Assembly (NCBI GenBank): GCA_013215945.1
Contig: JABSOM010000001.1
Span: 1 to 64,000 of the forward strand
Source: Campylobacteraceae bacterium
GTDB lineage: Bacteria; Campylobacterota; Campylobacteria; Campylobacterales; Arcobacteraceae
Length of the DNA: 64,000 nt
Direction: 5' to 3'
Under the pieces are notes generated by a model, which made no database searches, was not told the origin of the DNA, and saw only the letters and a program-made list of their open reading frames with translations. Positions 1 through 64,000 of this stretch are shown one piece after another. A program made the position numbers and the translations under genes. Position 1 is the first letter of the stretch. Every line of letters begins with the position of its first letter.

Positions 1-382
1 CATATAGTGATAATAAAGAGTACAACAAAGCTATAGAATCCTATGAAAAAGCAATAAAAATAAATCCAGAAGATTCAGGGGCATATAATAATCTAGGAAT
101 TACATATAGTGATAATAAAGAGTACAACAAAGCTATAGAATCCTATGAAAAAGCAATAAAAATAAATCCAGAAGATTCAGGGGCATATAATAATCTAGGA
201 ATTACATATAGTGATAATAAAGAGTACAACAAAGCTATAGAATCCTATGAAAAAGCAATAAAAATAAATCCAGAAGATTCAGGGGCATATAATAATCTAG
301 GAATTACATATAGTGATAATAAAGAGTACAACAAAGCTATAGAATCCTATGAAAAAGCAATAAAAATAAATCCAGAAGATTC
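1..382 (+). repeat. 102-bp tandem repeat, three exact copies plus a partial fourth
   Basis: The period is exactly 102 bp (34 codons). Units begin at 1, 103, 205 and 307. The first three are identical base for base, and the fourth matches up to about 382, where GGGGCA is replaced by AATGCA. The array continues beyond the left edge of the window. It encodes TPR units, so whole-unit gain or loss keeps the reading frame. Confidence 0.95.
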
Positions 383-707
383 AAATGCATATATAAATCT
401 ATTTGAATTAGAATTAATTGTAGGAAAATCAAAAAATCAAAAACTTCATAAAAACTATATTTCGCATATAAGAAAAAGTAATGAATCCTTATTCCAATAT
501 GATATGTTAAATATTTTAAGAAATATAGCAGAAGATAAAAATGTTGATATAAAAAAATTATTGATTAAGTATAATAATGAAACTTTGGAAGATTGGTGTT
601 TTGAGAATCTAGATTCTTGGAAATTAAAACAAAAAGAAACTGTAAAAAATAAACTTAATCTTGCTATAAATGAATTAAAATTAAAATTAAAAAAAACTAA
701 CAACTAA
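1..707 (+). CDS. Tetratricopeptide repeat protein, 3' part only
   Basis: The open frame (codon phase begins at base 3) runs in from outside the window and ends at TAA, giving at least 234 C-terminal residues. The N-terminal part is a TPR array. Each 34-residue unit has the usual TPR spacing (GxxY...YxxAIxxYEKAIxxNPxx). The first three units are identical at the DNA level, and a fourth is identical for about 76 bp before diverging. A Lys/Asn-rich, probably helical tail of about 105 residues follows, with no domain I recognise. TPR arrays are protein-binding scaffolds and the partner here is unknown. The exact repeats suggest recent expansion, so repeat number may vary between strains or be collapsed in assemblies. 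Confidence 0.85.
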   Translation, partial: YSDNKEYNKAIESYEKAIKINPEDSGAYNNLGITYSDNKEYNKAIESYEKAIKINPEDSGAYNNLGITYSDNKEYNKAIESYEKAIKINPEDSGAYNNLGITYSDNKEYNKAIESYEKAIKINPEDSNAYINLFELELIVGKSKNQKLHKNYISHIRKSNESLFQYDMLNILRNIAEDKNVDIKKLLIKYNNETLEDWCFENLDSWKLKQKETVKNKLNLAINELKLKLKKTNN

Positions 708-708
708 T

Positions 709-793
709 CGTAGTGTGAGTAGTTTTGTTCGAGGTCTAATCGAAGTTAGAGTTTGTAAATAATGAGGGTCTATACAAAATTATTTAGGATTCT
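709..793. repeat. Possible decayed copy of the neighbouring palindromic element
   Basis: This stretch follows the stop codon of the TPR gene. It shares an ordered series of short blocks with the left half of the 794-938 element: TCGTAGTG, TGA, TTTTG, TC.AG.TC, CG.AGTTA.A, ATGAG.G and ATACA. I aligned them by eye with small gaps. It has no good inverted repeat of its own. A diverged, truncated copy is an inference. Confidence 0.35.
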
Positions 794-938
794 CAAAATT
801 GTCGTAGTGCTGACAATTTTGGTCAAGTTCAAGGCGGAAGTTAAAATATGAGAGGAGCATACACGAAGTATGTGACGAACAGATTTTAACTTTTAACGCA
901 GGAATTGGGCAAAAGTGGCAGTACTACGACAACTTTTG
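794..938. repeat. Imperfect palindromic intergenic element (about 145 bp)
   Basis: The outer arms 794-821 and 910-938 pair with each other (GTCGTAGT at 801-808 with ACTACGAC at 923-930, and CAAAA.TTG with CAA.TTTTG). The left arm also folds alone as a perfect 10-bp hairpin (794-803/812-821). Inside are a 10-bp stem AAGTTAAAAT/ATTTTAACTT (838-847/883-892) and a central hairpin CATAC-ACGAA-GTATG (858-872). Such nested symmetry is typical of REP/MITE-like elements. The right end overlaps the 3' end of mtnN and provides its last codons and stop. Confidence 0.7.
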
Positions 939-1616
939 AACGATTTTTATTAGATAATTCGCTGAATTTATCGCCGACGTCTTTAAAAACGCGTCAAAAT
1001 CAATATCAGCCCCACCATCAGCAGTATCAGAAATAGCTCTTAGAATAAAAAAGGGAACATCAAGCGCATCACAAACAACAGCAACACTAGCACCTTCCAT
1101 TTCCAAAGCATCTGCAGAAAAAGTAGTTTCAATAAACTTCTTTTGCTCAGGCTTATATACAAACTGATCCCCAGTTGCAATCGTACCTTCAATTACAGTG
1201 ATATTATTTTCCCTAGCAACTTCAATAGCTATATCTCTTAAAGCTTTTGTAGTTTCTACAAAAACTTTCCCCCCAGGAACATAACCTGATGGATGTCCAA
1301 AAGCAGTAATATCTAAATCATGCTGACACAGTTTATCTGCAATAATTAAATCTCCGATTTTAAGTTTGGGATTAATTCCACCAGCAACGCCAGAGAATAA
1401 TAAGGTATCGCAGCCAAACTTTTGAATCATAGTTGAAGCAGTAAGTGTTGCAAATACTTTTCCTATTTTTGAATAAGCAATTACAATATCTAAACCTTTG
1501 TGATTTACTTCATAATACGTATTATTTGCATAATCAACTTTATTCACAGAATCAAAATGGGCTAATAAAGGCTCAATTTCTTCTTCCATTGCACCCATAA
1601 TTGCTAACTTAGTCAT
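924..1616 (-). CDS. mtnN: 5'-methylthioadenosine/S-adenosylhomocysteine nucleosidase
   Basis: MTAN (Pfs) removes adenine from methylthioadenosine and S-adenosylhomocysteine. In Campylobacterota the family also cleaves 6-amino-6-deoxyfutalosine in futalosine-route menaquinone synthesis; that role is family knowledge. The 230 residues are the normal length. Visible motifs are the N-terminal MEEEI with the catalytic Glu near residue 12, GVAGG (76-80), MEGA (173-176) and the catalytic Asp in SDTAD (about 197). The start overlaps the 3' end of fabD by 8 bp, implying translational coupling. The last codons and the TAG stop lie inside the palindromic element, so that element has probably reshaped the C-terminus. 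Confidence 0.95.
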   Translation of the reverse strand: MTKLAIMGAMEEEIEPLLAHFDSVNKVDYANNTYYEVNHKGLDIVIAYSKIGKVFATLTASTMIQKFGCDTLLFSGVAGGINPKLKIGDLIIADKLCQHDLDITAFGHPSGYVPGGKVFVETTKALRDIAIEVARENNITVIEGTIATGDQFVYKPEQKKFIETTFSADALEMEGASVAVVCDALDVPFFILRAISDTADGGADIDFDAFLKTSAINSANYLIKIVQKLS

Positions 1617-2544
1617 TTAAAACCTCCAAGGTTTTTTCTAAAGATGCAAAATCACTTACATTTAACGTAGGTGTTGATTTATCGATTTTTCTGTTAAGCC
1701 CTTTTAATACAGCTCCATTTCCAAATTCAATAAACACATCAATTTTTTCAACATTTGCTCTTATACTTTGTTTGTATTTAACAGGTGAAGTTAATTGAGA
1801 AGACAATAACTCAATAGCTTCATCTTTTAAATTATATGCTTCACTACTTACATTTGAAATAACATCATAAACAAAATCTTCATTTAAAAATTCTTCTAAA
1901 TAAGGTTTTAAATTTTCAACTGCTGGTCTTAAAATCTCACAATGAGATGCAACACTCATATCTAAAACAATAGCTCTTTTAGCCCCTGCTTCTTTAAAAG
2001 TATCCACTAAACTTTCTAAGTCCGCTTTGTTTCCTGCAACTACTAATTGTCCATCTAAATTATAATTAGCTGGCCAGATTTTTTTATCTGCTTTTCTTTG
2101 TGTTTTACAAATATCTTCTACACTTTCATCATCAAGTCCTACTAATGCCATCATTCCAGCACCTTCACCTTCACAAGCTTCGTTCATAAATTTTCCTCTT
2201 TTATGTACGACTTCAATAGCATCTAAATAGTTTAATGCTCCACTTGCTACTAGGGCTGAAAACTCACCAAGAGAGTGTCCTAAAACAAATTCTGCTTTAA
2301 TGTCACACTTGTCTTTAAAAATGGCCCCTGCTATGCTTGAAACTAAAAGAATAGCTGGTTGTGTATATTCTGTTTTAGAAAGATTGTCATTTTCTTCAAA
2401 TAAAAGTTCTTCAAAATTAATATGTAATCTCTTAGATGCTTTTTCTATCATTTCTTTTGCAATATCACTATTGTCAAAAAAATCTTTTCCCATTCCAATA
2501 CTTTGAGAGCCCTGCCCTGGAAAAATAAATGCTACTTTTTTCAT
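1609..2544 (-). CDS. fabD: Malonyl-CoA:ACP transacylase
   Basis: FabD loads malonyl from CoA onto acyl carrier protein for type II fatty acid synthesis in the cytoplasm. The 311 residues are typical. The N-terminal FPGQGSQ, the nucleophile elbow GHSLGE (Ser91) and the later SVASHCEILRPA (catalytic His about 200) are all present. It lies upstream of mtnN with an 8-bp overlap, so the two form an operon, and it is separated from slyD by a terminator. A TATAAT -10 box lies about 70 bp upstream of the ATG. The fabD-mtnN order matches C. jejuni. Confidence 0.96.
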   Translation of the reverse strand: MKKVAFIFPGQGSQSIGMGKDFFDNSDIAKEMIEKASKRLHINFEELLFEENDNLSKTEYTQPAILLVSSIAGAIFKDKCDIKAEFVLGHSLGEFSALVASGALNYLDAIEVVHKRGKFMNEACEGEGAGMMALVGLDDESVEDICKTQRKADKKIWPANYNLDGQLVVAGNKADLESLVDTFKEAGAKRAIVLDMSVASHCEILRPAVENLKPYLEEFLNEDFVYDVISNVSSEAYNLKDEAIELLSSQLTSPVKYKQSIRANVEKIDVFIEFGNGAVLKGLNRKIDKSTPTLNVSDFASLEKTLEVLND

Positions 2545-2611
2545 AAAATACCCTTGTAAAAATTTTCTATAGTTTAATGTTTCTTGTCTAAAACTATTTT
2601 TTAAAAGTAGA

Positions 2612-2617
2612 ATTATA
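2612..2617 (-). promoter_or_regulatory. -10 box of the fabD-mtnN promoter
   Basis: The minus strand reads TTGTATAAT, a perfect -10 hexamer, about 70 bp upstream of the fabD ATG and downstream of the slyD terminator. No convincing -35 is seen, which is usual for Campylobacterota sigma-70 promoters. Confidence 0.55.
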
Positions 2618-2672
2618 CAATGTTGATTTTGTTATTACTCTTAAAAAATACTTATTCATCTTGTATACATGA

Positions 2673-2707
2673 AAAATGCCCAAAAGCTTCACGCTTTTGG
2701 GCATTTT
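2673..2707 (-). terminator. Rho-independent terminator after slyD
   Basis: A 15-bp perfect stem (2673-2687/2693-2707, core ATGCCCAAAAGC) has a 5-nt loop and is followed on the minus strand by a T run. It closes the long tol/slyD transcript before fabD. Confidence 0.9.
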
Positions 2708-2781
2708 AATTTAGTGTTTTGTGTTTTTTGTTAGTCTATAAACGAGTTATAGAAAAGTGTTTTGGCAGCCTGCCAACTATA

Positions 2782-3330
2782 CTAACAACCACATCCACCT
2801 TGTTTAGGAGCTGATTCATCAGCTGCAGGAGCGCCACCGCCACCACAACATCCACCGCCGCCACCCATAGCAGTCATTCCACCTACAACACCAGTTTGTA
2901 GTTCTTCTTCTGTTGCAACTCTAATAGATAAAACAGATACTGAAAACATTAATGTTTTTCCAGCCATAGGATGATTGTAATCAATGATTACTTCATCGTC
3001 AGTGAAAGATTTAACCATAACTTGTACAGTTTCACCTTGTTCACCTGTTCCATATAAGCTCATACCTTCAGCAATTTCAATTCCTGCGAATTGTTCTTTA
3101 GGTAAAGTTTGGATTGCATCATCTTTGATTTCTCCATACGCTTCTTCTGGTTGAACTAAAACGTCTGCTTCATCATTCACATTCATTTCGATTACTTTTT
3201 TCTCTAATCCTGGAATAATTTGACCTTTTCCAATGATGAATTCTAATGGTGCAGCACCGACATTTGTATCGAGTTGCTCATTAGTATTCGCATCTTTTAA
3301 AGTATATTCTATACTTATAACTTTTGACAT
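2782..3330 (-). CDS. slyD: FKBP-type peptidyl-prolyl isomerase, SlyD family
   Basis: SlyD isomerises Xaa-Pro bonds, chaperones folding and binds metals, notably nickel for hydrogenase and urease maturation in Campylobacterota relatives. The FKBP fold with its inserted flap covers about residues 1-145 (GKGQIIPGLEKKV, then DYNHPMAGKTL). The C-terminal tail (about 156-182) is Gly-rich with four Cys (about 161, 162, 180, 182), a plausible metal-binding tail with few His. The start is an ATG with a strong AAGGAG site. It is the last gene of the Tol-Pal transcript and is followed by a strong terminator. Confidence 0.93.
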   Translation of the reverse strand: MSKVISIEYTLKDANTNEQLDTNVGAAPLEFIIGKGQIIPGLEKKVIEMNVNDEADVLVQPEEAYGEIKDDAIQTLPKEQFAGIEIAEGMSLYGTGEQGETVQVMVKSFTDDEVIIDYNHPMAGKTLMFSVSVLSIRVATEEELQTGVVGGMTAMGGGGGCCGGGGAPAADESAPKQGGCGC

Positions 3331-3344
3331 AAGTCTCCTTTTTA

Positions 3345-4268
3345 TTAATTTATTGTAGATAGATTTTTATAAGCTATTTTCGCTTCTTTTGACTCTGGGT
3401 ACACATCTATAAGTGTACTATAAAAATTAGCAGCATTATCTAAGTCATTTACTTTCTCAAATGAAATAGCACTATGTAAAAGTAATTTAGGCATATACGA
3501 TGCTTTATCGTATAAGGTTGCCGAAATTTTATAATGCCTTATTGCGTCATCATATTTTTTACGATAGTACCAAATCTCACCGAGATAAAAGTTGTTTTCC
3601 GCCGGTTTATACTTAGCAGCAACTAAGCTTTCAAACATTGGAATCGCTTTTGTAAAGTGATCTATTTTAAATAAAGCTTTTGCTTTAACCATCATCCCTT
3701 TTTTATCATTAGTATTCAAAGTTTTAGCTTTAATTTTACTACTAGTTTTTTTACCTAAGCTTTTCTTAAAGGCTAAAAATTCTTTTTTTGTAATAAATTG
3801 TTTCATATTTTTTCTAAACTCACGCTCAGAAATATAATTTGCATTGATTTTATTTACCGATTTGGTAAGTTCTGAAATTGCTAATTTAAGTGCTTCAATA
3901 TTTTTTAAATTTTCTGCGGACATTTCTTCTTGTATCGTTAAAATTTGTTGGGATACTTCTTTTGTTGTATTTAAATCCAATACTAAATTGTTTAATTTTA
4001 TAACTGTTCTATTTAATTTGGCACTATCACCTTCATAAATAGATTCTAAACCATCTAAACGTTGATTTACAGAAGTAACAGTAGATTTAACATCTTTTAC
4101 TTTTGAATCAATTGATCCCAGTTTTTTTTTATTGGTTAAAATGTGTTTTTCAGTATTGGTAAGACCGTATGGGTTTTTTGAGTTTAAATTACCAGCTCCA
4201 AAAGCTGAAACTTGTTCAGCTAATGAATATGTAACTAGTAATAACGTTAATAAGAATATTTTTCGCAT
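3345..4268 (-). CDS. CpoB/YbgF-like Tol-Pal-associated TPR protein
   Basis: An exported protein of 307 residues. The signal peptide ends near residue 17 (LVTYSLA), a predicted coiled coil with repeated Leu/Asn heptads spans about 50-170, and C-terminal TPR repeats cover about 190-307 (FYLGEIWYYRKKYDDAIRHY, then NAANFYSTLIDVYPES). This is the CpoB layout. CpoB coordinates peptidoglycan synthesis with Tol-driven outer-membrane constriction. It lies 7 bp after pal in the tol operon, the usual place for this gene (Cj0114 in C. jejuni). The function is inferred from architecture and position. Confidence 0.82.
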   Translation of the reverse strand: MRKIFLLTLLLVTYSLAEQVSAFGAGNLNSKNPYGLTNTEKHILTNKKKLGSIDSKVKDVKSTVTSVNQRLDGLESIYEGDSAKLNRTVIKLNNLVLDLNTTKEVSQQILTIQEEMSAENLKNIEALKLAISELTKSVNKINANYISEREFRKNMKQFITKKEFLAFKKSLGKKTSSKIKAKTLNTNDKKGMMVKAKALFKIDHFTKAIPMFESLVAAKYKPAENNFYLGEIWYYRKKYDDAIRHYKISATLYDKASYMPKLLLHSAISFEKVNDLDNAANFYSTLIDVYPESKEAKIAYKNLSTIN

Positions 4269-4275
4269 AAATTAA

Positions 4276-4815
4276 TTATGGTAAGATTTTGTATTCAACT
4301 CTTCTGTTTTGTTTCCAACAAGTAGAATTTTTATCTGAACAAACTGGGTTACTTTCACCAAATGAAATCATAGAAATATCATCAGCAGAAATACCATCAT
4401 CAATTAATGATGTTTTAACAGATAAAGCTCTTTTTAAACCTAAAGCATAATTATACTCATCCGTTCCCCACTCATCTGAATTACCTTCAAGTTTAATCTT
4501 GATTTTACCAGCTAATACTGATAACTTGTTTGCATTAGACTTAGCAACATCTCTGTTTTCTTCATTTAATGTAAATTTATCGAAATCAAAGTAAACTACA
4601 TCAATTAGTAAGTTTTTGATTGCATTTGCAGTCATTGATTCTGAATCTGACATAGAGTCTTGATTCATATTGTTTGCATTCATTGCATCCAAGTTAGATT
4701 CTGAAGACTTTTCTGTTTTATTCATCTTTGCTTCATTCATTTCTGTAGATTTTTGAGAACACCCAGTAAATAATAGTACTGATGCCAAAACAGAATACGC
4801 TAAAAATTTTTTCAT
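4276..4815 (-). CDS. pal: Peptidoglycan-associated lipoprotein Pal
   Basis: Pal is an outer-membrane lipoprotein that binds peptidoglycan non-covalently and is the target of TolB. The signal peptide ends in lipobox LFTGC, so Cys19 is the lipidated residue. A low-complexity Ser/Asn/Met linker (about 20-65) leads to an OmpA-like domain (about 70-179) with YFDFDKFTL and the GNSDEWGT...YNYALGLKRA binding motif. The 179 residues are normal. It lies between tolB and the cpoB-like gene. Confidence 0.95.
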   Translation of the reverse strand: MKKFLAYSVLASVLLFTGCSQKSTEMNEAKMNKTEKSSESNLDAMNANNMNQDSMSDSESMTANAIKNLLIDVVYFDFDKFTLNEENRDVAKSNANKLSVLAGKIKIKLEGNSDEWGTDEYNYALGLKRALSVKTSLIDDGISADDISMISFGESNPVCSDKNSTCWKQNRRVEYKILP

Positions 4816-4886
4816 AAAATAATCCTTCGTTAAAATATTAATAATTCTACTAAAAACAAACTTAATAATTTATTATCGTAGGCCTA

Positions 4887-6155
4887 TTACCAATCAATTG
4901 ACTGAATTCGCCCTTTATCCAATGAAAATAGGTGCACTTTGTCAAAATTTAACCGTATTATCCCCACAGAACTTTTGTCTTTAAAGTTTTTTATAAATAA
5001 AATACTTTCTCCATCACTAGAAAATTTAGGAAATTGATTCACTCCTGTTACTGTAAGTTTTTTAATATAATCACTTCTGGTTGAAATTAAAAACAGATTA
5101 AAACTTCTCTTATTAAACTGAGAATTTCTATCTCTGCTTGTATAAACAACTTTATCATTAAACGTACTTACAGATGAGTTATTGCTTCCATGATAAACCA
5201 AACGTTCAACCCCTCGTCTTCCAATGGTTTTTGAGAAAATATTAGGTCTGCTTAATCTGTCACTTACAAATACAATTTTTTTATCATTATCAATAAAATG
5301 AGCTCCTACATCAATTCCTTTATAAGAAGTAACTTTAATTTGTTTTTTTGTTCTTAAATCCAAGATATATACATCAGGCTGGCCATCTGGGGCTGCTGTG
5401 ATTAATAGTTTATTTCCATCAGAACTTACATCAGAAGCTACAATCATTCCATCACTGTCAAGTATTTTTACCATTCTTTTCGTATAAATATTAATTTTGT
5501 ATAAGGTAGGTTTTGAATTTACATATCGCGTAAAATAAAAAGAATCTTGTTTTTTATTTGCCCACTTAGGAAAGATATTAAGTCCCCCTGTAATAATTGT
5601 TTTTTTATAACTTAGAGTATAATCAGAAATTATTATATCACTTTGTTTTGCTTTTTTATAAACAGAATAAATAACAAACTTATCCATCCATGCAATTGAG
5701 GGTGCATTCATATAAGCATTCGTAGCAATTGCTACTCTGTGCGCTAAAAAGACGTGTCTGTTGATATTAGAAGTAGTAAAGGTTTTGCTTAAAACTAAGT
5801 TCTTTGCATTTACGTCATATAATTTTGTTTTTAAAACAATTCCACCAAAAGCAGATTCTTCAAAATTAACATTTAAAAACAAATCAACCTTTTTTCGTCC
5901 CAAATAAATGTAATCCGCATTATTTGTCATGCTTACTTTATACGTATCATCTATTACATCAAAATGCCCACTAACATCTAAATCTTTTTGAATGATTTTA
6001 GTGATTTTATATAACATAGACTCATTTAAGGCACCTTGTGCAGAAGAAATAAGTATGCTGGGTTTAGAGTTTGATTTTTTAACAATTTCCATACTTACGT
6101 CTGCTGAAAATACGCAAGAAAACATGAAGAGTAAAATTAATATTATTTTTTTCAT
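4887..6155 (-). CDS. tolB: Tol-Pal system periplasmic protein TolB
   Basis: TolB is the periplasmic beta-propeller that links Pal to the TolA-driven complex. The 422 residues comprise a signal peptide (1-17, cleavage after VFSA), an N-terminal domain up to about 150, and a propeller with repeats of the type PKWANKKQDSFYFTRY, SSDGNKLLITAAPDG and PKFSSDGESILFI. About 70 bp separate it from pal, so pal may have an extra promoter. It lies about 30 bp downstream of tolA. Confidence 0.93.
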   Translation of the reverse strand: MKKIILILLFMFSCVFSADVSMEIVKKSNSKPSILISSAQGALNESMLYKITKIIQKDLDVSGHFDVIDDTYKVSMTNNADYIYLGRKKVDLFLNVNFEESAFGGIVLKTKLYDVNAKNLVLSKTFTTSNINRHVFLAHRVAIATNAYMNAPSIAWMDKFVIYSVYKKAKQSDIIISDYTLSYKKTIITGGLNIFPKWANKKQDSFYFTRYVNSKPTLYKINIYTKRMVKILDSDGMIVASDVSSDGNKLLITAAPDGQPDVYILDLRTKKQIKVTSYKGIDVGAHFIDNDKKIVFVSDRLSRPNIFSKTIGRRGVERLVYHGSNNSSVSTFNDKVVYTSRDRNSQFNKRSFNLFLISTRSDYIKKLTVTGVNQFPKFSSDGESILFIKNFKDKSSVGIIRLNFDKVHLFSLDKGRIQSIDW

Positions 6156-6186
6156 TTTTGTCCTTTAAATGATTGTTTAAGTGTTT

Positions 6187-6954
6187 TTAGTTCTTTGATT
6201 TAAATATTACTTCAATTTGGGTTTTACTTCCCTTAGTATAAGCAGGATAAAGCTCAAGTTTTTGATTTTGTAAAAATTCTTTTAAGGCTAGATCAAACGT
6301 TTCATCTCCAGATCCTTTAATAATACGGTAATCAAAACTCCCAGAACTGGTAATTGTAATAAGTACACTTGCATATAATTCATCAAATGTAATGACATTG
6401 TTCCAACGCTGTCCTAACATTTCATAAATTTTTGAATAATAAGGGTCTTTGTCGTACTTAGAATCCATAGATACATTCGCGCGTGATTTAACAGTCACAT
6501 CATCTAAGATATTACTTACTTTAATATTTTCAGATTTTTTTTGTTTTTCAAAATTACTTCTAAAACGGCTTGAAACCAAAGATTTTTTGACATTAATGAC
6601 TTCTTTTTTCTCTACTTTTTTGGCTTTTGTTTTTACGTTTGAAAATAAGGATTTTAAATCAGCAGTTTTTGTAATACTTACAGATTTAGACTTTTCGACA
6701 ATTTTTTCTTCTTTTTTGATAACTTTTTTAACAGGTTTGGAGGTAGATTTTTGAATTTTTTGTGTATTGTCTACAATTATTTCTAACTGTAAAACAGTAT
6801 TTTTTTGCATTGCATCAATTTTTTTACTTTCATTTTCACTTAAATAAAAAAGAATTGAAACTATGCAAAATAAATAAATGATAAAAGAAATAAGGCCCGA
6901 AAGAAAATAACTTTTTTCACTAGTATGAAGGTTCAGTCTTGGCATTTTAACCAT
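6187..6954 (-). CDS. tolA: TolA/TonB-family energy-transducing protein
   Basis: The protein has one N-terminal membrane helix (about 16-38), a Lys/Glu/Ser-rich periplasmic stalk (about 45-160) and a C-terminal TonB_C-type domain (about 165-255, with YASVLITITSSGSFDYRII). Its position between tolR and tolB makes TolA the likely role. The C-terminal domain is of the TonB/TolA superfamily, so some pipelines will call it TonB. The 255 residues are short for an enteric TolA. The start overlaps the tolR stop by 8 bp (ATGGTTAA arrangement), and a second ATG three codons on is also possible. Confidence 0.85.
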   Translation of the reverse strand: MVKMPRLNLHTSEKSYFLSGLISFIIYLFCIVSILFYLSENESKKIDAMQKNTVLQLEIIVDNTQKIQKSTSKPVKKVIKKEEKIVEKSKSVSITKTADLKSLFSNVKTKAKKVEKKEVINVKKSLVSSRFRSNFEKQKKSENIKVSNILDDVTVKSRANVSMDSKYDKDPYYSKIYEMLGQRWNNVITFDELYASVLITITSSGSFDYRIIKGSGDETFDLALKEFLQNQKLELYPAYTKGSKTQIEVIFKSKN

Positions 6955-7336
6955 CAGTAATTAAAGAAACTTTAGTAAAACCAGCTTCTTTAACAGATTT
7001 TAAAATAAAAATAACATCATCATACATAAGCGTTTTTTCTGCACGTATATGAATGGGAGTATTTTTATCTTTGTTTTGCGAAAATAAAATAAAATTATCT
7101 GCAAAACTCTCTATTGGGTATTTGTTTTTATTAACGCGTACTATACGCTCTTTTGTTACAATGATATTGATTTTTGTACTCTCACTTACTTGTCTGGATT
7201 TACTTCCACGAGGTAAATTAACACTTTCTTCAAATTCAATAACAGGTGCAGTTACCATTAAAATAGCAAGCAAAACCAACATAACATCAACTAAGGGTGT
7301 TACGTTTAATTCTGGTTTATTATTATAATCATACAT
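6947..7336 (-). CDS. tolR: ExbD/TolR-family proton-channel subunit
   Basis: The protein has 129 residues with a short cytoplasmic N-terminus, one membrane helix (about 10-33) containing the channel motif NVTPLVDVMLVLLAILMV with the conserved Asp, and a periplasmic domain. Together with TolQ it uses the proton-motive force to move TolA. In Campylobacterota the ExbD and TolR names are used interchangeably, and the flanking tolA-tolB-pal genes favour TolR. It is tightly packed, with the tolQ stop 2 bp upstream of its ATG. Confidence 0.9.
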   Translation of the reverse strand: MYDYNNKPELNVTPLVDVMLVLLAILMVTAPVIEFEESVNLPRGSKSRQVSESTKINIIVTKERIVRVNKNKYPIESFADNFILFSQNKDKNTPIHIRAEKTLMYDDVIFILKSVKEAGFTKVSLITDG

Positions 7337-7338
7337 GA

Positions 7339-7902
7339 CTAACCTTTTGCTACTAAAATATCACATTGTGCCTTTAAATAAATATTTAACTCATACACTT
7401 TTCTAACCATAATTTGATGGAAAGTATAAGCAAATACAGCCACAAATATTCCAGCAGCAGTAGCAACTAACGCTTCAGAAATAGCAGGTGCAATAACAGA
7501 AAAAGCAACTTTAGCTTGAGAAGAAAGAAGTGCAAATGATTCTAAAATACCAACAACAGTACCAAATAAACCAATAAAGGGTGAGGTAGAAGATATTATG
7601 GACAACCAAGATATACCTTTTGAGGCATCTCTAATAATTGATATTTCACAAGCATGTAAAATGGGTTTTGAATTGGTTATATTATTTGTACATTTTGTTA
7701 AAGCAGAAAAAGGACTCAAAGAGGAATCTCTTGAGGTTAACATTTCTAAAGATTTTTTTTCATTAGAAATCATAGAAGTGACTGCTTGGAATCTGTAAAT
7801 AAATATCCAAAAAACAAGTATCAAATAAGTAGATAGGACAGCAAACACAATAAATGTGATTGCTGTACTATTACTAAAATAATTAAAAATAGTATCTATC
7901 AT
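7339..7902 (-). CDS. tolQ: ExbB/TolQ-family proton-channel protein
   Basis: A polytopic inner-membrane protein with three helices: about 11-35, then a pair formed by WLSIISSTSPFIGLFGTVVGI and APAISEALVATAAGIFVAVFAY, the family's conserved GT and AISEAL motifs. It forms the pentameric proton channel with TolR. I chose the ATG giving MIDTIFNYF (187 residues), 4 bp after the atpC stop, over an upstream TTG at 7935 inside atpC. Continuity with the ATP synthase genes means tol expression may follow atp expression, an arrangement shared with C. jejuni. Confidence 0.9.
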   Translation of the reverse strand: MIDTIFNYFSNSTAITFIVFAVLSTYLILVFWIFIYRFQAVTSMISNEKKSLEMLTSRDSSLSPFSALTKCTNNITNSKPILHACEISIIRDASKGISWLSIISSTSPFIGLFGTVVGILESFALLSSQAKVAFSVIAPAISEALVATAAGIFVAVFAYTFHQIMVRKVYELNIYLKAQCDILVAKG

Positions 7903-7906
7903 TAGC

Positions 7907-8284
7907 TTACGCGAATGAATTGATTCTAGCTTCAACAGCAGCTATTGAAATATTAGCATCAGAAACAGAATTAACTAATTTCTTCGCATCTTCAATTGCT
8001 TTGGCAGCTGATGAATCTTCACCGTGAGTTAAAGAAACTGCACCGTCAACTAAAACGTCAACAGCAGATTCAGAAACTTTAACATGTCCCCAGTTAATAG
8101 CAACTGCTTCAGTAGCATCTGCTTTTTCAATAATAATTACACCTACGCTTAAAGAAGAAACCAATGACGCATGACCTGGTAAAACACCAAACTCTCCCTC
8201 TTTTCCAGGAAGAGTTACTGTTTTAACGTCATCGTTAAAAATTTCTCCATTAGGTGTAACAATTGATAATCTAATTGTATTCAT
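7907..8284 (-). CDS. atpC: F1 ATP synthase subunit epsilon
   Basis: The epsilon subunit sits in the central stalk and modulates ATP hydrolysis. It has 125 residues: an N-terminal beta-sandwich (MNTIRLSIVTPNGEIF, then TLPGKEGEFGVLPGHA) and a short C-terminal helical part (about 85-125). It is the last atp gene and is followed directly by tolQ. The N-terminal GEFGVLPGH motif is diagnostic. Confidence 0.95.
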   Translation of the reverse strand: MNTIRLSIVTPNGEIFNDDVKTVTLPGKEGEFGVLPGHASLVSSLSVGVIIIEKADATEAVAINWGHVKVSESAVDVLVDGAVSLTHGEDSSAAKAIEDAKKLVNSVSDANISIAAVEARINSFA

Positions 8285-8300
8285 ATTGTTACCTTAATGG

Positions 8301-9713
<1,413 letters not shown>

Positions 9714-10601
9714 TTATTTTAGTGATTCAACACCAGAGATAATTTCAATTAACTCTGTTGTAATCGCAGCTTGTCTAGCTTTATTATATTCAATTGTTAA
9801 CGCATCAACTTTTTCTTTTGCATTCTTAGTAGCTGCATCCATAGCTTGCATACGCGAACTATGTTCTGCTGCTAAAGAATCTATAAGAGAATAATACATA
9901 TTAAAATCAATGTATTTTCCAGTTAATTCATTTAACACTTCTTCATCATCATCTGGTTCAATTTCTAACATTGAGCTTGATTCTTCATTCGCTTCAACAT
10001 CGTCTAAAGAAATAGGCAATAAAGTTCTTACTTTTAACTCTTGAGTTAACATATTTTTAAAACCGTTATATACTAATATAACTTTATCTGTTTTCCCAGA
10101 AGTAAAATCTTCTACAACATCTTTTATAAAATCAGAAGCTTTATCGTAATCAGGTGCAGCAGATAAAGTTGAAATTTTTTGTAATAAATCAATCTTTTGG
10201 AAAGTAAAGTAATCAACACCTTTTCTTCCAGAAGCTCTTAGTCTTACAGTAACACCTTTATTTGCATACTCTTCCATAAGTTTTACAACAGTTTTAATAG
10301 TAACCATATTAAAACCACCACAAAGACCTTTATCAGCAGTTACGAAAACGATATCTACTGTTTTAGGATTGTCATTTTGAAGAAAAGATTTTGACGTATT
10401 TCCTCCATCTTGAACTTTGTTAACTCTATTTGCAATTTCACTTAATACATCATTAATTTTAACAGAATAAGCTCTTGCCTGTTGAGACAATTGTCTTGTT
10501 CTAGTTAATTTAGCAGACGATACTAATTTCATTGCATTAGTAGTTTTCTGAGTATTCTTAACACTTCCAATTTTAGTTTTTATATCTTTTAAGTTAGCCA
10601 T
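9714..10601 (-). CDS. atpG: F1 ATP synthase subunit gamma
   Basis: The rotating central shaft of F1. The 295 residues have the expected N-terminal helix (KDIKTKIGSVKNTQKTTNAM) and C-terminal signature (SLAAEHSSRMQAMDAATKNA, then YNKARQAAITTELIEI). The middle domain ends with an acidic loop (EIEPDDDEEVL) near 215-225. It lies 9 bp after atpA. Confidence 0.97.
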   Translation of the reverse strand: MANLKDIKTKIGSVKNTQKTTNAMKLVSSAKLTRTRQLSQQARAYSVKINDVLSEIANRVNKVQDGGNTSKSFLQNDNPKTVDIVFVTADKGLCGGFNMVTIKTVVKLMEEYANKGVTVRLRASGRKGVDYFTFQKIDLLQKISTLSAAPDYDKASDFIKDVVEDFTSGKTDKVILVYNGFKNMLTQELKVRTLLPISLDDVEANEESSSMLEIEPDDDEEVLNELTGKYIDFNMYYSLIDSLAAEHSSRMQAMDAATKNAKEKVDALTIEYNKARQAAITTELIEIISGVESLK

Positions 10602-10610
10602 TGACTATCC

Positions 10611-12128
10611 TTATTTTGCACTGAATATAGTATTAAACTCTTCTAATGCCGCTTTTAATGCTGATTCAGTATCGTCATCTAATTTTTTCTTAGATTTAAT
10701 ATCTTCTAAAACATTTGGATATTTTTGCTCAATAAAAGGGTGTAATTCTGATTCGTATCTAACAACATCAGCTACAGCTACGTCATTTAAATACCCTCTA
10801 GTTCCAGCATAAATAATACAAATTTGTTTTTCGATTACTAAAGGAGCGTTAACACCTTGTTTAAGTACTTCGACCATTCTTTGACCAAGTTCAAGTTCTT
10901 TTCTTGTATTTTCATCAAGATCAGAAGCAAACTGTGCAAATGCTTCAAGCTCTCTAAATTGTGCAAGTGTTAATTTTAACGTACCAGCAACTTGTTTAGT
11001 AGCTTTAATTTGTGCAGCTCCACCAACTCTTGAAACAGATAAACCAACATTAATAGCAGGTCTAATTCCAGAGTTAAAAAGGTTAGTTTCTAAGAAGATT
11101 TGACCATCTGTAATAGAAATAACATTTGTAGGAATATATGCAGCAACATCTCCCGCTTGAGTTTCAATAATAGGTAATGCAGTCATAGAACCACCACCTA
11201 ATTCATCATTTAACTTAGCAGCTCTCTCAAGTAATCTTGAGTGAAGGTAAAATACATCCCCTGGGAATGCCTCTCGACCTGGAGGTCTTCGTAATAATAA
11301 AGACATTTCTCTATAAGCTACGGCATGTTTTGTTAAATCATCATAAACGATTAAAACGTGTTTACCATTATCTCTAAAGAATTCTCCAATAGTTACAGCA
11401 GTATATGGTGATAAAAATTGTAAAGCAGCTGAATCAGATGCAGATGCATTTACAACAATAGAATAATCCATTGCTCCAGCTTCTTCAAGTGTTCTAACAA
11501 CAGTAGCTACTGTTGAAGCTTTTTGCCCAATTGCAACATAAATACAAATTACATCTTGATCATGTTGATTAAGAATAGTATCAATAGCAACAGTTGTTTT
11601 ACCAGTTTGTCTATCGCCAATAATAAGCTCTCTTTGACCTCTTCCAATAGGAACAAGTGCATCAATAGCTTTGATACCCGTTTGTAATGGTTCATGAACT
11701 GATTTTCTAGCCATAATACCAGGTGCTTTTTCTTCAACTACTCTATGTTCAGTTGCAGTAATAGTACCTTTACCATCAATTGGTTCACCAAGTGCATTTA
11801 CAACTCGACCAATCATAGCATCTCCAACTGGAGTTTCTAAAATCTTACCAAGTCGTTTACAAGAACTACCTTCTCTAAGTCCAGTTCCTTTACCAAGAAC
11901 AACAATACCAACTGAAGACTCTTCTAAGTTAGAAGCAAGTCCTCTTTCGCCATTATCAAACTCAACAATTTCTCCAGCCATTACATTTTTAAGTCCGTAA
12001 ACTTGAGCAATACCATCTGCATAAGAGATGATTTTACCAGTTTCGTTAACGTCTACATTTAATTCAAAATTATCAATTCGCTCTTTTATGATCGAAGAGA
12101 TTTCATCTGCTTGAATCTTTGTACTCAT
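10611..12128 (-). CDS. atpA: F1 ATP synthase subunit alpha
   Basis: The non-catalytic nucleotide-binding subunit, 505 residues. Walker A GDRQTGKT lies near 171-178, and the alpha/beta signature [14 protein letters not shown] is present. The upstream gap to atpH is 22 bp with a clear AAGGAG. The C-terminal tail is Lys/Asp-rich, as in relatives. Confidence 0.98.
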
Positions 12129-12150
12129 TCAAATTCTCCTTTATTAAGTT

Positions 12151-12681
12151 CTAAACTGCTTTTAAAATATGATCAATCAATTGAGACTTAAGTCTTGCTT
12201 TTGAGAAAGAAATCTCAACACCAAGCCCATCTATATCAACTTTAATACCATCATAATCACAAACATCTTGTGTTAATGTTAAATTAACATCAAATTTCTT
12301 ACTGAATTTTTCTTCAATTGAAGTTACATACTGTGCTGATAATTCTTTATTCGTATAAACAATACCTGCATAACTATTAGAAATAATAGCTACTTGTGAT
12401 TCTAACTCTTTAACAATATGAGGAATAATATCTAATCTTTTGTTGCTAGCAAGTACTTTTATAAAGTTACTCGTAGTAGCATTACAATCATTTACAAATG
12501 AAATAACCAAAGCCGCTTTTTTCTCAGCTTTTACTTCAGAAGAAGTAATAATAGCAAGAAATTTTTCATCGTTATATGCAGTAGAAATTTCATTTAATTC
12601 TTTATAAATAGCAGTTATAGAAGCGCTATCACGACCTTCTAATAATGCTTTTACATATCTTTTTGCTATTAAATCAATCAT
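12151..12681 (-). CDS. atpH: F1 ATP synthase subunit delta
   Basis: Delta caps F1 and joins it to the b/b' peripheral stalk. The 176 residues have the family N-terminus (MIDLIAKRYVKALLE) and the C-terminal signature GLGVEISFSKARLKSQL. Its start overlaps the atpF stop by 1 bp (TAATG), so translation is probably coupled. Confidence 0.94.
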   Translation of the reverse strand: MIDLIAKRYVKALLEGRDSASITAIYKELNEISTAYNDEKFLAIITSSEVKAEKKAALVISFVNDCNATTSNFIKVLASNKRLDIIPHIVKELESQVAIISNSYAGIVYTNKELSAQYVTSIEEKFSKKFDVNLTLTQDVCDYDGIKVDIDGLGVEISFSKARLKSQLIDHILKAV

Positions 12682-13196
12682 TATGCAACCTTCTTAATTA
12701 CGATATTTACAAGTTCTTCATCAGACATTGTAAGATTATCAGAATTTAATAATTCATTAAGAATTTCATTAACAATTTCTTTTTTAGCTTTTCTAGTTTC
12801 CACTTCGATTTTAGCATCAAAGTTTTTACCTAAATTTGCAATTTCTGAATCAACAGCAGTTAATACTTTTGTTTTAACTGAATCAATATCTAATTTCGCA
12901 CTTTCAACAATTTCAGCTGCCATTATTTTGGCATCGTCTAATTGTTTTTTTACTTCATCAAATTTAGCTTGAGAAGCGTTTAATGTATCTTGAACTTTAT
13001 CTAATTCAGATTGAATATCTAAAGTTCTTCCTGCAAAGTATGCTTTCATTTTATCAGCAAGTAAATACCATAAAATAGCAGCAAAAATTACAAAGTTAAC
13101 AGATCTCTGAAGAATATCAGATTCCACACCTTCAGCTTGAGCTAATAATGCTACAGGAGCAAAAGCTAAAATAGTTAATAATAATGTTTTTTTCAC
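12681..13196 (-). CDS. atpF: FO ATP synthase subunit b
   Basis: A peripheral stalk subunit of 171 residues. An N-terminal hydrophobic segment resembling a signal peptide (1-20) precedes the membrane helix (about 33-46, NFVIFAAILWYLLADK). A long charged helix then runs through residue 160 and would dimerise with b'. The extended N-terminus is common in Campylobacterota atpF. FO subunits a and c are not in the window, consistent with the split atp operon of this phylum. Confidence 0.92.
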   Translation of the reverse strand: MKKTLLLTILAFAPVALLAQAEGVESDILQRSVNFVIFAAILWYLLADKMKAYFAGRTLDIQSELDKVQDTLNASQAKFDEVKKQLDDAKIMAAEIVESAKLDIDSVKTKVLTAVDSEIANLGKNFDAKIEVETRKAKKEIVNEILNELLNSDNLTMSDEELVNIVIKKVA

Positions 13197-13206
13197 TTTT
13201 TCTCCC

Positions 13207-13629
13207 TTAAATTGATTTAAGCTTCGCTTTTACGCTCTCATTAAATTGAGGCATAGCAGCAACTAAAGATTCTTTTAACGCTTTTGTTTCATCAGCAAGT
13301 TCTGCAACGAAAACACCATATCTGGTATCAACATCACTTTTCGCAGCAATAAGTTTTGCATCAGCAGTCTCTTTAGCCTCATTATAAGCTTGTTCTCTTA
13401 TTACAACCGCTTCTTTTTTAGCAGCAGCAATAACATCATTCGCCTCAGCCAGCATTCCATCTACATCAGCGCTGTTTGATTTTGCGTTTATCAAGTCTTG
13501 TTTAATAGACTCCGCTCTTTCATCCATATGCTTCAATAAAGGCTTAAATAGACAACTGTTTAACCCTGCAAGTATTAATAAAAATACTACGCCCGAGCTA
13601 AGCATCAATATTGGACTTATGTCTAACAT
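13207..13629 (-). CDS. atpF': FO ATP synthase subunit b'
   Basis: The second b-type subunit, 140 residues: an N-terminal membrane helix (about 6-27) followed by one Ala/Glu/Lys-rich helix (NDVIAAAKKEAVVIREQAYNEA region). A heterodimeric b/b' stalk is standard for Campylobacterota. The ATG follows a GGAGGAATG arrangement, a strong ribosome site. It is the first gene of the atp block, about 100 bp after parB. Confidence 0.92.
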   Translation of the reverse strand: MLDISPILMLSSGVVFLLILAGLNSCLFKPLLKHMDERAESIKQDLINAKSNSADVDGMLAEANDVIAAAKKEAVVIREQAYNEAKETADAKLIAAKSDVDTRYGVFVAELADETKALKESLVAAMPQFNESVKAKLKSI

Positions 13630-13649
13630 TCATTCCTCCATATTTATAA

Positions 13650-13696
13650 CAGTTTAGTTTGACTAAAACTGACTTATATTATCTAAAATAATTATA
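13650..13696 (-). promoter_or_regulatory. Leader hairpin and -10-like box ahead of atpF'
   Basis: Between parB and atpF' a near-palindrome CAGTTT..AGT/ACT..AAACTG (13650-13671) folds into a hairpin about 20 nt before the atpF' start. A TATAAT hexamer (minus strand, 13691-13696) lies upstream of it. A promoter separating atp from parAB transcription is plausible, but the hairpin's role is unknown. Confidence 0.4.
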
Positions 13697-13732
13697 ATAA
13701 TAGTTTAAATGAAGGTAATAAATTAAGAAATT

Positions 13733-14599
13733 TTATAAAGTGTTACTAAAGTAATGGGAAAATTTTTCGATATCTTCTTGTGAGTTAAATTCTATCTTTA
13801 AATAATTTTTTTCTGCTTTAATTTTCAAGTTTGAGGCTTGTAAAATGGAAACAATATTATCCAAAGATTTGAAGTCATAATTTTGTGTTTTTTTGCTTGT
13901 TTTTTTAGGATTAAGTAAGGATTTTAAATCTTTAACCGCTTTTTCTGTTTCTCTTACTGAAAGTTTTTGTCCAAGAATTGAATCAGCGACCTTTTTTTGA
14001 TCCTCTTCGCTAAGTCCTAACATAACCTTAGCATGACCTGCTGTTAGTTTGTTATTAGCAAGTAATTGTTGTACATAAGCACTTAATTGTAATAATCTTA
14101 AGGTATTAGTAATCAAGCTTCTGCTTTTAAAAACTCTTCCTGAGAGTTCATCATGAGTAATAGCGTGTTCGTTTATTAATTGGGCATAAGAATAAGCCAG
14201 TTCAATAACATTTAAATCATCTCTTTGGATGTTTTCTATTAAAGCAAGTTCTCTTAATTCTAATTCTTTGATATTCGTAACAATTGCTTTTATAGTGTCT
14301 ATATTTGCAAGTTTATGTGCTCGTAATCTTCTCTCACCAGATACTAAGATAAAACCATCACTGTCATCTTTAATAACAACAATAGGTTGCAAAAGGCCAT
14401 GTTTTTTAATAGAAGAACTTAGTTCTTGTAATTTATCTTCGTCAAACATCTTTCTTGGTTGATTGGGATTAGGTACTATATTATTTACATCAATTTCTAG
14501 AAGACCTTCTCTGCTTGACGTATTGCCTTTATCATATGCCGCTTCAACTTCACCTAACAATTCACCTAAGCCTCTACCTAACGCCATACCTTTTGCCAT
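13733..14599 (-). CDS. parB: Chromosome-partitioning protein ParB
   Basis: ParB/Spo0J is a CTP-dependent clamp that loads at parS and spreads to organise the origin region. The 288 residues include a ParB/Srx N-terminal domain (about 33-125) with NPNQPRK and the GERRLRAHK arginine patch (88-96), an HTH domain (about 135-200, GRVFKSRSLITNTLRLLQL) and a C-terminal dimerisation domain. It lies 2 bp after parA. Confidence 0.95.
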   Translation of the reverse strand: MAKGMALGRGLGELLGEVEAAYDKGNTSSREGLLEIDVNNIVPNPNQPRKMFDEDKLQELSSSIKKHGLLQPIVVIKDDSDGFILVSGERRLRAHKLANIDTIKAIVTNIKELELRELALIENIQRDDLNVIELAYSYAQLINEHAITHDELSGRVFKSRSLITNTLRLLQLSAYVQQLLANNKLTAGHAKVMLGLSEEDQKKVADSILGQKLSVRETEKAVKDLKSLLNPKKTSKKTQNYDFKSLDNIVSILQASNLKIKAEKNYLKIEFNSQEDIEKFSHYFSNTL

Positions 14600-14601
14600 A
14601 A

Positions 14602-15378
14602 TTATCCTAAAATTGCTTTTGCTAAATTTTTATATGCTTTTGTACCTATTGCTGCATTATCATACAACATAATAGGTTTACCAAAACTTGGACTCTCTGC
14701 TAGTTTAATATTTCTTGGAATTACCACATATGAATTGTCATCAATTTTAAACAATTTACTTTCAAAATGCTGTGCAAGATCAGCAAAAACTTGTTTTGAA
14801 AGATTGTTTTGAGAAGAATACATTGTTGGTAAAAAACCTCTTATTTGCAAAGATCTATTAATGGTTTGTTTTACTAGTTTTATTGTATTTAATAACTGTG
14901 CCAAACCTTCTAGTGCAAAAAATTCACACTGTATTGGAATTAAAACAGAATTCGCAGCAGATAAAGTATTAATAGTAATAGGTCCTAAAGCAGGAGGTGA
15001 ATCTATAATAATAAAATCATAATCTTTTCTTACAGGATCAATACATCTTTTTAATACCAGTTCTCTGTCACTTGTATCTTTGTAAAATTCTTTTTCAATT
15101 CCAACTAGTCCTATGTTAGAAGGGGCCACTTTTAAAGTTGGGATTTCAGTATCTAAAATAATGTCATTAAGTTCTTTTGTACCTAACATAACATGATAAA
15201 TATTATATTCATAAGTATCTCTGTGGAAACCTAAAGAAGTTGTAGCATTTGCTTGAGGATCTGCATCCACTAATAATACTCTCTTACCTTCTAATGCTAG
15301 GGCCGCACTTAAATTTACCGCTGTAGTAGTTTTACCTACCCCACCTTTTTGATTTGCTATTGCTATTACTTCACTCAT
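14602..15378 (-). CDS. parA: Chromosome-partitioning ATPase ParA (Soj)
   Basis: A deviant-Walker ATPase that moves ParB-parS complexes over the nucleoid. The 258 residues carry KGGVGKTT at 11-18, VDADPQAN (switch I region) and FIIIDSPPALGP (Walker B). There is no N-terminal HTH, so it is the chromosomal Soj type (class Ib-like length). It overlaps birA by 4 bp (ATGA). Confidence 0.95.
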   Translation of the reverse strand: MSEVIAIANQKGGVGKTTTAVNLSAALALEGKRVLLVDADPQANATTSLGFHRDTYEYNIYHVMLGTKELNDIILDTEIPTLKVAPSNIGLVGIEKEFYKDTSDRELVLKRCIDPVRKDYDFIIIDSPPALGPITINTLSAANSVLIPIQCEFFALEGLAQLLNTIKLVKQTINRSLQIRGFLPTMYSSQNNLSKQVFADLAQHFESKLFKIDDNSYVVIPRNIKLAESPSFGKPIMLYDNAAIGTKAYKNLAKAILG

Positions 15379-16010
15379 CTTAAACCGAATACCTTTTGTT
15401 CATTTATAGATATTGAGCCATCAGGGTTCAATATTGATTTTTTTAATGAAACTTTTTTATTATCAATGTTTGTTTCGTATTCCAAACTCAAAGAGTATTC
15501 TATCTTATACTCACTAAATATTTCCTTCCATGAAATTCTTTTTTCTAAGATATCAAAGTAATTATTTAATAAGTGTATTTTATCAATAACAATATCTAAT
15601 TTTCCATAATCTTTATTTACCTCGATTAGATTTAAACCAATGCCACATAAAAATAAATTATTCGATAAATTAGTAATCGTTCCCCCTATTTTTTTATTTT
15701 CTAAGTAAAAATCATTGGGCCATTTAAGCCAAAGTTTCGAACCCATTTCTTTTAATGTTCTTTTTAATAAAAACGAGAAATAAATAGAAGCACTTTGCAT
15801 AGGTAAATCGCTGGGCAATAATTCTTTTTCCAAAACAAAAGAGAAAAATAAATTGCCTTCTTTTCCTAACCATTCATTTCCTCTGCTTCCAATTCCTTTG
15901 TTTTGTTTAAAACTTAGAATACACAAAGGTTTGGAATAAACATTGTTTTTTAAGTACTCTTTTAAATATTTATGAGTTGAATCAACTTCTTTTAATTGGA
16001 TTATTTGCAT
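15375..16010 (-). CDS. birA: Biotin--[acetyl-CoA-carboxylase] ligase, short form
   Basis: It attaches biotin to the carboxyl carrier protein. The 211 residues lack an N-terminal winged helix, so it cannot act as the E. coli-type bio repressor. The catalytic core shows the biotinyl-AMP loop (KGIGSRGNEW), LWLKWPNDFYLENKKIGG and GIGLNL. The C-terminal SH3-like part is brief. It is the upstream gene of birA-parA-parB, as in C. jejuni. Confidence 0.92.
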   Translation of the reverse strand: MQIIQLKEVDSTHKYLKEYLKNNVYSKPLCILSFKQNKGIGSRGNEWLGKEGNLFFSFVLEKELLPSDLPMQSASIYFSFLLKRTLKEMGSKLWLKWPNDFYLENKKIGGTITNLSNNLFLCGIGLNLIEVNKDYGKLDIVIDKIHLLNNYFDILEKRISWKEIFSEYKIEYSLSLEYETNIDNKKVSLKKSILNPDGSISINEQKVFGLR

Positions 16011-16089
16011 AAAACATTATACATAATTACTTATTAATACAAATCTAATATAATGTAATTTATATTTATTTTAAACAAAAAGGCTAAGT

Positions 16090-16983
16090 GTGTTAGATCC
16101 TGTTTTACCTATTGCTTTGTATCTGTTATTTGGTTATTTATTTAAAGTATTAAAAAAAGACAATTCGCAAGTTTTGGTTGATTTTGTGATTTATTTTTCC
16201 CTTCCCGCAATGATATTTGTAAAGATTTATCCCTTAGTATTAGACAGTGAAATACTCAATCTTATTCTTATGTTCAATGCTATTATACTTGGAAATCTGC
16301 TGCTAACTTATGCAATAGGAAAAGCGTTAAAACTGGATAAAAAAACCTTAGCCACTTTTATGGTAGTAGGAACATTTGGGAATACATCTTTTATTGGTTT
16401 TTCTTATATTGATGCTTTTTATGGCTCTGATTATGTTGTTTATGCTCTTATTTATGATTTGTTTGGTTCTTTTTTATTAGTAGTTTCTTTGGGAACTATT
16501 ATTATAAATTGGGGAAGTGGACAAGTTGTAAACCTAAAAGCCATATCAAAAAAAGTATTGTTTTTTCCACCTATTATTATGTTTTTTATAACCGTTTTTG
16601 CAAAACTTTTCCCTGTTCCTATTTTTGTTATGAATACAGCAGAAGTAATTGGAGCAACACTGGTTCCTATTGCGATGATTGCAATTGGTATGAAATTAGA
16701 ACTTAAAAACATATTTTATAAATTTAAAATAACAAGTTATTTATTGGGAACCAAAATGTTTTTAATGCCACTAATTGTTATGTGCTTATTTTCATATTTT
16801 TATAATTTAGACGATACTTGGAGTAAGACTACGATTCTTGAAGTAGCAATGCCCCCTATGACTACAGCAGTGATTTTAGCTATTCAAGGGGGACTAGATG
16901 AAAGATTGGCAGTTAATGCCTTAGTTATTGGCGTATTATTGTCTCTCTTAAGCGTAACTGGCTTTTATTTATACTTGGGCTAA
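16090..16983 (+). CDS. AEC (auxin efflux carrier) family transporter
   Basis: An integral membrane protein of 297 residues with about ten hydrophobic helices and the PF03547 layout: N-terminal LPIALYLLFGYLF, NTSFIGFS in the middle, and the C-terminal half PMTTAVILAIQGGLDE. Bacterial members move malate, malonate or other carboxylates, and the substrate here is unknown. The start is GTG. It stands alone on the plus strand between birA and fmt, genes that are neighbours in C. jejuni, so it looks like a lineage-specific insertion. It shares a terminator hairpin with fmt. Confidence 0.88.
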   Translation: MLDPVLPIALYLLFGYLFKVLKKDNSQVLVDFVIYFSLPAMIFVKIYPLVLDSEILNLILMFNAIILGNLLLTYAIGKALKLDKKTLATFMVVGTFGNTSFIGFSYIDAFYGSDYVVYALIYDLFGSFLLVVSLGTIIINWGSGQVVNLKAISKKVLFFPPIIMFFITVFAKLFPVPIFVMNTAEVIGATLVPIAMIAIGMKLELKNIFYKFKITSYLLGTKMFLMPLIVMCLFSYFYNLDDTWSKTTILEVAMPPMTTAVILAIQGGLDERLAVNALVIGVLLSLLSVTGFYLYLG

Positions 16984-17010
16984 AATAAACACACGTTTTG
17001 TGTTTATTTT
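16982..17010. terminator. Shared bidirectional terminator, AEC gene/fmt
   Basis: A 12-bp perfect stem AAAATAAACACA/TGTGTTTATTTT with a 5-nt loop. It overlaps the stop codon of the AEC gene and that of fmt. The A/T-rich outer stem gives a U-rich tail in both directions. Confidence 0.85.
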
Positions 17011-17927
17011 AAGACTTCGCCAATACTTAAACGCTGTCCTCTTATATAATCAGCTGCATTTACAGCTTTTTTTGAAGGGGCTTGAAGAACATTGATTTGT
17101 AAAGATCCCTCTTTACATCCAATAATAACAGCATTTTTATCAAAAGCTAAAATTTCACCTTCTTTATTTACTGAAGCTTCGTTTATCAAAGATATTTCTT
17201 TTATTTTTAAACCAGATTCTAAAAATACACCTGGCCAATAAGAATAAGCTTTATAAGTCTGATACAGTTTTTTAGCATTTTTGAAACGTACAAGTCCATG
17301 TTCTTTTTTGATTTTTTTACATAAAGAAGAAAGAGCATTGTTTTGTTTTTTAGGCTTAATGTTCTCAAAATTATCTAAAGTATCAAGCGTAAGTTTAGCA
17401 GCGATAAAAGAGAGTTTATCAAATACTTCTGCTACTTCCATTTTATCTTCTAGTTTAAGATATTGAAGCCCTAAAATATCTCCTGTATCTAAACCTTCTT
17501 CCATAAACATAGCAGTAACGCCTGTATAAGAATCATCATTTAATATGGCTTCTTGAATAGGTGAAGCACCTCTGTATTTAGGTAATAAAGAAGCATGTAA
17601 ATTCATGCAAGGAGCAAGATCCAAAATATTTTTTGGTAAAATTTGTCCATAAGCAGCTACTATAATAATGTCAGGCGCTAAAGCTTTAATTTGTTCGTAA
17701 GCTTCCTCATTATCTCTTAGTTTTTGCGGTTGATAAATAGGAATATCAATGTTTTCATTTAAACAATATTGTTTTATATGAGGCGCACTAAGTATTTGTT
17801 TTCTTCCAACTTTTTTATCTTCTTGGGTGAATAAAGCAATCACTTCATAAGAAGAAGCCAAGAGCTCCTTAAAAATACACGTAGCATAATCAGGTGTTCC
17901 CATAAAGAGAATTTTTTTAATTGACAT
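17004..17927 (-). CDS. fmt: Methionyl-tRNA formyltransferase
   Basis: It transfers formyl from 10-formyltetrahydrofolate to Met-tRNA(fMet) for translation initiation. The 307 residues include MNLHASLLPKYRGASPIQ with the catalytic Asn and His, DTGDILG, and a C-terminal OB-like domain from about 205 (SYWPGVFLESG). It lies about 24 bp after proB with its own AAGGACC-like site. Confidence 0.96.
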   Translation of the reverse strand: MSIKKILFMGTPDYATCIFKELLASSYEVIALFTQEDKKVGRKQILSAPHIKQYCLNENIDIPIYQPQKLRDNEEAYEQIKALAPDIIIVAAYGQILPKNILDLAPCMNLHASLLPKYRGASPIQEAILNDDSYTGVTAMFMEEGLDTGDILGLQYLKLEDKMEVAEVFDKLSFIAAKLTLDTLDNFENIKPKKQNNALSSLCKKIKKEHGLVRFKNAKKLYQTYKAYSYWPGVFLESGLKIKEISLINEASVNKEGEILAFDKNAVIIGCKEGSLQINVLQAPSKKAVNAADYIRGQRLSIGEVLK

Positions 17928-17951
17928 ATTGGTCCTTTGTGAGTAAAAAAC

Positions 17952-18716
17952 TTAGGCTTTAAATAAGGTTCCACTATTATGTTTATTTTCTAATAAATAT
18001 TCATGGGCTGTTTTTAAATCAAAACCCGATGTTAAAAACATAGGAATATTTTTATCCATTAAAAATTTAGCAGCTTTTAGTTTTGTAACTATTCCACCTG
18101 TAGCAAATTCAGAATTAGCAGAGTGTTTAACTTCTAAATCTTCATCTTTAATAAAAGAAACTTCTTTAATAATTTTGGCATTTGAATTCGTATGAGGATT
18201 GTCATCATAAAAACCTTCTATATCGCTCAATATTACCAACAAATCAGCATTAAAAGCAGAAGCAACATTAGCAGCTAATTGATCATTATCTCCAAATAAA
18301 AGTTCTTCATTTGCAATAACATCGTTTTCATTTACTATAGGTGTGATATTGTTTTTTAAAAGAATTTCCATTACAGCTTTAATATTTTTTGTTCGTTTTC
18401 GTGAATCAAAATCATCTGCAACTAAAAGCATTTGAGCACATTTATAGTTGTGTGTATTAAATTGTTTTTTATAGTGTTTTAATAATAAAGGTTGCCCAAT
18501 TGCAGCAAGAGCTTGTCTGTTATAAATTTGTGTTTTATCTAAATCTAAAGTAATATTACCAGCAGCAACAGCACCAGAAGATACTAAAATAATTTCATAG
18601 TTTTTTTCACGCTTTAAAGCAGCTATTAAATCTACAAGATTATTTAATCTATCAAGTGCCAGATCAGAACCGTGTCTTAAAACAGCGGAACCAACCTTTA
18701 TAACCAGGCGTTTCAT
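17952..18716 (-). CDS. proB: Glutamate 5-kinase (lacks PUA domain)
   Basis: First step of proline synthesis, phosphorylating glutamate. The amino-acid kinase domain fills the whole 254 residues: VIKVGSAVL at the start, SSGAVAAG, NENDVIANEELLFGDNDQLAA and the C-terminal GGIVTKLKAA. The C-terminal PUA domain of E. coli ProB is absent, as is normal in Campylobacterota. It is 2 bp from the obgE stop, so co-transcribed with obgE. Confidence 0.95.
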   Translation of the reverse strand: MKRLVIKVGSAVLRHGSDLALDRLNNLVDLIAALKREKNYEIILVSSGAVAAGNITLDLDKTQIYNRQALAAIGQPLLLKHYKKQFNTHNYKCAQMLLVADDFDSRKRTKNIKAVMEILLKNNITPIVNENDVIANEELLFGDNDQLAANVASAFNADLLVILSDIEGFYDDNPHTNSNAKIIKEVSFIKDEDLEVKHSANSEFATGGIVTKLKAAKFLMDKNIPMFLTSGFDLKTAHEYLLENKHNSGTLFKA

Positions 18717-18718
18717 TT

Positions 18719-19804
18719 TTATTGACTTAACAATTCATACAGAGCAAATCGAATAGATGCCGTATTCATTCTAGTAACAGAAGAAATAGGTAAAACAAAC
18801 ATTGGTTTTGTATTATCAAAACGATTGTACGTTAAATCTTGCGCATAATATTCGTATTTTTTATCAAAACCAAATTCATTTGATGGTGAAATATCTAAAC
18901 CAATTTCTTTAATAAAATTTCTGATTTCTTCAACAACATCTTCTCCATAATAACCATCTGTTTTACTTAAAGCAATTGCAAAGTTTCTTGTTGCTAATTC
19001 AGGTGAAAATTTTCTTAATTCATCTTTTAATACATTGTATTGTTCAATTGGTGTTCTATGATTTGCAAGATCTACCATAAACAATAAAGTTTTAGTTCGT
19101 TCAATATGTCTTAAAAATTCCAGCCCTAAACCTCTACCTTCACTAGCACCATCAATAATCCCAGGAATATCTGCCATAACAAAAGAATTATATTCTCCTA
19201 CTTCAACAACACCTAATTTAGGAGTTAAAGTAGTAAATTCGTAATTAGCAACTTCTGGTGTTGCATTTGAAGTCGTTGAAATCAAGGTTGATTTTCCAAC
19301 ATTTGGATATCCAACCAAACCAACATCAGCAATTAGTTTTAATTCAAAACGAACATTTAATGCAGTTCCTGGAAGTCCTGGTTGAAAATACGTAGGTCTT
19401 TGGTTTCTTGAGTTCTTAAAGTGAACATTTCCTAAACCACCTTTTCCACCTTCTAAAAGAAGAATTCTAACACCTTCAACTAATAAATCGTGTAATAATT
19501 CACCTGTTTCATCATCAAATACTTGTGTTCCTGGAGGAACTACTAAAGTCATATCTTCAGCAGACTTACCAGTCATTCTTCTTGGCATTCCTTGAACCCC
19601 ATGATCTGCTTTAAAAAGTCTTCTCCCTTTGTAATATGACAAAGTATCCGTATTATTATCAACTAAAATATATACATCTCCACCTTTTCCACCGTCCCCA
19701 CCATCAGGGCCACCTTTTACAACAAACTTTTCTCTTCTAAATGAAGAACATCCCTGTCCTCCTTTACCTGATCTTATTGTAAATTTCACGCTATCTATAA
19801 ACAT
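18719..19804 (-). CDS. obgE: Obg/CgtA GTPase
   Basis: Essential GTPase in late 50S assembly and stress control. The 361 residues comprise the Gly-rich Obg fold (1-158; [11 protein letters not shown]), a G domain with [10 protein letters not shown] (P-loop), [16 protein letters not shown] (G3) and SKTD (G4), and a short C-terminal tail ending in a region resembling ALYELLSQ. A terminator separates it from rpmA. Confidence 0.97.
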
Positions 19805-19892
19805 TTTATCTCCGATGTTATTAGTTGTTTTACTAATAAATAATATTCAATAATCTGTAAATCACTCAATATTATCTATTTAGCAGAATAAA

Positions 19893-19925
19893 AAAAGGGT
19901 GCAGGCAGAAGCCTTACACCCTTTT
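19893..19925 (-). terminator. Terminator after rplU-rpmA
   Basis: Outer stem AAAAGGGTG/CACCCTTTT and inner stem AGGC-AGAA-GCCT, with a T run on the minus strand. It lies between the rpmA stop and the obgE start, so it would end or attenuate ribosomal-protein transcripts before obgE. Confidence 0.85.
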
Positions 19926-19942
19926 AAACAAATTAGTTTGAC

Positions 19943-20200
19943 TTACGACGCTGCGTAAACTGAAACTTTTTTTCTGTTTTTATCTTTAATTTCGAATTTA
20001 ACTTTTCCGTCAATTAAAGCAAAAAGAGTATGATCTTTACCCATCCCAACATTGTTACCAGGATGAACTTTAGTTCCTCTTTGTCTAATAATGATGTTTC
20101 CAGCTCTTACAACTTCTTCACCATATTTTTTAACGCCTAGTCTTCTACCAGCTGAATCTCTATTATTCTGTGTACTTCCTTGACCTTTTTTGTGAGCCAT
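19943..20200 (-). CDS. rpmA: 50S ribosomal protein L27
   Basis: The 85-residue L27, whose N-terminus reaches the peptidyl-transferase centre. The sequence starts [20 protein letters not shown], so there is no N-terminal extension of the Firmicutes type that needs Prp processing. It is 10 bp downstream of rplU. Confidence 0.98.
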
Positions 20201-20210
20201 GACTTATTCC

Positions 20211-20528
20211 TTATGCAGCGATTTTAATGATTCTAATTTTAGTGAAGCTTTTTCTAAAACCTCTTTTTAATTTTGAATCTTTTCTTCTTCTTTTTTTGTA
20301 AATGATAATTTTCTTATCTCTATTTACACCAGTTCCATCTAAAACTACTTCAGCAGAAACTTTTGCAGATTCTACTTCTTTACCAGTTTTTAACTCACCA
20401 TCGTTTAATGCTAAAACGTCAGTAATTTCTAAAGCTTCTTTTGCTGCTAAACCTGTATAATCAATATCTAAGATATCACCTTCAGACACTTTATACTGTT
20501 TACCACCACATTTAATAATTGCGTACAT
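20211..20528 (-). CDS. rplU: 50S ribosomal protein L21
   Basis: L21 of 105 residues ([14 protein letters not shown], then [23 protein letters not shown]). It is the first gene of rplU-rpmA. The roughly 120-bp leader upstream contains TAATAT as a -10 candidate and a direct repeat of TAAAGGAA, with no structure I can assign. Confidence 0.98.
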
Positions 20529-20645
20529 ATTTATTCCTCTAACTTATCAATCTTTATGATTCTTTTCTAACGGGATGCAATATTATCTAAAGTTCCTTTA
20601 AGATTCCTTTAAATAGCTTACAAAGTCTTATTTCTTTCAAAATTA

Positions 20646-21020
20646 TTATGAAACCAATGCAACAACATCCATTTCTACTAAAACATTTTTAGGTAATGTT
20701 TGAACGGCAACCGTTGAACGTACTGGTTTATGATCACCAAAAGCACTTGCATATATTTCATTTACAGCAGCAAAATCATCCATAGAATCTAAGAATATTG
20801 TAACTTTAATTACTTTATCTAAAGAAGAACCAGCAGCTTCCAATACACTTTGCAAATTTGTCATTACTTGTTGTGTTTGTTTGTTTATGTCATTTTCAAC
20901 TAAATCACCTTCTGGCGTTAAAGGGATTTGTCCTGATGTGTAAATCAAACCATTTGCAATAATAGCTTGTGAATAAGGTCCAATTGCAGCAGGTGCATTG
21001 GTAGTATTAATAATTTCCAT
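20646..21020 (-). CDS. ridA: RidA family enamine/imine deaminase
   Basis: RidA hydrolyses reactive 2-aminoacrylate and other imines made by PLP enzymes. The 124 residues have IGPYSQAI near 17-24, YTSGQIPLTPEG and the C-terminal RSTVAVQTLPKNVLVEMDVVA signature, whose Arg binds the substrate carboxylate. It is a single gene between rplU and dnaG. Confidence 0.93.
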   Translation of the reverse strand: MEIINTTNAPAAIGPYSQAIIANGLIYTSGQIPLTPEGDLVENDINKQTQQVMTNLQSVLEAAGSSLDKVIKVTIFLDSMDDFAAVNEIYASAFGDHKPVRSTVAVQTLPKNVLVEMDVVALVS

Positions 21021-21071
21021 GAATTTCCTTTTATTTTATTAGGCGTATTTTAGCCAAAATATTCTTTATTG

Positions 21072-22703
21072 TTATAAGTTATATTTTATAAGTTTACCTA
21101 TTTTTAATTGTTTTATATTGTCTTTTATTTTTCTTATTAAAAGTACTTTTTCTTTAAAATTCATATCTTGAGCATAAGTAACGTGGGTTAGTTTATTATT
21201 GTAAAATTTATCCAATAAACACAAAAGCTGTTTTTCAAATTCTTCATGTGAATATTCTTGCAAAGCTTCATTTAATAGTATCCCATTTAAAGAAGGATTT
21301 CCTATATCATGAATCAAAGTATTAAACTCTTCTACATGAAATTCAAACATAGAAGAGTCAATAATGTCTAAGACTCCATCTAACCTAGATTTATCTTCTA
21401 AAATATGTTTTAAAATGGAGAGTTCAGCTATATCAATTTTTGATAAATTAATGGCTTGTGCTCTTGATACTTTGTTAATTTGAACCAAATGTTCTCTTAC
21501 ATTTAATTTTTGAGCTATATATCGCTTGTATTCATCTTGGTAAATAGGATTTAGTGTTTTTAAATATTCATTGGTTTCAACCAAAGCTTTTTGTTTTTGC
21601 TGTGGATCATGGGTATCATAAGTGCTTATAATTGAGTCAATTACAAAAGCAATAAACCCCTTAGGTTTTAAAAACATTGTATTTAATTCTTCAATACGAT
21701 CTTCTTTCACCATATCAGCAGGATCCAAACCTCCAGAGAAAATAACAACACCGCCTTCAAAATCTGAATGAGAGAGAATAGTGGCAGCTTTAAAAGCAGC
21801 TTTAAGACCTGCTTTATCTCCATCATATGCAAGAATAACCTTAGGTTCGCCTCTTTTAATCAAAGGCAAATGATCGGAGGTTAAAGCCGTTCCTAGCGTT
21901 GCAACTGCTGTATTAAAACCAGCTTGATGAAGCATAATAACATCTAAATAACCTTCCGTAATAATGATTTGATTTTTTTTGTAAATATGTTCTTTGGCTA
22001 AATGATAACCATATAATAAACGTGATTTATTAAATACTTTACTTTGAGGAGAATTCACATATTTGGCATTATGCCCTGTGATTGTTCTTCCCCCAAAGCC
22101 AACAATTTTTGCATTTAGAGAATAAATTGGAAAAGTAATACGCTCAATAAACCTTGAGTATAAACCACTTTGACCTGTATCAATTACGCCTAAGTCTATG
22201 GCTTCACTTAAATTATGATGATTGTTTTTTAAATAATTTATAGTATCGCCCGATTTAGGAGCATAACCTATTTCAAATTTTTCAATAGAAAATTCTGAAA
22301 TACCTCTTTGTTTTATATAATCTTTGCAGGTATCGTTATTAACAAATAAACGTTGATAAAGTTTATTTAAATCTTCAATTATTTTTACGCTTTGTGCTTT
22401 TTGACCTTTATCATCATAAGAAAGTGTAACATTGTACATTCCTGCCAGTTTTTCCAAGGTTTCAGGATAAGAAAGTTTTTCATACTCCATTAAAAAATTA
22501 ATAGAATCGCCCCCTACTCCACAGCCAAAACAATGGTATATTTGTTTTGCTGGGCTTACAACAAAAGAAGGAGTTGTTTCTCCATGAAAAGGACAGCAGG
22601 CTTTAAAATTTGCGCCGGCTTTTCTAAGTTCTAGAAATTGAGATATAACATCTACAACATCTAATTGGGATTTTAAGCTTTCAATTGAGTCTTTTGTAAT
22701 CAT
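21072..22703 (-). CDS. dnaG: DNA primase
   Basis: It synthesises RNA primers at the replication fork. The 543 residues include the CHC2-type zinc motif (Cys37, His40, Cys58, Cys61), an RNA polymerase domain, and the Toprim motif ITEGYLDVIMLHQAG with the downstream LAYDGDKAG metal site. The C-terminal DnaB-interaction region (about 420-543) is poorly conserved, as usual in this phylum. It is divergent from the LapB-like gene. Confidence 0.96.
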   Translation of the reverse strand: MITKDSIESLKSQLDVVDVISQFLELRKAGANFKACCPFHGETTPSFVVSPAKQIYHCFGCGVGGDSINFLMEYEKLSYPETLEKLAGMYNVTLSYDDKGQKAQSVKIIEDLNKLYQRLFVNNDTCKDYIKQRGISEFSIEKFEIGYAPKSGDTINYLKNNHHNLSEAIDLGVIDTGQSGLYSRFIERITFPIYSLNAKIVGFGGRTITGHNAKYVNSPQSKVFNKSRLLYGYHLAKEHIYKKNQIIITEGYLDVIMLHQAGFNTAVATLGTALTSDHLPLIKRGEPKVILAYDGDKAGLKAAFKAATILSHSDFEGGVVIFSGGLDPADMVKEDRIEELNTMFLKPKGFIAFVIDSIISTYDTHDPQQKQKALVETNEYLKTLNPIYQDEYKRYIAQKLNVREHLVQINKVSRAQAINLSKIDIAELSILKHILEDKSRLDGVLDIIDSSMFEFHVEEFNTLIHDIGNPSLNGILLNEALQEYSHEEFEKQLLCLLDKFYNNKLTHVTYAQDMNFKEKVLLIRKIKDNIKQLKIGKLIKYNL

Positions 22704-22803
22704 ATGCGATTGTATCTAATGCAATATTAGATTTTGTTTTAGCATCTTATTTATTAACCATACTTATGTTATTATATTTTATTCTTACATAACAAAGGTC
22801 TTA

Positions 22804-23853
22804 ATGGAAGGTTTAGTATTAGAATATAGAGATCCCTTATTTGGTATTGTCATATTTTTTTCTTTGATTTTTTGTATCTCATTTTTAACATACACCTTTG
22901 GTGCATATAAAGAAAGAAAAGCAAGAAAAGAATACAGGAAACTTCTTAAGCGTTTTGAGCTTGGCAAATTAAAAGAAGAAGATTATGTGCATTTGTATAA
23001 AACATATAATTTACCTTTTGATTCTATCATCTTGTTGGCTTCAAGTTTTTTACATAAAGGCGATTATACAAAAGCAATTTCTGTATATTTAGCTCTTTTA
23101 GAACATGTAACAAACCGAGTTAAAAAAGAAGAACTCTTAGAGTTATTAGGAACTACTTATTATAAAGGTGGTTTTTTACAACGCTCAAAAGATATATTTT
23201 TAAAAATACTAAAATTTTCACCACGAAATACAAGTGCTTTGCAGTATTTATTGTTAATTTATGAAAAACTTAAAGATTTTGACAGAGCGTTTGAAGTTTT
23301 AGAATCACTTGATGAATTGCAAATAGATATTTCTAAAGATAAAATTTATATCAAAACACTAAAAGTGATACATGACCCACTTTTATCTTATGAGAAAAAA
23401 ACATATGCTTTGTATGAAATCTTCCAAAAAGACAAAATAATTGAACGTTTATTTGCACAATACCTTATTATGTATAACAAAACATTTTTGTGGGAAAATA
23501 TAGACAGTTTTGATGTGAATAAATTTACTGATTTAATGTGGTATCAAAAATTTGAAGATATTGATTTTGATAAAGTAAACAATAATCCTTTTTTAGAAGA
23601 GTTATACAATGCAAAATCCTATTTAAACTCTTTAAAACATTCAAAAGATTTTGACTTAGATATATTAATATTATTAAATACTCATGAGCATGATACCAAA
23701 GCCGATTTGGATTTTGAATTTATTTGTACCTCGTGTAAACATGTTCATCCTATTTTTGAATCAAGATGTCCACATTGTCATAGTATTTTAAGTTTTATTG
23801 TAAAACACATGCTTGTAAAAAATGCCTATGAAAAAAACCAATCCTTATTATAA
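22804..23853 (+). CDS. LapB-like membrane-anchored TPR protein with zinc ribbon
   Basis: The 349 residues carry one N-terminal membrane helix (about 12-33) followed by basic residues, TPR-like helical repeats (about 55-260), and a C-terminal four-Cys zinc ribbon (CTSC...CPHC, about 308-328). This is the architecture of LapB/YciM, the cytoplasm-facing scaffold that controls LpxC turnover and LPS synthesis. Sequence identity to enteric LapB looks low, so the role is inferred from architecture. Neighbours (dnaG, rnc, aroC) give no functional hint. Confidence 0.7.
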   Translation: MEGLVLEYRDPLFGIVIFFSLIFCISFLTYTFGAYKERKARKEYRKLLKRFELGKLKEEDYVHLYKTYNLPFDSIILLASSFLHKGDYTKAISVYLALLEHVTNRVKKEELLELLGTTYYKGGFLQRSKDIFLKILKFSPRNTSALQYLLLIYEKLKDFDRAFEVLESLDELQIDISKDKIYIKTLKVIHDPLLSYEKKTYALYEIFQKDKIIERLFAQYLIMYNKTFLWENIDSFDVNKFTDLMWYQKFEDIDFDKVNNNPFLEELYNAKSYLNSLKHSKDFDLDILILLNTHEHDTKADLDFEFICTSCKHVHPIFESRCPHCHSILSFIVKHMLVKNAYEKNQSLL

Positions 23854-23946
23854 AAGATTATTTTTAATAAATTAATCTTCTTAATGGTAAGAATGATACA
23901 TAATAACTGTGCTCTTAGTGTTTTTTCATACAAAAGTTTCAAAAAG

Positions 23947-23969
23947 TCACAATATAAAAGCAATTGTGA
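23947..23969. promoter_or_regulatory. Palindrome TCACAAT-N9-ATTGTGA upstream of rnc
   Basis: A perfect 7-9-7 inverted repeat about 40 bp upstream of the rnc -10 box. It is not followed by a T run, so it looks more like an operator than a terminator. The binding protein is unknown. Confidence 0.35.
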
Positions 23970-24010
23970 TAAAAATACGCAGAGCCAATAAGCATAATGA
24001 AAGATGTGAT

Positions 24011-24016
24011 ATACTA
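24011..24016 (+). promoter_or_regulatory. -10 box of rnc-aroC
   Basis: TATACT preceded by TGTGA, resembling an extended -10, about 44 bp before the rnc ATG. Confidence 0.5.
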
Positions 24017-24059
24017 GCATCCACGCAAAGAAAATTAAAAAGAACAGGAAGAATTTAAT

Positions 24060-24737
24060 ATGAGTGATTACTTAAAGTTAGAACAGTGCCTGGATTATCA
24101 GTTTAAAAATAAAGACCTGATAGTCGAAGCACTTACACACAAAAGTTTTAAAAAACCCTATGATAATGAGCGCTTAGAATACTTAGGAGATGCAGTACTT
24201 AATTTGATTGTTGGAGAGTTTTTATACAAAAAATTTCCCAAATCGAACGAAGGAGATCTATCAAAAATACGGGCTTCTTTGGTGAATGAAGCAGGTTTTA
24301 CACGACTTGCAAATGAAATTAAACTGGGTGATTATATTTATTTATCAATAGCAGAAGAAAGAAATAAAGGAAGATCAAAAGCATCTATTCTTTCAGATGC
24401 TTTTGAAGCAATTATGGGGGCTATTTATTTAGAGTCAGGACTTGAAATCCTAAAAATTATTATTTTAGATTTATTAAACAGATCTTATGAAGAAATAAAC
24501 TTATCAGTATTGTTTTCTGATTATAAAACGGCTTTACAAGAAATAACTCAAGCTCAATTTGCTTCAATTCCAGAATACAAAATTGAAGCTTCTTATGGTC
24601 CTGATCATAAAAAAGAATTTGAAGTCTCTATTTGGATTGATGGAAAACATTATGGACAAGCGATAGGAAAAAGTAAAAAACTTGCACAACAAGCTGTTGC
24701 AAAGATTGCACTTTTTCAATTAAAAAGCGAAGTTTAA
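24060..24737 (+). CDS. rnc: Ribonuclease III
   Basis: It cleaves double-stranded RNA in rRNA processing and sense/antisense decay. The 225 residues have the catalytic signature [11 protein letters not shown] (37-47) with the later [15 protein letters not shown], and a C-terminal double-stranded RNA-binding domain (about 153-222, [19 protein letters not shown]). The stop overlaps the aroC start (TAATG). Confidence 0.97.
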
Positions 24738-25813
24738 TGAATAGTTTTGGTCAAAACTTTAGATTTACGACCTTTGGGGAAAGCCATGGTAAAGCAATAG
24801 GTTGTGTGGTTGATGGAGTTCCTGCTGGAATAAAAATCGATGAAGAATTTATTCAAAGTGAAATGAACAGAAGAAAACCTGGACAAAATAAATATGCAAC
24901 AGCCAGAAAAGAAGGTGATGTTATTGAAATACTTTCAGGTGTTTTTGAAGGTTTAAGCACAGGTACACCTATAGCTATGATTATTTATAATGAGAATCAA
25001 AAATCAAAAGATTATACGAATGTAAAAGATTTATTCAGACCAGGTCATGCAGATTTTACTTATTTTGCTAAATATGGATTAAGAGATTATAGAGGCGGTG
25101 GACGAAGCAGTGCAAGAGAAACTGCTTCAAGAGTAGCAGCAGGAGCTATTGCTAAACTTATGCTAAAAGAAGTGAATATAGAAATCAATTCAGGAATAAC
25201 TAGTATTGATGGTATAGCTGCTAAAAATTACGATTTTAAACATGCACTTACTTCTGATATTTTTGCTTTAGATAAAGAAGTCGAAGAAAAACAAAAAGAA
25301 GCAATAATTCAAGCAAAAAAACAACACAACTCTGTTGGAGGCTGTGCTCTTGTTAATGTTAAAAACTGCCCAAGTGGTTTAGGTGAACCTATTTATTTTA
25401 AATTGGACGCACAAATTGCTTCTGCTATGATGAGTATTAATGCAGTAAAAGCAGTTGAAATTGGAGATGGAATTGAAGCTGCTAAAGTAAAAGGTTTTGA
25501 TAATAATGACCAAATAAGAAAAGATGGTTTTAAAACAAACCATTCAGGCGGAATATTAGGTGGAATTTCTAATGGAGATGACATTAATATCAAAGTTCAT
25601 TTTAAATCAACTCCTTCTGTTTTTATAAAACAAGATACAGTTGATATTTACAATGATGAAGTTACTTGTGAATTAAAAGGACGTCATGATCCTTGTGTAG
25701 CTATTAGAGGCTCAGTAGTTGCAGAATCAATGATGGCTTTAGTATTAGCAGATATGCTTATACTAAATATGTCCTCAAAAATAAAGAATATTAAAAAAGT
25801 CTATAACTCTTAA
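24737..25813 (+). CDS. aroC: Chorismate synthase
   Basis: Last step of the shikimate pathway (EPSP to chorismate, needs reduced FMN). The 358 residues contain [46 protein letters not shown] (shown here only as landmarks RPGHAD and [11 protein letters not shown]) and the C-terminal [16 protein letters not shown]. It is translationally coupled to rnc and followed by a short hairpin. Confidence 0.97.
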
Positions 25814-25818
25814 TAAAG

Positions 25819-25836
25819 ATGCTTCCTAAGAAGCAT
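25819..25836 (+). terminator. Weak hairpin after aroC
   Basis: A 7-bp perfect stem with a CTAA loop lies just after the aroC stop. The downstream tract (ACTTATTTGTATCTTT) is only moderately T-rich. Confidence 0.5.
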
Positions 25837-26123
25837 ACTTATTTGTATCTTTCCTACTAATCTTTTATTCTATAAATTAAACTAATTCTTGAATGTTTAC
25901 TTAATGCAGTTATTGATTTTGTGTGTAGTAAAAAGGAGATTGTAGAAACTAAAAAAAGTAATAAAATATTTAAAAGTAAGTTTCTACAAAATTAGGAATG
26001 AACATCATTAATTGGACAATTAAAGGAATGACTATTATGTTTAATATTTAAATTGGCTAGATTATTAAACACAAAATCCAATTAATTAATGATATATTTC
26101 ACAAATCAAATCATTTATTATTA

Positions 26124-26189
26124 TTGGAAGAGTATTTATATATAAGAAAAGCGGCTAAATTTTTCTATATTTCAGATAAATACAAATAA
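26124..26189 (+). pseudogene. Possible remnant of a MerR/excisionase-type HTH gene
   Basis: One frame reads LEEYLYIRKAAKFFYISDKYK then stop. The pattern EYLxIxxAAKFFxIS matches the first helix-turn-helix half of excisionase/HTH_17 proteins. No convincing start exists upstream (TAG, then no ATG) and the usual recognition helix is missing, so it would be a broken fragment. Chance similarity cannot be excluded. Confidence 0.25.
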
Positions 26190-26212
26190 AATAATTTTAA
26201 ACTTATGAACAT

Positions 26213-26896
26213 ATGACCGGATTATATCATATTAGTGAACATATGTCAAGTATATTTTTTGATTTATTTATGTTAGAATCTATCTTCAAAGAAAAAAGGA
26301 AAAATTTGCCCAGAGAAAAACAACAACGTGAATTAAATTTTAAACCAACCTCTAAATATTTTGGTCCAAAAGATATAAAGTCTAATGAAGATATTATTTT
26401 ATTGCATGAAGAAATACAAGCTATTAAATTAATGGATTTAGATTCAATGTACCAAGAAGATGCGGCAATACAGATGAATATCTCTAGACCAACCCTAGCT
26501 AGAATTATTAAAAATGCACGTTTAAAAATTGCATCTGCTTTAATTAATGGTTCCAATATAAAAGTACATGAAATACAAAATGATTTTAATGTAGCCGTTT
26601 GTTCAAATCAATTAAAAGTTCTGGATGATATTTCAATTGATTCAAAATATATCTTTATTTTACACATAAAAGATTATAAATTAGAAAATATCAAGCACAT
26701 ACAAAACCCTGCTTTTTCTGAAAATAATATTAGACCCAGGCATGTATTGCCAACCTTCCTTAAAGAAGAAAATATTCATTATTTCATTACAAAACAAATT
26801 GGAATAACCTGTAAAAAATATTTAATAGATAAGGGTATTTATCCTATTATAAAAGAAGAAATATCTCTTGATGAAATTGTTAATATCTTCAAATAA
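26213..26896 (+). CDS. DUF134-type HTH fused to a NifX/NifB-like cofactor-binding domain
   Basis: The N-terminal part (about 25-120) matches DUF134 (PF02001): FKPTSKYFGP, then DLDSMYQEDAAIQMNISRPTLARII, an HTH. The C-terminal part (about 125-227, FNVAVCSNQLKVLDD... to the end) resembles the dinitrogenase iron-molybdenum cofactor domain (PF02579). DUF134 proteins are poorly characterised putative DNA binders. The fusion suggests a regulator sensing a metal cofactor, which is inference. The ATG chosen has no clear ribosome site, and a second ATG 30 bp on (MSSIFFDLF) lies in a repeat of the same GAACATATG word. No nif genes are nearby. Confidence 0.72.
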   Translation: MTGLYHISEHMSSIFFDLFMLESIFKEKRKNLPREKQQRELNFKPTSKYFGPKDIKSNEDIILLHEEIQAIKLMDLDSMYQEDAAIQMNISRPTLARIIKNARLKIASALINGSNIKVHEIQNDFNVAVCSNQLKVLDDISIDSKYIFILHIKDYKLENIKHIQNPAFSENNIRPRHVLPTFLKEENIHYFITKQIGITCKKYLIDKGIYPIIKEEISLDEIVNIFK

Positions 26897-26907
26897 AACA
26901 ATAATTA

Positions 26908-26945
26908 AAAAGTGATTATAATTTATTAATCTTTGAATCACTTTT
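26908..26945. terminator. Hairpin shared by convergent genes (DUF134 gene/5'-nucleotidase)
   Basis: A 10-bp perfect stem AAAAGTGATT/AATCACTTTT with an 18-nt loop. It covers the stop codon of the nucleotidase gene and follows that of the DUF134 gene by about 12 bp. Confidence 0.55.
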
Positions 26946-27878
26946 ATAAGGAACTTTAGCACTTGGAATTACTTTTGACGTATTTTCTAAATGCACATCT
27001 TGGTCATCAAAAAAGATATCTGCACCAAAAGCTTGCACTACTTCATATTTATCCATACCACCTAAGAAAAAAGACTCATCAATTCGTACTTTCCAGGCAT
27101 TTAGTGTTCGTATTACTCTTTCATGAGCAGGAGAGTTCCTAGCAGTAATTAAAGCGGTTCGAATAGGTGTGTGTTCGTTTGCATATTTATTTTGTATGGT
27201 AGAGATAACACGTAACAATTTAGCAAAAGGTCCATCAGGTAAATTGTTTTTGGCATTGTTTGTTTCATGCTCTAAAAATGCCTCTAGGCCCTTACTTTTA
27301 TAAATTTGTTCAGATTCATCTGAAAACAATACCGCGTCCCCATCAAAGGCAATTTTCACTTGTTGTTCATCTTGTTCATCAACATTAACAAAAGGTAAAA
27401 TTCTAGCAGCTGCTATTCCTATATCATTGGCAGCCCTCACATCTTCATCATTTGCTGATAAAAACAAATCAACTTTAAAAGGTTTTAAATATTTTGAAAT
27501 ATTGTTTCCACCTGACCAAGCGCTGCGTTTTATATCAAGTTTATAAGCATCAATTGATTTTGTAATACGCAAAGAGGTTGCTGCATTATTTCGCGACATA
27601 ATAATGACTTCCACTTGTTTATTATCAGGAAAATCATCGTTAATTCTAAGTAAATTCTTCACCAAACGAAAGCCTGTACCTTTTTCTAATAAGGTATCTT
27701 CATTCTTAATTTGAAAATCATAGTAATCTTGTAAACCAGAAGATTCGAAAATTTTATTTTCTTCTTCTAGATTAAATAAAGCCCTTGAAGAAATTGCTAT
27801 TACAAGTTTATCATCTAAATTATATCCCAAAATATAGCCTTTTAATTTTTCTTTATTATTTATAAATATATTATACAA
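26916..27878 (-). CDS. Cytosolic 5'-nucleotidase, NT5C1 type
   Basis: Resembles the PF06189 family, which dephosphorylates nucleoside monophosphates such as AMP. Family-like segments are DDKLVIAISSRALFNLEEEN (about 21-40), LRITKSIDAYKLDIKRSAWSGG (landmark SAWSGG), KVDLFLSANDEDV, IAFDGDAVLFSDE (Asp nucleophile motif) and ALITARNSPAHERVIRTLNAW (landmark ARNSPAHER). The frame opens at a TTG. Conserved sequence begins near residue 18, so a TTG at 27830 (304 residues) may be the true start. It is convergent with the DUF134 gene. Confidence 0.82.
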   Translation of the reverse strand: MYNIFINNKEKLKGYILGYNLDDKLVIAISSRALFNLEEENKIFESSGLQDYYDFQIKNEDTLLEKGTGFRLVKNLLRINDDFPDNKQVEVIIMSRNNAATSLRITKSIDAYKLDIKRSAWSGGNNISKYLKPFKVDLFLSANDEDVRAANDIGIAAARILPFVNVDEQDEQQVKIAFDGDAVLFSDESEQIYKSKGLEAFLEHETNNAKNNLPDGPFAKLLRVISTIQNKYANEHTPIRTALITARNSPAHERVIRTLNAWKVRIDESFFLGGMDKYEVVQAFGADIFFDDQDVHLENTSKVIPSAKVPYKSDSKINKL

Positions 27879-27960
27879 AATAGCATTAAAAAAAGGCTTT
27901 TCTAGTTGTTTTTAAGAAAAATATCTTATAATTTTACATCTTAGATAAAATGAGCGAAAA

Positions 27961-28446
27961 ATGAAAAAACTATTTATAATACGACATTCAAAATCAGATT
28001 GGGGAGATGAAAACCTAGATGATTTTGATAGACCTTTAAATGAAAAAGGCATAAAAGACTGTGCACTAGTAGGAAAGTATTTAAAACAGAAAAATGAAAA
28101 AATAGATATTATCTTATCAAGCCCTGCATTAAGAGCACATACAACTGCTAAACTCTTAGCAAAAGAACTTGATTTTAATAAAAACATAATGCAAAATCAA
28201 TATATATATGAACCTTTTGTTGCAGCAATTCAAGAATTGATTTCTTATATTCATGATGACAATGATACAGCAATTCTAGTAGGTCATAATCCAGGAGTAT
28301 CAACGTTAGCATATATGTTATGTGATTCAAGAGAAGAGTTAAAAACAGCTTCTATTGTTGAAATATCTTTTTCTTGTGATTCTTGGATGGATGTAAATAA
28401 AAACAATGCGACTTTTATTTCTTATACAAAACCAAAAGACCTGTAA
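27961..28446 (+). CDS. sixA: SixA-family phosphohistidine phosphatase
   Basis: Histidine-phosphatase superfamily, 161 residues, with the catalytic IIRHSKSDW (Arg8, His9), FDRPLNEKG, SSPALRAHTTAKLL and VGHNPGVSTLAYML. SixA removes phosphate from histidine-containing proteins; the E. coli enzyme acts on the nitrogen-PTS. The target here is unknown. It is divergent from the 5'-nucleotidase gene and convergent with the DUF3179 gene. Confidence 0.88.
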   Translation: MKKLFIIRHSKSDWGDENLDDFDRPLNEKGIKDCALVGKYLKQKNEKIDIILSSPALRAHTTAKLLAKELDFNKNIMQNQYIYEPFVAAIQELISYIHDDNDTAILVGHNPGVSTLAYMLCDSREELKTASIVEISFSCDSWMDVNKNNATFISYTKPKDL

Positions 28447-28472
28447 TACTGTTATTTATAAATAACCGTATT
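28445..28472. terminator. Hairpin over both stop codons (sixA/DUF3179 gene)
   Basis: AATAC-t-GTTATTT pairs with AAATAAC-c-GTATT around a small loop. It spans the stop codon of sixA and that of the DUF3179 gene. Confidence 0.65.
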
Positions 28473-29567
28473 GGGTTTAAAAACAACCCAAGCAAACCAA
28501 AAGTGTGAACCAAAAGTAATTTTTTTCAATTGACTTCCTTTTAGTTTACCTTCTATTGCTAAACCAAAAATATTCCATAAACTTTTTGTTTTTTTATCAT
28601 AAAAACCTTTGTCATAATAAAATTCTAAAATCTCACCTTTTAGTTTTGATTCAAAAATACTTGCAGAACCAACTTTTTTAGAATCTTTTATTTTTGATTT
28701 ATCTAAAGCAGATAAAACATTGTTTTTATAAAACAAAACTAAGTCTTTATTTTCAAAACGATCATTAATCACTTTTTTTGCTTTAAGAAGCTTATAGGAA
28801 TAAGCTTTATCTCTATTATTAATACTAAGGGTTGCAACTCTCCTCATAGGGGGCATTCTATCATCAATATCTTCTTGTAATAAAAAAGGAGAAGAATTAA
28901 TATCGTCATATCCCGAATAAGGGTTTTTACCATACTCTCTTTTATATCCTGTGTCTTGTGATAAAATCATAGTTGAAGGATGATGGGTATAAATATCTTT
29001 AAAAGATACAATAGAAGAATTTAGAAGTTTCAATGTTTTTCCCAAAGAATCACCCACTATTGCTTCCCCTGTAAATTGTTGCCACAGGGATTCGTTTTGT
29101 CTATCATACATTACTAGATCTGATTTTCGAAGAAGTCCAGAAGTCCCAAAATCATGTAAAACACCATCAATCATTCTTGAAAATACAATTGAAGCATTAC
29201 ATAAAGGACAAAAAGTAACCAGAATTTTTTCATTTCCTAAACTGTCATTTACTATTTCATGCCAAATTAAAATAGATAAAGCATAGGCTTTTTTTTCATT
29301 GTTGATACTAACAAAAATAAGAGGCTCATCATCTTTTAGAAATGTTTTTGCCTGTTTAATAGTTACAAATTTTGGTTTATCTAGGGGAGGAATACCATCT
29401 CGTGCAGGTCCTCCACTTAAAAGCTCAGAATATGGAATTGAGTGTTTATTCCAATTAGTATTCCAAGAAGACGTAGAGCTTTTTAAACCATAAGACCTGT
29501 CATCGATATTTGGGTCAAAAGCAAATAGTGCCGAAAAACACAGGCTCAAAAAAATTAAAATTCTCAT
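28452..29567 (-). CDS. Exported DUF3179-family protein
   Basis: A secreted or periplasmic protein of 371 residues with a signal peptide (about 1-16, LCFSALFAF). The DUF3179 signature includes RDGIPPLDKPKF, then WHEIVND, TFCPLCNASIVFSR (Cys120 and Cys123 in a CxxC) and TSGLLRKSDLVMYDRQNESLWQQ (landmark DRQNESLWQ). The biochemical function of the family is not established. The CPLC motif could bind a metal or be redox active. It lies about 50 bp downstream of the HI0933-family gene on the same strand. Confidence 0.85.
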   Translation of the reverse strand: MRILIFLSLCFSALFAFDPNIDDRSYGLKSSTSSWNTNWNKHSIPYSELLSGGPARDGIPPLDKPKFVTIKQAKTFLKDDEPLIFVSINNEKKAYALSILIWHEIVNDSLGNEKILVTFCPLCNASIVFSRMIDGVLHDFGTSGLLRKSDLVMYDRQNESLWQQFTGEAIVGDSLGKTLKLLNSSIVSFKDIYTHHPSTMILSQDTGYKREYGKNPYSGYDDINSSPFLLQEDIDDRMPPMRRVATLSINNRDKAYSYKLLKAKKVINDRFENKDLVLFYKNNVLSALDKSKIKDSKKVGSASIFESKLKGEILEFYYDKGFYDKKTKSLWNIFGLAIEGKLKGSQLKKITFGSHFWFAWVVFKPNTVIYK

Positions 29568-29619
29568 AATAAATCCTTAATGAACTAGTATAGAATTTTA
29601 ATGTGAAGGAAGTGTTAAC

Positions 29620-30873
29620 TTATGAAAGCAAGTGCCCTGCTAAGTTTCCACTTGAAAAAGACCATTGCAAATTATATCCCCCACAAGGGCCATCTAAATC
29701 AACAACCTCTCCACAAAAATATAAACCATCAATAATCTTACTTTGCATTGTTTTGGGAGAAATTTCTTTTAGTTTAACGCCACCTCTTGTAATCATTGCT
29801 TTTTTAAAACCGACATGATCTGTTATTGTTAAAGGTGTAGAAATAAGTATTTTTATTAAATTATCTCTAATTAAACCCTTTAAATTTTTAAAAGTAAGCG
29901 TATAATCAGCTTGTACTTGTTTACATAACCCTTTTATTACAGATTCAGGCAAAATTTTAATTAATGTATCTAATACAGTAACGTCATTGTTGATTTTTAC
30001 TTCATTTTTAATATGCACACGTAAATCTTCTTCATTCATTCCTTTTAGCATATGAACTAAAATAGGTACTTCTTTGTGCGTTTCTAAAAAAGGTGTAATT
30101 TCTCTGGAGAAATCAAGTACTACTGGACCTCTAATACCTTTTGAAGTAAAAATTAAATCCCCCACTGCTTTTAGTTTTTTGGCTTTTGGTAAATCGATTT
30201 TTAAAACAGCTTTTGCAATGGTATCTGCTTTACACTCCCCTACCCACGTTTCTTTGGTAAGAAGTGGTAACATAGCAGGATAAAGATCTGTTACTTGATG
30301 GCCTAAATGTTTTGCAAAGTCATAACCATCTCCATTAGCTCCTAACATAGGAAAACCCAAACCACCCGTAGCAACTATAATTCTTGAAGACAAAAACTTT
30401 GCTGATTCATCATCTTTTGTGCATTGAACACCAACTATGTCTTCATTTTCAAGAAGTAAACGTAAAACTTTTGTATTTAAAGAAAGTGTCACATTTAATC
30501 GTATCAGTTCTTTTTCTAAGGCTTTTATTATAGTTGAAGAGTTATGCGTAACGGGAAAAATACGAAAACCATCAGGAATATGTGTTTCAACACCAATATC
30601 TCCTAAGAACGCTATTAAATCTTTATGGTCCAAAAGATTTAGAGCATCGCTCATAAATTTACCATTTCGCCCAAAAGAATTCATAAAATCAGTATTGGAT
30701 AAAGTATTAGAAAGATTACATCTTCCTCCACCTGTTGCTTTTAGTTTGGGACCAACCTTATCTTGTTGTTCTAAAAGAAGTACGTTTTTGTTGGCCCTAG
30801 CCGCTGTAATTCCAGCAATCATACCAGCAGCTCCTGAACCTATTATTATTACATCGTATTTTGTATTATTCAT
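29620..30873 (-). CDS. HI0933-family NAD(P)/FAD-dependent oxidoreductase
   Basis: A flavoprotein of 417 residues. Its dinucleotide-binding motif IIIGSGAAGM (10-18) is followed by GGGRCNLSN, VATGGLGFPMLGANGDGYDFA (landmark ATGGLGFP) and the C-terminal GLYFCGEVVDLDGPCGGYNL (landmark CGEVVDLDGPCGG). These are the HI0933/YhiN signatures. The substrate is unknown for most members. The annotated ATG is well placed for the Rossmann strand. It sits between the DUF3179 gene and the GGDEF sensor gene with no obvious functional link. Confidence 0.9.
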   Translation of the reverse strand: MNNTKYDVIIIGSGAAGMIAGITAARANKNVLLLEQQDKVGPKLKATGGGRCNLSNTLSNTDFMNSFGRNGKFMSDALNLLDHKDLIAFLGDIGVETHIPDGFRIFPVTHNSSTIIKALEKELIRLNVTLSLNTKVLRLLLENEDIVGVQCTKDDESAKFLSSRIIVATGGLGFPMLGANGDGYDFAKHLGHQVTDLYPAMLPLLTKETWVGECKADTIAKAVLKIDLPKAKKLKAVGDLIFTSKGIRGPVVLDFSREITPFLETHKEVPILVHMLKGMNEEDLRVHIKNEVKINNDVTVLDTLIKILPESVIKGLCKQVQADYTLTFKNLKGLIRDNLIKILISTPLTITDHVGFKKAMITRGGVKLKEISPKTMQSKIIDGLYFCGEVVDLDGPCGGYNLQWSFSSGNLAGHLLS

Positions 30874-30906
30874 GCCGTATAATAACTAAAAGTTCTTAAA
30901 ATAGTT

Positions 30907-33180
30907 TTATTTAAAAAAACGAATGGTATTACGTCCCGAAGCTTTTGCATCGTATAATGCTATATCTGCACATTTTATTAAACTTTTAATTGTAGAATCT
31001 TTTTCACATAAAGATATACCAATACTGGCTGTTTTTTTTCCTACTTTAAAAAAATCATGTTCTTCAATAATTTTTTTAAGTTTTTGTGCACATAAGGAGA
31101 TACCTTCTTTATTGCTAAAAGGACAAACAATAATAAATTCTTCTCCTCCCCAACGCCCAACAGAATCAACTTCTCTTATATTGTTCTTTAATAAAGTAGA
31201 AAATTCGACTAACACAGAATCACCTATATCATGTCCAAAACTATCATTGACTCTTTTAAAATAATCAATATCCAAAAGTATAATTCCAAAGCTGTGATTA
31301 TGGCGTTTAAATACATTTAATTGTTCTGCCATAATTGAATTTAATTTAACCCTGTTATATATTTTGGTTAATGAATCTGTTTGAGAAATATATTCAAGTT
31401 CTTTACTGTATTTTTTTAATAGTATTTGTCTTATGATTAAAAAAACAATCACAAAAAGGGAAATAACCAGTGCATAAATAAAGATTGAATAATCACTATT
31501 TTCTTTAAATTTTGCTTTTGTCCATTGTTCTAATATTTCTTGTTGTTTGCTTTCATCTATTTGTAAGAGAGCTTTATTAATAATATCAACTAAAATAGAA
31601 TAGTCTTTTCTTACTGCAAAAGATAAAGATGCTTTAAATTTAGTTTTACCAACAATCCTGGTATTTTGTAAACCAAGTTTATTAATCCAATAACTGCTTT
31701 GTGGTAAAGCTCCTAAAAATACATCTGCATGATCATTTTCAACAGCCAATAATCCTTCTTGTAAAGAGTTTACTTCATAATAATTTAAATCGGGATATTC
31801 TTCTTTGATTTCAGTGATATAACCATAATCTTTTACAACAGCAATCTTTTTTTCTTTTATATCTTTAAGTGAGTTTTTATAAGAAGCTTTTTTATTCATT
31901 ACCATTACAATGGGAGAAGATAAATAAGATTGGGTAAATAACATTTCTTTTTTTAAAATAGAGGCATTTGTTTCAGATAAAATATCCACACGTTTATTTC
32001 TTAACATAACTAAGGCTTCATTCCAGGTTTTACTCTCTTTTATAATAATTTCTAAACCTGTATATTCTTGAATTAGTTTAAGATGCTCATTAACAATACC
32101 TATATACTTATTATCAACAAAAGCCTCATAAGGAAGCCAATTGGGATCACCTGTAAAATATATTTTTGGATGTTTTTTTATCCAAGCTCTTTGTGTTAAG
32201 GATAAAACAATATGTTTATTCTGATTGTATATCAAAGCATCAATATTTTTTGAATTTACATTTAAAATACCGATTTCATCATATACATCAACAATTCTTT
32301 TCATTCTATTTTTATCAATATTTCCAATAGCAATATTTGCGGGCATTAATGAATTTTTTATTATCTCAGCTTCATATAATAACGCTTCGTATGATTTTTC
32401 TTTTGAATACTTATTTAAAATAAGTTTTATTATTTCATCTTCATTCTCTAAAGCAAACTTCCAACCTTTTAATGTTGCTTTTAAAAAATTCTTTACCAGT
32501 TTGGGATTTTTTTCAATTAAATCTTTTGATGTGAACAAAATATTTTCATAAAAATCATAACCAAAATTAGCAGGATCAATGATATTGTAAGCTATGTTTT
32601 TTTCTTTTAATATATAGGGTTGATTTGATATATAAGCAGCAATTACATCTGTTTTATTATTAATTAAATCCATAACATCGTAACTGTGCTCTTGAATGTT
32701 CATGGAAGACAAAGACAAGCCTTCTTTTTTTATCATAATTAATAAAGATGCAGCACTTCTAGTATCAATATTAACCATTACGTTTTTTTCACGCATATCA
32801 GATACGTTTCTAATATTTGAACTTGTTTTAGATAAAAATATCAAAGGAGAATGTTGAAAAAAACTGGCAAGCGCCACTAAAGGTTTTCCTTCGAGATATT
32901 CTAAAACAATAGAAGAATAACCAATAGCAAAATCCATTTTTAAAGCAAGAACATCACCATAAATATTACTGTCACTGTTTTTTTCATGCAGTATTATTTT
33001 TAGGCCAATTTTTTCATAATACCCTTCATTAATCGCAGCATAAAAACCGGCATGTTCAAATTGGTGTTTCCAATTTAATTGCACATGTATTTCTCTTAAA
33101 TCAAGAGAATCATTTTTTGCAAAAAGTAAGCTGGTAAAAAGTAGTAAAAAGAGTTTAAACAACAAAGTAAATCTATTCAT
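30907..33180 (-). CDS. Membrane diguanylate cyclase with two periplasmic solute-binding domains
   Basis: The 757 residues are, in order, a signal/anchor (1-21), an NMT1/THI5-like solute-binding domain (about 30-320; VQLNWKHQFEHAGFYAA), an SBP_bac_3 domain (about 335-565; GDPNWLPYEAFVDNKYIGI), a membrane helix (about 570-590) and GGDEF (about 595-757). The active site is GGEEF (from 678), preceded by an inhibitory I-site RxxD (REVD) at the correct five-residue spacing. It therefore should make cyclic-di-GMP with product feedback. The ligand is unknown. The family of the first domain binds pyrimidine thiamine precursors or alkylsulfonate-like molecules. A related histidine kinase is encoded about 14 kb away. 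Confidence 0.9.
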   Translation of the reverse strand: MNRFTLLFKLFLLLFTSLLFAKNDSLDLREIHVQLNWKHQFEHAGFYAAINEGYYEKIGLKIILHEKNSDSNIYGDVLALKMDFAIGYSSIVLEYLEGKPLVALASFFQHSPLIFLSKTSSNIRNVSDMREKNVMVNIDTRSAASLLIMIKKEGLSLSSMNIQEHSYDVMDLINNKTDVIAAYISNQPYILKEKNIAYNIIDPANFGYDFYENILFTSKDLIEKNPKLVKNFLKATLKGWKFALENEDEIIKLILNKYSKEKSYEALLYEAEIIKNSLMPANIAIGNIDKNRMKRIVDVYDEIGILNVNSKNIDALIYNQNKHIVLSLTQRAWIKKHPKIYFTGDPNWLPYEAFVDNKYIGIVNEHLKLIQEYTGLEIIIKESKTWNEALVMLRNKRVDILSETNASILKKEMLFTQSYLSSPIVMVMNKKASYKNSLKDIKEKKIAVVKDYGYITEIKEEYPDLNYYEVNSLQEGLLAVENDHADVFLGALPQSSYWINKLGLQNTRIVGKTKFKASLSFAVRKDYSILVDIINKALLQIDESKQQEILEQWTKAKFKENSDYSIFIYALVISLFVIVFLIIRQILLKKYSKELEYISQTDSLTKIYNRVKLNSIMAEQLNVFKRHNHSFGIILLDIDYFKRVNDSFGHDIGDSVLVEFSTLLKNNIREVDSVGRWGGEEFIIVCPFSNKEGISLCAQKLKKIIEEHDFFKVGKKTASIGISLCEKDSTIKSLIKCADIALYDAKASGRNTIRFFK

Positions 33181-33239
33181 AATTAATTATTATACTTAAA
33201 GTAAAATTAAAATAACAAATAAATTATGAATTTACAGAG

Positions 33240-33268
33240 GAATGAAAATTGAAGTAATATTTTCATTC
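33240..33268 (-). terminator. Candidate hairpin after mnmE
   Basis: A 10-bp perfect stem GAATGAAAAT/ATTTTCATTC with a 9-nt loop, about 20 bp after the mnmE stop. No T run follows on the minus strand, so termination is uncertain. Confidence 0.4.
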
Positions 33269-33287
33269 ACTAAAAGGGCATGTTTGT

Positions 33288-34628
33288 TTATTTACCTAAA
33301 CAAAATGCTCCAAACATAACGTCTAACATTTGTTCATTGTCATAAGGTCTTGTAATATTGGATATATACTCCAAAGCTTCTTGAATATTGTAAGCAAAAA
33401 ACTCTAACTCTCCTGTATTTAAAGGGGAATATGCTTCATGAATATGGTAAAGTGTTTGAGATACTGCATCTACTTGTCTTTTAGAAATAAGTGTCATTTC
33501 ATCACTGTGAGTATTCGCATCAAGAATTTTTTCTATTAAAGATATTAAAGGATTTATATCTTCTTTTGTTGAAAGAGTTAAGGGTTCATGTAATAAAGTT
33601 TTATCAAATACATTTTTTAAATCTGATTTATTTAAAACAGTAAGTATTTTTTTATTTTTATGTTCTTCTATAATAGAGAGGACTTTTTCATCTTCATCAT
33701 CTTTTGCATGTGAATTATCAAACAAACAAATAATAATATCTGCATCTTCTACTGCTTCCAAAGATTTTTCAATACCTATTTTTTCTATTTCATCACTGGC
33801 ATCTCTTATTCCAGCTGTATCAACAATCTTAATTAAATGCGTACCAATTTTTACAGTTTCTTCAATAGTATCTCTTGTAGTTCCTGCAATAGTAGAAATA
33901 ATAGCACGATCAAAATTTAGAAGTTTATTTAATAAAGAAGATTTTCCAACATTTGGTTTTCCAATAATAGCTACTTTAAACCCTTCAATTAAACCTTCTC
34001 TTCGTTTAGAAGCTTCAAGCGTATTTCCAAGTTTAAGTATAATCGCATCTAGTTTTGTTTTAATTTGTTCTAAAATATCTTTTGGTAAATCTTCTTCTGC
34101 ATAATCAATAGTTACTTCTGTATATGCCAACATAAAAAGTAAATCTTCTCTAATATCATTAACAAAATCGCTCAATTCGCCTTTTAATTGTCTGGCTAAT
34201 AATTTAACTGCATCTTCACTTCTGGCTTCTATGATTTTTGCGATTGCTTCTGCTTTTGTTAAATCAATTTTATTGTTTAAAAAAGCACGTTTTGAGAATT
34301 CACCCGGATTGGCAAGTCTTGCACCAGCAAGCATACACTCAGAAAGAATAATATTTGATATAGCAATACCACCATGGCATTGAAACTCAACAATATCTTC
34401 ACCTGTAAAAGAATAAGGGTTTTTAAAATAAATTAATAAAGCTTCATCAATTATTTCATTCTTAGCATTGTATAAAGAAGCTAACGTTGCAAGTCTTGGC
34501 TTAAGTTCTTTTTTTTTTGAGAGTTGTAGTGCTATTTTAAGTGCACTTGGCCCACTTAATCTAACTATAGATATGGAACCAATTCCATTGGCAGTAGCAA
34601 TTGCTACAATTGTATCTTCTTCTAACAT
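33288..34628 (-). CDS. mnmE: tRNA uridine-5-carboxymethylaminomethyl GTPase MnmE
   Basis: With MnmG it modifies the wobble uridine of several tRNAs. The 446 residues comprise an N-terminal formyl-THF-binding domain (1-117), helical domains, and an inserted G domain with GKPNVGKSSLLN, DTAGIRD and NKSD. The catalytic C-terminal FCLGK (CxGK) is intact. It is coupled to jag by a TAATG overlap. Confidence 0.97.
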   Translation of the reverse strand: MLEEDTIVAIATANGIGSISIVRLSGPSALKIALQLSKKKELKPRLATLASLYNAKNEIIDEALLIYFKNPYSFTGEDIVEFQCHGGIAISNIILSECMLAGARLANPGEFSKRAFLNNKIDLTKAEAIAKIIEARSEDAVKLLARQLKGELSDFVNDIREDLLFMLAYTEVTIDYAEEDLPKDILEQIKTKLDAIILKLGNTLEASKRREGLIEGFKVAIIGKPNVGKSSLLNKLLNFDRAIISTIAGTTRDTIEETVKIGTHLIKIVDTAGIRDASDEIEKIGIEKSLEAVEDADIIICLFDNSHAKDDEDEKVLSIIEEHKNKKILTVLNKSDLKNVFDKTLLHEPLTLSTKEDINPLISLIEKILDANTHSDEMTLISKRQVDAVSQTLYHIHEAYSPLNTGELEFFAYNIQEALEYISNITRPYDNEQMLDVMFGAFCLGK

Positions 34629-35482
34629 TATTGTTGTTTACTTCTGTATTCGTTTACTAACACGTATTTGTCACCTTTTATATTTGTTTTTACTGCTACA
34701 TATTTATCAGGGAATTCTTCTCTTAATCGTTTTAATGCAATATGTACTAAAATTCCATCAAGAGGTTTTGTTTTAAAGGTTCCTACTTCATTAATAGTTA
34801 CAATTACTGGGCCTAAATAGTTATAAATAGATTCTTCTTGATTTTTAAGAAATTCTGCAACTTCAAGTCTTAACATTAAATTGTATTTTTCATTGATCCA
34901 ATTAAAAAGAATGTAAGACAAAGCTTTATATCTGTAACCTTCTTTTCCAATAAGTAAAGCAGAATCTTTTCCAGAAAACTCTATGTATAATGTTTCATCA
35001 TCATAAAAATCAACGTTAATCTCATTTATATCATAACAAGTATCTTTAAAAAGATGATTTACTTTTTGTTTAACATCAGTAATAACATCATTTTTATCTT
35101 TTTTTACTATTAGATTTGAAAGTTCAGGTGCTTTGTCTTTTGAATAAAAGTTATCAAATATTTCTTCTTTTTTCTCAAGATTAATATGTTGTTTTTTGCT
35201 AGGTTTTATTAGGGGAGAAGATTTTTTTTCAATCTTTTCTAATTTTTTAGAAACATCTTCAATTTTAATATTTACTTTTTTAAAAGTCTCTTCTTTTTTT
35301 AAGACTTGAGTTTTTTCTTTTTCATAGGAGACTGCTATCATTGCAGTCTTTCGTCCAAAACCAAGAAATCCCTTACTTGGTTGTTGAATAACTTCAATAT
35401 ATAGCTCAGTAATTGAACATTTAAATTCGGTTGTAGCTAAGGTATATACCTCTTCTAAACTTTTACCTTCAAACTGTTTCAT
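34628..35482 (-). CDS. jag: Jag/KhpB-like RNA-binding protein (Jag-N, KH, R3H)
   Basis: The 284 residues have a Jag-N domain (1-50, EGKSLEEVYTLATTEF, then GFLGFGRKTA), a variable Lys/Glu/Ser linker (about 55-140), a KH domain (about 150-205, GKDSALLIGKEGYRYKALSYILFNW, landmark IGKEGYRYKALSY) and a C-terminal R3H region (KRLREEFPDKYVAV) that looks reduced. KhpB binds small RNAs and mRNAs in Firmicutes. Its role in Campylobacterota is not established. It sits in the canonical yidC-jag-mnmE order. Confidence 0.88.
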   Translation of the reverse strand: MKQFEGKSLEEVYTLATTEFKCSITELYIEVIQQPSKGFLGFGRKTAMIAVSYEKEKTQVLKKEETFKKVNIKIEDVSKKLEKIEKKSSPLIKPSKKQHINLEKKEEIFDNFYSKDKAPELSNLIVKKDKNDVITDVKQKVNHLFKDTCYDINEINVDFYDDETLYIEFSGKDSALLIGKEGYRYKALSYILFNWINEKYNLMLRLEVAEFLKNQEESIYNYLGPVIVTINEVGTFKTKPLDGILVHIALKRLREEFPDKYVAVKTNIKGDKYVLVNEYRSKQQ

Positions 35483-35499
35483 TATATATCCCTAATAAA

Positions 35500-37095
35500 T
35501 TAGTGTTTTTTTGCTGCTCTTTGTTTTTCAAAAACTTTATTAATATAATATTGTTGAGAAATTGTAAATACATTATTTACAACCCAATACAATGTTAAAC
35601 CTGCGGGGAACCACAAGAAGAAGAATGTAAAAACAATTGGTAACATTTGAAAAATCTTTTTTTGCATTTCATCTTGCATAGAATTAGGAGTAATCTTTTG
35701 TTGTAAAAACATTGATGCACCCATTAATACAGGTAAGATGAAATATGGATCCATTTCAGCTAAATCATGAATCCAAAGAATCCACTCACTACCTTTTAAT
35801 TCAATAGCATTTAATAATACCCTATATATTGCAAAAAAGACAGGTATTTGCATAATTAATGGTAAACATCCACCCATAGGGTTAGCCCCATGTTTTTTAT
35901 ACAGTTCCATCATATGCATAGATTGTTTTTGTTTATCGTCTTTGTATTTTGCTTGGATTTCTTTCATTTTAGGCGATAAGTCTTTTAGTTTTTGCATTGA
36001 TACCATACCTTTGTATGATAAAGGAAATAATATACCTTTAATTAATATCGTTACAAAAACAATAGTCCAACCCCAGTTTCCAATGATTGAATGCATATAT
36101 TGTAATAATAAAAACATAGGTTTAGCAATAAAAGTAAAAAATCCATATTCAATAACATCTGTTAATTCAGGATTTAACGCTTCCAGTGTTTTAAATGTTT
36201 TTGGTCCCATATAACCAGAAAAAGAGATATTATCTCCTCCATGAATAAAACCTTGAGGATTACCTTCATTATCTGGTAATAATGTAATTGACATATTTTG
36301 TTTAAAATTATAAATTACAGTTGCATAGTATCTATCAAAAGACGATACAAAAGAAATAGCAGAAAAACTCTTATTCTTATCTAAGTCTTCATCTGAAACC
36401 AATTCAGTTGTTCCATCACTTTGTTTAACAATTAAACCGTGATCCGCATACATATCAACTAATACACTTGGTCTAAACCCATTAGTAATAAAAAATTTCG
36501 CATTATTTGTAGAAGTAACAGTTAAATCATAATGTCCATCAGGATAAAATGTAAATGCTTTTCTTAATGTTGTACCTTTTAACTCTTGCGTTAAAATTAA
36601 ACTTTGAATAGCTTTTGTAGCATCAAGTGTTGTAGCACTCGTTTTTATTTTTACTTCTTGTGATTCATTATTAATTTCTCTGTTTGTAAATCTTACTTCC
36701 AAAGGTCGTAATTGATTGTTTTCAAACAATTTGATTGCATTACCATCTTCGTCATGGTATTGTTTATCTCTTAGTGTTACTTGCGCAATTCTACCTAAAG
36801 AATCAATTTCAATAATATTATGTAAGGTAGTAATTGTACTAACAATACTAGAAGTTGAAATATTCTTAGTAGATAAAGCACCCAAATCACTGCTCATATT
36901 ATTAGGAGCTAAGTTTCCATTTTGATTAACCTGTGGCGCTGCATTTTGTTCTTTTTTAAGTTCAATTTTTGCAGCTGCTTCTCGTGCCTCTTGTTTTGGT
37001 TTTAGTACTAAAAATTCGTAAGCTATAAAAAAGACAAAGACAATTAATGTCATTATTAACATTCTTTTTTGCATACCATTATTCTCATTATTCAT
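35500..37095 (-). CDS. yidC: Membrane protein insertase YidC
   Basis: It inserts and folds inner-membrane proteins, alone or with SecYEG. The 531 residues are the long Gram-negative type: TM1 (about 10-28), a large periplasmic beta-domain (about 60-320), and a C-terminal five-TM core (GWTIVFVTILIKGILFPLSYK, landmark ILFPLSYKGMVSMQKL; PVFFAIYRVL; GLTLYWVVNN) with the hydrophilic-groove Arg equivalent in the FPLSYK region not verified. It lies 1 bp after yidD. Confidence 0.95.
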   Translation of the reverse strand: MNNENNGMQKRMLIMTLIVFVFFIAYEFLVLKPKQEAREAAAKIELKKEQNAAPQVNQNGNLAPNNMSSDLGALSTKNISTSSIVSTITTLHNIIEIDSLGRIAQVTLRDKQYHDEDGNAIKLFENNQLRPLEVRFTNREINNESQEVKIKTSATTLDATKAIQSLILTQELKGTTLRKAFTFYPDGHYDLTVTSTNNAKFFITNGFRPSVLVDMYADHGLIVKQSDGTTELVSDEDLDKNKSFSAISFVSSFDRYYATVIYNFKQNMSITLLPDNEGNPQGFIHGGDNISFSGYMGPKTFKTLEALNPELTDVIEYGFFTFIAKPMFLLLQYMHSIIGNWGWTIVFVTILIKGILFPLSYKGMVSMQKLKDLSPKMKEIQAKYKDDKQKQSMHMMELYKKHGANPMGGCLPLIMQIPVFFAIYRVLLNAIELKGSEWILWIHDLAEMDPYFILPVLMGASMFLQQKITPNSMQDEMQKKIFQMLPIVFTFFFLWFPAGLTLYWVVNNVFTISQQYYINKVFEKQRAAKKH

Positions 37096-37096
37096 A

Positions 37097-37420
37097 TTAT
37101 TTCTTCCACTCCCTGTTTTTAATCACATAAAAACGATTATTTTTCATTGGTACAAACCAATATTTTATTGTTATTTTTTTAAATGAAATATTATTATGTT
37201 TTATTAATTTCACTATTGGATAATCAATTCCACCAGCAAAAAGCTGATTACATTTAAGGATTCGTGCTATTGTAAAATAAATCGCCTTAAAAAAGGTATT
37301 ATTTTCCAATTGTATAAGTGCATATTCTGAACATGTGGGATAATATCTACAAGATGCAGGTGTATATCTTGATATATATCTCTGATACCATCTAACAAGT
37401 GTTGAAAATATTAAGCTCAT
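37097..37420 (-). CDS. yidD: Membrane protein insertion efficiency factor YidD
   Basis: The 107-residue protein has the YidD core: WYQRYISRYTPASCRYYPTC (Cys24, Cys30) followed by SEYALIQLE and CNQLFAGGIDYP. The C-terminus (about 80-107) is longer than the core and basic. Its ATG overlaps the rnpA stop (ATGA), so translation is coupled. Confidence 0.92.
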   Translation of the reverse strand: MSLIFSTLVRWYQRYISRYTPASCRYYPTCSEYALIQLENNTFFKAIYFTIARILKCNQLFAGGIDYPIVKLIKHNNISFKKITIKYWFVPMKNNRFYVIKNREWKK

Positions 37421-37752
37421 TTCATTAAATTCATTCTTGTAAAAGTAAATTTAAAGTCACTCATCATTTGTTTATAACTACGAGTAGTTAAACTGTCTTT
37501 TGCTACAAAAATATAGGATCCAGTAAGCAAAGTATCTCCATAAGTCAAAATCGCAGCTCTTAGTCTTCTGCGTGCTTTATTCCGTACAACGGCATTTCCA
37601 ACTTTTTTTGAAGTAACAAAAGCGAAACTTGTATTTGTAGCAGAACAAAAAAAAGCGACAAAAGATGGTGTATGCCATTTTTTGCCGCTTTTATATATCT
37701 TTTTAAAATCTCTTGAATTATTAAGACGATATTCTTTACTTAGATAGCTAAT
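37417..37752 (-). CDS. rnpA: Ribonuclease P protein component, probable AUU start
   Basis: The protein subunit of RNase P. The frame reads [20 protein letters not shown], then [20 protein letters not shown] (the RNR motif, RNKARRRLR) and ends NLMK, 111 residues if it starts at ATT. The frame has no ATG, GTG or TTG between the upstream TAG (37759-37761) and the conserved N-terminus. ATT at 37750-37752 is preceded by AAAGG with 9-nt spacing, which supports AUU initiation. It overlaps the rpmH stop by 13 bp and the yidD start by 4 bp. Ordinary gene finders will miss or truncate it. Confidence 0.88.
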
Positions 37753-37874
37753 CTTTTTCTACCTTTAGCTCTTCTTGCTTTGATAACTCTTCGACCGTTC
37801 TTAGTAGCCATTCTGATTCTAAAACCATGTGTTCTTTTTCTTGGTGTGTTATGGGGTTGATATGTTCTTTTCAT
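37740..37874 (-). CDS. rpmH: 50S ribosomal protein L34
   Basis: L34 of 44 residues: [18 protein letters not shown], then [24 protein letters not shown]. The start is ATG with AAGGAAAA upstream. It is the first gene of rpmH-rnpA-yidD-yidC-jag-mnmE and overlaps the probable rnpA start region. Confidence 0.97.
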
Positions 37875-37910
37875 AAAAGTTTTCCTTTTTTCATCATTAT
37901 TAAGTTGGGG

Positions 37911-37916
37911 ATTATA
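37911..37916 (-). promoter_or_regulatory. -10 box of the rpmH operon
   Basis: TATAAT on the minus strand, about 37 bp upstream of the rpmH ATG, with no recognisable -35. It lies in the short gap after clpB. Confidence 0.55.
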
Positions 37917-37965
37917 ATTAAATCATCCTTAAGTTTTGTTTAGTTTTTGAGCATATTATCAAAAT

Positions 37966-40542
37966 TTATGATATTTCTACGCTAATGTGATTATTTACAT
38001 AATCAAAATGTACATTTGAACCTATTTTAATTTTATCTTCTAAAATTAAATCAGATAATTGGTCTTCAATAATTTCATACAATGCCCTCTTTATTGGTCT
38101 TGCTCCATAAGATACATCATAGGAGAACTCTGCAATATATTCTTTTGCATTTTTGCTTAAGAAAATATTTATTCCTTTTTCATTTACTTTTGTTTGAATT
38201 GCTTTAAATAAAATTTCAACAATACTGTTAACCGATTCTAAACTTAATTGTTCAAAAATAACAATCTCATCCAAACGGTTCAAAAATTCTGGTTTGAAAT
38301 AATGTTTAAGTTCCCCCAAAACAGCTGTTTTTCTTTCTTCTTTTCCATTTATACTTTGTATCACAGAAGAAGCCACATTTGAGGTTAAAATAATAATTGT
38401 ATTTTTAAAATCAATATTAACACCTTTATTATCAGTCAAACGCCCATCATCTAATACTTGTAAAAGTATATTAAGAACATCAGGATGAGCTTTTTCTATT
38501 TCATCAAAAAGAATTACGCAGTATGGTTTACGTCTAACTGCTTCACTTAACTGCCCACCTTCTTCATATCCAACATAACCAGGAGCTGCTCCTATTAATC
38601 TGGAAACTGAGTGTTTTTCCATATATTCACTCATATCAAAACGAATTAAAGACTCTTCATTATCAAATAAAAATTTGGACAATATTTTTGCTACTTGTGT
38701 TTTACCTACCCCAGTAGGTCCTAAAAACATAAAGGAACCAATAGGTTTACTTTCATCACTTAAACCTGCTTTATTACGTTTAATGGCTCTTGAAATAGCT
38801 TTTAATGCATCCTCTTGACCTACTACATCTTTTTTTAGAACCTGTTCAATTTCTAAAATTCTTTTTTTCTCATTTTTAAGCATCTTATTAACTGGGATTC
38901 CTGTCCATCTTGATACAATGGAAGCAATAGTATCTTCATTAACACAATTTGAAAGCAAAGTGCCTTCTTCTTGCATTTGTTTCCATTTTATTTCATTTTG
39001 TTTTATTTGTTCTTCTAAAGCAGGAATTTCACCATATTCAATAGCTGCTGCTTTTTCAAAATTAGAAACGGCTTTTGCATTTTTTGCTTGATTTTTTAAA
39101 TCTTCTATTTTTGTTTTTAAAATACTTGAAGCATCAAAGGTTTCTTTTTCACTAATAAATCTTGCATCTAAAGCTCTTTTTTCTTCATTTAAGTTTTCTA
39201 AGTCTTTTTTTATCTCTTTTAATCTGGTTTTGTTTCTTGTGCTATCTTCCATTTTAAGTGCTTCATATTCAACATTCAAATTTTGTATATCTCTTTTTAT
39301 TTTCGCGATTATATTGGGTTCACTTTCAATTTGCATTCTTAATTCTGCACTGGCTTCATCAATTAAATCAATGGCTTTATCTGGCAAAAATCGGTCACTA
39401 ATATAACGATGGCTTAGTTTAGCAGCATGTACTAATGCCGAGTCTTGAATAGTTACATTATGATGTGTTTCTAGTTTTTCTTTTATTCCTCTTAACATTG
39501 CAATGGCTTCATTAACACTTGGTTCATCTACTTTTACTGTTTGAAATCTTCTTTGCATTGCTGTGTCTTTTTCAAAAAACTTTCTGTATTCTTTTAGCGT
39601 TGTAGCCCCAATAGTATGTAATTCCCCACGTGCTAGTGCTGGTTTTAAAATGTTAGCAGCATCCATAGAACCTTCTGCTGCTCCTGCTCCTATTAAAGTA
39701 TGAATTTCATCAACAAACAAAATAATATTACCTGCACGTTTAACTTCTTTTATAACTGTTTTAAGTCGCTCTTCAAACTCACCTCTGTATTTAGCTCCTG
39801 CAATTAAAGCAGATAAATCTAAGGTAATAATTTTTTTATTTAATAAAGAGGTTGGTACTTCTTTGTTTACAATTTTTTGTGCAAGGCCTTCTACTATTGC
39901 AGTTTTACCAGTACCTGGTTCTCCTATCAAAATAGGATTATTTTTTGTTTTTCGTATTAAAATTTGCATCATACGAGTTATTTGTTCATCTCTTCCAATA
40001 ACAGGATCTAAAAGATTCTCACGCGCTTTATCGTTTAGATTTATTCCATATTTATTTAAAGCATCCAAATTATCATCTGCGCTTGCTTTATCAATAATCG
40101 TTTCACCCCGTAAGGCTTGCAATTCTTTTTTTGCTTCACTTAAAGAAATATATTTACCAAGCAGAGTTTTTAGTTCTTTTTCATCAAAGTTAGCAAGTAA
40201 CCAAGTATCTATTGCAATAAAAGAATCTCCTAAACTGCTCATTAAACCTTGCGCTTTTTCAAAAGAATGCAATAAAGAGCTTGAGAGTTTAAGATTCTCT
40301 TTTTTTAAAGATGAGACTTTAGATAAAGTACTTGCATACGATTTTGTTTCCAATTCAATAGCTGTTTTATCCACATTCATTTTATTAAGAAGCTGATTAA
40401 GAACAGAAGAACTGTTAGTAATTAAAGCCCAAAATAAATGCACTATTTGTACTTCTTGATTTTTATTATGTAAAGACAAAGCAAAAGCACTGTCTAAACT
40501 TTCGCTTAATTGATTGGTTAGTTTTTCAAATATATTATTCAT
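37966..40542 (-). CDS. clpB: Disaggregase ClpB
   Basis: A Hsp100 ATPase that rescues aggregated proteins with DnaK. The 858 residues have the Clp-N repeats (1-150), NBD1 with GEPGTGKT (about 205-212), a middle coiled-coil domain (about 400-530, rich in Lys/Glu), NBD2 with GPTGVGKT and a C-terminal D2 domain. Full-length M-domain and two intact Walker A motifs indicate ClpB rather than ClpA or ClpC. A CIRCE element and a near-consensus promoter precede it, pointing to HrcA repression. Confidence 0.97.
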
Positions 40543-40552
40543 TATTTTCCCT

Positions 40553-40579
40553 TTAGCACTCTTGTATCTCTAGTGCTAA
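40553..40579 (-). promoter_or_regulatory. CIRCE operator (HrcA site) upstream of clpB
   Basis: TTAGCACTC-N9-TAGTGCTAA matches the CIRCE consensus (TTAGCACTC-N9-GAGTGCTAA) except for one base. It lies between the promoter and the AGGG ribosome site, about 11 bp before the clpB ATG, the classic HrcA position. Confidence 0.9.
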
Positions 40580-40583
40580 AATC

Positions 40584-40613
40584 ATTATATCAACTTTAGT
40601 CAATGTATGTCAA
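40584..40613 (-). promoter_or_regulatory. clpB promoter (-35 TTGACA, -10 TATAAT)
   Basis: On the minus strand, TTGACA (40608-40613) and TATAAT (40584-40589) are separated by 18 bp and lie just upstream of the CIRCE element. A perfect -35 is unusual for this phylum. Confidence 0.75.
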
Positions 40614-40679
40614 GTACTTATTAAGTATTTAAAATAGAATTTACTAATCTTAGCTATAATTACGTAATTAAAACAAGGA

Positions 40680-41234
40680 ATGTATGTGTTATGTGGAATT
40701 GATGAAGCAGGAAGAGGCCCATTAGCTGGTCCTCTAGTAGTAGCAGGAGTTATTTTAAAAAAAGAAATACAAGAATTAAATGATTCAAAAGTTTTAAGTG
40801 AAAAAAAGAGAGAAATCCTTTTTGAGCCTATTAAAGAACACTCACATTATCATATTGTTTTTATTAGTGCAAAAACCATTGATGAAAAAGGTTTATCTTT
40901 GTGTTTGAAAAATGCAATTTTGGAGATAATGTCAGAACTCAAAGCCTATACTAAAGCATTTTTAATGGATGGGAATACTTCTTTTGGCATTGATGATTTA
41001 GATCATTTAATAAAAGCAGATGCATTAATAAAAGAAGTAAGTGCTGCTTCGATTTTAGCAAAAGTATCAAGAGACAGATATATGTGTAAAATTGCACCTT
41101 ATTACAAAAACTATGATTTTGAAAAACATAAGGGTTATGGAACAAAAGCCCATGTAGAAAAAATAAAAGAATTTGGGCGCAGCGATGAACACCGTTTTAC
41201 ATTTAAACTAAAAGCCTTAGGAGAAAATAAATAA
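40680..41234 (+). CDS. rnhB: Ribonuclease HII
   Basis: It removes RNA from RNA-DNA hybrids and misincorporated ribonucleotides. The 184 residues contain CGIDEAGRGPLAGPLVV (catalytic Asp8, Glu9), DSKVLSEKKRE, FLMDGN (catalytic Asp) and AASILAKVSRDRYM. The start ATG follows AAGGA. It is divergent from clpB and convergent with the thiamine-binding-family gene. Confidence 0.96.
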   Translation: MYVLCGIDEAGRGPLAGPLVVAGVILKKEIQELNDSKVLSEKKREILFEPIKEHSHYHIVFISAKTIDEKGLSLCLKNAILEIMSELKAYTKAFLMDGNTSFGIDDLDHLIKADALIKEVSAASILAKVSRDRYMCKIAPYYKNYDFEKHKGYGTKAHVEKIKEFGRSDEHRFTFKLKALGENK

Positions 41235-41256
41235 AACCCTAAGGTTTTATTTATTT
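41225..41256. terminator. Bidirectional terminator over both stop codons (rnhB/41251 gene)
   Basis: A 14-bp perfect stem AAATAAATAAAACC/GGTTTTATTTATTT with a CTAA loop. It contains the stop codon of rnhB in its left arm and overlaps that of the convergent gene in its right arm. Both outer arms give U-rich ends. Confidence 0.88.
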
Positions 41257-41565
41257 ACAAACTTCCCCTATATGATTTTCTATGGAGTTAATTTTACCTT
41301 TTAGTCTGTTATTATGCCCTTTTCTAATATCCATTTTAAGAGTAGAAAAAACTCTGTTACAACCTAGGTCCTCCAAAATCTTATAACATTTAGCAGTTAA
41401 GTCAAGAGCTTCCTCTATTGTATTTGTTTCAATAAGAGTTGCCATTGCTGTTAATTGATAATCAAAACCACTTTTCCGAATCAAAGCAATAACTTGTGAA
41501 ACATATTCACTTTTACTTTCCTCTTTATTCGTAGGGAACATTGAAAGTTCTAATAATACACTCAC
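41251..41565 (-). CDS. Thiamine-binding protein family (MTH1187/YkoF-like)
   Basis: A 104-residue protein resembling PF01910. The N-terminus MSVLLELSMFPTNKEES, the middle MATLIETNTIEEALDLTAKCY and the C-terminus IDIRKG-like segment (KMDIRKGHNNRLKGK) follow the family's ferredoxin-like layout. Structures of relatives bind thiamine, but physiological function is unclear. The start is GTG with AAGG 8 nt upstream. Confidence 0.8.
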   Translation of the reverse strand: MSVLLELSMFPTNKEESKSEYVSQVIALIRKSGFDYQLTAMATLIETNTIEEALDLTAKCYKILEDLGCNRVFSTLKMDIRKGHNNRLKGKINSIENHIGEVCK

Positions 41566-41862
41566 GTTTAACCTTTTTAATTTAATAAAATGATTATATC
41601 TAAACTAATTTTATATTTATCAAAAGCTTTTTTTTATCACTATTCTAATAAAAGTTAAAATATATTATTTATTTTAACAATATAGCTTAAAATAGGCTAT
41701 TGATAAAGTTATTTTAAGAAATAATATTATTATTTTACCTTTCATAAAATTCTTTTTACTTTATAAATTACTTATTATTTTTATATTAGTTTCATATATA
41801 ATTGGATATATTATAAGAGTAGAAGATAGAATTATTTTTTAGATTACACAAAAGGAAATACA
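41566..41862. other. 297-bp AT-rich divergent intergenic region
   Basis: It holds the leaders of two divergent genes. A 9-bp hairpin GTTAAAATA/TATTTTAAC (41654-41678, 7-nt loop) is visible, and -10-like TATATT/TATAAG words lie about 40-55 bp before the plus-strand gene. No further gene is seen. Confidence 0.5.
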
Positions 41863-42201
41863 ATGCAAATAGAAATGACTGCAGAAGTTGTTTTATCGCA
41901 ACTTGGTTATACAAAAAGTGATACCGCTTTAAAACAAGCAGAAATAATGATTAATAATACAGGTAACTTTGAAAAGTTTGCAAAACATATTCTAAGTTTA
42001 AATGACCATCTTAAAAAAATGAATGCTTATGTTGGGCTTTCAAATCAAACTGATTATTTAAAAATAAAATGTGATGAAAATGATGCCGAAGAAATCTTAG
42101 AAGAGTTTCATGAAGAAGTTCTACATTGGTCAAATAAATACAATGTAAAACTTGAAAAAATGCCATCTAAACCTATTTATTATATATTAGGTACTGTTTA
42201 A
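41863..42201 (+). CDS. Conserved-looking hypothetical protein
   Basis: I do not recognise this 112-residue protein. It is acidic and soluble with no signal or membrane segment. It is predicted mostly helical in its first 80 residues (TAEVVLSQLGYTKSDTALKQ, EDAEEILEEFHEEVLHW-like) and ends in a Pro/Tyr-rich strand (MPSKPIYYILGTV). The ATG follows a good AAAGGA site with 8-nt spacing, which supports it being real. Its stop overlaps the convergent msr gene stop by 4 bp. Confidence 0.75.
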   Translation: MQIEMTAEVVLSQLGYTKSDTALKQAEIMINNTGNFEKFAKHILSLNDHLKKMNAYVGLSNQTDYLKIKCDENDAEEILEEFHEEVLHWSNKYNVKLEKMPSKPIYYILGTV

Positions 42202-43049
42202 AATATTTTTTTATGAGCATGACAATAAGGCATCGTTTGATGCCTTATGTAATAATCTTGGTGATAATCTTCCGCCACATAAAAGGTTTGCATTTCATTT
42301 AATGTTGTAGCGACATCATAACTCATGGATTCTAAAGCATCAATTATTTCTAAAGCAGTATTATATTCTAGTGAATTTAAATAGAAAATAGCAGATAAGT
42401 ATTGTGAACCAATATCAGGACCTTGACCATTTGTTTGAGTAAAATCATGAATTTCAAAAAACAATTCTAAGAGTTCTTTATAAGATACTTTTGAAGAATC
42501 ATACTCAACTTGTACAACTTCTAAATGTCCCGAATTACCCGTACAAATGTCTTCATACGTAGGATTATTTAAGTGTCCTCCCATATATCCTGATTTAACC
42601 TTAACAACTCCCTCTTTTTTTTGGAAATAATATTCAACGCCCCAAAAACATCCCGCTGCAAAATATGCAAAAGATTTATTTATATTCTTTTTATCACCAG
42701 CTAAAAACTTCAAAGACATAGAATTAACACAATGTCTTGTGTTTTTTGGCGTAAAATGTTCACCTTCAAAAACATGGCCCAAATGGCCCTCACATTTAGC
42801 ACAAACAATTTCTATTCTTGAACCATCACTATCTGGTATTCTTTTAACATTTTCCAAATTGTCATCAAAACTTGGCCATCCACATCCAGAAGAGAACTTA
42901 TTTTCTGATTTATATAAAGGAGTATTGCATTTTTTGCATACAAAAACACCTTCTTCATAAAAATCATTGTATTCCCCAGAAAAAGCACGTTCAGTACCTT
43001 TTTGCTCAATCACTCTTTTTTCTTCATCATTTAATTCATTGTAATCCAT
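42198..43049 (-). CDS. msrBA: Bifunctional methionine sulfoxide reductase MsrB-MsrA
   Basis: One polypeptide of 283 residues repairs both R- and S-methionine sulfoxide. MsrB comes first (about 1-120): zinc Cys38/41/83/86 and catalytic Cys107 in RHCVNS. MsrA follows (about 127-283) with GCFWGVEYYF (catalytic Cys134) and SGHLEVVQVEYD. The B-then-A order is one of the known fusions. No signal peptide, so cytoplasmic. Confidence 0.94.
   Translation of the reverse strand: MDYNELNDEEKRVIEQKGTERAFSGEYNDFYEEGVFVCKKCNTPLYKSENKFSSGCGWPSFDDNLENVKRIPDSDGSRIEIVCAKCEGHLGHVFEGEHFTPKNTRHCVNSMSLKFLAGDKKNINKSFAYFAAGCFWGVEYYFQKKEGVVKVKSGYMGGHLNNPTYEDICTGNSGHLEVVQVEYDSSKVSYKELLELFFEIHDFTQTNGQGPDIGSQYLSAIFYLNSLEYNTALEIIDALESMSYDVATTLNEMQTFYVAEDYHQDYYIRHQTMPYCHAHKKIF
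42225..42248 (+). terminator. Hairpin inside the 3' end of msrBA, candidate terminator of the upstream plus-strand gene
   Basis: A perfect 10-bp stem ATAAGGCATC/GATGCCTTAT with a GTTT loop lies 24 bp after the stop of the plus-strand hypothetical gene but within msrBA coding sequence. The downstream tract is not T-rich. Confidence 0.4.
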
Positions 43050-43367
43050 AATAACCTCTATAATATATTCTTGTTTATTTACTAATCCTACTTAATAATT
43101 TTAACAAATATTTTTGTACATAATGATAAAAAAAATAAATAGTTTATTCCTTTAATTTAGAATGGATATTTATTGATATTTTTAATCATTTTATAAAAAA
43201 ATATTCAAATCAAAAATAAGTGTTTTATTATCATCCCTAGTATTTCGCTTATATATCAAGATAATGTATTCATCTTTAAAAGAGCTAAATTTTTTAATTT
43301 AGCTAGACATATTGATATACATTGTCATTATTCCCAAAATACTCTTTTTATTTATTTTAACTACGTA
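43050..43367. other. 318-bp AT-rich intergenic region
   Basis: It separates the msrBA start from the FAH-family gene's stop (same strand). It contains one clear hairpin (43283-43304) and presumably the msrBA promoter. I see no gene or repeat in it. Confidence 0.55.
43283..43304 (-). terminator. Terminator after the FAH-family gene
   Basis: A 9-bp perfect stem AGCTAAATT/AATTTAGCT with a TTTT loop, followed on the minus strand by CTTTT. It lies about 64 bp after the FAH-family stop. Confidence 0.55.
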
Positions 43368-43982
43368 TTATGAAACAATAAATTCTTTTTCTAAAATTGT
43401 TTTTCCATTTAAAAGGATTTTTCCTAAAAAAACATCCTTGATTTTAAATGTTCCTACCCCTTTTGGTGTTCCACTCATTAATATATCATTTTGCTCAAAA
43501 GAATTAAAACTGTTAAACTCTTTGATAATGTCATTGGGTTTATTAATCATTAAATCATATCCGCCAACTTGTTTAAGCTCCCCATTTATATATAACTCTA
43601 AACTTAAATCTTTAACATCTTCATCACAAGAAATAAAATCAGAAAAAACAGCAGCATTTTTAAACGATTTTGCTCTCTCCCAAGGAAGTCCTTTCTTTTT
43701 TAATTCACTTTGTTTTTCTCTTAAAGTCATATCTAAACCAAAAGCTACTGCATGAATTTTATTATCTTTAATTAAAAAACTAAGTTCAGCTTCATAATGG
43801 CAAGAAGGTTGATCTTTTGGAAATAAGATAGAAGAAGAAATAGAAGAATTTGGTTTAATAAAAAATACCATTTCACTAGGAACTTCATTTTGTAACTCTT
43901 TAATATGCTCACTGTAATTTCGTCCAATACAAACGACCTTTGAAACCGTAATTTTCTCATTATTTAAACATAAACTTGTCAT
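43368..43982 (-). CDS. Fumarylacetoacetate hydrolase family protein
   Basis: The 204 residues form a single FAH C-terminal domain: VVCIGRNYSEHIKEL, then FFIKPNSSI, CHYEAELSFLI (metal-binding Glu pair) and ILMSGTPKGVGTFKI. This matches the YcgM/acylpyruvase type, which hydrolyses acylpyruvates or decarboxylates oxaloacetate. The exact substrate cannot be read from sequence. The Nudix gene lies 10 bp upstream, so they are probably co-transcribed. Confidence 0.9.
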   Translation of the reverse strand: MTSLCLNNEKITVSKVVCIGRNYSEHIKELQNEVPSEMVFFIKPNSSISSSILFPKDQPSCHYEAELSFLIKDNKIHAVAFGLDMTLREKQSELKKKGLPWERAKSFKNAAVFSDFISCDEDVKDLSLELYINGELKQVGGYDLMINKPNDIIKEFNSFNSFEQNDILMSGTPKGVGTFKIKDVFLGKILLNGKTILEKEFIVS

Positions 43983-43992
43983 TTTTTTCCTT

Positions 43993-44658
43993 CTAATATT
44001 TTTTAAGTAAATCGTTAATAATCAATGCAGTAAGGCCCCAAATAACTTCACCTTCATATTTATATACCCAAACTTGATACTCTTTTTCTATCCAAGTTTT
44101 TTGATAATGCAAAGGTAAATTAAGCTCTTTTGCGGGGAAATGTATGTTTTTATTTCCCTCATCATCAATAGAATAAGGCTTAACTTCAGCACGTAAGGTA
44201 TACACTTCTGCTTTAGTATTTTTAAAAAAAGACATAGGAACTAAGAGTGTTTTTTCAACCTCACTTGGATCTAATACCATATTATTTAGTGCTTTTTTCT
44301 TTACAAGACCAACAAAAGATTCAACAACCACACCATAAGAAGTAACAAGAGTATCTAATTGCCCTATAATCTTTATATCTTTTTTTCTAATTCCTAACTC
44401 TTCTTTTGTTTCACGTAAAGCAGTATGTTTAAAACTTTTATCACTTTTTTCAACTCTACCCCCTGGGAAACAAATATCCCCACCTTGCCTAATATCTTTG
44501 GCACGTTTTTGAAGTAAAATATAATATTCATTTTGAAGTTTTACAAGTGGAATTAAAATACTTGAATTAAAGTATCGTTCACGGCCTAAAATACCAGGAG
44601 TTAAGGGTAAATTGTGTTTTAATTTTTCTAAATCTTTTTTTTTCATTACTAATAACAT
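43993..44658 (-). CDS. Nudix hydrolase, CoA-pyrophosphatase (NudL)-like
   Basis: The 221 residues carry the Nudix box as CFPGGRVEKSD...ALRETKEELGI (about 75-100) with the NudL-type upstream segment LLQKRAKDIRQGGDICFPGG (landmark RAKDIRQGG). Members cleave CoA or nucleoside diphosphate derivatives. The first ATG is used because AAAGAAAG precedes it; a second lies four codons on. Its Nudix box codons contain a 14-of-16 match to the parS consensus. Confidence 0.85.
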   Translation of the reverse strand: MLLVMKKKDLEKLKHNLPLTPGILGRERYFNSSILIPLVKLQNEYYILLQKRAKDIRQGGDICFPGGRVEKSDKSFKHTALRETKEELGIRKKDIKIIGQLDTLVTSYGVVVESFVGLVKKKALNNMVLDPSEVEKTLLVPMSFFKNTKAEVYTLRAEVKPYSIDDEGNKNIHFPAKELNLPLHYQKTWIEKEYQVWVYKYEGEVIWGLTALIINDLLKKY

Positions 44659-44740
44659 CTTTCTTTTTATAATGATATATTATATCAAATACATATAAAA
44701 GAAAAATAATTTACCCCTAAAATTACTTTTCTTTTTCTAA

Positions 44741-47356
44741 TTACAATAAGTTATTTGGTAAAATAATTGTGAACTCTGCACCTTTAAATATTCTATCTCT
44801 ATAAGTATATTCTTTATTTTCCACAAGTATTTGACCGTGCATATGTTTTGTAATAATCTCTGAACACATATATAACCCTATTCCAGTACCTTTAGATTCT
44901 TCTTTTGTCGTAAAATAAGGTTCGAATACTCGAGGAATATGATCTTCATGTATTCCGCCCGCATTGTCCCTAATTTTAATAATAATGTTAGTATCTTTTT
45001 TAATTGCAGAAACAAAAATTAATTTTTCTTCTGATTCATTACGAACGAATTCATCTCTGGCATTGGTTAAAATATTTATAAGCACTTGAGTAAACTCATT
45101 TTCTAGGGTTTTTAATTGGATATTTTTAGTATCTTTTATAATATTAATATCTTTGTATAAGTACTCAATAGCACTTAAGTTAATGGTTTTTTTAAGTGCA
45201 GAAGACAGATTAAATACTGTTTCTTTACTTGTTGGTTTAAAAAATGCAGAAAAATCTTCTATTACGTTTGACATATAACTTAATTGTGAACTTATATCGT
45301 GAACACAAACAGCAAAATCATCTTTTGTAAAGTTCTTATTGTCATAATTATCTCTTACAAAATAAACTAATAATGAAATATTATTAAGTGGTTGCCTCCA
45401 TTGATGGGCAATATTGGCAATCATTTCACCCATTGCGGCCATTTTTGTTTGTTGAAATAAAAGTTTATTTTTTCTTTCATTATTACGAACTTCAATTTTA
45501 ATTCTATTTTCTAAACCTGCATTTATTTTAACCAATTCAGAACTTTTTTCTAAAAGTTCTTTTCGTAATGCTTTATTTTTTTTGTTTAAAAAATACTGTT
45601 TATACAAAATAAAGATACATCCCAAAGTAAGAAAAAATAAAATTTGTGTTAATAATTTATAATTTATATCATCTTTATATTCAATAGAAGTCCATTTATT
45701 AAGCATTTCATTAACATCATCCGGGCTTACACTTAAAACAGCTTTATTAAGAATTTCTCCCAGGATTTTGTCCTCTTTTATATTAGCAATTCGTAAATTT
45801 GTAAAAAGATTTATTTTCCCAGAAATTTTTAATTCATTAGAATAGTTCTTTTGAAGAGTATACCAAGTACTTGCAATACTATCTATATATCCAAAAAGAT
45901 CTTCTTTATAGACCAATGAAAAACCATTATTTCCATTTAGTATTTCTACAAAAGTAATTTTAGGATATTTTTTTCTTAAGGCAGAAATTATTCTATGTCC
46001 TTTAGTAATTCCAATTTTTACATCAGATAAAGTACTCAAATCATTAATAAAAGAAATTTTATAATTTGTTGTTAATACATAAGGTATTTTAAAATAACTG
46101 GATGTAAAGTTAGCAAATTCACTTCTTTCTTTTGTTTTATGTAAAGAAGGAAGAATATCACATTTTTTATCTTCTAAATAATTTATGGATTGTGAAAAAG
46201 AGCTAGTATTTACTAAAACAAAAGGCATGTTAATTATTTTTGATATTTTATTCGAATAATCTGCTATAAAACCAATATGTTTGTCCTTTTTAATTGCACT
46301 GTAAGGCAAAGCATCGGGAAGAACACATAGCTTTAAATATTTTTTATTTTTTATATATTCAAGCTCTTCTTGCGTAAAAGAAATATTATTTGTTTTATTT
46401 AAAGGATTAACAAAATCTTTAATATTTATCTTTTGTGGTAATAAACCCATAACATTATACAAATCATAAATTCTTTGTATTTTGTCCATTTTAATTTCAC
46501 CCAGATTTAGGGTATTAAAATAAGAGAGTTTTGATAATTCTTTAGCTTCATAAATTAAAGCTTCTTTAGAAATATTTTGAGCATTGTATTTGTCTATAAT
46601 AATATCAACACTTTCCTTAATATTAGAATAGGCATATTTCCAACCTTTTAAAGAAGCTTCTTTAAATAGTTGTACTGTTTTTATATCTTTTTTTATTAGA
46701 TTTTCACTGGTAAACAAAAAATCACTGTACATATCAAAACCGAATTTTTTTGGATCAAAAATATTATACTCTATATTCTTTTTTTGCAATTCATAAGGAG
46801 ATTTTGAGATATAAGCAGAAATAACATCTGTTTTTTTATCAATCAAATCTTGTATATTATGGCTGTGTTTTAAAAAATTAATATCATCTAGTTTTACTTT
46901 ATGAGAACGAATCATCGCTTTTAAGGACACTTCACTTGCATCATCAATTGTTGTCATAATATTTTTTTTAGAAAAGTCCCTGATAGTATTAATATTAGAT
47001 TCTTTTGTACTTAATAATACTAAAGGAGTCGATTGAAACAAAGCATATAAAGCAACAATATTTCTATTTTTTGCACGCTCTAATAATAAGGTCTCACGTC
47101 CAATAGCAAAATCAATATTTTCATTACTAACTTCTAAAGGAATATCAATACCAAACTTAAAAGGAAGTATTGTTACATCAAGGCCCAGGTCTTTATAAAA
47201 GCCTTTTTCTTTTGCCATATAATAACCAGCAAACTGAAATTGATCAAACCATGACAATTGAAGTGTTACTTTTTTTAATTCTTTTGAATAAGCAGATATA
47301 TGTGCTAAAAATAGTATTAATAATATGACAGTAGTTTTTTTAAATAAAATATTCAA
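44741..47356 (-). CDS. Sensor histidine kinase with two periplasmic solute-binding domains
   Basis: The 871 residues are, in order, a signal/anchor (about 5-24), an NMT1/THI5-like domain (about 28-310; LQLSWFDQFQFAGYYMA), SBP_bac_3 (about 335-560), a membrane helix (about 566-586), a coiled linker, a HisKA-type dimerisation domain with IAHQWRQPLNN (phospho-acceptor His651) and HATPase_c (NARDEF, RDNAGGI, GTGIGLYMC). The start is TTG with AAGGA 7 nt upstream. No response regulator adjoins it, so its partner is elsewhere. It is a sensor paralogue of the GGDEF protein at 30907-33180. Confidence 0.9.
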   Translation of the reverse strand: MNILFKKTTVILLILFLAHISAYSKELKKVTLQLSWFDQFQFAGYYMAKEKGFYKDLGLDVTILPFKFGIDIPLEVSNENIDFAIGRETLLLERAKNRNIVALYALFQSTPLVLLSTKESNINTIRDFSKKNIMTTIDDASEVSLKAMIRSHKVKLDDINFLKHSHNIQDLIDKKTDVISAYISKSPYELQKKNIEYNIFDPKKFGFDMYSDFLFTSENLIKKDIKTVQLFKEASLKGWKYAYSNIKESVDIIIDKYNAQNISKEALIYEAKELSKLSYFNTLNLGEIKMDKIQRIYDLYNVMGLLPQKINIKDFVNPLNKTNNISFTQEELEYIKNKKYLKLCVLPDALPYSAIKKDKHIGFIADYSNKISKIINMPFVLVNTSSFSQSINYLEDKKCDILPSLHKTKERSEFANFTSSYFKIPYVLTTNYKISFINDLSTLSDVKIGITKGHRIISALRKKYPKITFVEILNGNNGFSLVYKEDLFGYIDSIASTWYTLQKNYSNELKISGKINLFTNLRIANIKEDKILGEILNKAVLSVSPDDVNEMLNKWTSIEYKDDINYKLLTQILFFLTLGCIFILYKQYFLNKKNKALRKELLEKSSELVKINAGLENRIKIEVRNNERKNKLLFQQTKMAAMGEMIANIAHQWRQPLNNISLLVYFVRDNYDNKNFTKDDFAVCVHDISSQLSYMSNVIEDFSAFFKPTSKETVFNLSSALKKTINLSAIEYLYKDINIIKDTKNIQLKTLENEFTQVLINILTNARDEFVRNESEEKLIFVSAIKKDTNIIIKIRDNAGGIHEDHIPRVFEPYFTTKEESKGTGIGLYMCSEIITKHMHGQILVENKEYTYRDRIFKGAEFTIILPNNLL

Positions 47357-47539
47357 TTAATATCCTTAGGGATTTTAAAAATTATATCTCATTAAAATTG
47401 AAAAACAGTTACATTTTTAAAATATAGTTTTTTTTTAAGAAAATAAGTATTTTATACACAAAAAAACATATTATTGAATTATGAACTTGAATATGCAGGA
47501 ATAAAACACTATATGTACGGTGTTATTCTATTTTATAAA

Positions 47540-48010
47540 CTATGTTCTATTTTTTAGCATAGTCATTAATTTGTGGCTATTCCATATCCAGAAAAATAGA
47601 ATTAATAATAGAATAATACAAGCACTACTCCAAAGTACAGGAAGAGTATTGCTGCTTTTAAAAGCTCTTTTTTGTTTTGAAATACTCATTTTCGCTTCTT
47701 TTATAAAACCACCATCAGGAGCTGGGCCATTTTTAACTATTCTATGCCCTCTTCCTCCATCTAAAATTACAGAATATGGCTCAAATGGAATTATAAACTT
47801 CAGTTCACTTTCATCAGGCAAACGTTTCTCTAAAAGTATCTTACCTGAATACAGCGATTCAATTTTTACTAAAGCACCTGCTGCTGTTTGTCCTGTATTA
47901 AATGCAGCTTCTATCTGAATAGAGCCATCTTTATTATCAACTATATTCAAAAGTAAGGTGTGAGAAAAAAGACTGCTCGCACATAATATAATCATCAATA
48001 TAAATTTCAT
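47540..48010 (-). CDS. Exported membrane-anchored protein in the iron locus, unknown function
   Basis: The 156 residues have a signal peptide (about 1-16, ASSLFSH), a periplasmic beta-rich domain (about 18-115; IVDNKDGSIQIEAAFNTGQT, SLYSGKILLEKRLP), and one C-terminal membrane helix (about 125-145) with a short cytoplasmic tail. I do not recognise the family. The periplasmic part has some resemblance to DUF4198/carboxypeptidase-regulatory folds. It follows the DUF3649-like gene by 9 bp, the last gene of the PepSY operon. Confidence 0.75.
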   Translation of the reverse strand: MKFILMIILCASSLFSHTLLLNIVDNKDGSIQIEAAFNTGQTAAGALVKIESLYSGKILLEKRLPDESELKFIIPFEPYSVILDGGRGHRIVKNGPAPDGGFIKEAKMSISKQKRAFKSSNTLPVLWSSACIILLLILFFWIWNSHKLMTMLKNRT

Positions 48011-48019
48011 TGTTTTCCT

Positions 48020-48334
48020 TTACTCTATTATAAAAATCAACACAATACCAATAAAAAGAGAAGGTATAAATGTTCTTAAAAATACATCTTTAGAACTTCT
48101 GCTTAAAAATATCCAAATAGAAACACATGGCCATGTGAAGGTATTGAATAATAAAGGAATTATAAGTGCATCTTTTGATGCATCAAATATAACTTTTAAG
48201 ATAATAATCAAAGCAAAATAAGATATAAATAAACCTCCTAAAATGGCACATAAACTTCTTATCCAGCCTATTGTTTTTCCATTTTTTTGCCTAGAGTTAA
48301 ATTCATCCAGATATTTTCTAATGCCAAAATTCAT
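48020..48334 (-). CDS. DUF3649-like small membrane protein
   Basis: A 104-residue protein with three predicted membrane helices (about 24-47, 54-74, 83-103) after a charged N-terminus. The pattern resembles DUF3649 proteins, which accompany PepSY and TonB-receptor genes in other bacteria, but function is not established. I use the ATG that overlaps the upstream stop as TAATG because GGAAGAG lies 7 nt before it. The ATG at 48349 has no ribosome site. Confidence 0.7.
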   Translation of the reverse strand: MNFGIRKYLDEFNSRQKNGKTIGWIRSLCAILGGLFISYFALIIILKVIFDASKDALIIPLLFNTFTWPCVSIWIFLSRSSKDVFLRTFIPSLFIGIVLIFIIE

Positions 48335-49896
48335 TATATGCTCTTCCATATTTTTTTGTTTTGTATTCTACTTTTTGGTAAGATAAAAGCACATACAAAA
48401 CACAATACAGCTAAAAAAAGTAGTCCAATATCTACACCTAAAATAGGATACATATTCAAACTTGCTAATTTTAAAGGTCCGTAGCCACTATTAAACCAAT
48501 GAATAAGAGGAGCACAAAAAAACAAAATACTGCCTATATACAAAATATCTTTTGCTGCTTTATTAGAATCAAATCTAGCAAAAGCAATAAGTCCCGTACT
48601 AAGCCACGTAAGGAAAAATGCGCCTTGTTGCCATAGGATTCTTTCTTCCATATTTAGGGGCAATAACCATTGTAAACAAAAAGCAATAGCCGTTGAAGGA
48701 AAAACTCCAAGCATAATAGTCATGCTAAACCTACTAAACCAGTGATAAAAAGGAATTTTATTATCATATTTTTTTACACATTTTTCCAAATAAAGCCATA
48801 TGCCAAAAGCAGTTCCTATTGTAAAACCAGCAACAACTAAAGAAAGTAAGAATTTAACGATAAAACTCATAAAAGGCACAAAATGTAAAAAATGCACAAA
48901 TTCGTAAAAGATTCTCATCCAATGTGCATCAAAAACTCTTTTTATTTTTACAACAGAAGCATCTGATCCCTTTAATGTAACACTTGGGAGATTTATAAAG
49001 CCATTAAAAAAAGGATAAGAAGGATTGTACCCACGTAACTCAATTTCTGCACTGGAATCATTCCATCGATAAAGTCTCATATCAATATAATCTAAGTTAG
49101 GATTAATTTCTCTTGCTTTTGCATATAACTTTTCAAGAGGCATCATTGTTACAAGAATGCCTTCTTTCTTTTTTACTTCTGGACTAGGGAATAAAGTACT
49201 GCCTATTGCTTCTGGCCATTTAGTCGATTTTTTATTTGAAAGGATCTGTGTAATGGGCTCAGATAATTTTTTATTTCCTTTTATTTGAAGATTAAGAGCA
49301 GCGCCTGAAATAAAGATTATTAAAATAGGAAAAAAAAACCAAATAGATAATTTTCTATGCCATTTAGAGCTTTTTTTAAGTGCAGAGTCTCCTTTATTTG
49401 AATATTTAATGGTAAGTACTTGAATTAATCCCGTCAAAATCAAAAATATTGAAGCCACAGCTACAATACCAAAAATAGTAAAACCTACATTCCTATAAAA
49501 TGCCCGTCCTGTATGCAGATTATGTAAAAAAAAGCCTAAACCTATTCTTCTTCCTTCATCTTTAAGTTTTTCTCCATTATTTGGATTTATTACAATCTTT
49601 TTTATAAACATTTGCGATAAAACCAAAGCATTATCATTTTTTGAATCAGGCAAGATAATTCTTAAATTATTATTAGGAATATTAGGATCTAATAGTATTT
49701 GATTCACATATTTGCTTATTGGGATATCTTCTTTTTTAACCATACTTGCAAAATGCCTGGATGGTTTTTCCCATACTTTAATATAGTTTTGAAATATGGA
49801 AAATATACCAAAATACATTATTACATAAAATAAAAGTCCAAAAACAATGCCTGCTGTCGCATGAACTTTTATAAGCCTTTCGCCCAGTTGTTTCAT
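48334..49896 (-). CDS. PepSY-associated TM protein, probable ferric-siderophore reductase
   Basis: The 520 residues match the PepSY_TM family: an N-terminal helix starting IKVHATAGIVFGLLF, a periplasmic segment with PepSY-like parts, a helix near 130-160 (VGFTIFGIVAVASIFLILTG), WHRKLSIWFFFPILIIFISG (about 183-203, with His), and four C-terminal helices. FoxB-type members are implicated in reducing ferric siderophores at the inner membrane. That role is inferred from family and from the neighbouring receptor and esterase. An operator-like palindrome lies about 100 bp upstream. Confidence 0.82.
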   Translation of the reverse strand: MKQLGERLIKVHATAGIVFGLLFYVIMYFGIFSIFQNYIKVWEKPSRHFASMVKKEDIPISKYVNQILLDPNIPNNNLRIILPDSKNDNALVLSQMFIKKIVINPNNGEKLKDEGRRIGLGFFLHNLHTGRAFYRNVGFTIFGIVAVASIFLILTGLIQVLTIKYSNKGDSALKKSSKWHRKLSIWFFFPILIIFISGAALNLQIKGNKKLSEPITQILSNKKSTKWPEAIGSTLFPSPEVKKKEGILVTMMPLEKLYAKAREINPNLDYIDMRLYRWNDSSAEIELRGYNPSYPFFNGFINLPSVTLKGSDASVVKIKRVFDAHWMRIFYEFVHFLHFVPFMSFIVKFLLSLVVAGFTIGTAFGIWLYLEKCVKKYDNKIPFYHWFSRFSMTIMLGVFPSTAIAFCLQWLLPLNMEERILWQQGAFFLTWLSTGLIAFARFDSNKAAKDILYIGSILFFCAPLIHWFNSGYGPLKLASLNMYPILGVDIGLLFLAVLCFVCAFILPKSRIQNKKIWKSI

Positions 49897-49993
49897 ATTC
49901 TTCCTTATTTTTCATTCATATAAATCAGTTTTACTATTCTAAAATAAATATTTAGTTTTAGTAAGTTCTCATAAAATGAATATGCGTTTTATT

Positions 49994-50013
49994 TTAATAC
50001 TAAGTATCATAAC
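49994..50013 (-). promoter_or_regulatory. Operator/promoter element, copy 2 (upstream of the PepSY operon)
   Basis: The minus strand reads GTTATGATACTTAGTATTAA. It contains a 7-1-7 palindrome-like core resembling a Fur box (TGATAATNATTATCA) at 12 of 14 positions. It matches copy 1 at 19 of 20 bases. A TATGAT word in it could serve as a -10. Confidence 0.6.
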
Positions 50014-50142
50014 CAAGACAAATAACACCCAAATCACAAAATTATAAAGACTGCAATTTTTAAAAATATAATAATATTTAGGGTTTAACTTTATTGTTCA
50101 AAAAACACTGACATTCTTTTAAACATGTAATTCAAGTATTTT

Positions 50143-51738
50143 TTATTTGTTTAATAAACTAATTAGTCCATCGGGTAAGGATATCCTCCATGAAAAGTAA
50201 TCATGACCTCCTTGGACTTCTTTATAAATCACATCATAATTTTTAGCCTTAAGAAGTGTTCGTAAATGCCTATTGCTTTCTAAAATACCAATTGAAAAAT
50301 AGCCAGTTTCATACACTCCTGCATTTAAATAAAAAGTTATATCTTTTGTTTTATTTTTAGCTATTTCTTCGCTTAACCATTCAGACTCACCACTATTGTT
50401 ATGCCACCAAAAAGAACCTGATAAACTTAAAACCTTTCCAAAAATTTCTGGATATTGGAAAGCCACATAAGCAGAAGCTAAACCTCCATAAGAAGATCCA
50501 GCTAATACAGTGTTTTCTGCTTTGTTTTTAATATTAAATCTTTTACTTATATATGGAAATAATTCTTTTGCCATAAAATCTGCGAATTTAGGATTCGTTG
50601 GTAATTCAGAAGAACGGATTTTGTAAGAAATATTATCAATAAATACAGCAAGCGTAGGTTTTATTTTTTTTGCATGAATTAAGTTATCTAAGATTAGTGG
50701 TGTTTCAATCTTATGTTGATATTCAATACCATCAAAAATAAAAAGAAGTTTATAGTCACTTATTTTGTTTGAATAATTATATGGCATATAAACAGTAATA
50801 TTTCTTGTATTATTTAATATTTTACTAGTAAACAAAAAACTCTCTAAACTTCCACGAGGAGAGTTCTTTTTTTCATACCATTTATCCTCTTTAACATTTA
50901 ACATAAAACTTGAATGCTTAAAATACTTATCTTTTATTTTTACATTTGAAATAAGATAAGGACTTTTATTAAAAGGATCAACTTGTGCTGTTGCTAATAT
51001 AGCAACTCTGTTTTCTCTTTTGCTTCCTTTTATACTTGGGACATCTGGTGCTACTTGATAGGACAATACTAGCCCATTTTTAACTTTAAAACTTTTATAC
51101 CAAATATCACTGTTTTTTAGTTGTTTTAATTTGACATGATCATGACTTGGCGCGCCTAAAAGACGTACATTATGCTTAGCACCTTTGTACAAAAAAGTAA
51201 TCAAAGAGTAGTTTTCATCAATCTTTTCAACCAAAGGCGTCCCTACACTTTTTACTGTTTGCCAAAACTCTTTAGTAGATGAATTTGATTGTAAGTCTTT
51301 TCTTGTTTGTTTTATAATCTTACTTAGTATTCTTTCTTCATTTTGTTTTTTATCATAAAACACATCTAATATTTTGTTTACACTAATTTCATATTTTATA
51401 TCTTTATCTAAGCTTTCCACTTTTATATAAAAATCTTGAGCTTTTTGGCTTATAAAAATAAATCTACCTTCAAGTTTTAAAGGAGTATCCAACCTTCGTA
51501 CAAAATTTTTATCTTTGTCTAATAAATCCATTCTTTTGATTTTTGCACTTACTTTATAATTTCCTCTTACAAACTTTTGTTTATCTAACTTAAGTAATTG
51601 AAAAGAAGATAAATTTGCTTTCAAAGTCTCTTTAAAAGAAAAAGTTTTACTAAAATCTTGTGCAAAAGAGGGAGAAAAGAGAAACACCAAAGAGATTAAA
51701 AATAATCTCTTTAGAAGCGTTTTAGAATTTGTAAGCAA
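50143..51738 (-). CDS. Exported enterochelin-type esterase (Fes/IroE/Cee-like)
   Basis: It hydrolyses trilactone siderophores to release iron. Using the TTG at 51736-51738, the 531 residues begin with a signal peptide (about 1-26, cleavage after SPSFA). An extra N-terminal region (about 30-150), a Fes N-terminal-like domain (about 165-245) and a putative esterase domain follow, with GSSYGG (Ser416) and GGHDYFSW (His512). Export suggests a periplasmic enzyme, like C. jejuni Cee. The TTG is favoured because GGAG lies 6 nt before it, within the receptor's last codons; the ATG at 51768 has no such site. Confidence 0.9.
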   Translation of the reverse strand: MLTNSKTLLKRLFLISLVFLFSPSFAQDFSKTFSFKETLKANLSSFQLLKLDKQKFVRGNYKVSAKIKRMDLLDKDKNFVRRLDTPLKLEGRFIFISQKAQDFYIKVESLDKDIKYEISVNKILDVFYDKKQNEERILSKIIKQTRKDLQSNSSTKEFWQTVKSVGTPLVEKIDENYSLITFLYKGAKHNVRLLGAPSHDHVKLKQLKNSDIWYKSFKVKNGLVLSYQVAPDVPSIKGSKRENRVAILATAQVDPFNKSPYLISNVKIKDKYFKHSSFMLNVKEDKWYEKKNSPRGSLESFLFTSKILNNTRNITVYMPYNYSNKISDYKLLFIFDGIEYQHKIETPLILDNLIHAKKIKPTLAVFIDNISYKIRSSELPTNPKFADFMAKELFPYISKRFNIKNKAENTVLAGSSYGGLASAYVAFQYPEIFGKVLSLSGSFWWHNNSGESEWLSEEIAKNKTKDITFYLNAGVYETGYFSIGILESNRHLRTLLKAKNYDVIYKEVQGGHDYFSWRISLPDGLISLLNK

Positions 51739-53794
51739 GTGATACTCCAAAACTTCTAGGTGCTCCATTTATGGCAAAACCTCTTTTATATAAAGAGTTT
51801 AAATACTTTTTATTAGTTACATTATTAACATTAAAAGACAAATCAGTTTTTTTATTAATTGCATAACTTGACATCAAGTTAAATATTGTATAAGAACGTT
51901 GAACAACATCAGGGGCAATAGAATGATATGCTGCACTCTTCCAATTAGCTGAGACTCCAACTTTTAAACCTTTTACTTGTGTAGGAGAATAAGAAACAGC
52001 AGCATTAATCATCTTTCTTGGGATATAAGTATTATAATCTTTGCCATCTTTATCTTTTATAGAAAGTTTTGTATAACCTAAAGAAGCATTGATATTATCA
52101 CTTAGTTTTCCAGATACTTCTATTTCATATCCTTGACTTACTACACCATCTTCTCCTTTATAATAACTGGTGACACCATCTGATAGTTTTCCAGCTTCAT
52201 CTGCTACATTATCTTTTTTACTTCTAAATACAGCAAAAGAACTGTTTAATGCTTCCTCAAAAAAAGATGATTTTATTCCAGCTTCGTAATTGATTCCTTC
52301 TTCAGGATCCAATTGATTTTCTTGGGCGTCAATTTTGTCTTGAGGATTAAAAGTTGTAGTATAACTTGTATACGCAGATATATTGTCATTTATTTTATAA
52401 ATAAGAGAAGCATATGGTGTAAATACACTATTGTCTTTTTGCGAAAAATCCTTACTATAGGATAAGCCTTCTTTTTCATATCTGGAAAATTTACCACCTA
52501 ATAACACAGATAAACTATTTGTTATATTAAAATTATTTGCAGCTGAAAAAGATTTCTCTGTTAACGTCCAATCTGTAACACTGTTTGGATCTACTGCATA
52601 TGTTCTAGAAGACGTTGAACCATCCCAAGTATTAAAATCAATCGCATAATCAGTAAAATCCATCCAGACATCTAAAGTATATTTTTGTTTAATATAATTA
52701 GCAGAAAAAACAACTTCATGCTCATTATCAAATAAGGTATACGAACCATTTAATGTTACATCAAATAAGTCAGCATCCGTTTTACTGTTGTACAGCATAG
52801 AAGTTGTTAAGGTATTTGCAGTAAAAATACCAACATGATTTTCTCCCTCATTATTTTCTTTTCTATAGGATGTTTTTAATTTCCATTTATCGGATAAAAT
52901 AGAATCAAGTTCTAAGAATATTTCTTTTGAGTCTGTATTTCTATAAGACCAATCTGGCGCTGCATTTGTCGAAATATCGTAATTTTTTGCTTGCAAATCT
53001 GTACTATTAAAACCTCCTTGTTGCGTTCCTTTAACATCATTTTTTGCACTTTTAATTCCAAGAGTAACTTTGTTATTATCGTTTATATCGCCATCAATAA
53101 TTGCAGAAAACACATGTAATTTGGATTCATTTCTATCTAAGTGGGATTTAGTATCTTCAATAGCACCCATAACTCTTGCTCTTATGCTTTTATCATCATT
53201 TAATGAATTTGAAACATCCACTTCAAGTCTTTTTTTGTTCCATGAACCTAAGGAGATTTTTGTACTTGCTTGAAAATCTTTTGTCGGTCTTTTCCTAACC
53301 ATATTAATACTAGCAGAAGGATCTCCATGATTACTAGAAAGTCCAGTTGCGCCTCTAGTAACTTCAACATGATCATATAAAAACATATCAACATTACCAT
53401 AGATATAATTATCTGCTAAACTTGAACCAACTCCATCAATCAAAAAGTTTGTAATATTAAAACCTCTTGAAGTATATTGAGTTCTATCACTTTCCATTCT
53501 TTGAACTTCAATCCCTGTAGTATTATCTAATACATCATTAAGTGTATTTAAATTAAAATCTTCCATTTGCTGAGAAGTAATAACGGAAATACTTTGTGGA
53601 GTATTTAAGACTGGCAAGTTCAATTTTGTAGCTGAGCGCATAAAGTCCATAGTATATGAATCTGAATTTTCCGTGATATTATCATTTATAACTTCAACCT
53701 CCCCTAAGTCATTTTTATTTTCATCTGCAAACGATGAAGAAGATAAGAACATTATTGTAACTAATGATAAAAAAATCTTATTTTTTGTTTTCAT
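51722..53794 (-). CDS. TonB-dependent siderophore receptor
   Basis: An outer-membrane receptor of 690 residues: signal peptide (about 1-23, SSSSFA), plug domain (about 45-160; LNTPQSISVITSQQM, DVLDNTTGIEV, VEVTRGATGLSS) and a 22-strand-type barrel ending in FGVSLAYKF. It has no N-terminal STN signalling domain, so it should not drive a FecIR-type cascade. The ATG at 53792-53794 is chosen because AAGGA precedes it and the signal peptide starts there. An upstream ATG at 53872 would read through the operator. The stop lies within the esterase's start region. Confidence 0.93.
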   Translation of the reverse strand: MKTKNKIFLSLVTIMFLSSSSFADENKNDLGEVEVINDNITENSDSYTMDFMRSATKLNLPVLNTPQSISVITSQQMEDFNLNTLNDVLDNTTGIEVQRMESDRTQYTSRGFNITNFLIDGVGSSLADNYIYGNVDMFLYDHVEVTRGATGLSSNHGDPSASINMVRKRPTKDFQASTKISLGSWNKKRLEVDVSNSLNDDKSIRARVMGAIEDTKSHLDRNESKLHVFSAIIDGDINDNNKVTLGIKSAKNDVKGTQQGGFNSTDLQAKNYDISTNAAPDWSYRNTDSKEIFLELDSILSDKWKLKTSYRKENNEGENHVGIFTANTLTTSMLYNSKTDADLFDVTLNGSYTLFDNEHEVVFSANYIKQKYTLDVWMDFTDYAIDFNTWDGSTSSRTYAVDPNSVTDWTLTEKSFSAANNFNITNSLSVLLGGKFSRYEKEGLSYSKDFSQKDNSVFTPYASLIYKINDNISAYTSYTTTFNPQDKIDAQENQLDPEEGINYEAGIKSSFFEEALNSSFAVFRSKKDNVADEAGKLSDGVTSYYKGEDGVVSQGYEIEVSGKLSDNINASLGYTKLSIKDKDGKDYNTYIPRKMINAAVSYSPTQVKGLKVGVSANWKSAAYHSIAPDVVQRSYTIFNLMSSYAINKKTDLSFNVNNVTNKKYLNSLYKRGFAINGAPRSFGVSLAYKF

Positions 53795-53810
53795 TTTATT
53801 CCTTTTTAAA

Positions 53811-53830
53811 TTAATACTGAGTATCATAAC
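53811..53830 (-). promoter_or_regulatory. Operator/promoter element, copy 1 (between receptor and response regulator)
   Basis: The minus strand reads GTTATGATACTCAGTATTAA, 17 bp before the receptor ATG. Core 53812-53826 is a 7-1-7 palindrome (ATACT-G-AGTAT centre perfect). It resembles a Fur box and overlaps a TATGAT -10-like word, so a bound regulator could block transcription. It also lies upstream of the divergent response regulator. Confidence 0.65.
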
Positions 53831-53865
53831 TGTTACTAATAACATCAAAATAACAAAGCGACATA

Positions 53866-54597
53866 ATGACAAAGATTCCTAAAATTTATAATAAAACTAT
53901 CCGTATTTTAATAGTAGAAGATGAAATGATACTTGCAATGGGTATGAAATGTTCTTTAAATGATTTTGGATATGAAGTAAGTGGGATTGAAACAACTGCA
54001 CAAAATGCAATTAATCATGTAAAAGAGTTTCACCCAGATCTGATTTTAATGGATGTAGAACTAAAAGGAAATCAAACAGGTGTGGATGCTGGTAAGCATA
54101 TTTGGCAATACCATAAAATTCCAATTATTTTTATAAGCTCTTACAATGATGACAAAACAATCAAAGAAGCTATGAGTTGTGAACCTTATGCTTATTTATT
54201 GAAACCTTGTAGAGAAGATGCTTTAAAAATTGCAATTGAAACCACTTTGCATAAACACAACTATTTTTTTAAAAATAAAAATGCATTAAAAAGTAAAAAA
54301 GAAATAAATAATATTTTAAATTTCGTAAATGAATTTTCTTATAACAAAGGAAAAAGAGTTTTATTTAAAAAAGATATGGCTTTAAATTTAACAGGTAATG
54401 AGATCAAACTTTTTGAAGTTCTAAGTGATTATCCAGGAGAACCTGTAAATTTTGATAGAATTTCAAACTATATTTGGAGAGATGATGAATCCGATATTTC
54501 AAAATTAAGAGTTCTTATTTCCAGGCTTAAACAAAAAATAGGAACAAATTTAATTGAGAATGTTTTTGAATTAGGCTACAAGTTAAAGATTAAATAA
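53866..54597 (+). CDS. Response regulator, receiver plus OmpR/PhoB-type winged helix
   Basis: The 243 residues have a receiver domain (about 12-125; IVEDE, Asp63 acceptor in LMDVEL, Lys113 in LLKP) and a C-terminal winged helix (about 165-242; LTGNEIKLFEVLSDYPGEPVN, landmark NEIKLFEVL, then RVLISRLKQKIG). It should regulate transcription. It is divergent from the siderophore receptor and coupled (TAATG) to the histidine kinase gene, making that receptor its most likely target by position. No strong ribosome site is visible before the ATG. Confidence 0.92.
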   Translation: MTKIPKIYNKTIRILIVEDEMILAMGMKCSLNDFGYEVSGIETTAQNAINHVKEFHPDLILMDVELKGNQTGVDAGKHIWQYHKIPIIFISSYNDDKTIKEAMSCEPYAYLLKPCREDALKIAIETTLHKHNYFFKNKNALKSKKEINNILNFVNEFSYNKGKRVLFKKDMALNLTGNEIKLFEVLSDYPGEPVNFDRISNYIWRDDESDISKLRVLISRLKQKIGTNLIENVFELGYKLKIK

Positions 54598-56459
54598 TGT
54601 ATAAATTTAATATTAACTCTTTTAGTTTAAAAATTTTTCTCTCTTTTATCCTTTTAGGTCTCTTTTTATTGGCTATTTTATTTTTTCAAATAATTCCGGA
54701 TATGAAAGAAAAAGAAAAAGAGCATATGGAAACACATATTGAGAATGTTATTTATTTAACAACTCAACAAATAAAACTTGCGGAAAAAGCCATTAAAAAC
54801 AGTGGAAAAAGAAAAATTGATGGACTAAAATCCATTATGGAACGTGAAGCAAATAGAATATTTACAAATATGATAAATACAACAAATTTCACACTAAATT
54901 CAAATGAAAATACCTTTAGTTCAAAAAAAATCTCTTGTAATACAAGCATATTAGATCAAAATAAAAACATAATATCGCAAACTAAATATGAGAATTTCGA
55001 AAAAATTAGCAATAAATTAATAACAAATGATTTTTTAAGGCATGATGTAAACAATGATTATATGTGTACATCAGGACTTAGAAGACTTTTTTATACAAAA
55101 AAATTAGAAACAGCAAATAAATATCTTGTAATATCATGTGATATTAAAGCCTTTCCATCTTTAAATGGAGGTTTGGAAAAAAATATCAAAATCAATATTC
55201 AAACAAGTTTTTCATTATTAGATTCTTTTCATAAAGGAAAAACCTATGTAATGTGGTTAAATAAAAAACAAAATGACAATGAGAATGCAATTTTGCATAA
55301 AAATGATAACCCAAATAAAAATTTAAAATATTGTTTAAGTCATTTATCGAATTTACGATCTCCTACCCTTGGTCTCTTAAGTGGAAAACAAATTGAACAA
55401 GCTGTTGATAAAGACCCTATTAATCATATGTTGGATACAAAATCGGACTTGAATAACTATATATATCCAGCACATACGTGGGTCAGGCAAATCAGTGAGA
55501 ATGAAACAGTAAGATTTTTGTATCTTACAACTATTTATGAGAAAGATTATAACAAACATATTGGCTCTCCTTTATTGAACATTCTGCCATCTGCTTTAAT
55601 ATCTTTTATAATTGCTATTTTATTAGGCTTTCTTCTTTTTAAAAGATTGTTTAAAACCATAAATATTTTGACAGATACAGCAAGCCAAGTAATAAAAGGA
55701 AATTTAAATAAAAGAAATCATATAAAAGGAAGTGATGATATATCAACACTTGCAAAAGCATTTGATAAAATGCTTGATTATTTAGAAAATAATATTGCCA
55801 ACTTAGATAAAAAAGTTGCGAATAAAACCAAAGAACTGTCCTCTTCTTTAAATGAAAAAGAAATATTATTAAAAGAAATTCATCACAGAGTTAAGAATAA
55901 TTTAGCAATTACAATCAACCTAATAAAAATCGAAAAATCGAAAATATCTAATCAAGAAACTAAAAACTCACTTAGTAATATACAAGAAAGAGTTTTTGTA
56001 ATGGAGTTATTACACAGAAAACTCTATGAATCAAAAGATTTAAGTTCTATTTCTTTTGATAAGTATGTAAGTGAGTTATGTGAAGATTTGAATACAAGTT
56101 ATTCAAAAAATAAAGATATAAAAATCACTACCCATGTAGAAGATATTGATATAAGTATTGATTATGCTTTGCCTTTAGGCCTCGTAATAACTGAGCTTGT
56201 AACAAACTCTTTTAAATATGCTTTTAAAAATGATGGTCTAATAGAAGTTATTTTTCAAAAAAGAAAAGATTATTATTCTTTAATAATTCGGGATAATGGA
56301 CGAGGTTTGCATAATAATATTGATATAAACAATACAAAAAGTTTGGGTTTACAAATTGTATCAAATATTATAAAAGGGCAACTTTTTGGAGATTTTAAAT
56401 ATTCATTTGATAAAGGTTCAAGTTTTGAAATAACATTTAAAATAGAGAATAAAATATAG
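54597..56459 (+). CDS. Membrane sensor histidine kinase, HisKA_2 type
   Basis: The 620 residues comprise TM1 (about 12-33), a large periplasmic domain (about 34-324, probably Cache-like, with three isolated Cys at about 114, 157 and 181), TM2 (about 325-349), HAMP (about 350-402), HisKA_2 with EIHHRVKNNLAITINL (His429 or His430) and HATPase_c (ELVTNSFKYAF with Asn537, RDNGRGL). HisKA_2 kinases usually pair with unusual regulators. Here the partner is the upstream OmpR-type protein. A signal linked to iron or siderophore is inferred only from location. Confidence 0.9.
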   Translation: MYKFNINSFSLKIFLSFILLGLFLLAILFFQIIPDMKEKEKEHMETHIENVIYLTTQQIKLAEKAIKNSGKRKIDGLKSIMEREANRIFTNMINTTNFTLNSNENTFSSKKISCNTSILDQNKNIISQTKYENFEKISNKLITNDFLRHDVNNDYMCTSGLRRLFYTKKLETANKYLVISCDIKAFPSLNGGLEKNIKINIQTSFSLLDSFHKGKTYVMWLNKKQNDNENAILHKNDNPNKNLKYCLSHLSNLRSPTLGLLSGKQIEQAVDKDPINHMLDTKSDLNNYIYPAHTWVRQISENETVRFLYLTTIYEKDYNKHIGSPLLNILPSALISFIIAILLGFLLFKRLFKTINILTDTASQVIKGNLNKRNHIKGSDDISTLAKAFDKMLDYLENNIANLDKKVANKTKELSSSLNEKEILLKEIHHRVKNNLAITINLIKIEKSKISNQETKNSLSNIQERVFVMELLHRKLYESKDLSSISFDKYVSELCEDLNTSYSKNKDIKITTHVEDIDISIDYALPLGLVITELVTNSFKYAFKNDGLIEVIFQKRKDYYSLIIRDNGRGLHNNIDINNTKSLGLQIVSNIIKGQLFGDFKYSFDKGSSFEITFKIENKI

Positions 56460-56473
56460 GCCTAAGCCTATAT
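56454..56473. terminator. Hairpin shared by the histidine kinase gene and purH
   Basis: A perfect 8-bp stem ATATAGGC/GCCTATAT with a CTAA loop. It overlaps the kinase stop codon and ends next to the purH stop. Tails are only moderately U-rich. Confidence 0.65.
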
Positions 56474-56474
56474 C

Positions 56475-58007
56475 TTAATGTAAAAAGTGACGTTTACCTG
56501 AGAAGTATAAAGCCATACCAAATTCATTGGCTGCGTCTATTATTTCTTCATCTCTAATTGAACCACCTGGTTCAATAATACACTTAACACCAGCTTCTTG
56601 TGCTGCATCAATAGAATCTCTAAAAGGAAAAAATGCTTCACTAGCAAGTGCTGCTCCGCTTACATCAATTCCTAAGTCTTCTGCTTTTCGTAAAGCTGCT
56701 TTAGCAGCATCAACTCTTGAAGTCATACCCATTCCAACAGCTACCATTGCAGAGTCTTTAACATATACAACACAATTTGATTTAGTTAATGATGCAATTT
56801 TATATGCAATTTCCATATCTTTAATTTCTTGTGTACTTGCTGTTCGAGTAGATTTTAATTCCGAGTTTTTAACTTCATCTTCTTCAACTTTATCCGCATC
56901 TTGAAAAACAAATCCACCATCAACAATCTTAAAGTTTGTAGCATCGTTTGCTAATTCTATTTTAGCGTTACCTTGTTTAAATAATTTGATTCTTTTTTTC
57001 TTATTTAACTCAATCTCAGCTTCTTTAGTAAAATCAGCAGCAAAAACTACTTCTAAAAAGATTTCATTCATTTTAATAGCAAGCGCTAAATCTACAATAC
57101 CATTTACTGCAACCACTCCACCAAAAGCAGAAATAGGATCACATCTTAAAGCTTGCTCATAAGATTCTAGAAGAGTGTCTTTAATAGCAAAACCACAGGG
57201 ATTACCATGTTTTACAATACATACAGCATTAGCATCTCCAAAAGCACCAGCAATTTTAGAAGCTCCGGAGATATCCCCCATATTGTTAAAAGATGCTTCC
57301 CCTTTTAAGGTAATGAACTTAGAAGAAAAATGTTTATCAAATTCGTATAAAGCACCTTTTTGATGAGGATTTTCTCCATATCTTGTATCAAATACTTTCT
57401 CACCTACAATAAACTGTTTAGCACCCATTCCATTGTTAAATCTTTTGTTCATATAATTTGCAATCATAGAATCATAAGCAGCTGTATGCTCATACGCTTT
57501 AATCATTAAATCACGTCTGAATTCAACTGTATTTGTATCGTTTTTAATATTATTAATAACAAGATCATAATCAATAACGTCCGTAATAATAATAACAGAA
57601 TCAAAGTTTTTAGCAGCAGATCTAACCATTGCTGGGCCACCTATATCAATGTTTTCAATGATTTCAGCAAAATCATTTGTTTTTTCAATAGTAGCTTTAA
57701 AAGGATATAAGTTCACACATACTAAATCAATACCAACAACACCTAGCTCTTTTGCTTGATCTAAATGAGATTGTTTGTCTCTTCTGTGTAAAATTCCACC
57801 ATGGATATAAGGATTAAGTGTTTTAACTCGCCCTTCAAAACATTCTGGAAATTTTGTAATTTCATCTGCTTCAATTACAGCTATTCCTGCTTCTTGAAGT
57901 TTTTTATACGTCCCACCAGTTGAAATAATCTCATATCCTAAACCAACTAACTCACGCGCAAAATTCTCAACACCACTCTTATCACTTACACTAATTAATG
58001 CTCTCAT
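56475..58007 (-). CDS. purH: Bifunctional AICAR transformylase/IMP cyclohydrolase
   Basis: It catalyses the last two steps of IMP synthesis. The 510 residues have an N-terminal MGS-like cyclohydrolase domain ([19 protein letters not shown], landmark SVSDKSG; ISTGGT) and a C-terminal transformylase ([40 protein letters not shown]). A gene-specific terminator lies between it and purL, so purH may have its own promoter. Confidence 0.97.
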
Positions 58008-58055
58008 TCTTTCTTAATCCCTTTTATTAATATACTTGTTAAATTTACTCTAAAA

Positions 58056-58086
58056 AAAAAGCCGAACCCATAAGGTTCAGCTTTTT
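58056..58086 (-). terminator. Terminator overlapping the purL stop
   Basis: AAAAAGC pairs with GCTTTTT around an inner GAACC/GGTTC stem (one mismatch, 5-nt loop), with a T run on the minus strand. It separates purL from purH. Confidence 0.85.
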
Positions 58087-60298
58087 ATAAATCTTGTTCG
58101 ATTACGCGTTGAAACTTATTAAAATAAGTATCTTTTGCACTTTTGAGACTCAAACTAACATCATTTATGGTAATACTCTCACCACCAACTTCACCAATTT
58201 CTAGACAAGGAAGACCCATCTCTTTAGCAAGTGTTAGTACTTCTTCAACGTTTGAACTTTCAACTTCAATTAAAGCTCTTGATAACGTTTCTGAGAAAAT
58301 ATCTTTTGAATCATCTAATTTAATATTAACATTAACTCCTAAGTTTCCAACAACAGCCATTTTAGATAATGAAACAGCAATTCCACCTAAGTTAACATCT
58401 TTAGAAGCTTTTAATAATTTTAAATCATTTGCTTTAATAACAAAGTTCCATAATGTTAATTCTTTTGTAAAATCAACTTTAGGGTGAGTTCCTGCAACTT
58501 TTCCATACATTTTTTTCATGTATAAAGAAGCACCAAATTCTCCTTTTGTTTCACCTAAAATTAAAATCTTATTTCCAGTTTTTTGCAAAGCAGAAGGAAG
58601 AACATTATTCGCATCCGCATTAATTCCAACAGTAGCAATTGAAGGTGTTGGGAAAACCCCTACTCCATTAGTTTCATTGTATAAAGAAACATTTCCACCA
58701 ATTACAGGAGTATTTAAGGCTTTACAAGCAGATTTAATACCTTCACAAGAAGCAGCAAATTGCCACATTACTTCTGGATTTTCTGGATTTCCAAAGTTAA
58801 GACAATCCGTGATTGCTTTTGGAACAGCTCCTGTCATTGCTACATTTCTTCCTGATTCCATAACAGCTGCTGCTGCTCCAAGTTCAGGATTGATATAACA
58901 TAAACGTGTATTACAATCAGCACTCATACTTAAAGCTTTTCCTGTTTCTTTAATTCTAATGGTAGAACCATCTAAAACACCAGGACCTTTAATTGTATTG
59001 GTTTGAACCATAGAATCGTATTGATTATAAACCCATGATTTATCAACAATTTCCATATCACAAAACATTGATTCATAGGCTTCTTGGTTTGAAATATCTT
59101 TATCCATGCAAAAAGATTCAATATCTTTTAAATAAGCTGGTTTAGACGTTGGTCTATCTAAAATAGGCGCTTGTTCTGATAAAGGTTGAATAGGAATATC
59201 TGCACATAATTCATTGTGCCAATATAATTCCATATTTCCAGTATCTGTTACTTCTCCAACAACAGCTACATCTAATTCCCATTTTTCAAAAATTTCAATG
59301 ATTTTATCTTCACAACCTTTTTTAGCACAAATTAACATTCTTTCTTGTGATTCAGAAAGCATAAAGTCATAAGGTGTCATATTTTCTTCTCTTGCTGGAA
59401 TTTTCTCTAAATCCATTCTCATACCAGAACCAGATCGTCCTGCCATTTCAAAAGAAGAAGAAGTAAGTCCAGCAGCTCCCATATCTTGAATACCAATAAT
59501 ATAATCATGTTTAAATAATTCTAAACACGCTTCTAATAATAGTTTCTCAGTAAAAGGGTCTCCAACTTGTACAGTTGGGCGTTTGTCTTCATTGTCTTCT
59601 GTAAATGCAGCAGAACTCATAACAGCTCCACCTAATCCATCACGACCTGTTTTAGAACCAACATACATAACAGGATTTCCAACACCCTCAGCCAAACCTA
59701 AAAAGATTTCATCTGTTTTAGCAAGTCCAAGTGTAAAAGCATTTACAAGATTGTTTCCGGCATAACATTCTTCAAAAGTAGTTTCTCCTCCAATAGTAGG
59801 AACTCCCATACAATTTCCATATCCACCAATACCAGCAACTACGCCTCTAAGTAAAAATCTGTGTTTTTTAGCAGTTTCACTATCGCCTTCAATTCCAGCA
59901 AAACGAATTGAATTCATATTAGCAATTGGACGTGCACCCATAGTAAATACATCTCTTAATATTCCACCAACACCAGTTGCAGCTCCTTGATAAGGTTCAA
60001 TAAAAGAAGGGTGATTATGTGATTCCATTTTAAAAACAGCTGCATAACCATCACCAATATCAATAACACCCGCATTTTCACCAGGGCCTTGAATTACCCA
60101 TGGAGCAGTAGTAGGAAAACCATTTAAGTATTTTTTACTTGATTTATAAGAACAATGTTCACTCCACATAGCAGAGAAAATACCTATCTCAACATAATTA
60201 GGATCTCTTTTTAAAATCGTTTTAATGTTTTCTAGCTCTTCAAGACTTAATGAATGTGCCAACGCCATTTCTTCTAGGTTTAACTCTTCTTTTTGCAT
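58085..60298 (-). CDS. purL: Phosphoribosylformylglycinamidine synthase subunit PurL
   Basis: An ATP-dependent FGAM synthase. At 737 residues it is the small PurL that works with separate PurQ and PurS, which are not in this window. Recognisable are EHCSYKSSK (about 46-54), [21 protein letters not shown] (landmark [16 protein letters not shown]), [15 protein letters not shown] and the second half with [12 protein letters not shown]. It is divergent from the M23 peptidase gene. Confidence 0.96.
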
Positions 60299-60317
60299 TT
60301 TTTGCCTTTACCTTGTT

Positions 60318-60375
60318 GATATACCAAAATAAAATCAATTAAATAATTAATTTTTTGAGCTTATTTTGATATATA
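60318..60375. promoter_or_regulatory. Inverted repeat upstream of purL
   Basis: GATATACCAAAATAA (60318-60332) and TTATTTTGATATATA (60361-60375) form a near-perfect inverted repeat 28 bp apart, 20 bp before the purL ATG. It could be an operator or leader hairpin. Nothing identifies the regulator. Confidence 0.3.
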
Positions 60376-60455
60376 TTGCGATTATATCTAACAAAGAGTT
60401 AAAAAAAGTTTTAATAAAAAAACTTAGCCTGCTCTTGTTTTTATAATTGATTTGA

Positions 60456-60461
60456 TATAAT
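60456..60461 (+). promoter_or_regulatory. -10 box of the M23 peptidase gene
   Basis: TATAAT in the context TTGATATAATGTG, about 28 bp before the TTG start. No -35 is evident. Confidence 0.5.
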
Positions 60462-60488
60462 GTGCCCACTTAAGCACAAAGAGATGAT

Positions 60489-61658
60489 TTGAAACTATTA
60501 TTGACAATATTATTATTTATTAGTACTTTATATGCGAACGAAGTACAGACCCTACAGTGGCCAAAAGGCGATAGTTTTTTAAACTTTTTAGAAAAAAATG
60601 ACATTCCACATACATTATATTTTGATAAAGATGAACAAGATAAAGAGTTATTATCAGAGATTACAGCAGGCATTGATTATCAAATAATGTACGATGATAA
60701 AAAACAGATAAAACAAATACTCATACCTGTTTCTGAGGAATTGCAGATACATATTAGATATATTGATGAAAAATATTCTTTAAAGTTTTCACCTATTTCT
60801 TATGATGAAATAGAACAAACTATCGCAATTAAAATTAAATACTCTCCCTATCAAGATATTTTGGATACTACAAATAATAAATTACTTGCCAATGAATTTA
60901 TTAGAGCCTATCAAAAAAGTGTTAATTTTAGAGGTATTCAAAAAGGCGATAATCTTGTTTTAAAATACAAACAAAAAATAAGAGAAGGCAAATACTTTGG
61001 AAGCCCAACTTTATTGGCAGCACTGATTGAAGTGAATAAAAGAAAGTTTTTTATTTTTAAAAATGATGATGATGGGAAATACTATAATGATAAAGCGAAA
61101 AGTCTGACCTCTTATTTTTTCAAAATACCTTTACGTTATAAAAGAATTTCCTCTCAGTTTACACGAAAAAGATGGCACCCTATTTTAAAACGTTACAGAG
61201 CCCATTTAGGAACCGATTTTGCAGCTCCAAGAGGTAGAAATATTTATGCTTCGGCTGCAGGAAAGATTGTTTTTAGAGGAAGAAAAGGTGGTTACGGTAA
61301 AGTCATTGAAATATCTCATAAAAATGGATATAAAACCTTATATGCTCATATGAAAAGTTTTAAGGGTGGTTTACGAAGAGGCTCAAGAGTAAGACAAGGA
61401 ACGCTTATTGGTTATGTAGGAAGTACGGGAAGAAGTACAGGACCTCACTTACACTTTGGTTTGTATAAAAACAGACGCGCGGTTAATCCTTTAAAAGTAG
61501 TTCGAATTACAAAAACAAAACTAAGAGGAAAAGCAAAAAGAAGATTTTTAGCACAAACAAAAGTTTTGTCAAAAGAATTATTACGTAGTATAAAACACTC
61601 AGATGCAAAAGCTCTTAATTTAAAATCAATTGAAGTAAAAACTATTTTATCAATGTAG
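60489..61658 (+). CDS. M23 (LytM) peptidoglycan peptidase, Csd3/HdpA-like
   Basis: A periplasmic peptidoglycan hydrolase that trims or cleaves cross-links. The 389 residues have a signal peptide (1-16), an N-terminal region resembling the Csd3/HdpA inhibitory and LysM-like domains (about 20-210), and an M23 domain with zinc ligands His239 and Asp243 (RAHLGTDFAAP) and HLHFG (His320, His322). A strongly basic C-terminal tail follows. In Helicobacter, Csd3 controls helical shape. The equivalent role here is inference. The start is TTG. mgtE follows at once. Confidence 0.9.
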   Translation: MKLLLTILLFISTLYANEVQTLQWPKGDSFLNFLEKNDIPHTLYFDKDEQDKELLSEITAGIDYQIMYDDKKQIKQILIPVSEELQIHIRYIDEKYSLKFSPISYDEIEQTIAIKIKYSPYQDILDTTNNKLLANEFIRAYQKSVNFRGIQKGDNLVLKYKQKIREGKYFGSPTLLAALIEVNKRKFFIFKNDDDGKYYNDKAKSLTSYFFKIPLRYKRISSQFTRKRWHPILKRYRAHLGTDFAAPRGRNIYASAAGKIVFRGRKGGYGKVIEISHKNGYKTLYAHMKSFKGGLRRGSRVRQGTLIGYVGSTGRSTGPHLHFGLYKNRRAVNPLKVVRITKTKLRGKAKRRFLAQTKVLSKELLRSIKHSDAKALNLKSIEVKTILSM

Positions 61659-61666
61659 GAGAAGAT

Positions 61667-63019
61667 ATGTCATCCGATCTAATTATTAAAAATCCAAGTA
61701 AACTTCTAAAAAAAATAGAAGATCTACATCCAAGTGACATTGCAAACTCTTTAAAAAAGATTGAGCATAAATCTGAAAAAGATTTTATACATGTACTAAT
61801 TAATATACCAGATGATATTTTAGGGGATGTTTTACTTGAACTTCCTGATACCTTAAGAGAAAAAGCCTATGAAGAATTAAGTTCCAAACAATTAACCCAT
61901 GCTGTAGATGAACTTGAATCAGATGATCAAACGGATATTATTCAAGAACTTGAAGAAATAGATGAAGAAAAAGCAAAAGAAATTTTTGAAGGTCTTGAAG
62001 AAGAAGATCAAGAAGAAATTTCTTGGTTAAAACGTTATGATGAAGATGACGCCGGTTCATATATGCAAACAGAGCTATTTTCTGCAAATATTAAAGATAC
62101 CATTGGGGATTCTATTGCTGTATTAAAAGAAGCAAAAAAAGAAAATGAACTGGAAAATATTCATCAAGTATTTATTGTAAATGATGACAAAATTCTTATT
62201 GCTACTATTCTTTTAGAAGATTTAATTATTTATGATTTTGATACAAAATACCAAGACCTAATTAATCAACACGAAGAAAATAAGTTTAAACCTTTTAAAG
62301 TAAACGACAATGAACATATTGATCAAGTTACGAAAGATTTTGAACAATACGATTTATCTGTTGTTGCTGTTGTTGGTTATCAAGGCATGTTAATAGGAAG
62401 AATTACTTCTGATGATATCATTGATGTTATTGAAGAAAATGCAACAGAACAAATGTACCAATTAGCAGGGGTTAATGAAGATTATGAACACGAAGATAAA
62501 ATAAGTGAAACCGCCCAAAAAAGAGCTATTTGGTTGTGTTTAAACTTAGGAACTGCTATTTTAGCATCTTTAGTAATTGGTTATTTTGAAGAAACCTTAA
62601 AAGCCTATGTAGCACTCGCCATTTTAATGCCAATAGTTGCTTCCATGGGTGGAAATGCAGGAACGCAGACTTTAACCGTAATGGTGCGACAATTAGCTCT
62701 TGGAGATATTGATTTAGAAAATTCAAAAGAAGCCATACAAAAAGAAGTACTAATTGCACTAATTAATGGTGGTATTTTCGCTGTTTTAATGGGATTTATT
62801 GCTTATTTCTGGTTTGATACAGCACTATTAGGTGTGGTAATTGGACTTTCAATGATTATTAATTTGTTTTCAGCAGGTTTATTTGGGGCATCTATACCCT
62901 TAATATTAAAACGTTTTGATATTGATCCTGCTTTAGGAAGTACTGTTTTATTAACAACAGTTACAGATATTGTGGGTTTTTTCTCTTTTTTAATGTTAGC
63001 AAAAGTCATTCTTCTTTAA
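61667..63019 (+). CDS. mgtE: Magnesium transporter MgtE
   Basis: A homodimeric Mg2+ channel gated by cytoplasmic Mg2+. The 450 residues have an N-terminal MgtE_N domain (1-130, acidic), CBS pair (about 133-250) and a five-helix membrane domain (about 270-450; PIVASMGGNAGTQTLTVMVRQLALGDI, landmark MGGNAGTQ). It is 8 bp downstream of the M23 gene and convergent with folE. Confidence 0.95.
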   Translation: MSSDLIIKNPSKLLKKIEDLHPSDIANSLKKIEHKSEKDFIHVLINIPDDILGDVLLELPDTLREKAYEELSSKQLTHAVDELESDDQTDIIQELEEIDEEKAKEIFEGLEEEDQEEISWLKRYDEDDAGSYMQTELFSANIKDTIGDSIAVLKEAKKENELENIHQVFIVNDDKILIATILLEDLIIYDFDTKYQDLINQHEENKFKPFKVNDNEHIDQVTKDFEQYDLSVVAVVGYQGMLIGRITSDDIIDVIEENATEQMYQLAGVNEDYEHEDKISETAQKRAIWLCLNLGTAILASLVIGYFEETLKAYVALAILMPIVASMGGNAGTQTLTVMVRQLALGDIDLENSKEAIQKEVLIALINGGIFAVLMGFIAYFWFDTALLGVVIGLSMIINLFSAGLFGASIPLILKRFDIDPALGSTVLLTTVTDIVGFFSFLMLAKVILL

Positions 63020-63030
63020 AAGAATGACTT
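63003..63030. terminator. Shared hairpin, mgtE/folE
   Basis: An 11-bp perfect stem AAGTCATTCTT/AAGAATGACTT whose 6-nt loop holds the mgtE TAA stop. On the minus strand it is followed by TTTT, so it terminates folE well and mgtE less clearly. Confidence 0.75.
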
Positions 63031-63033
63031 AGA

Positions 63034-63603
63034 TTATTTAGAAAAAGAAGAAGATACAATAGCTAAAAATTCATCTTTTGTTGTTTTTTCCCTTTTAAAC
63101 AAACCTCTTAATGCAGAAGTAACAGTAGTGGAACAAATCTTTTGAACCCCTCTCATTTCCATGCACATATGTCTGGCATCAATAATTACAGCCACACCTT
63201 TTGGTTTTAAATGTTCATTTAACGCATCACAAATTTCTTCTGTTAATTGTTCTTGTATTTGTAATCTTCTTGCAAACACATCAACAACTCTTGGTATTTT
63301 TGATAAACCAATTACTTTTCCATTAGGAATATAAGCTACATGTGCTTTTCCAATAATTGGCAACATATGATGCTCACAAAAAGAATAAAACTCAATATCT
63401 TTTACCACTACCATCTCGTCATTTGTTGAAGTAAACAAGGCTTTTTTGATAATTTGTTCAGGATCCTCTTTGTATCCTGAAAACATAAAATCGTATGCTT
63501 TTCTAACTCTTGAAGGTGTATCTTTTAAACCTTCACGATTAATATCTTCACCAATATGACCCAATATATTCTTTATAGAATCTTCAAATACTTTTTCACT
63601 CAA
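63034..63603 (-). CDS. folE: GTP cyclohydrolase I
   Basis: It converts GTP to dihydroneopterin triphosphate for folate and related pterins. The 189 residues are typical of FolE1: SFCEHHMLP with zinc ligand Cys76 and His79, [24 protein letters not shown] (landmark [10 protein letters not shown]) and [10 protein letters not shown] with Cys147. The start is TTG with AAAAGG 7 nt upstream. The gspF-like gene ends 12 bp upstream. Confidence 0.96.
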
Positions 63604-63614
63604 ATTTTAGCCTT

Positions 63615-64000
63615 TTAATTCATAAACTCACTAATACTCCAAATAGGTTGAAATACTGCAAGTACTATCCATATAATTAAGAGTGAAATAATAAAGAAAA
63701 AAAGAGGCTCAATTAAAACAGAGATATTATTCACTGTTTTTTTAAAATCTTTTTTATATTTCTTTACAAGATCATTCATTATTAAATCAATGTTATTACT
63801 TCTTTGTCCCAGATCAAGCAAAGATAAACTTGTTTCGTCAAAAACATTTGTTTTTCTAAATGCTTCTTCAATACTTAAGCCGTTTTGCAAATCTGTATTA
63901 ATAAAAGACATTTTAGCCAATAAATATTTATTATTTATTAAAACAAGAGAATAATCGATTGCTACGTTTACTTCATAGTTTAATTTAATCAAAGTTCTTA
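63615..64000 (-). CDS. Type II secretion/type IV pilus inner-membrane protein, GspF/PilC family, 3' part
   Basis: The C-terminal 128 residues of a T2SF-domain protein whose frame stays open to the window edge. The segment NYEVNVAIDYSLVLINNKYL (T2SF-like start), LQNGLSIEEAF, LLDLGQRSNNIDLIMNDL and a hydrophobic helix (about 95-118, VLIEPLFFFIISLLIIWIVLAVF, landmark IEPLFFFII) resemble GspF/PilC. The rest and the assembly genes lie outside. A TTG at 63990-63992 is not the true start. Confidence 0.8.
   Translation of the reverse strand, partial: RTLIKLNYEVNVAIDYSLVLINNKYLLAKMSFINTDLQNGLSIEEAFRKTNVFDETSLSLLDLGQRSNNIDLIMNDLVKKYKKDFKKTVNNISVLIEPLFFFIISLLIIWIVLAVFQPIWSISEFMN

Follow-up and report, generated by a model that had tools for sequence, protein, structure and literature searches.

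The palindrome at positions 794 to 938 of the window (the whole 64,000-nucleotide stretch of Campylobacteraceae bacterium DNA analysed here) is one copy of a dispersed repeat, with conservation of structure and of short sequence motifs over about 110 nt. We infer, with somewhat more than even confidence, both that the element moves as a non-autonomous hairpin and that it has been domesticated as a gene-end structure.

The palindrome and the 3' end of mtnN

The nested 145-bp palindrome of the original prediction was confirmed. Its fold is far more stable than that of shuffled sequence (-61.3 kcal/mol versus -30.1 +/- 3.3 kcal/mol, z = -9.4, 0 of 200 shuffles equally good). Arm pairing and fold energy place the element, to which no strand was assigned, at 794 to 938 as predicted, although the fold reaches slightly further, to about 786-945. 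The outer arms (795-826 and 905-936, 32 nt, plus strand) are 81% complementary. Between them, the inner stem (838-850 on the 5' side and 880-892 on the 3' side, plus strand) is 92% complementary, and its sequence varies among copies while pairing is preserved. The conserved part, matched by the covariance models R1 and R2, spans 812 to 921 of the plus strand in the core orientation, and this is the only R2 match in the window (93.9 bits). It contains, all on the plus strand, a 5' block AAGTTCAAGGCG (825-836), a tip AGGAGC-ATAC-acgaa-GTAT-GTGAC (853-876) almost the same as that of ERIC, and a 3' block AACGCAGGAATT (895-906); the conserved core of the repeat family reads TCAAGGC..GGAGCNTAC..GTANGTGA..AACGCAGAAATT. 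No match to the element was obtained from Rfam, or from the plasmid and phage collections by BLAST.

The host gene mtnN is an open reading frame on the minus strand (924-1616, 230 aa) whose protein matches PNP_UDP_1 (phosphorylase superfamily). The gene-side arm of the palindrome contains its stop codon (924-926) and final codons, and the latter recur as an inverted near-copy in the far-side arm (795-826), which makes mtnN a strong case of the arm match described below. Among the 22 Arcobacteraceae whose mtnN 3' ends were inspected, the element is present in only two, the window's genome and its relative G001, so it is not ordinary mtnN coding sequence common to all relatives. The protein ends in IVQKLS* (230 aa) in these two genomes and in ILEKLQK* (231 aa) in element-free congeners. 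It had been proposed that the element altered the end of mtnN and supplied its stop codon, which the differing ends make plausible. However, the K-L codons within the arm are ordinary conserved mtnN sequence, so at most the stop and the one or two codons before it can be attributed to the element.

Copies in Arcobacteraceae

BLAST search of the same genome revealed three diverged relatives of the mtnN element, and R1 was built from these four copies. With this model, 16 strong copies and one interrupted copy were identified in the window's genome, and copies were found in 31 of 60 genomes of relatives (0-40 per genome). The repeat is thus neither single-copy nor without homologues. One copy in this genome (L037, G000:C2:207286-207434) has an insertion of about 40 nt in the tip-side stem, and the orthologous copy in G001 (L173) is without it. 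Pairing has been retained through sequence change: 92.4% of cells are paired compared with 70% in shuffles, two-sided changes occur in 29 of 34 pairs, and sliding the partner by one column abolishes the signal.

The position of the copies relative to genes is highly regular. Of 75 Arcobacteraceae copies, 72 have the end of the AACGCAGAAATT arm at -20 to +25 nt (median 8) relative to the stop codon of a gene that reads toward the element, compared with 4 of 75 for the mirror arm and 14% for random intergenic points. The recognisable host genes, named by eye from the sequence, look like housekeeping genes (fabI, guaB, lepA, ubiE and others). Two copies in other Campylobacterota (L061 and L065) lie at what appear by eye to be tRNA 3' ends. 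With about 17 copies in this genome and docking at stop codons across the family's Arcobacteraceae members, the expectation of a mobile-looking palindromic repeat tied to gene ends was borne out.

The outer arms are specific to each copy. Flanks beyond the modelled part pair with -13.1 kcal/mol, compared with -6.8 kcal/mol when they are swapped among copies, and the pairing of the outer arm with the stop and final codons of its own host gene is likewise stronger (-7.0 versus -5.0 kcal/mol). In some copies, A- and T-runs pair within the arm itself.

Retention at fabI and exchange between gene ends

Retention is seen at fabI: in 17 of 29 genomes, spanning many genera, the element directly abuts the gene end; in G021 it is displaced and in G006 it is degenerate. 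The fabI copies are 70% identical across genomes, while copies within one genome are 57-61% identical. The nearest neighbour of a fabI copy is another fabI copy in 15 of 16 cases, and compensatory change is strong within this lineage. No canonical terminator was found beside the 17 fabI copies, whereas one is present in several genomes that lack the element; at fabI, G002 and G003, both congeners, have only a short hairpin, with an ordinary terminator downstream. In many Arcobacteraceae (L209-L237), the spacer after fabI also has an AT-rich near-palindrome of the AATTTTGAATTT..AAATTTAAAATT type upstream of the following gene, apparently lysA; this near-palindrome may be a regulatory site.

Nearly all copies are common to the window's genome and G001. 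In these two species, guaB and a second locus bear each other's arm types, and homology between the two genomes often stops at the side of the element away from the gene. Taken with the inheritance at fabI, these observations indicate that copies appear to have been both retained and exchanged. The swap is not a simple translocation, because the flanks do not follow the arm types. Because of the swap, an origin of the arms solely by insertion into a terminator loop that was already in place was also rejected. No filled and empty sites differing by a clean target duplication came to light in Arcobacteraceae.

A wider family that includes ERIC

A search with the core pattern obtained 64 stretches in Campylobacterota, Bacteroidota, Clostridia and Gammaproteobacteria. 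As these were selected on the motif, the independent evidence is the covariation of the stems across all 64 stretches of the four groups, together with the second model R2. R2 matched at least 82 of 298 Campylobacterota, 54 of 395 Bacteroidota and 135 of 369 Gammaproteobacteria genomes (all lower bounds, since few candidates were scored per genome). In single genomes it identified 132 copies (Clostridiaceae M8S5), 121 (Fulvivirga imtechensis) and 63 (a Rikenellaceae genome). Among 2.9 million viral contigs only eight core-pattern stretches were found, three of the four inspected being classical ERICs, and carriage by phages was rejected on this count. In two Alistipes MAGs (L111 and L112), three cores stand in tandem almost back to back, at spacings of about 122 and 142 bp.

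The copies are of two types. The gene-end type, with copy-specific arms and one orientation at the stop codon, occurs in Arcobacteraceae, Alistipes, several Gammaproteobacteria and two M8S5 copies. The MITE type has constant ends. In M8S5, such copies are flanked by direct repeats of 17-37 nt at 17 of 18 copies, mostly a whole terminator hairpin, and they stand in both orientations relative to genes, whereas docked copies have one. Whole-terminator direct repeats likewise flank MITE-type copies in an Anaerovorax MAG, and 5-bp duplications were found at 11 of 13 scorable Fulvivirga copies. Because the gene-end type and MITE types with different ends share the core, one core travels in unrelated packages, partly MITEs with unrelated ends. 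MITE-type copies from a gammaproteobacterium (L417, genome G1067) and from Bacteroidota (L369-L396) have nearly identical ends (GGGCACCTCTAAAAA..TTTTTAGAGGTGCCC), a likeness that points to a mobiliser in common or to movement from one phylum to another.

For the repeat family as a whole there is good support for mobility, which is likely for the Arcobacteraceae branch as well. The element itself is multi-copy, non-coding and palindromic, with no transposase inside, as MITEs are; shared terminal repeats with target duplications are present in the relatives from Clostridia and Fulvivirga, and none were seen in the Arcobacteraceae branch. Of the original "REP/MITE-type" assignment, the MITE-type repeat at the mtnN end stands, but the REP part does not (no REP-sized unit, and PF01797 does not track the copies).

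ERIC has been known since about 1990. R2, built without enterobacterial sequences, gave five matches at genome scale in an E. coli chromosome (best E 1.2e-4) and aligned at full length to two known ERICs with three blocks in register. ERIC (IRU, RU-1; 127 bp) and the present element are both intergenic repeats forming one long hairpin, with AAGGCG, AGGAGCNTAC..GTANGTGAC and AACGCA in the same order, and the element has the ERIC-like tip AGGAGCTTAC..GTAAGTGACT between its AAGGCG and AACGCA blocks. In ERIC, however, the outer arms are constant, the termini are TA and no mobiliser has been demonstrated (PMC2229807), whereas the arms here are copy-specific and docking at stop codons is in one orientation. 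Instead of a constant 127-bp unit with conserved terminal repeats, arms differ between copies, and no TA-flanked unit was recognised; the element is therefore an ERIC relative, not an ERIC. ERIC has been reported from Enterobacteriaceae and Vibrionaceae only (PMC10969869), a stem-loop survey listing it in E. coli, Y. pestis and V. cholerae (PMC2267715). From the sequence comparisons, it seems to form a single branch of a far broader family, and the only described branch that we could find. No description of the wider family was found in the open-access papers searched; subscription papers were mostly outside the scope of the search, so novelty is unproven. A family spanning Campylobacterota, Bacteroidota, Clostridia and Gammaproteobacteria would allow many independent comparisons for ERIC, and stop-codon docking and terminator duplications make the movement and retention of the repeat directly testable. 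A 4.8-Mb PLSDB "plasmid" record (NZ_OL790696.1, L018) resembles an E. coli chromosome.

Folding strand and terminator features

In the core orientation, G-T mispairs far outnumber A-C mispairs (118 versus 13; 40 versus 9 in the inner stem alone). Folding constraint thus seems to act on the strand antisense to the host gene; the evidence is moderate, because the copies are related, the cells are non-independent, the model favours G-T, and the inner stem of the fabI copies alone has no wobble bias (G-T 5 versus A-C 4). A U-tract follows the closing pair in 8 of 69 copies, without enrichment, and no terminator-like site was called at mtnN. The hairpin itself is stable, but the lack of a U-tract in most copies speaks against an ordinary intrinsic terminator. 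The proposed role at gene ends thus draws on docking, on retention and on the lack of a separate canonical terminator beside the fabI copies. Against it stand the scarcity of U-tracts and the strand bias, the latter seemingly at odds with a simple mRNA hairpin.

Possible mechanisms and alternative explanations

For a domesticated mobile hairpin, we propose that an enzyme not encoded by the element moves it in trans, with a preference for hairpins at gene ends or terminators. The flanking arm could then come to match the gene end through template switching at the palindrome; such growth of the arm, or growth by fold-back, would explain the copy-specific match to coding sequence. The docked hairpin would replace the ordinary terminator, giving its gene a transcript-end or intercistronic structure, and some copies may be retained because they serve in this way. 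IS1182-family elements target terminator hairpins (PMC4923244), and they were rejected as mobiliser here, despite this precedent, because IS1182 is absent from the window's genome. Insertion sequences of this kind (IS1272/TnSha1, IS1182 family) insert at terminator hairpins, as the Clostridial MITE-type copies do, but differ in encoding a transposase, deleting part of the hairpin and making no target duplication (PMC4923244). In the G024 genome, IS1182-like transposase matches, some full and some broken, number in the dozens and Y1 transposase matches number 17, but there is no copy of the element.

The same terminator-targeting precedent (PMC4923244), with MITE-type relatives that insert at terminators and duplicate them, fits a purely selfish MITE, whose position at stop codons would merely reflect insertion targeting of terminators or gene ends and whose copies would be roleless and decaying. 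We hold this to be improbable, as the fabI copies are kept across many genera with compensatory changes and the docked copies keep one orientation where the M8S5 MITEs take both. Less probable still is a structured RNA, either a 3'UTR regulatory element or an opposite-strand RNA. The conserved motifs beyond the variable stems and the strong covariation fit it, and ERIC influences mRNA stability in Yersinia (PMC2229807, PMC10969869); against this, the wobble fits the strand antisense to the gene, where few copies would be transcribed as the neighbouring gene usually points away, MITE-type copies bear the same core in both orientations, and Rfam holds no match. About as doubtful as the selfish MITE is a broader, joint reading: the core would be a portable module of ancient origin, a DNA hairpin spread over at least four phyla and active as a folded single strand, namely the template strand of the capped gene, and would have been captured by unrelated MITEs and exchanged by an enzyme between gene ends. 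If this is true, bacteria have mobile gene-end units, and ERIC is one captured form.

Integron attC sites also have copy-specific palindromic arms and conserved unpaired bases, lie just after an ORF and fold in one strand, and the element resembles them in these respects. A single-strand DNA recombination site of this kind, at which a recombinase would cut and join the folded template strand and so shuffle gene ends, would suit the fixed position and orientation after the stop codon, the folding of the template strand with copy-specific arms, the swapped arm types and the synteny breaks at the element. It is nevertheless very unlikely: attC has R boxes and cassette arrays, whereas no attC-type R boxes were recognised by eye and the copies are scattered at housekeeping genes without cassette arrays, and synteny breaks at gene ends have many causes. 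Mobilisation as a REP element by a Y1 (RAYT) transposase has the least credit of all and is largely refuted. REP and REPIN are likewise small dispersed palindromes near gene ends, and the window's genome has Y1 domains, but their size and motifs are different and PF01797 (Y1_Tnp) does not follow copy number: the copy-rich genomes G011, G019 and G028 and the Alistipes/Rikenellaceae genomes G064, G065 and G071 are without a match, while G006, G024 and G026 have the domain and no copies.

Apart from the element, the contig was found to start inside near-identical 102-bp repeats encoding TPR units (window positions 1-420), and this repeat probably broke the assembly at the contig start.
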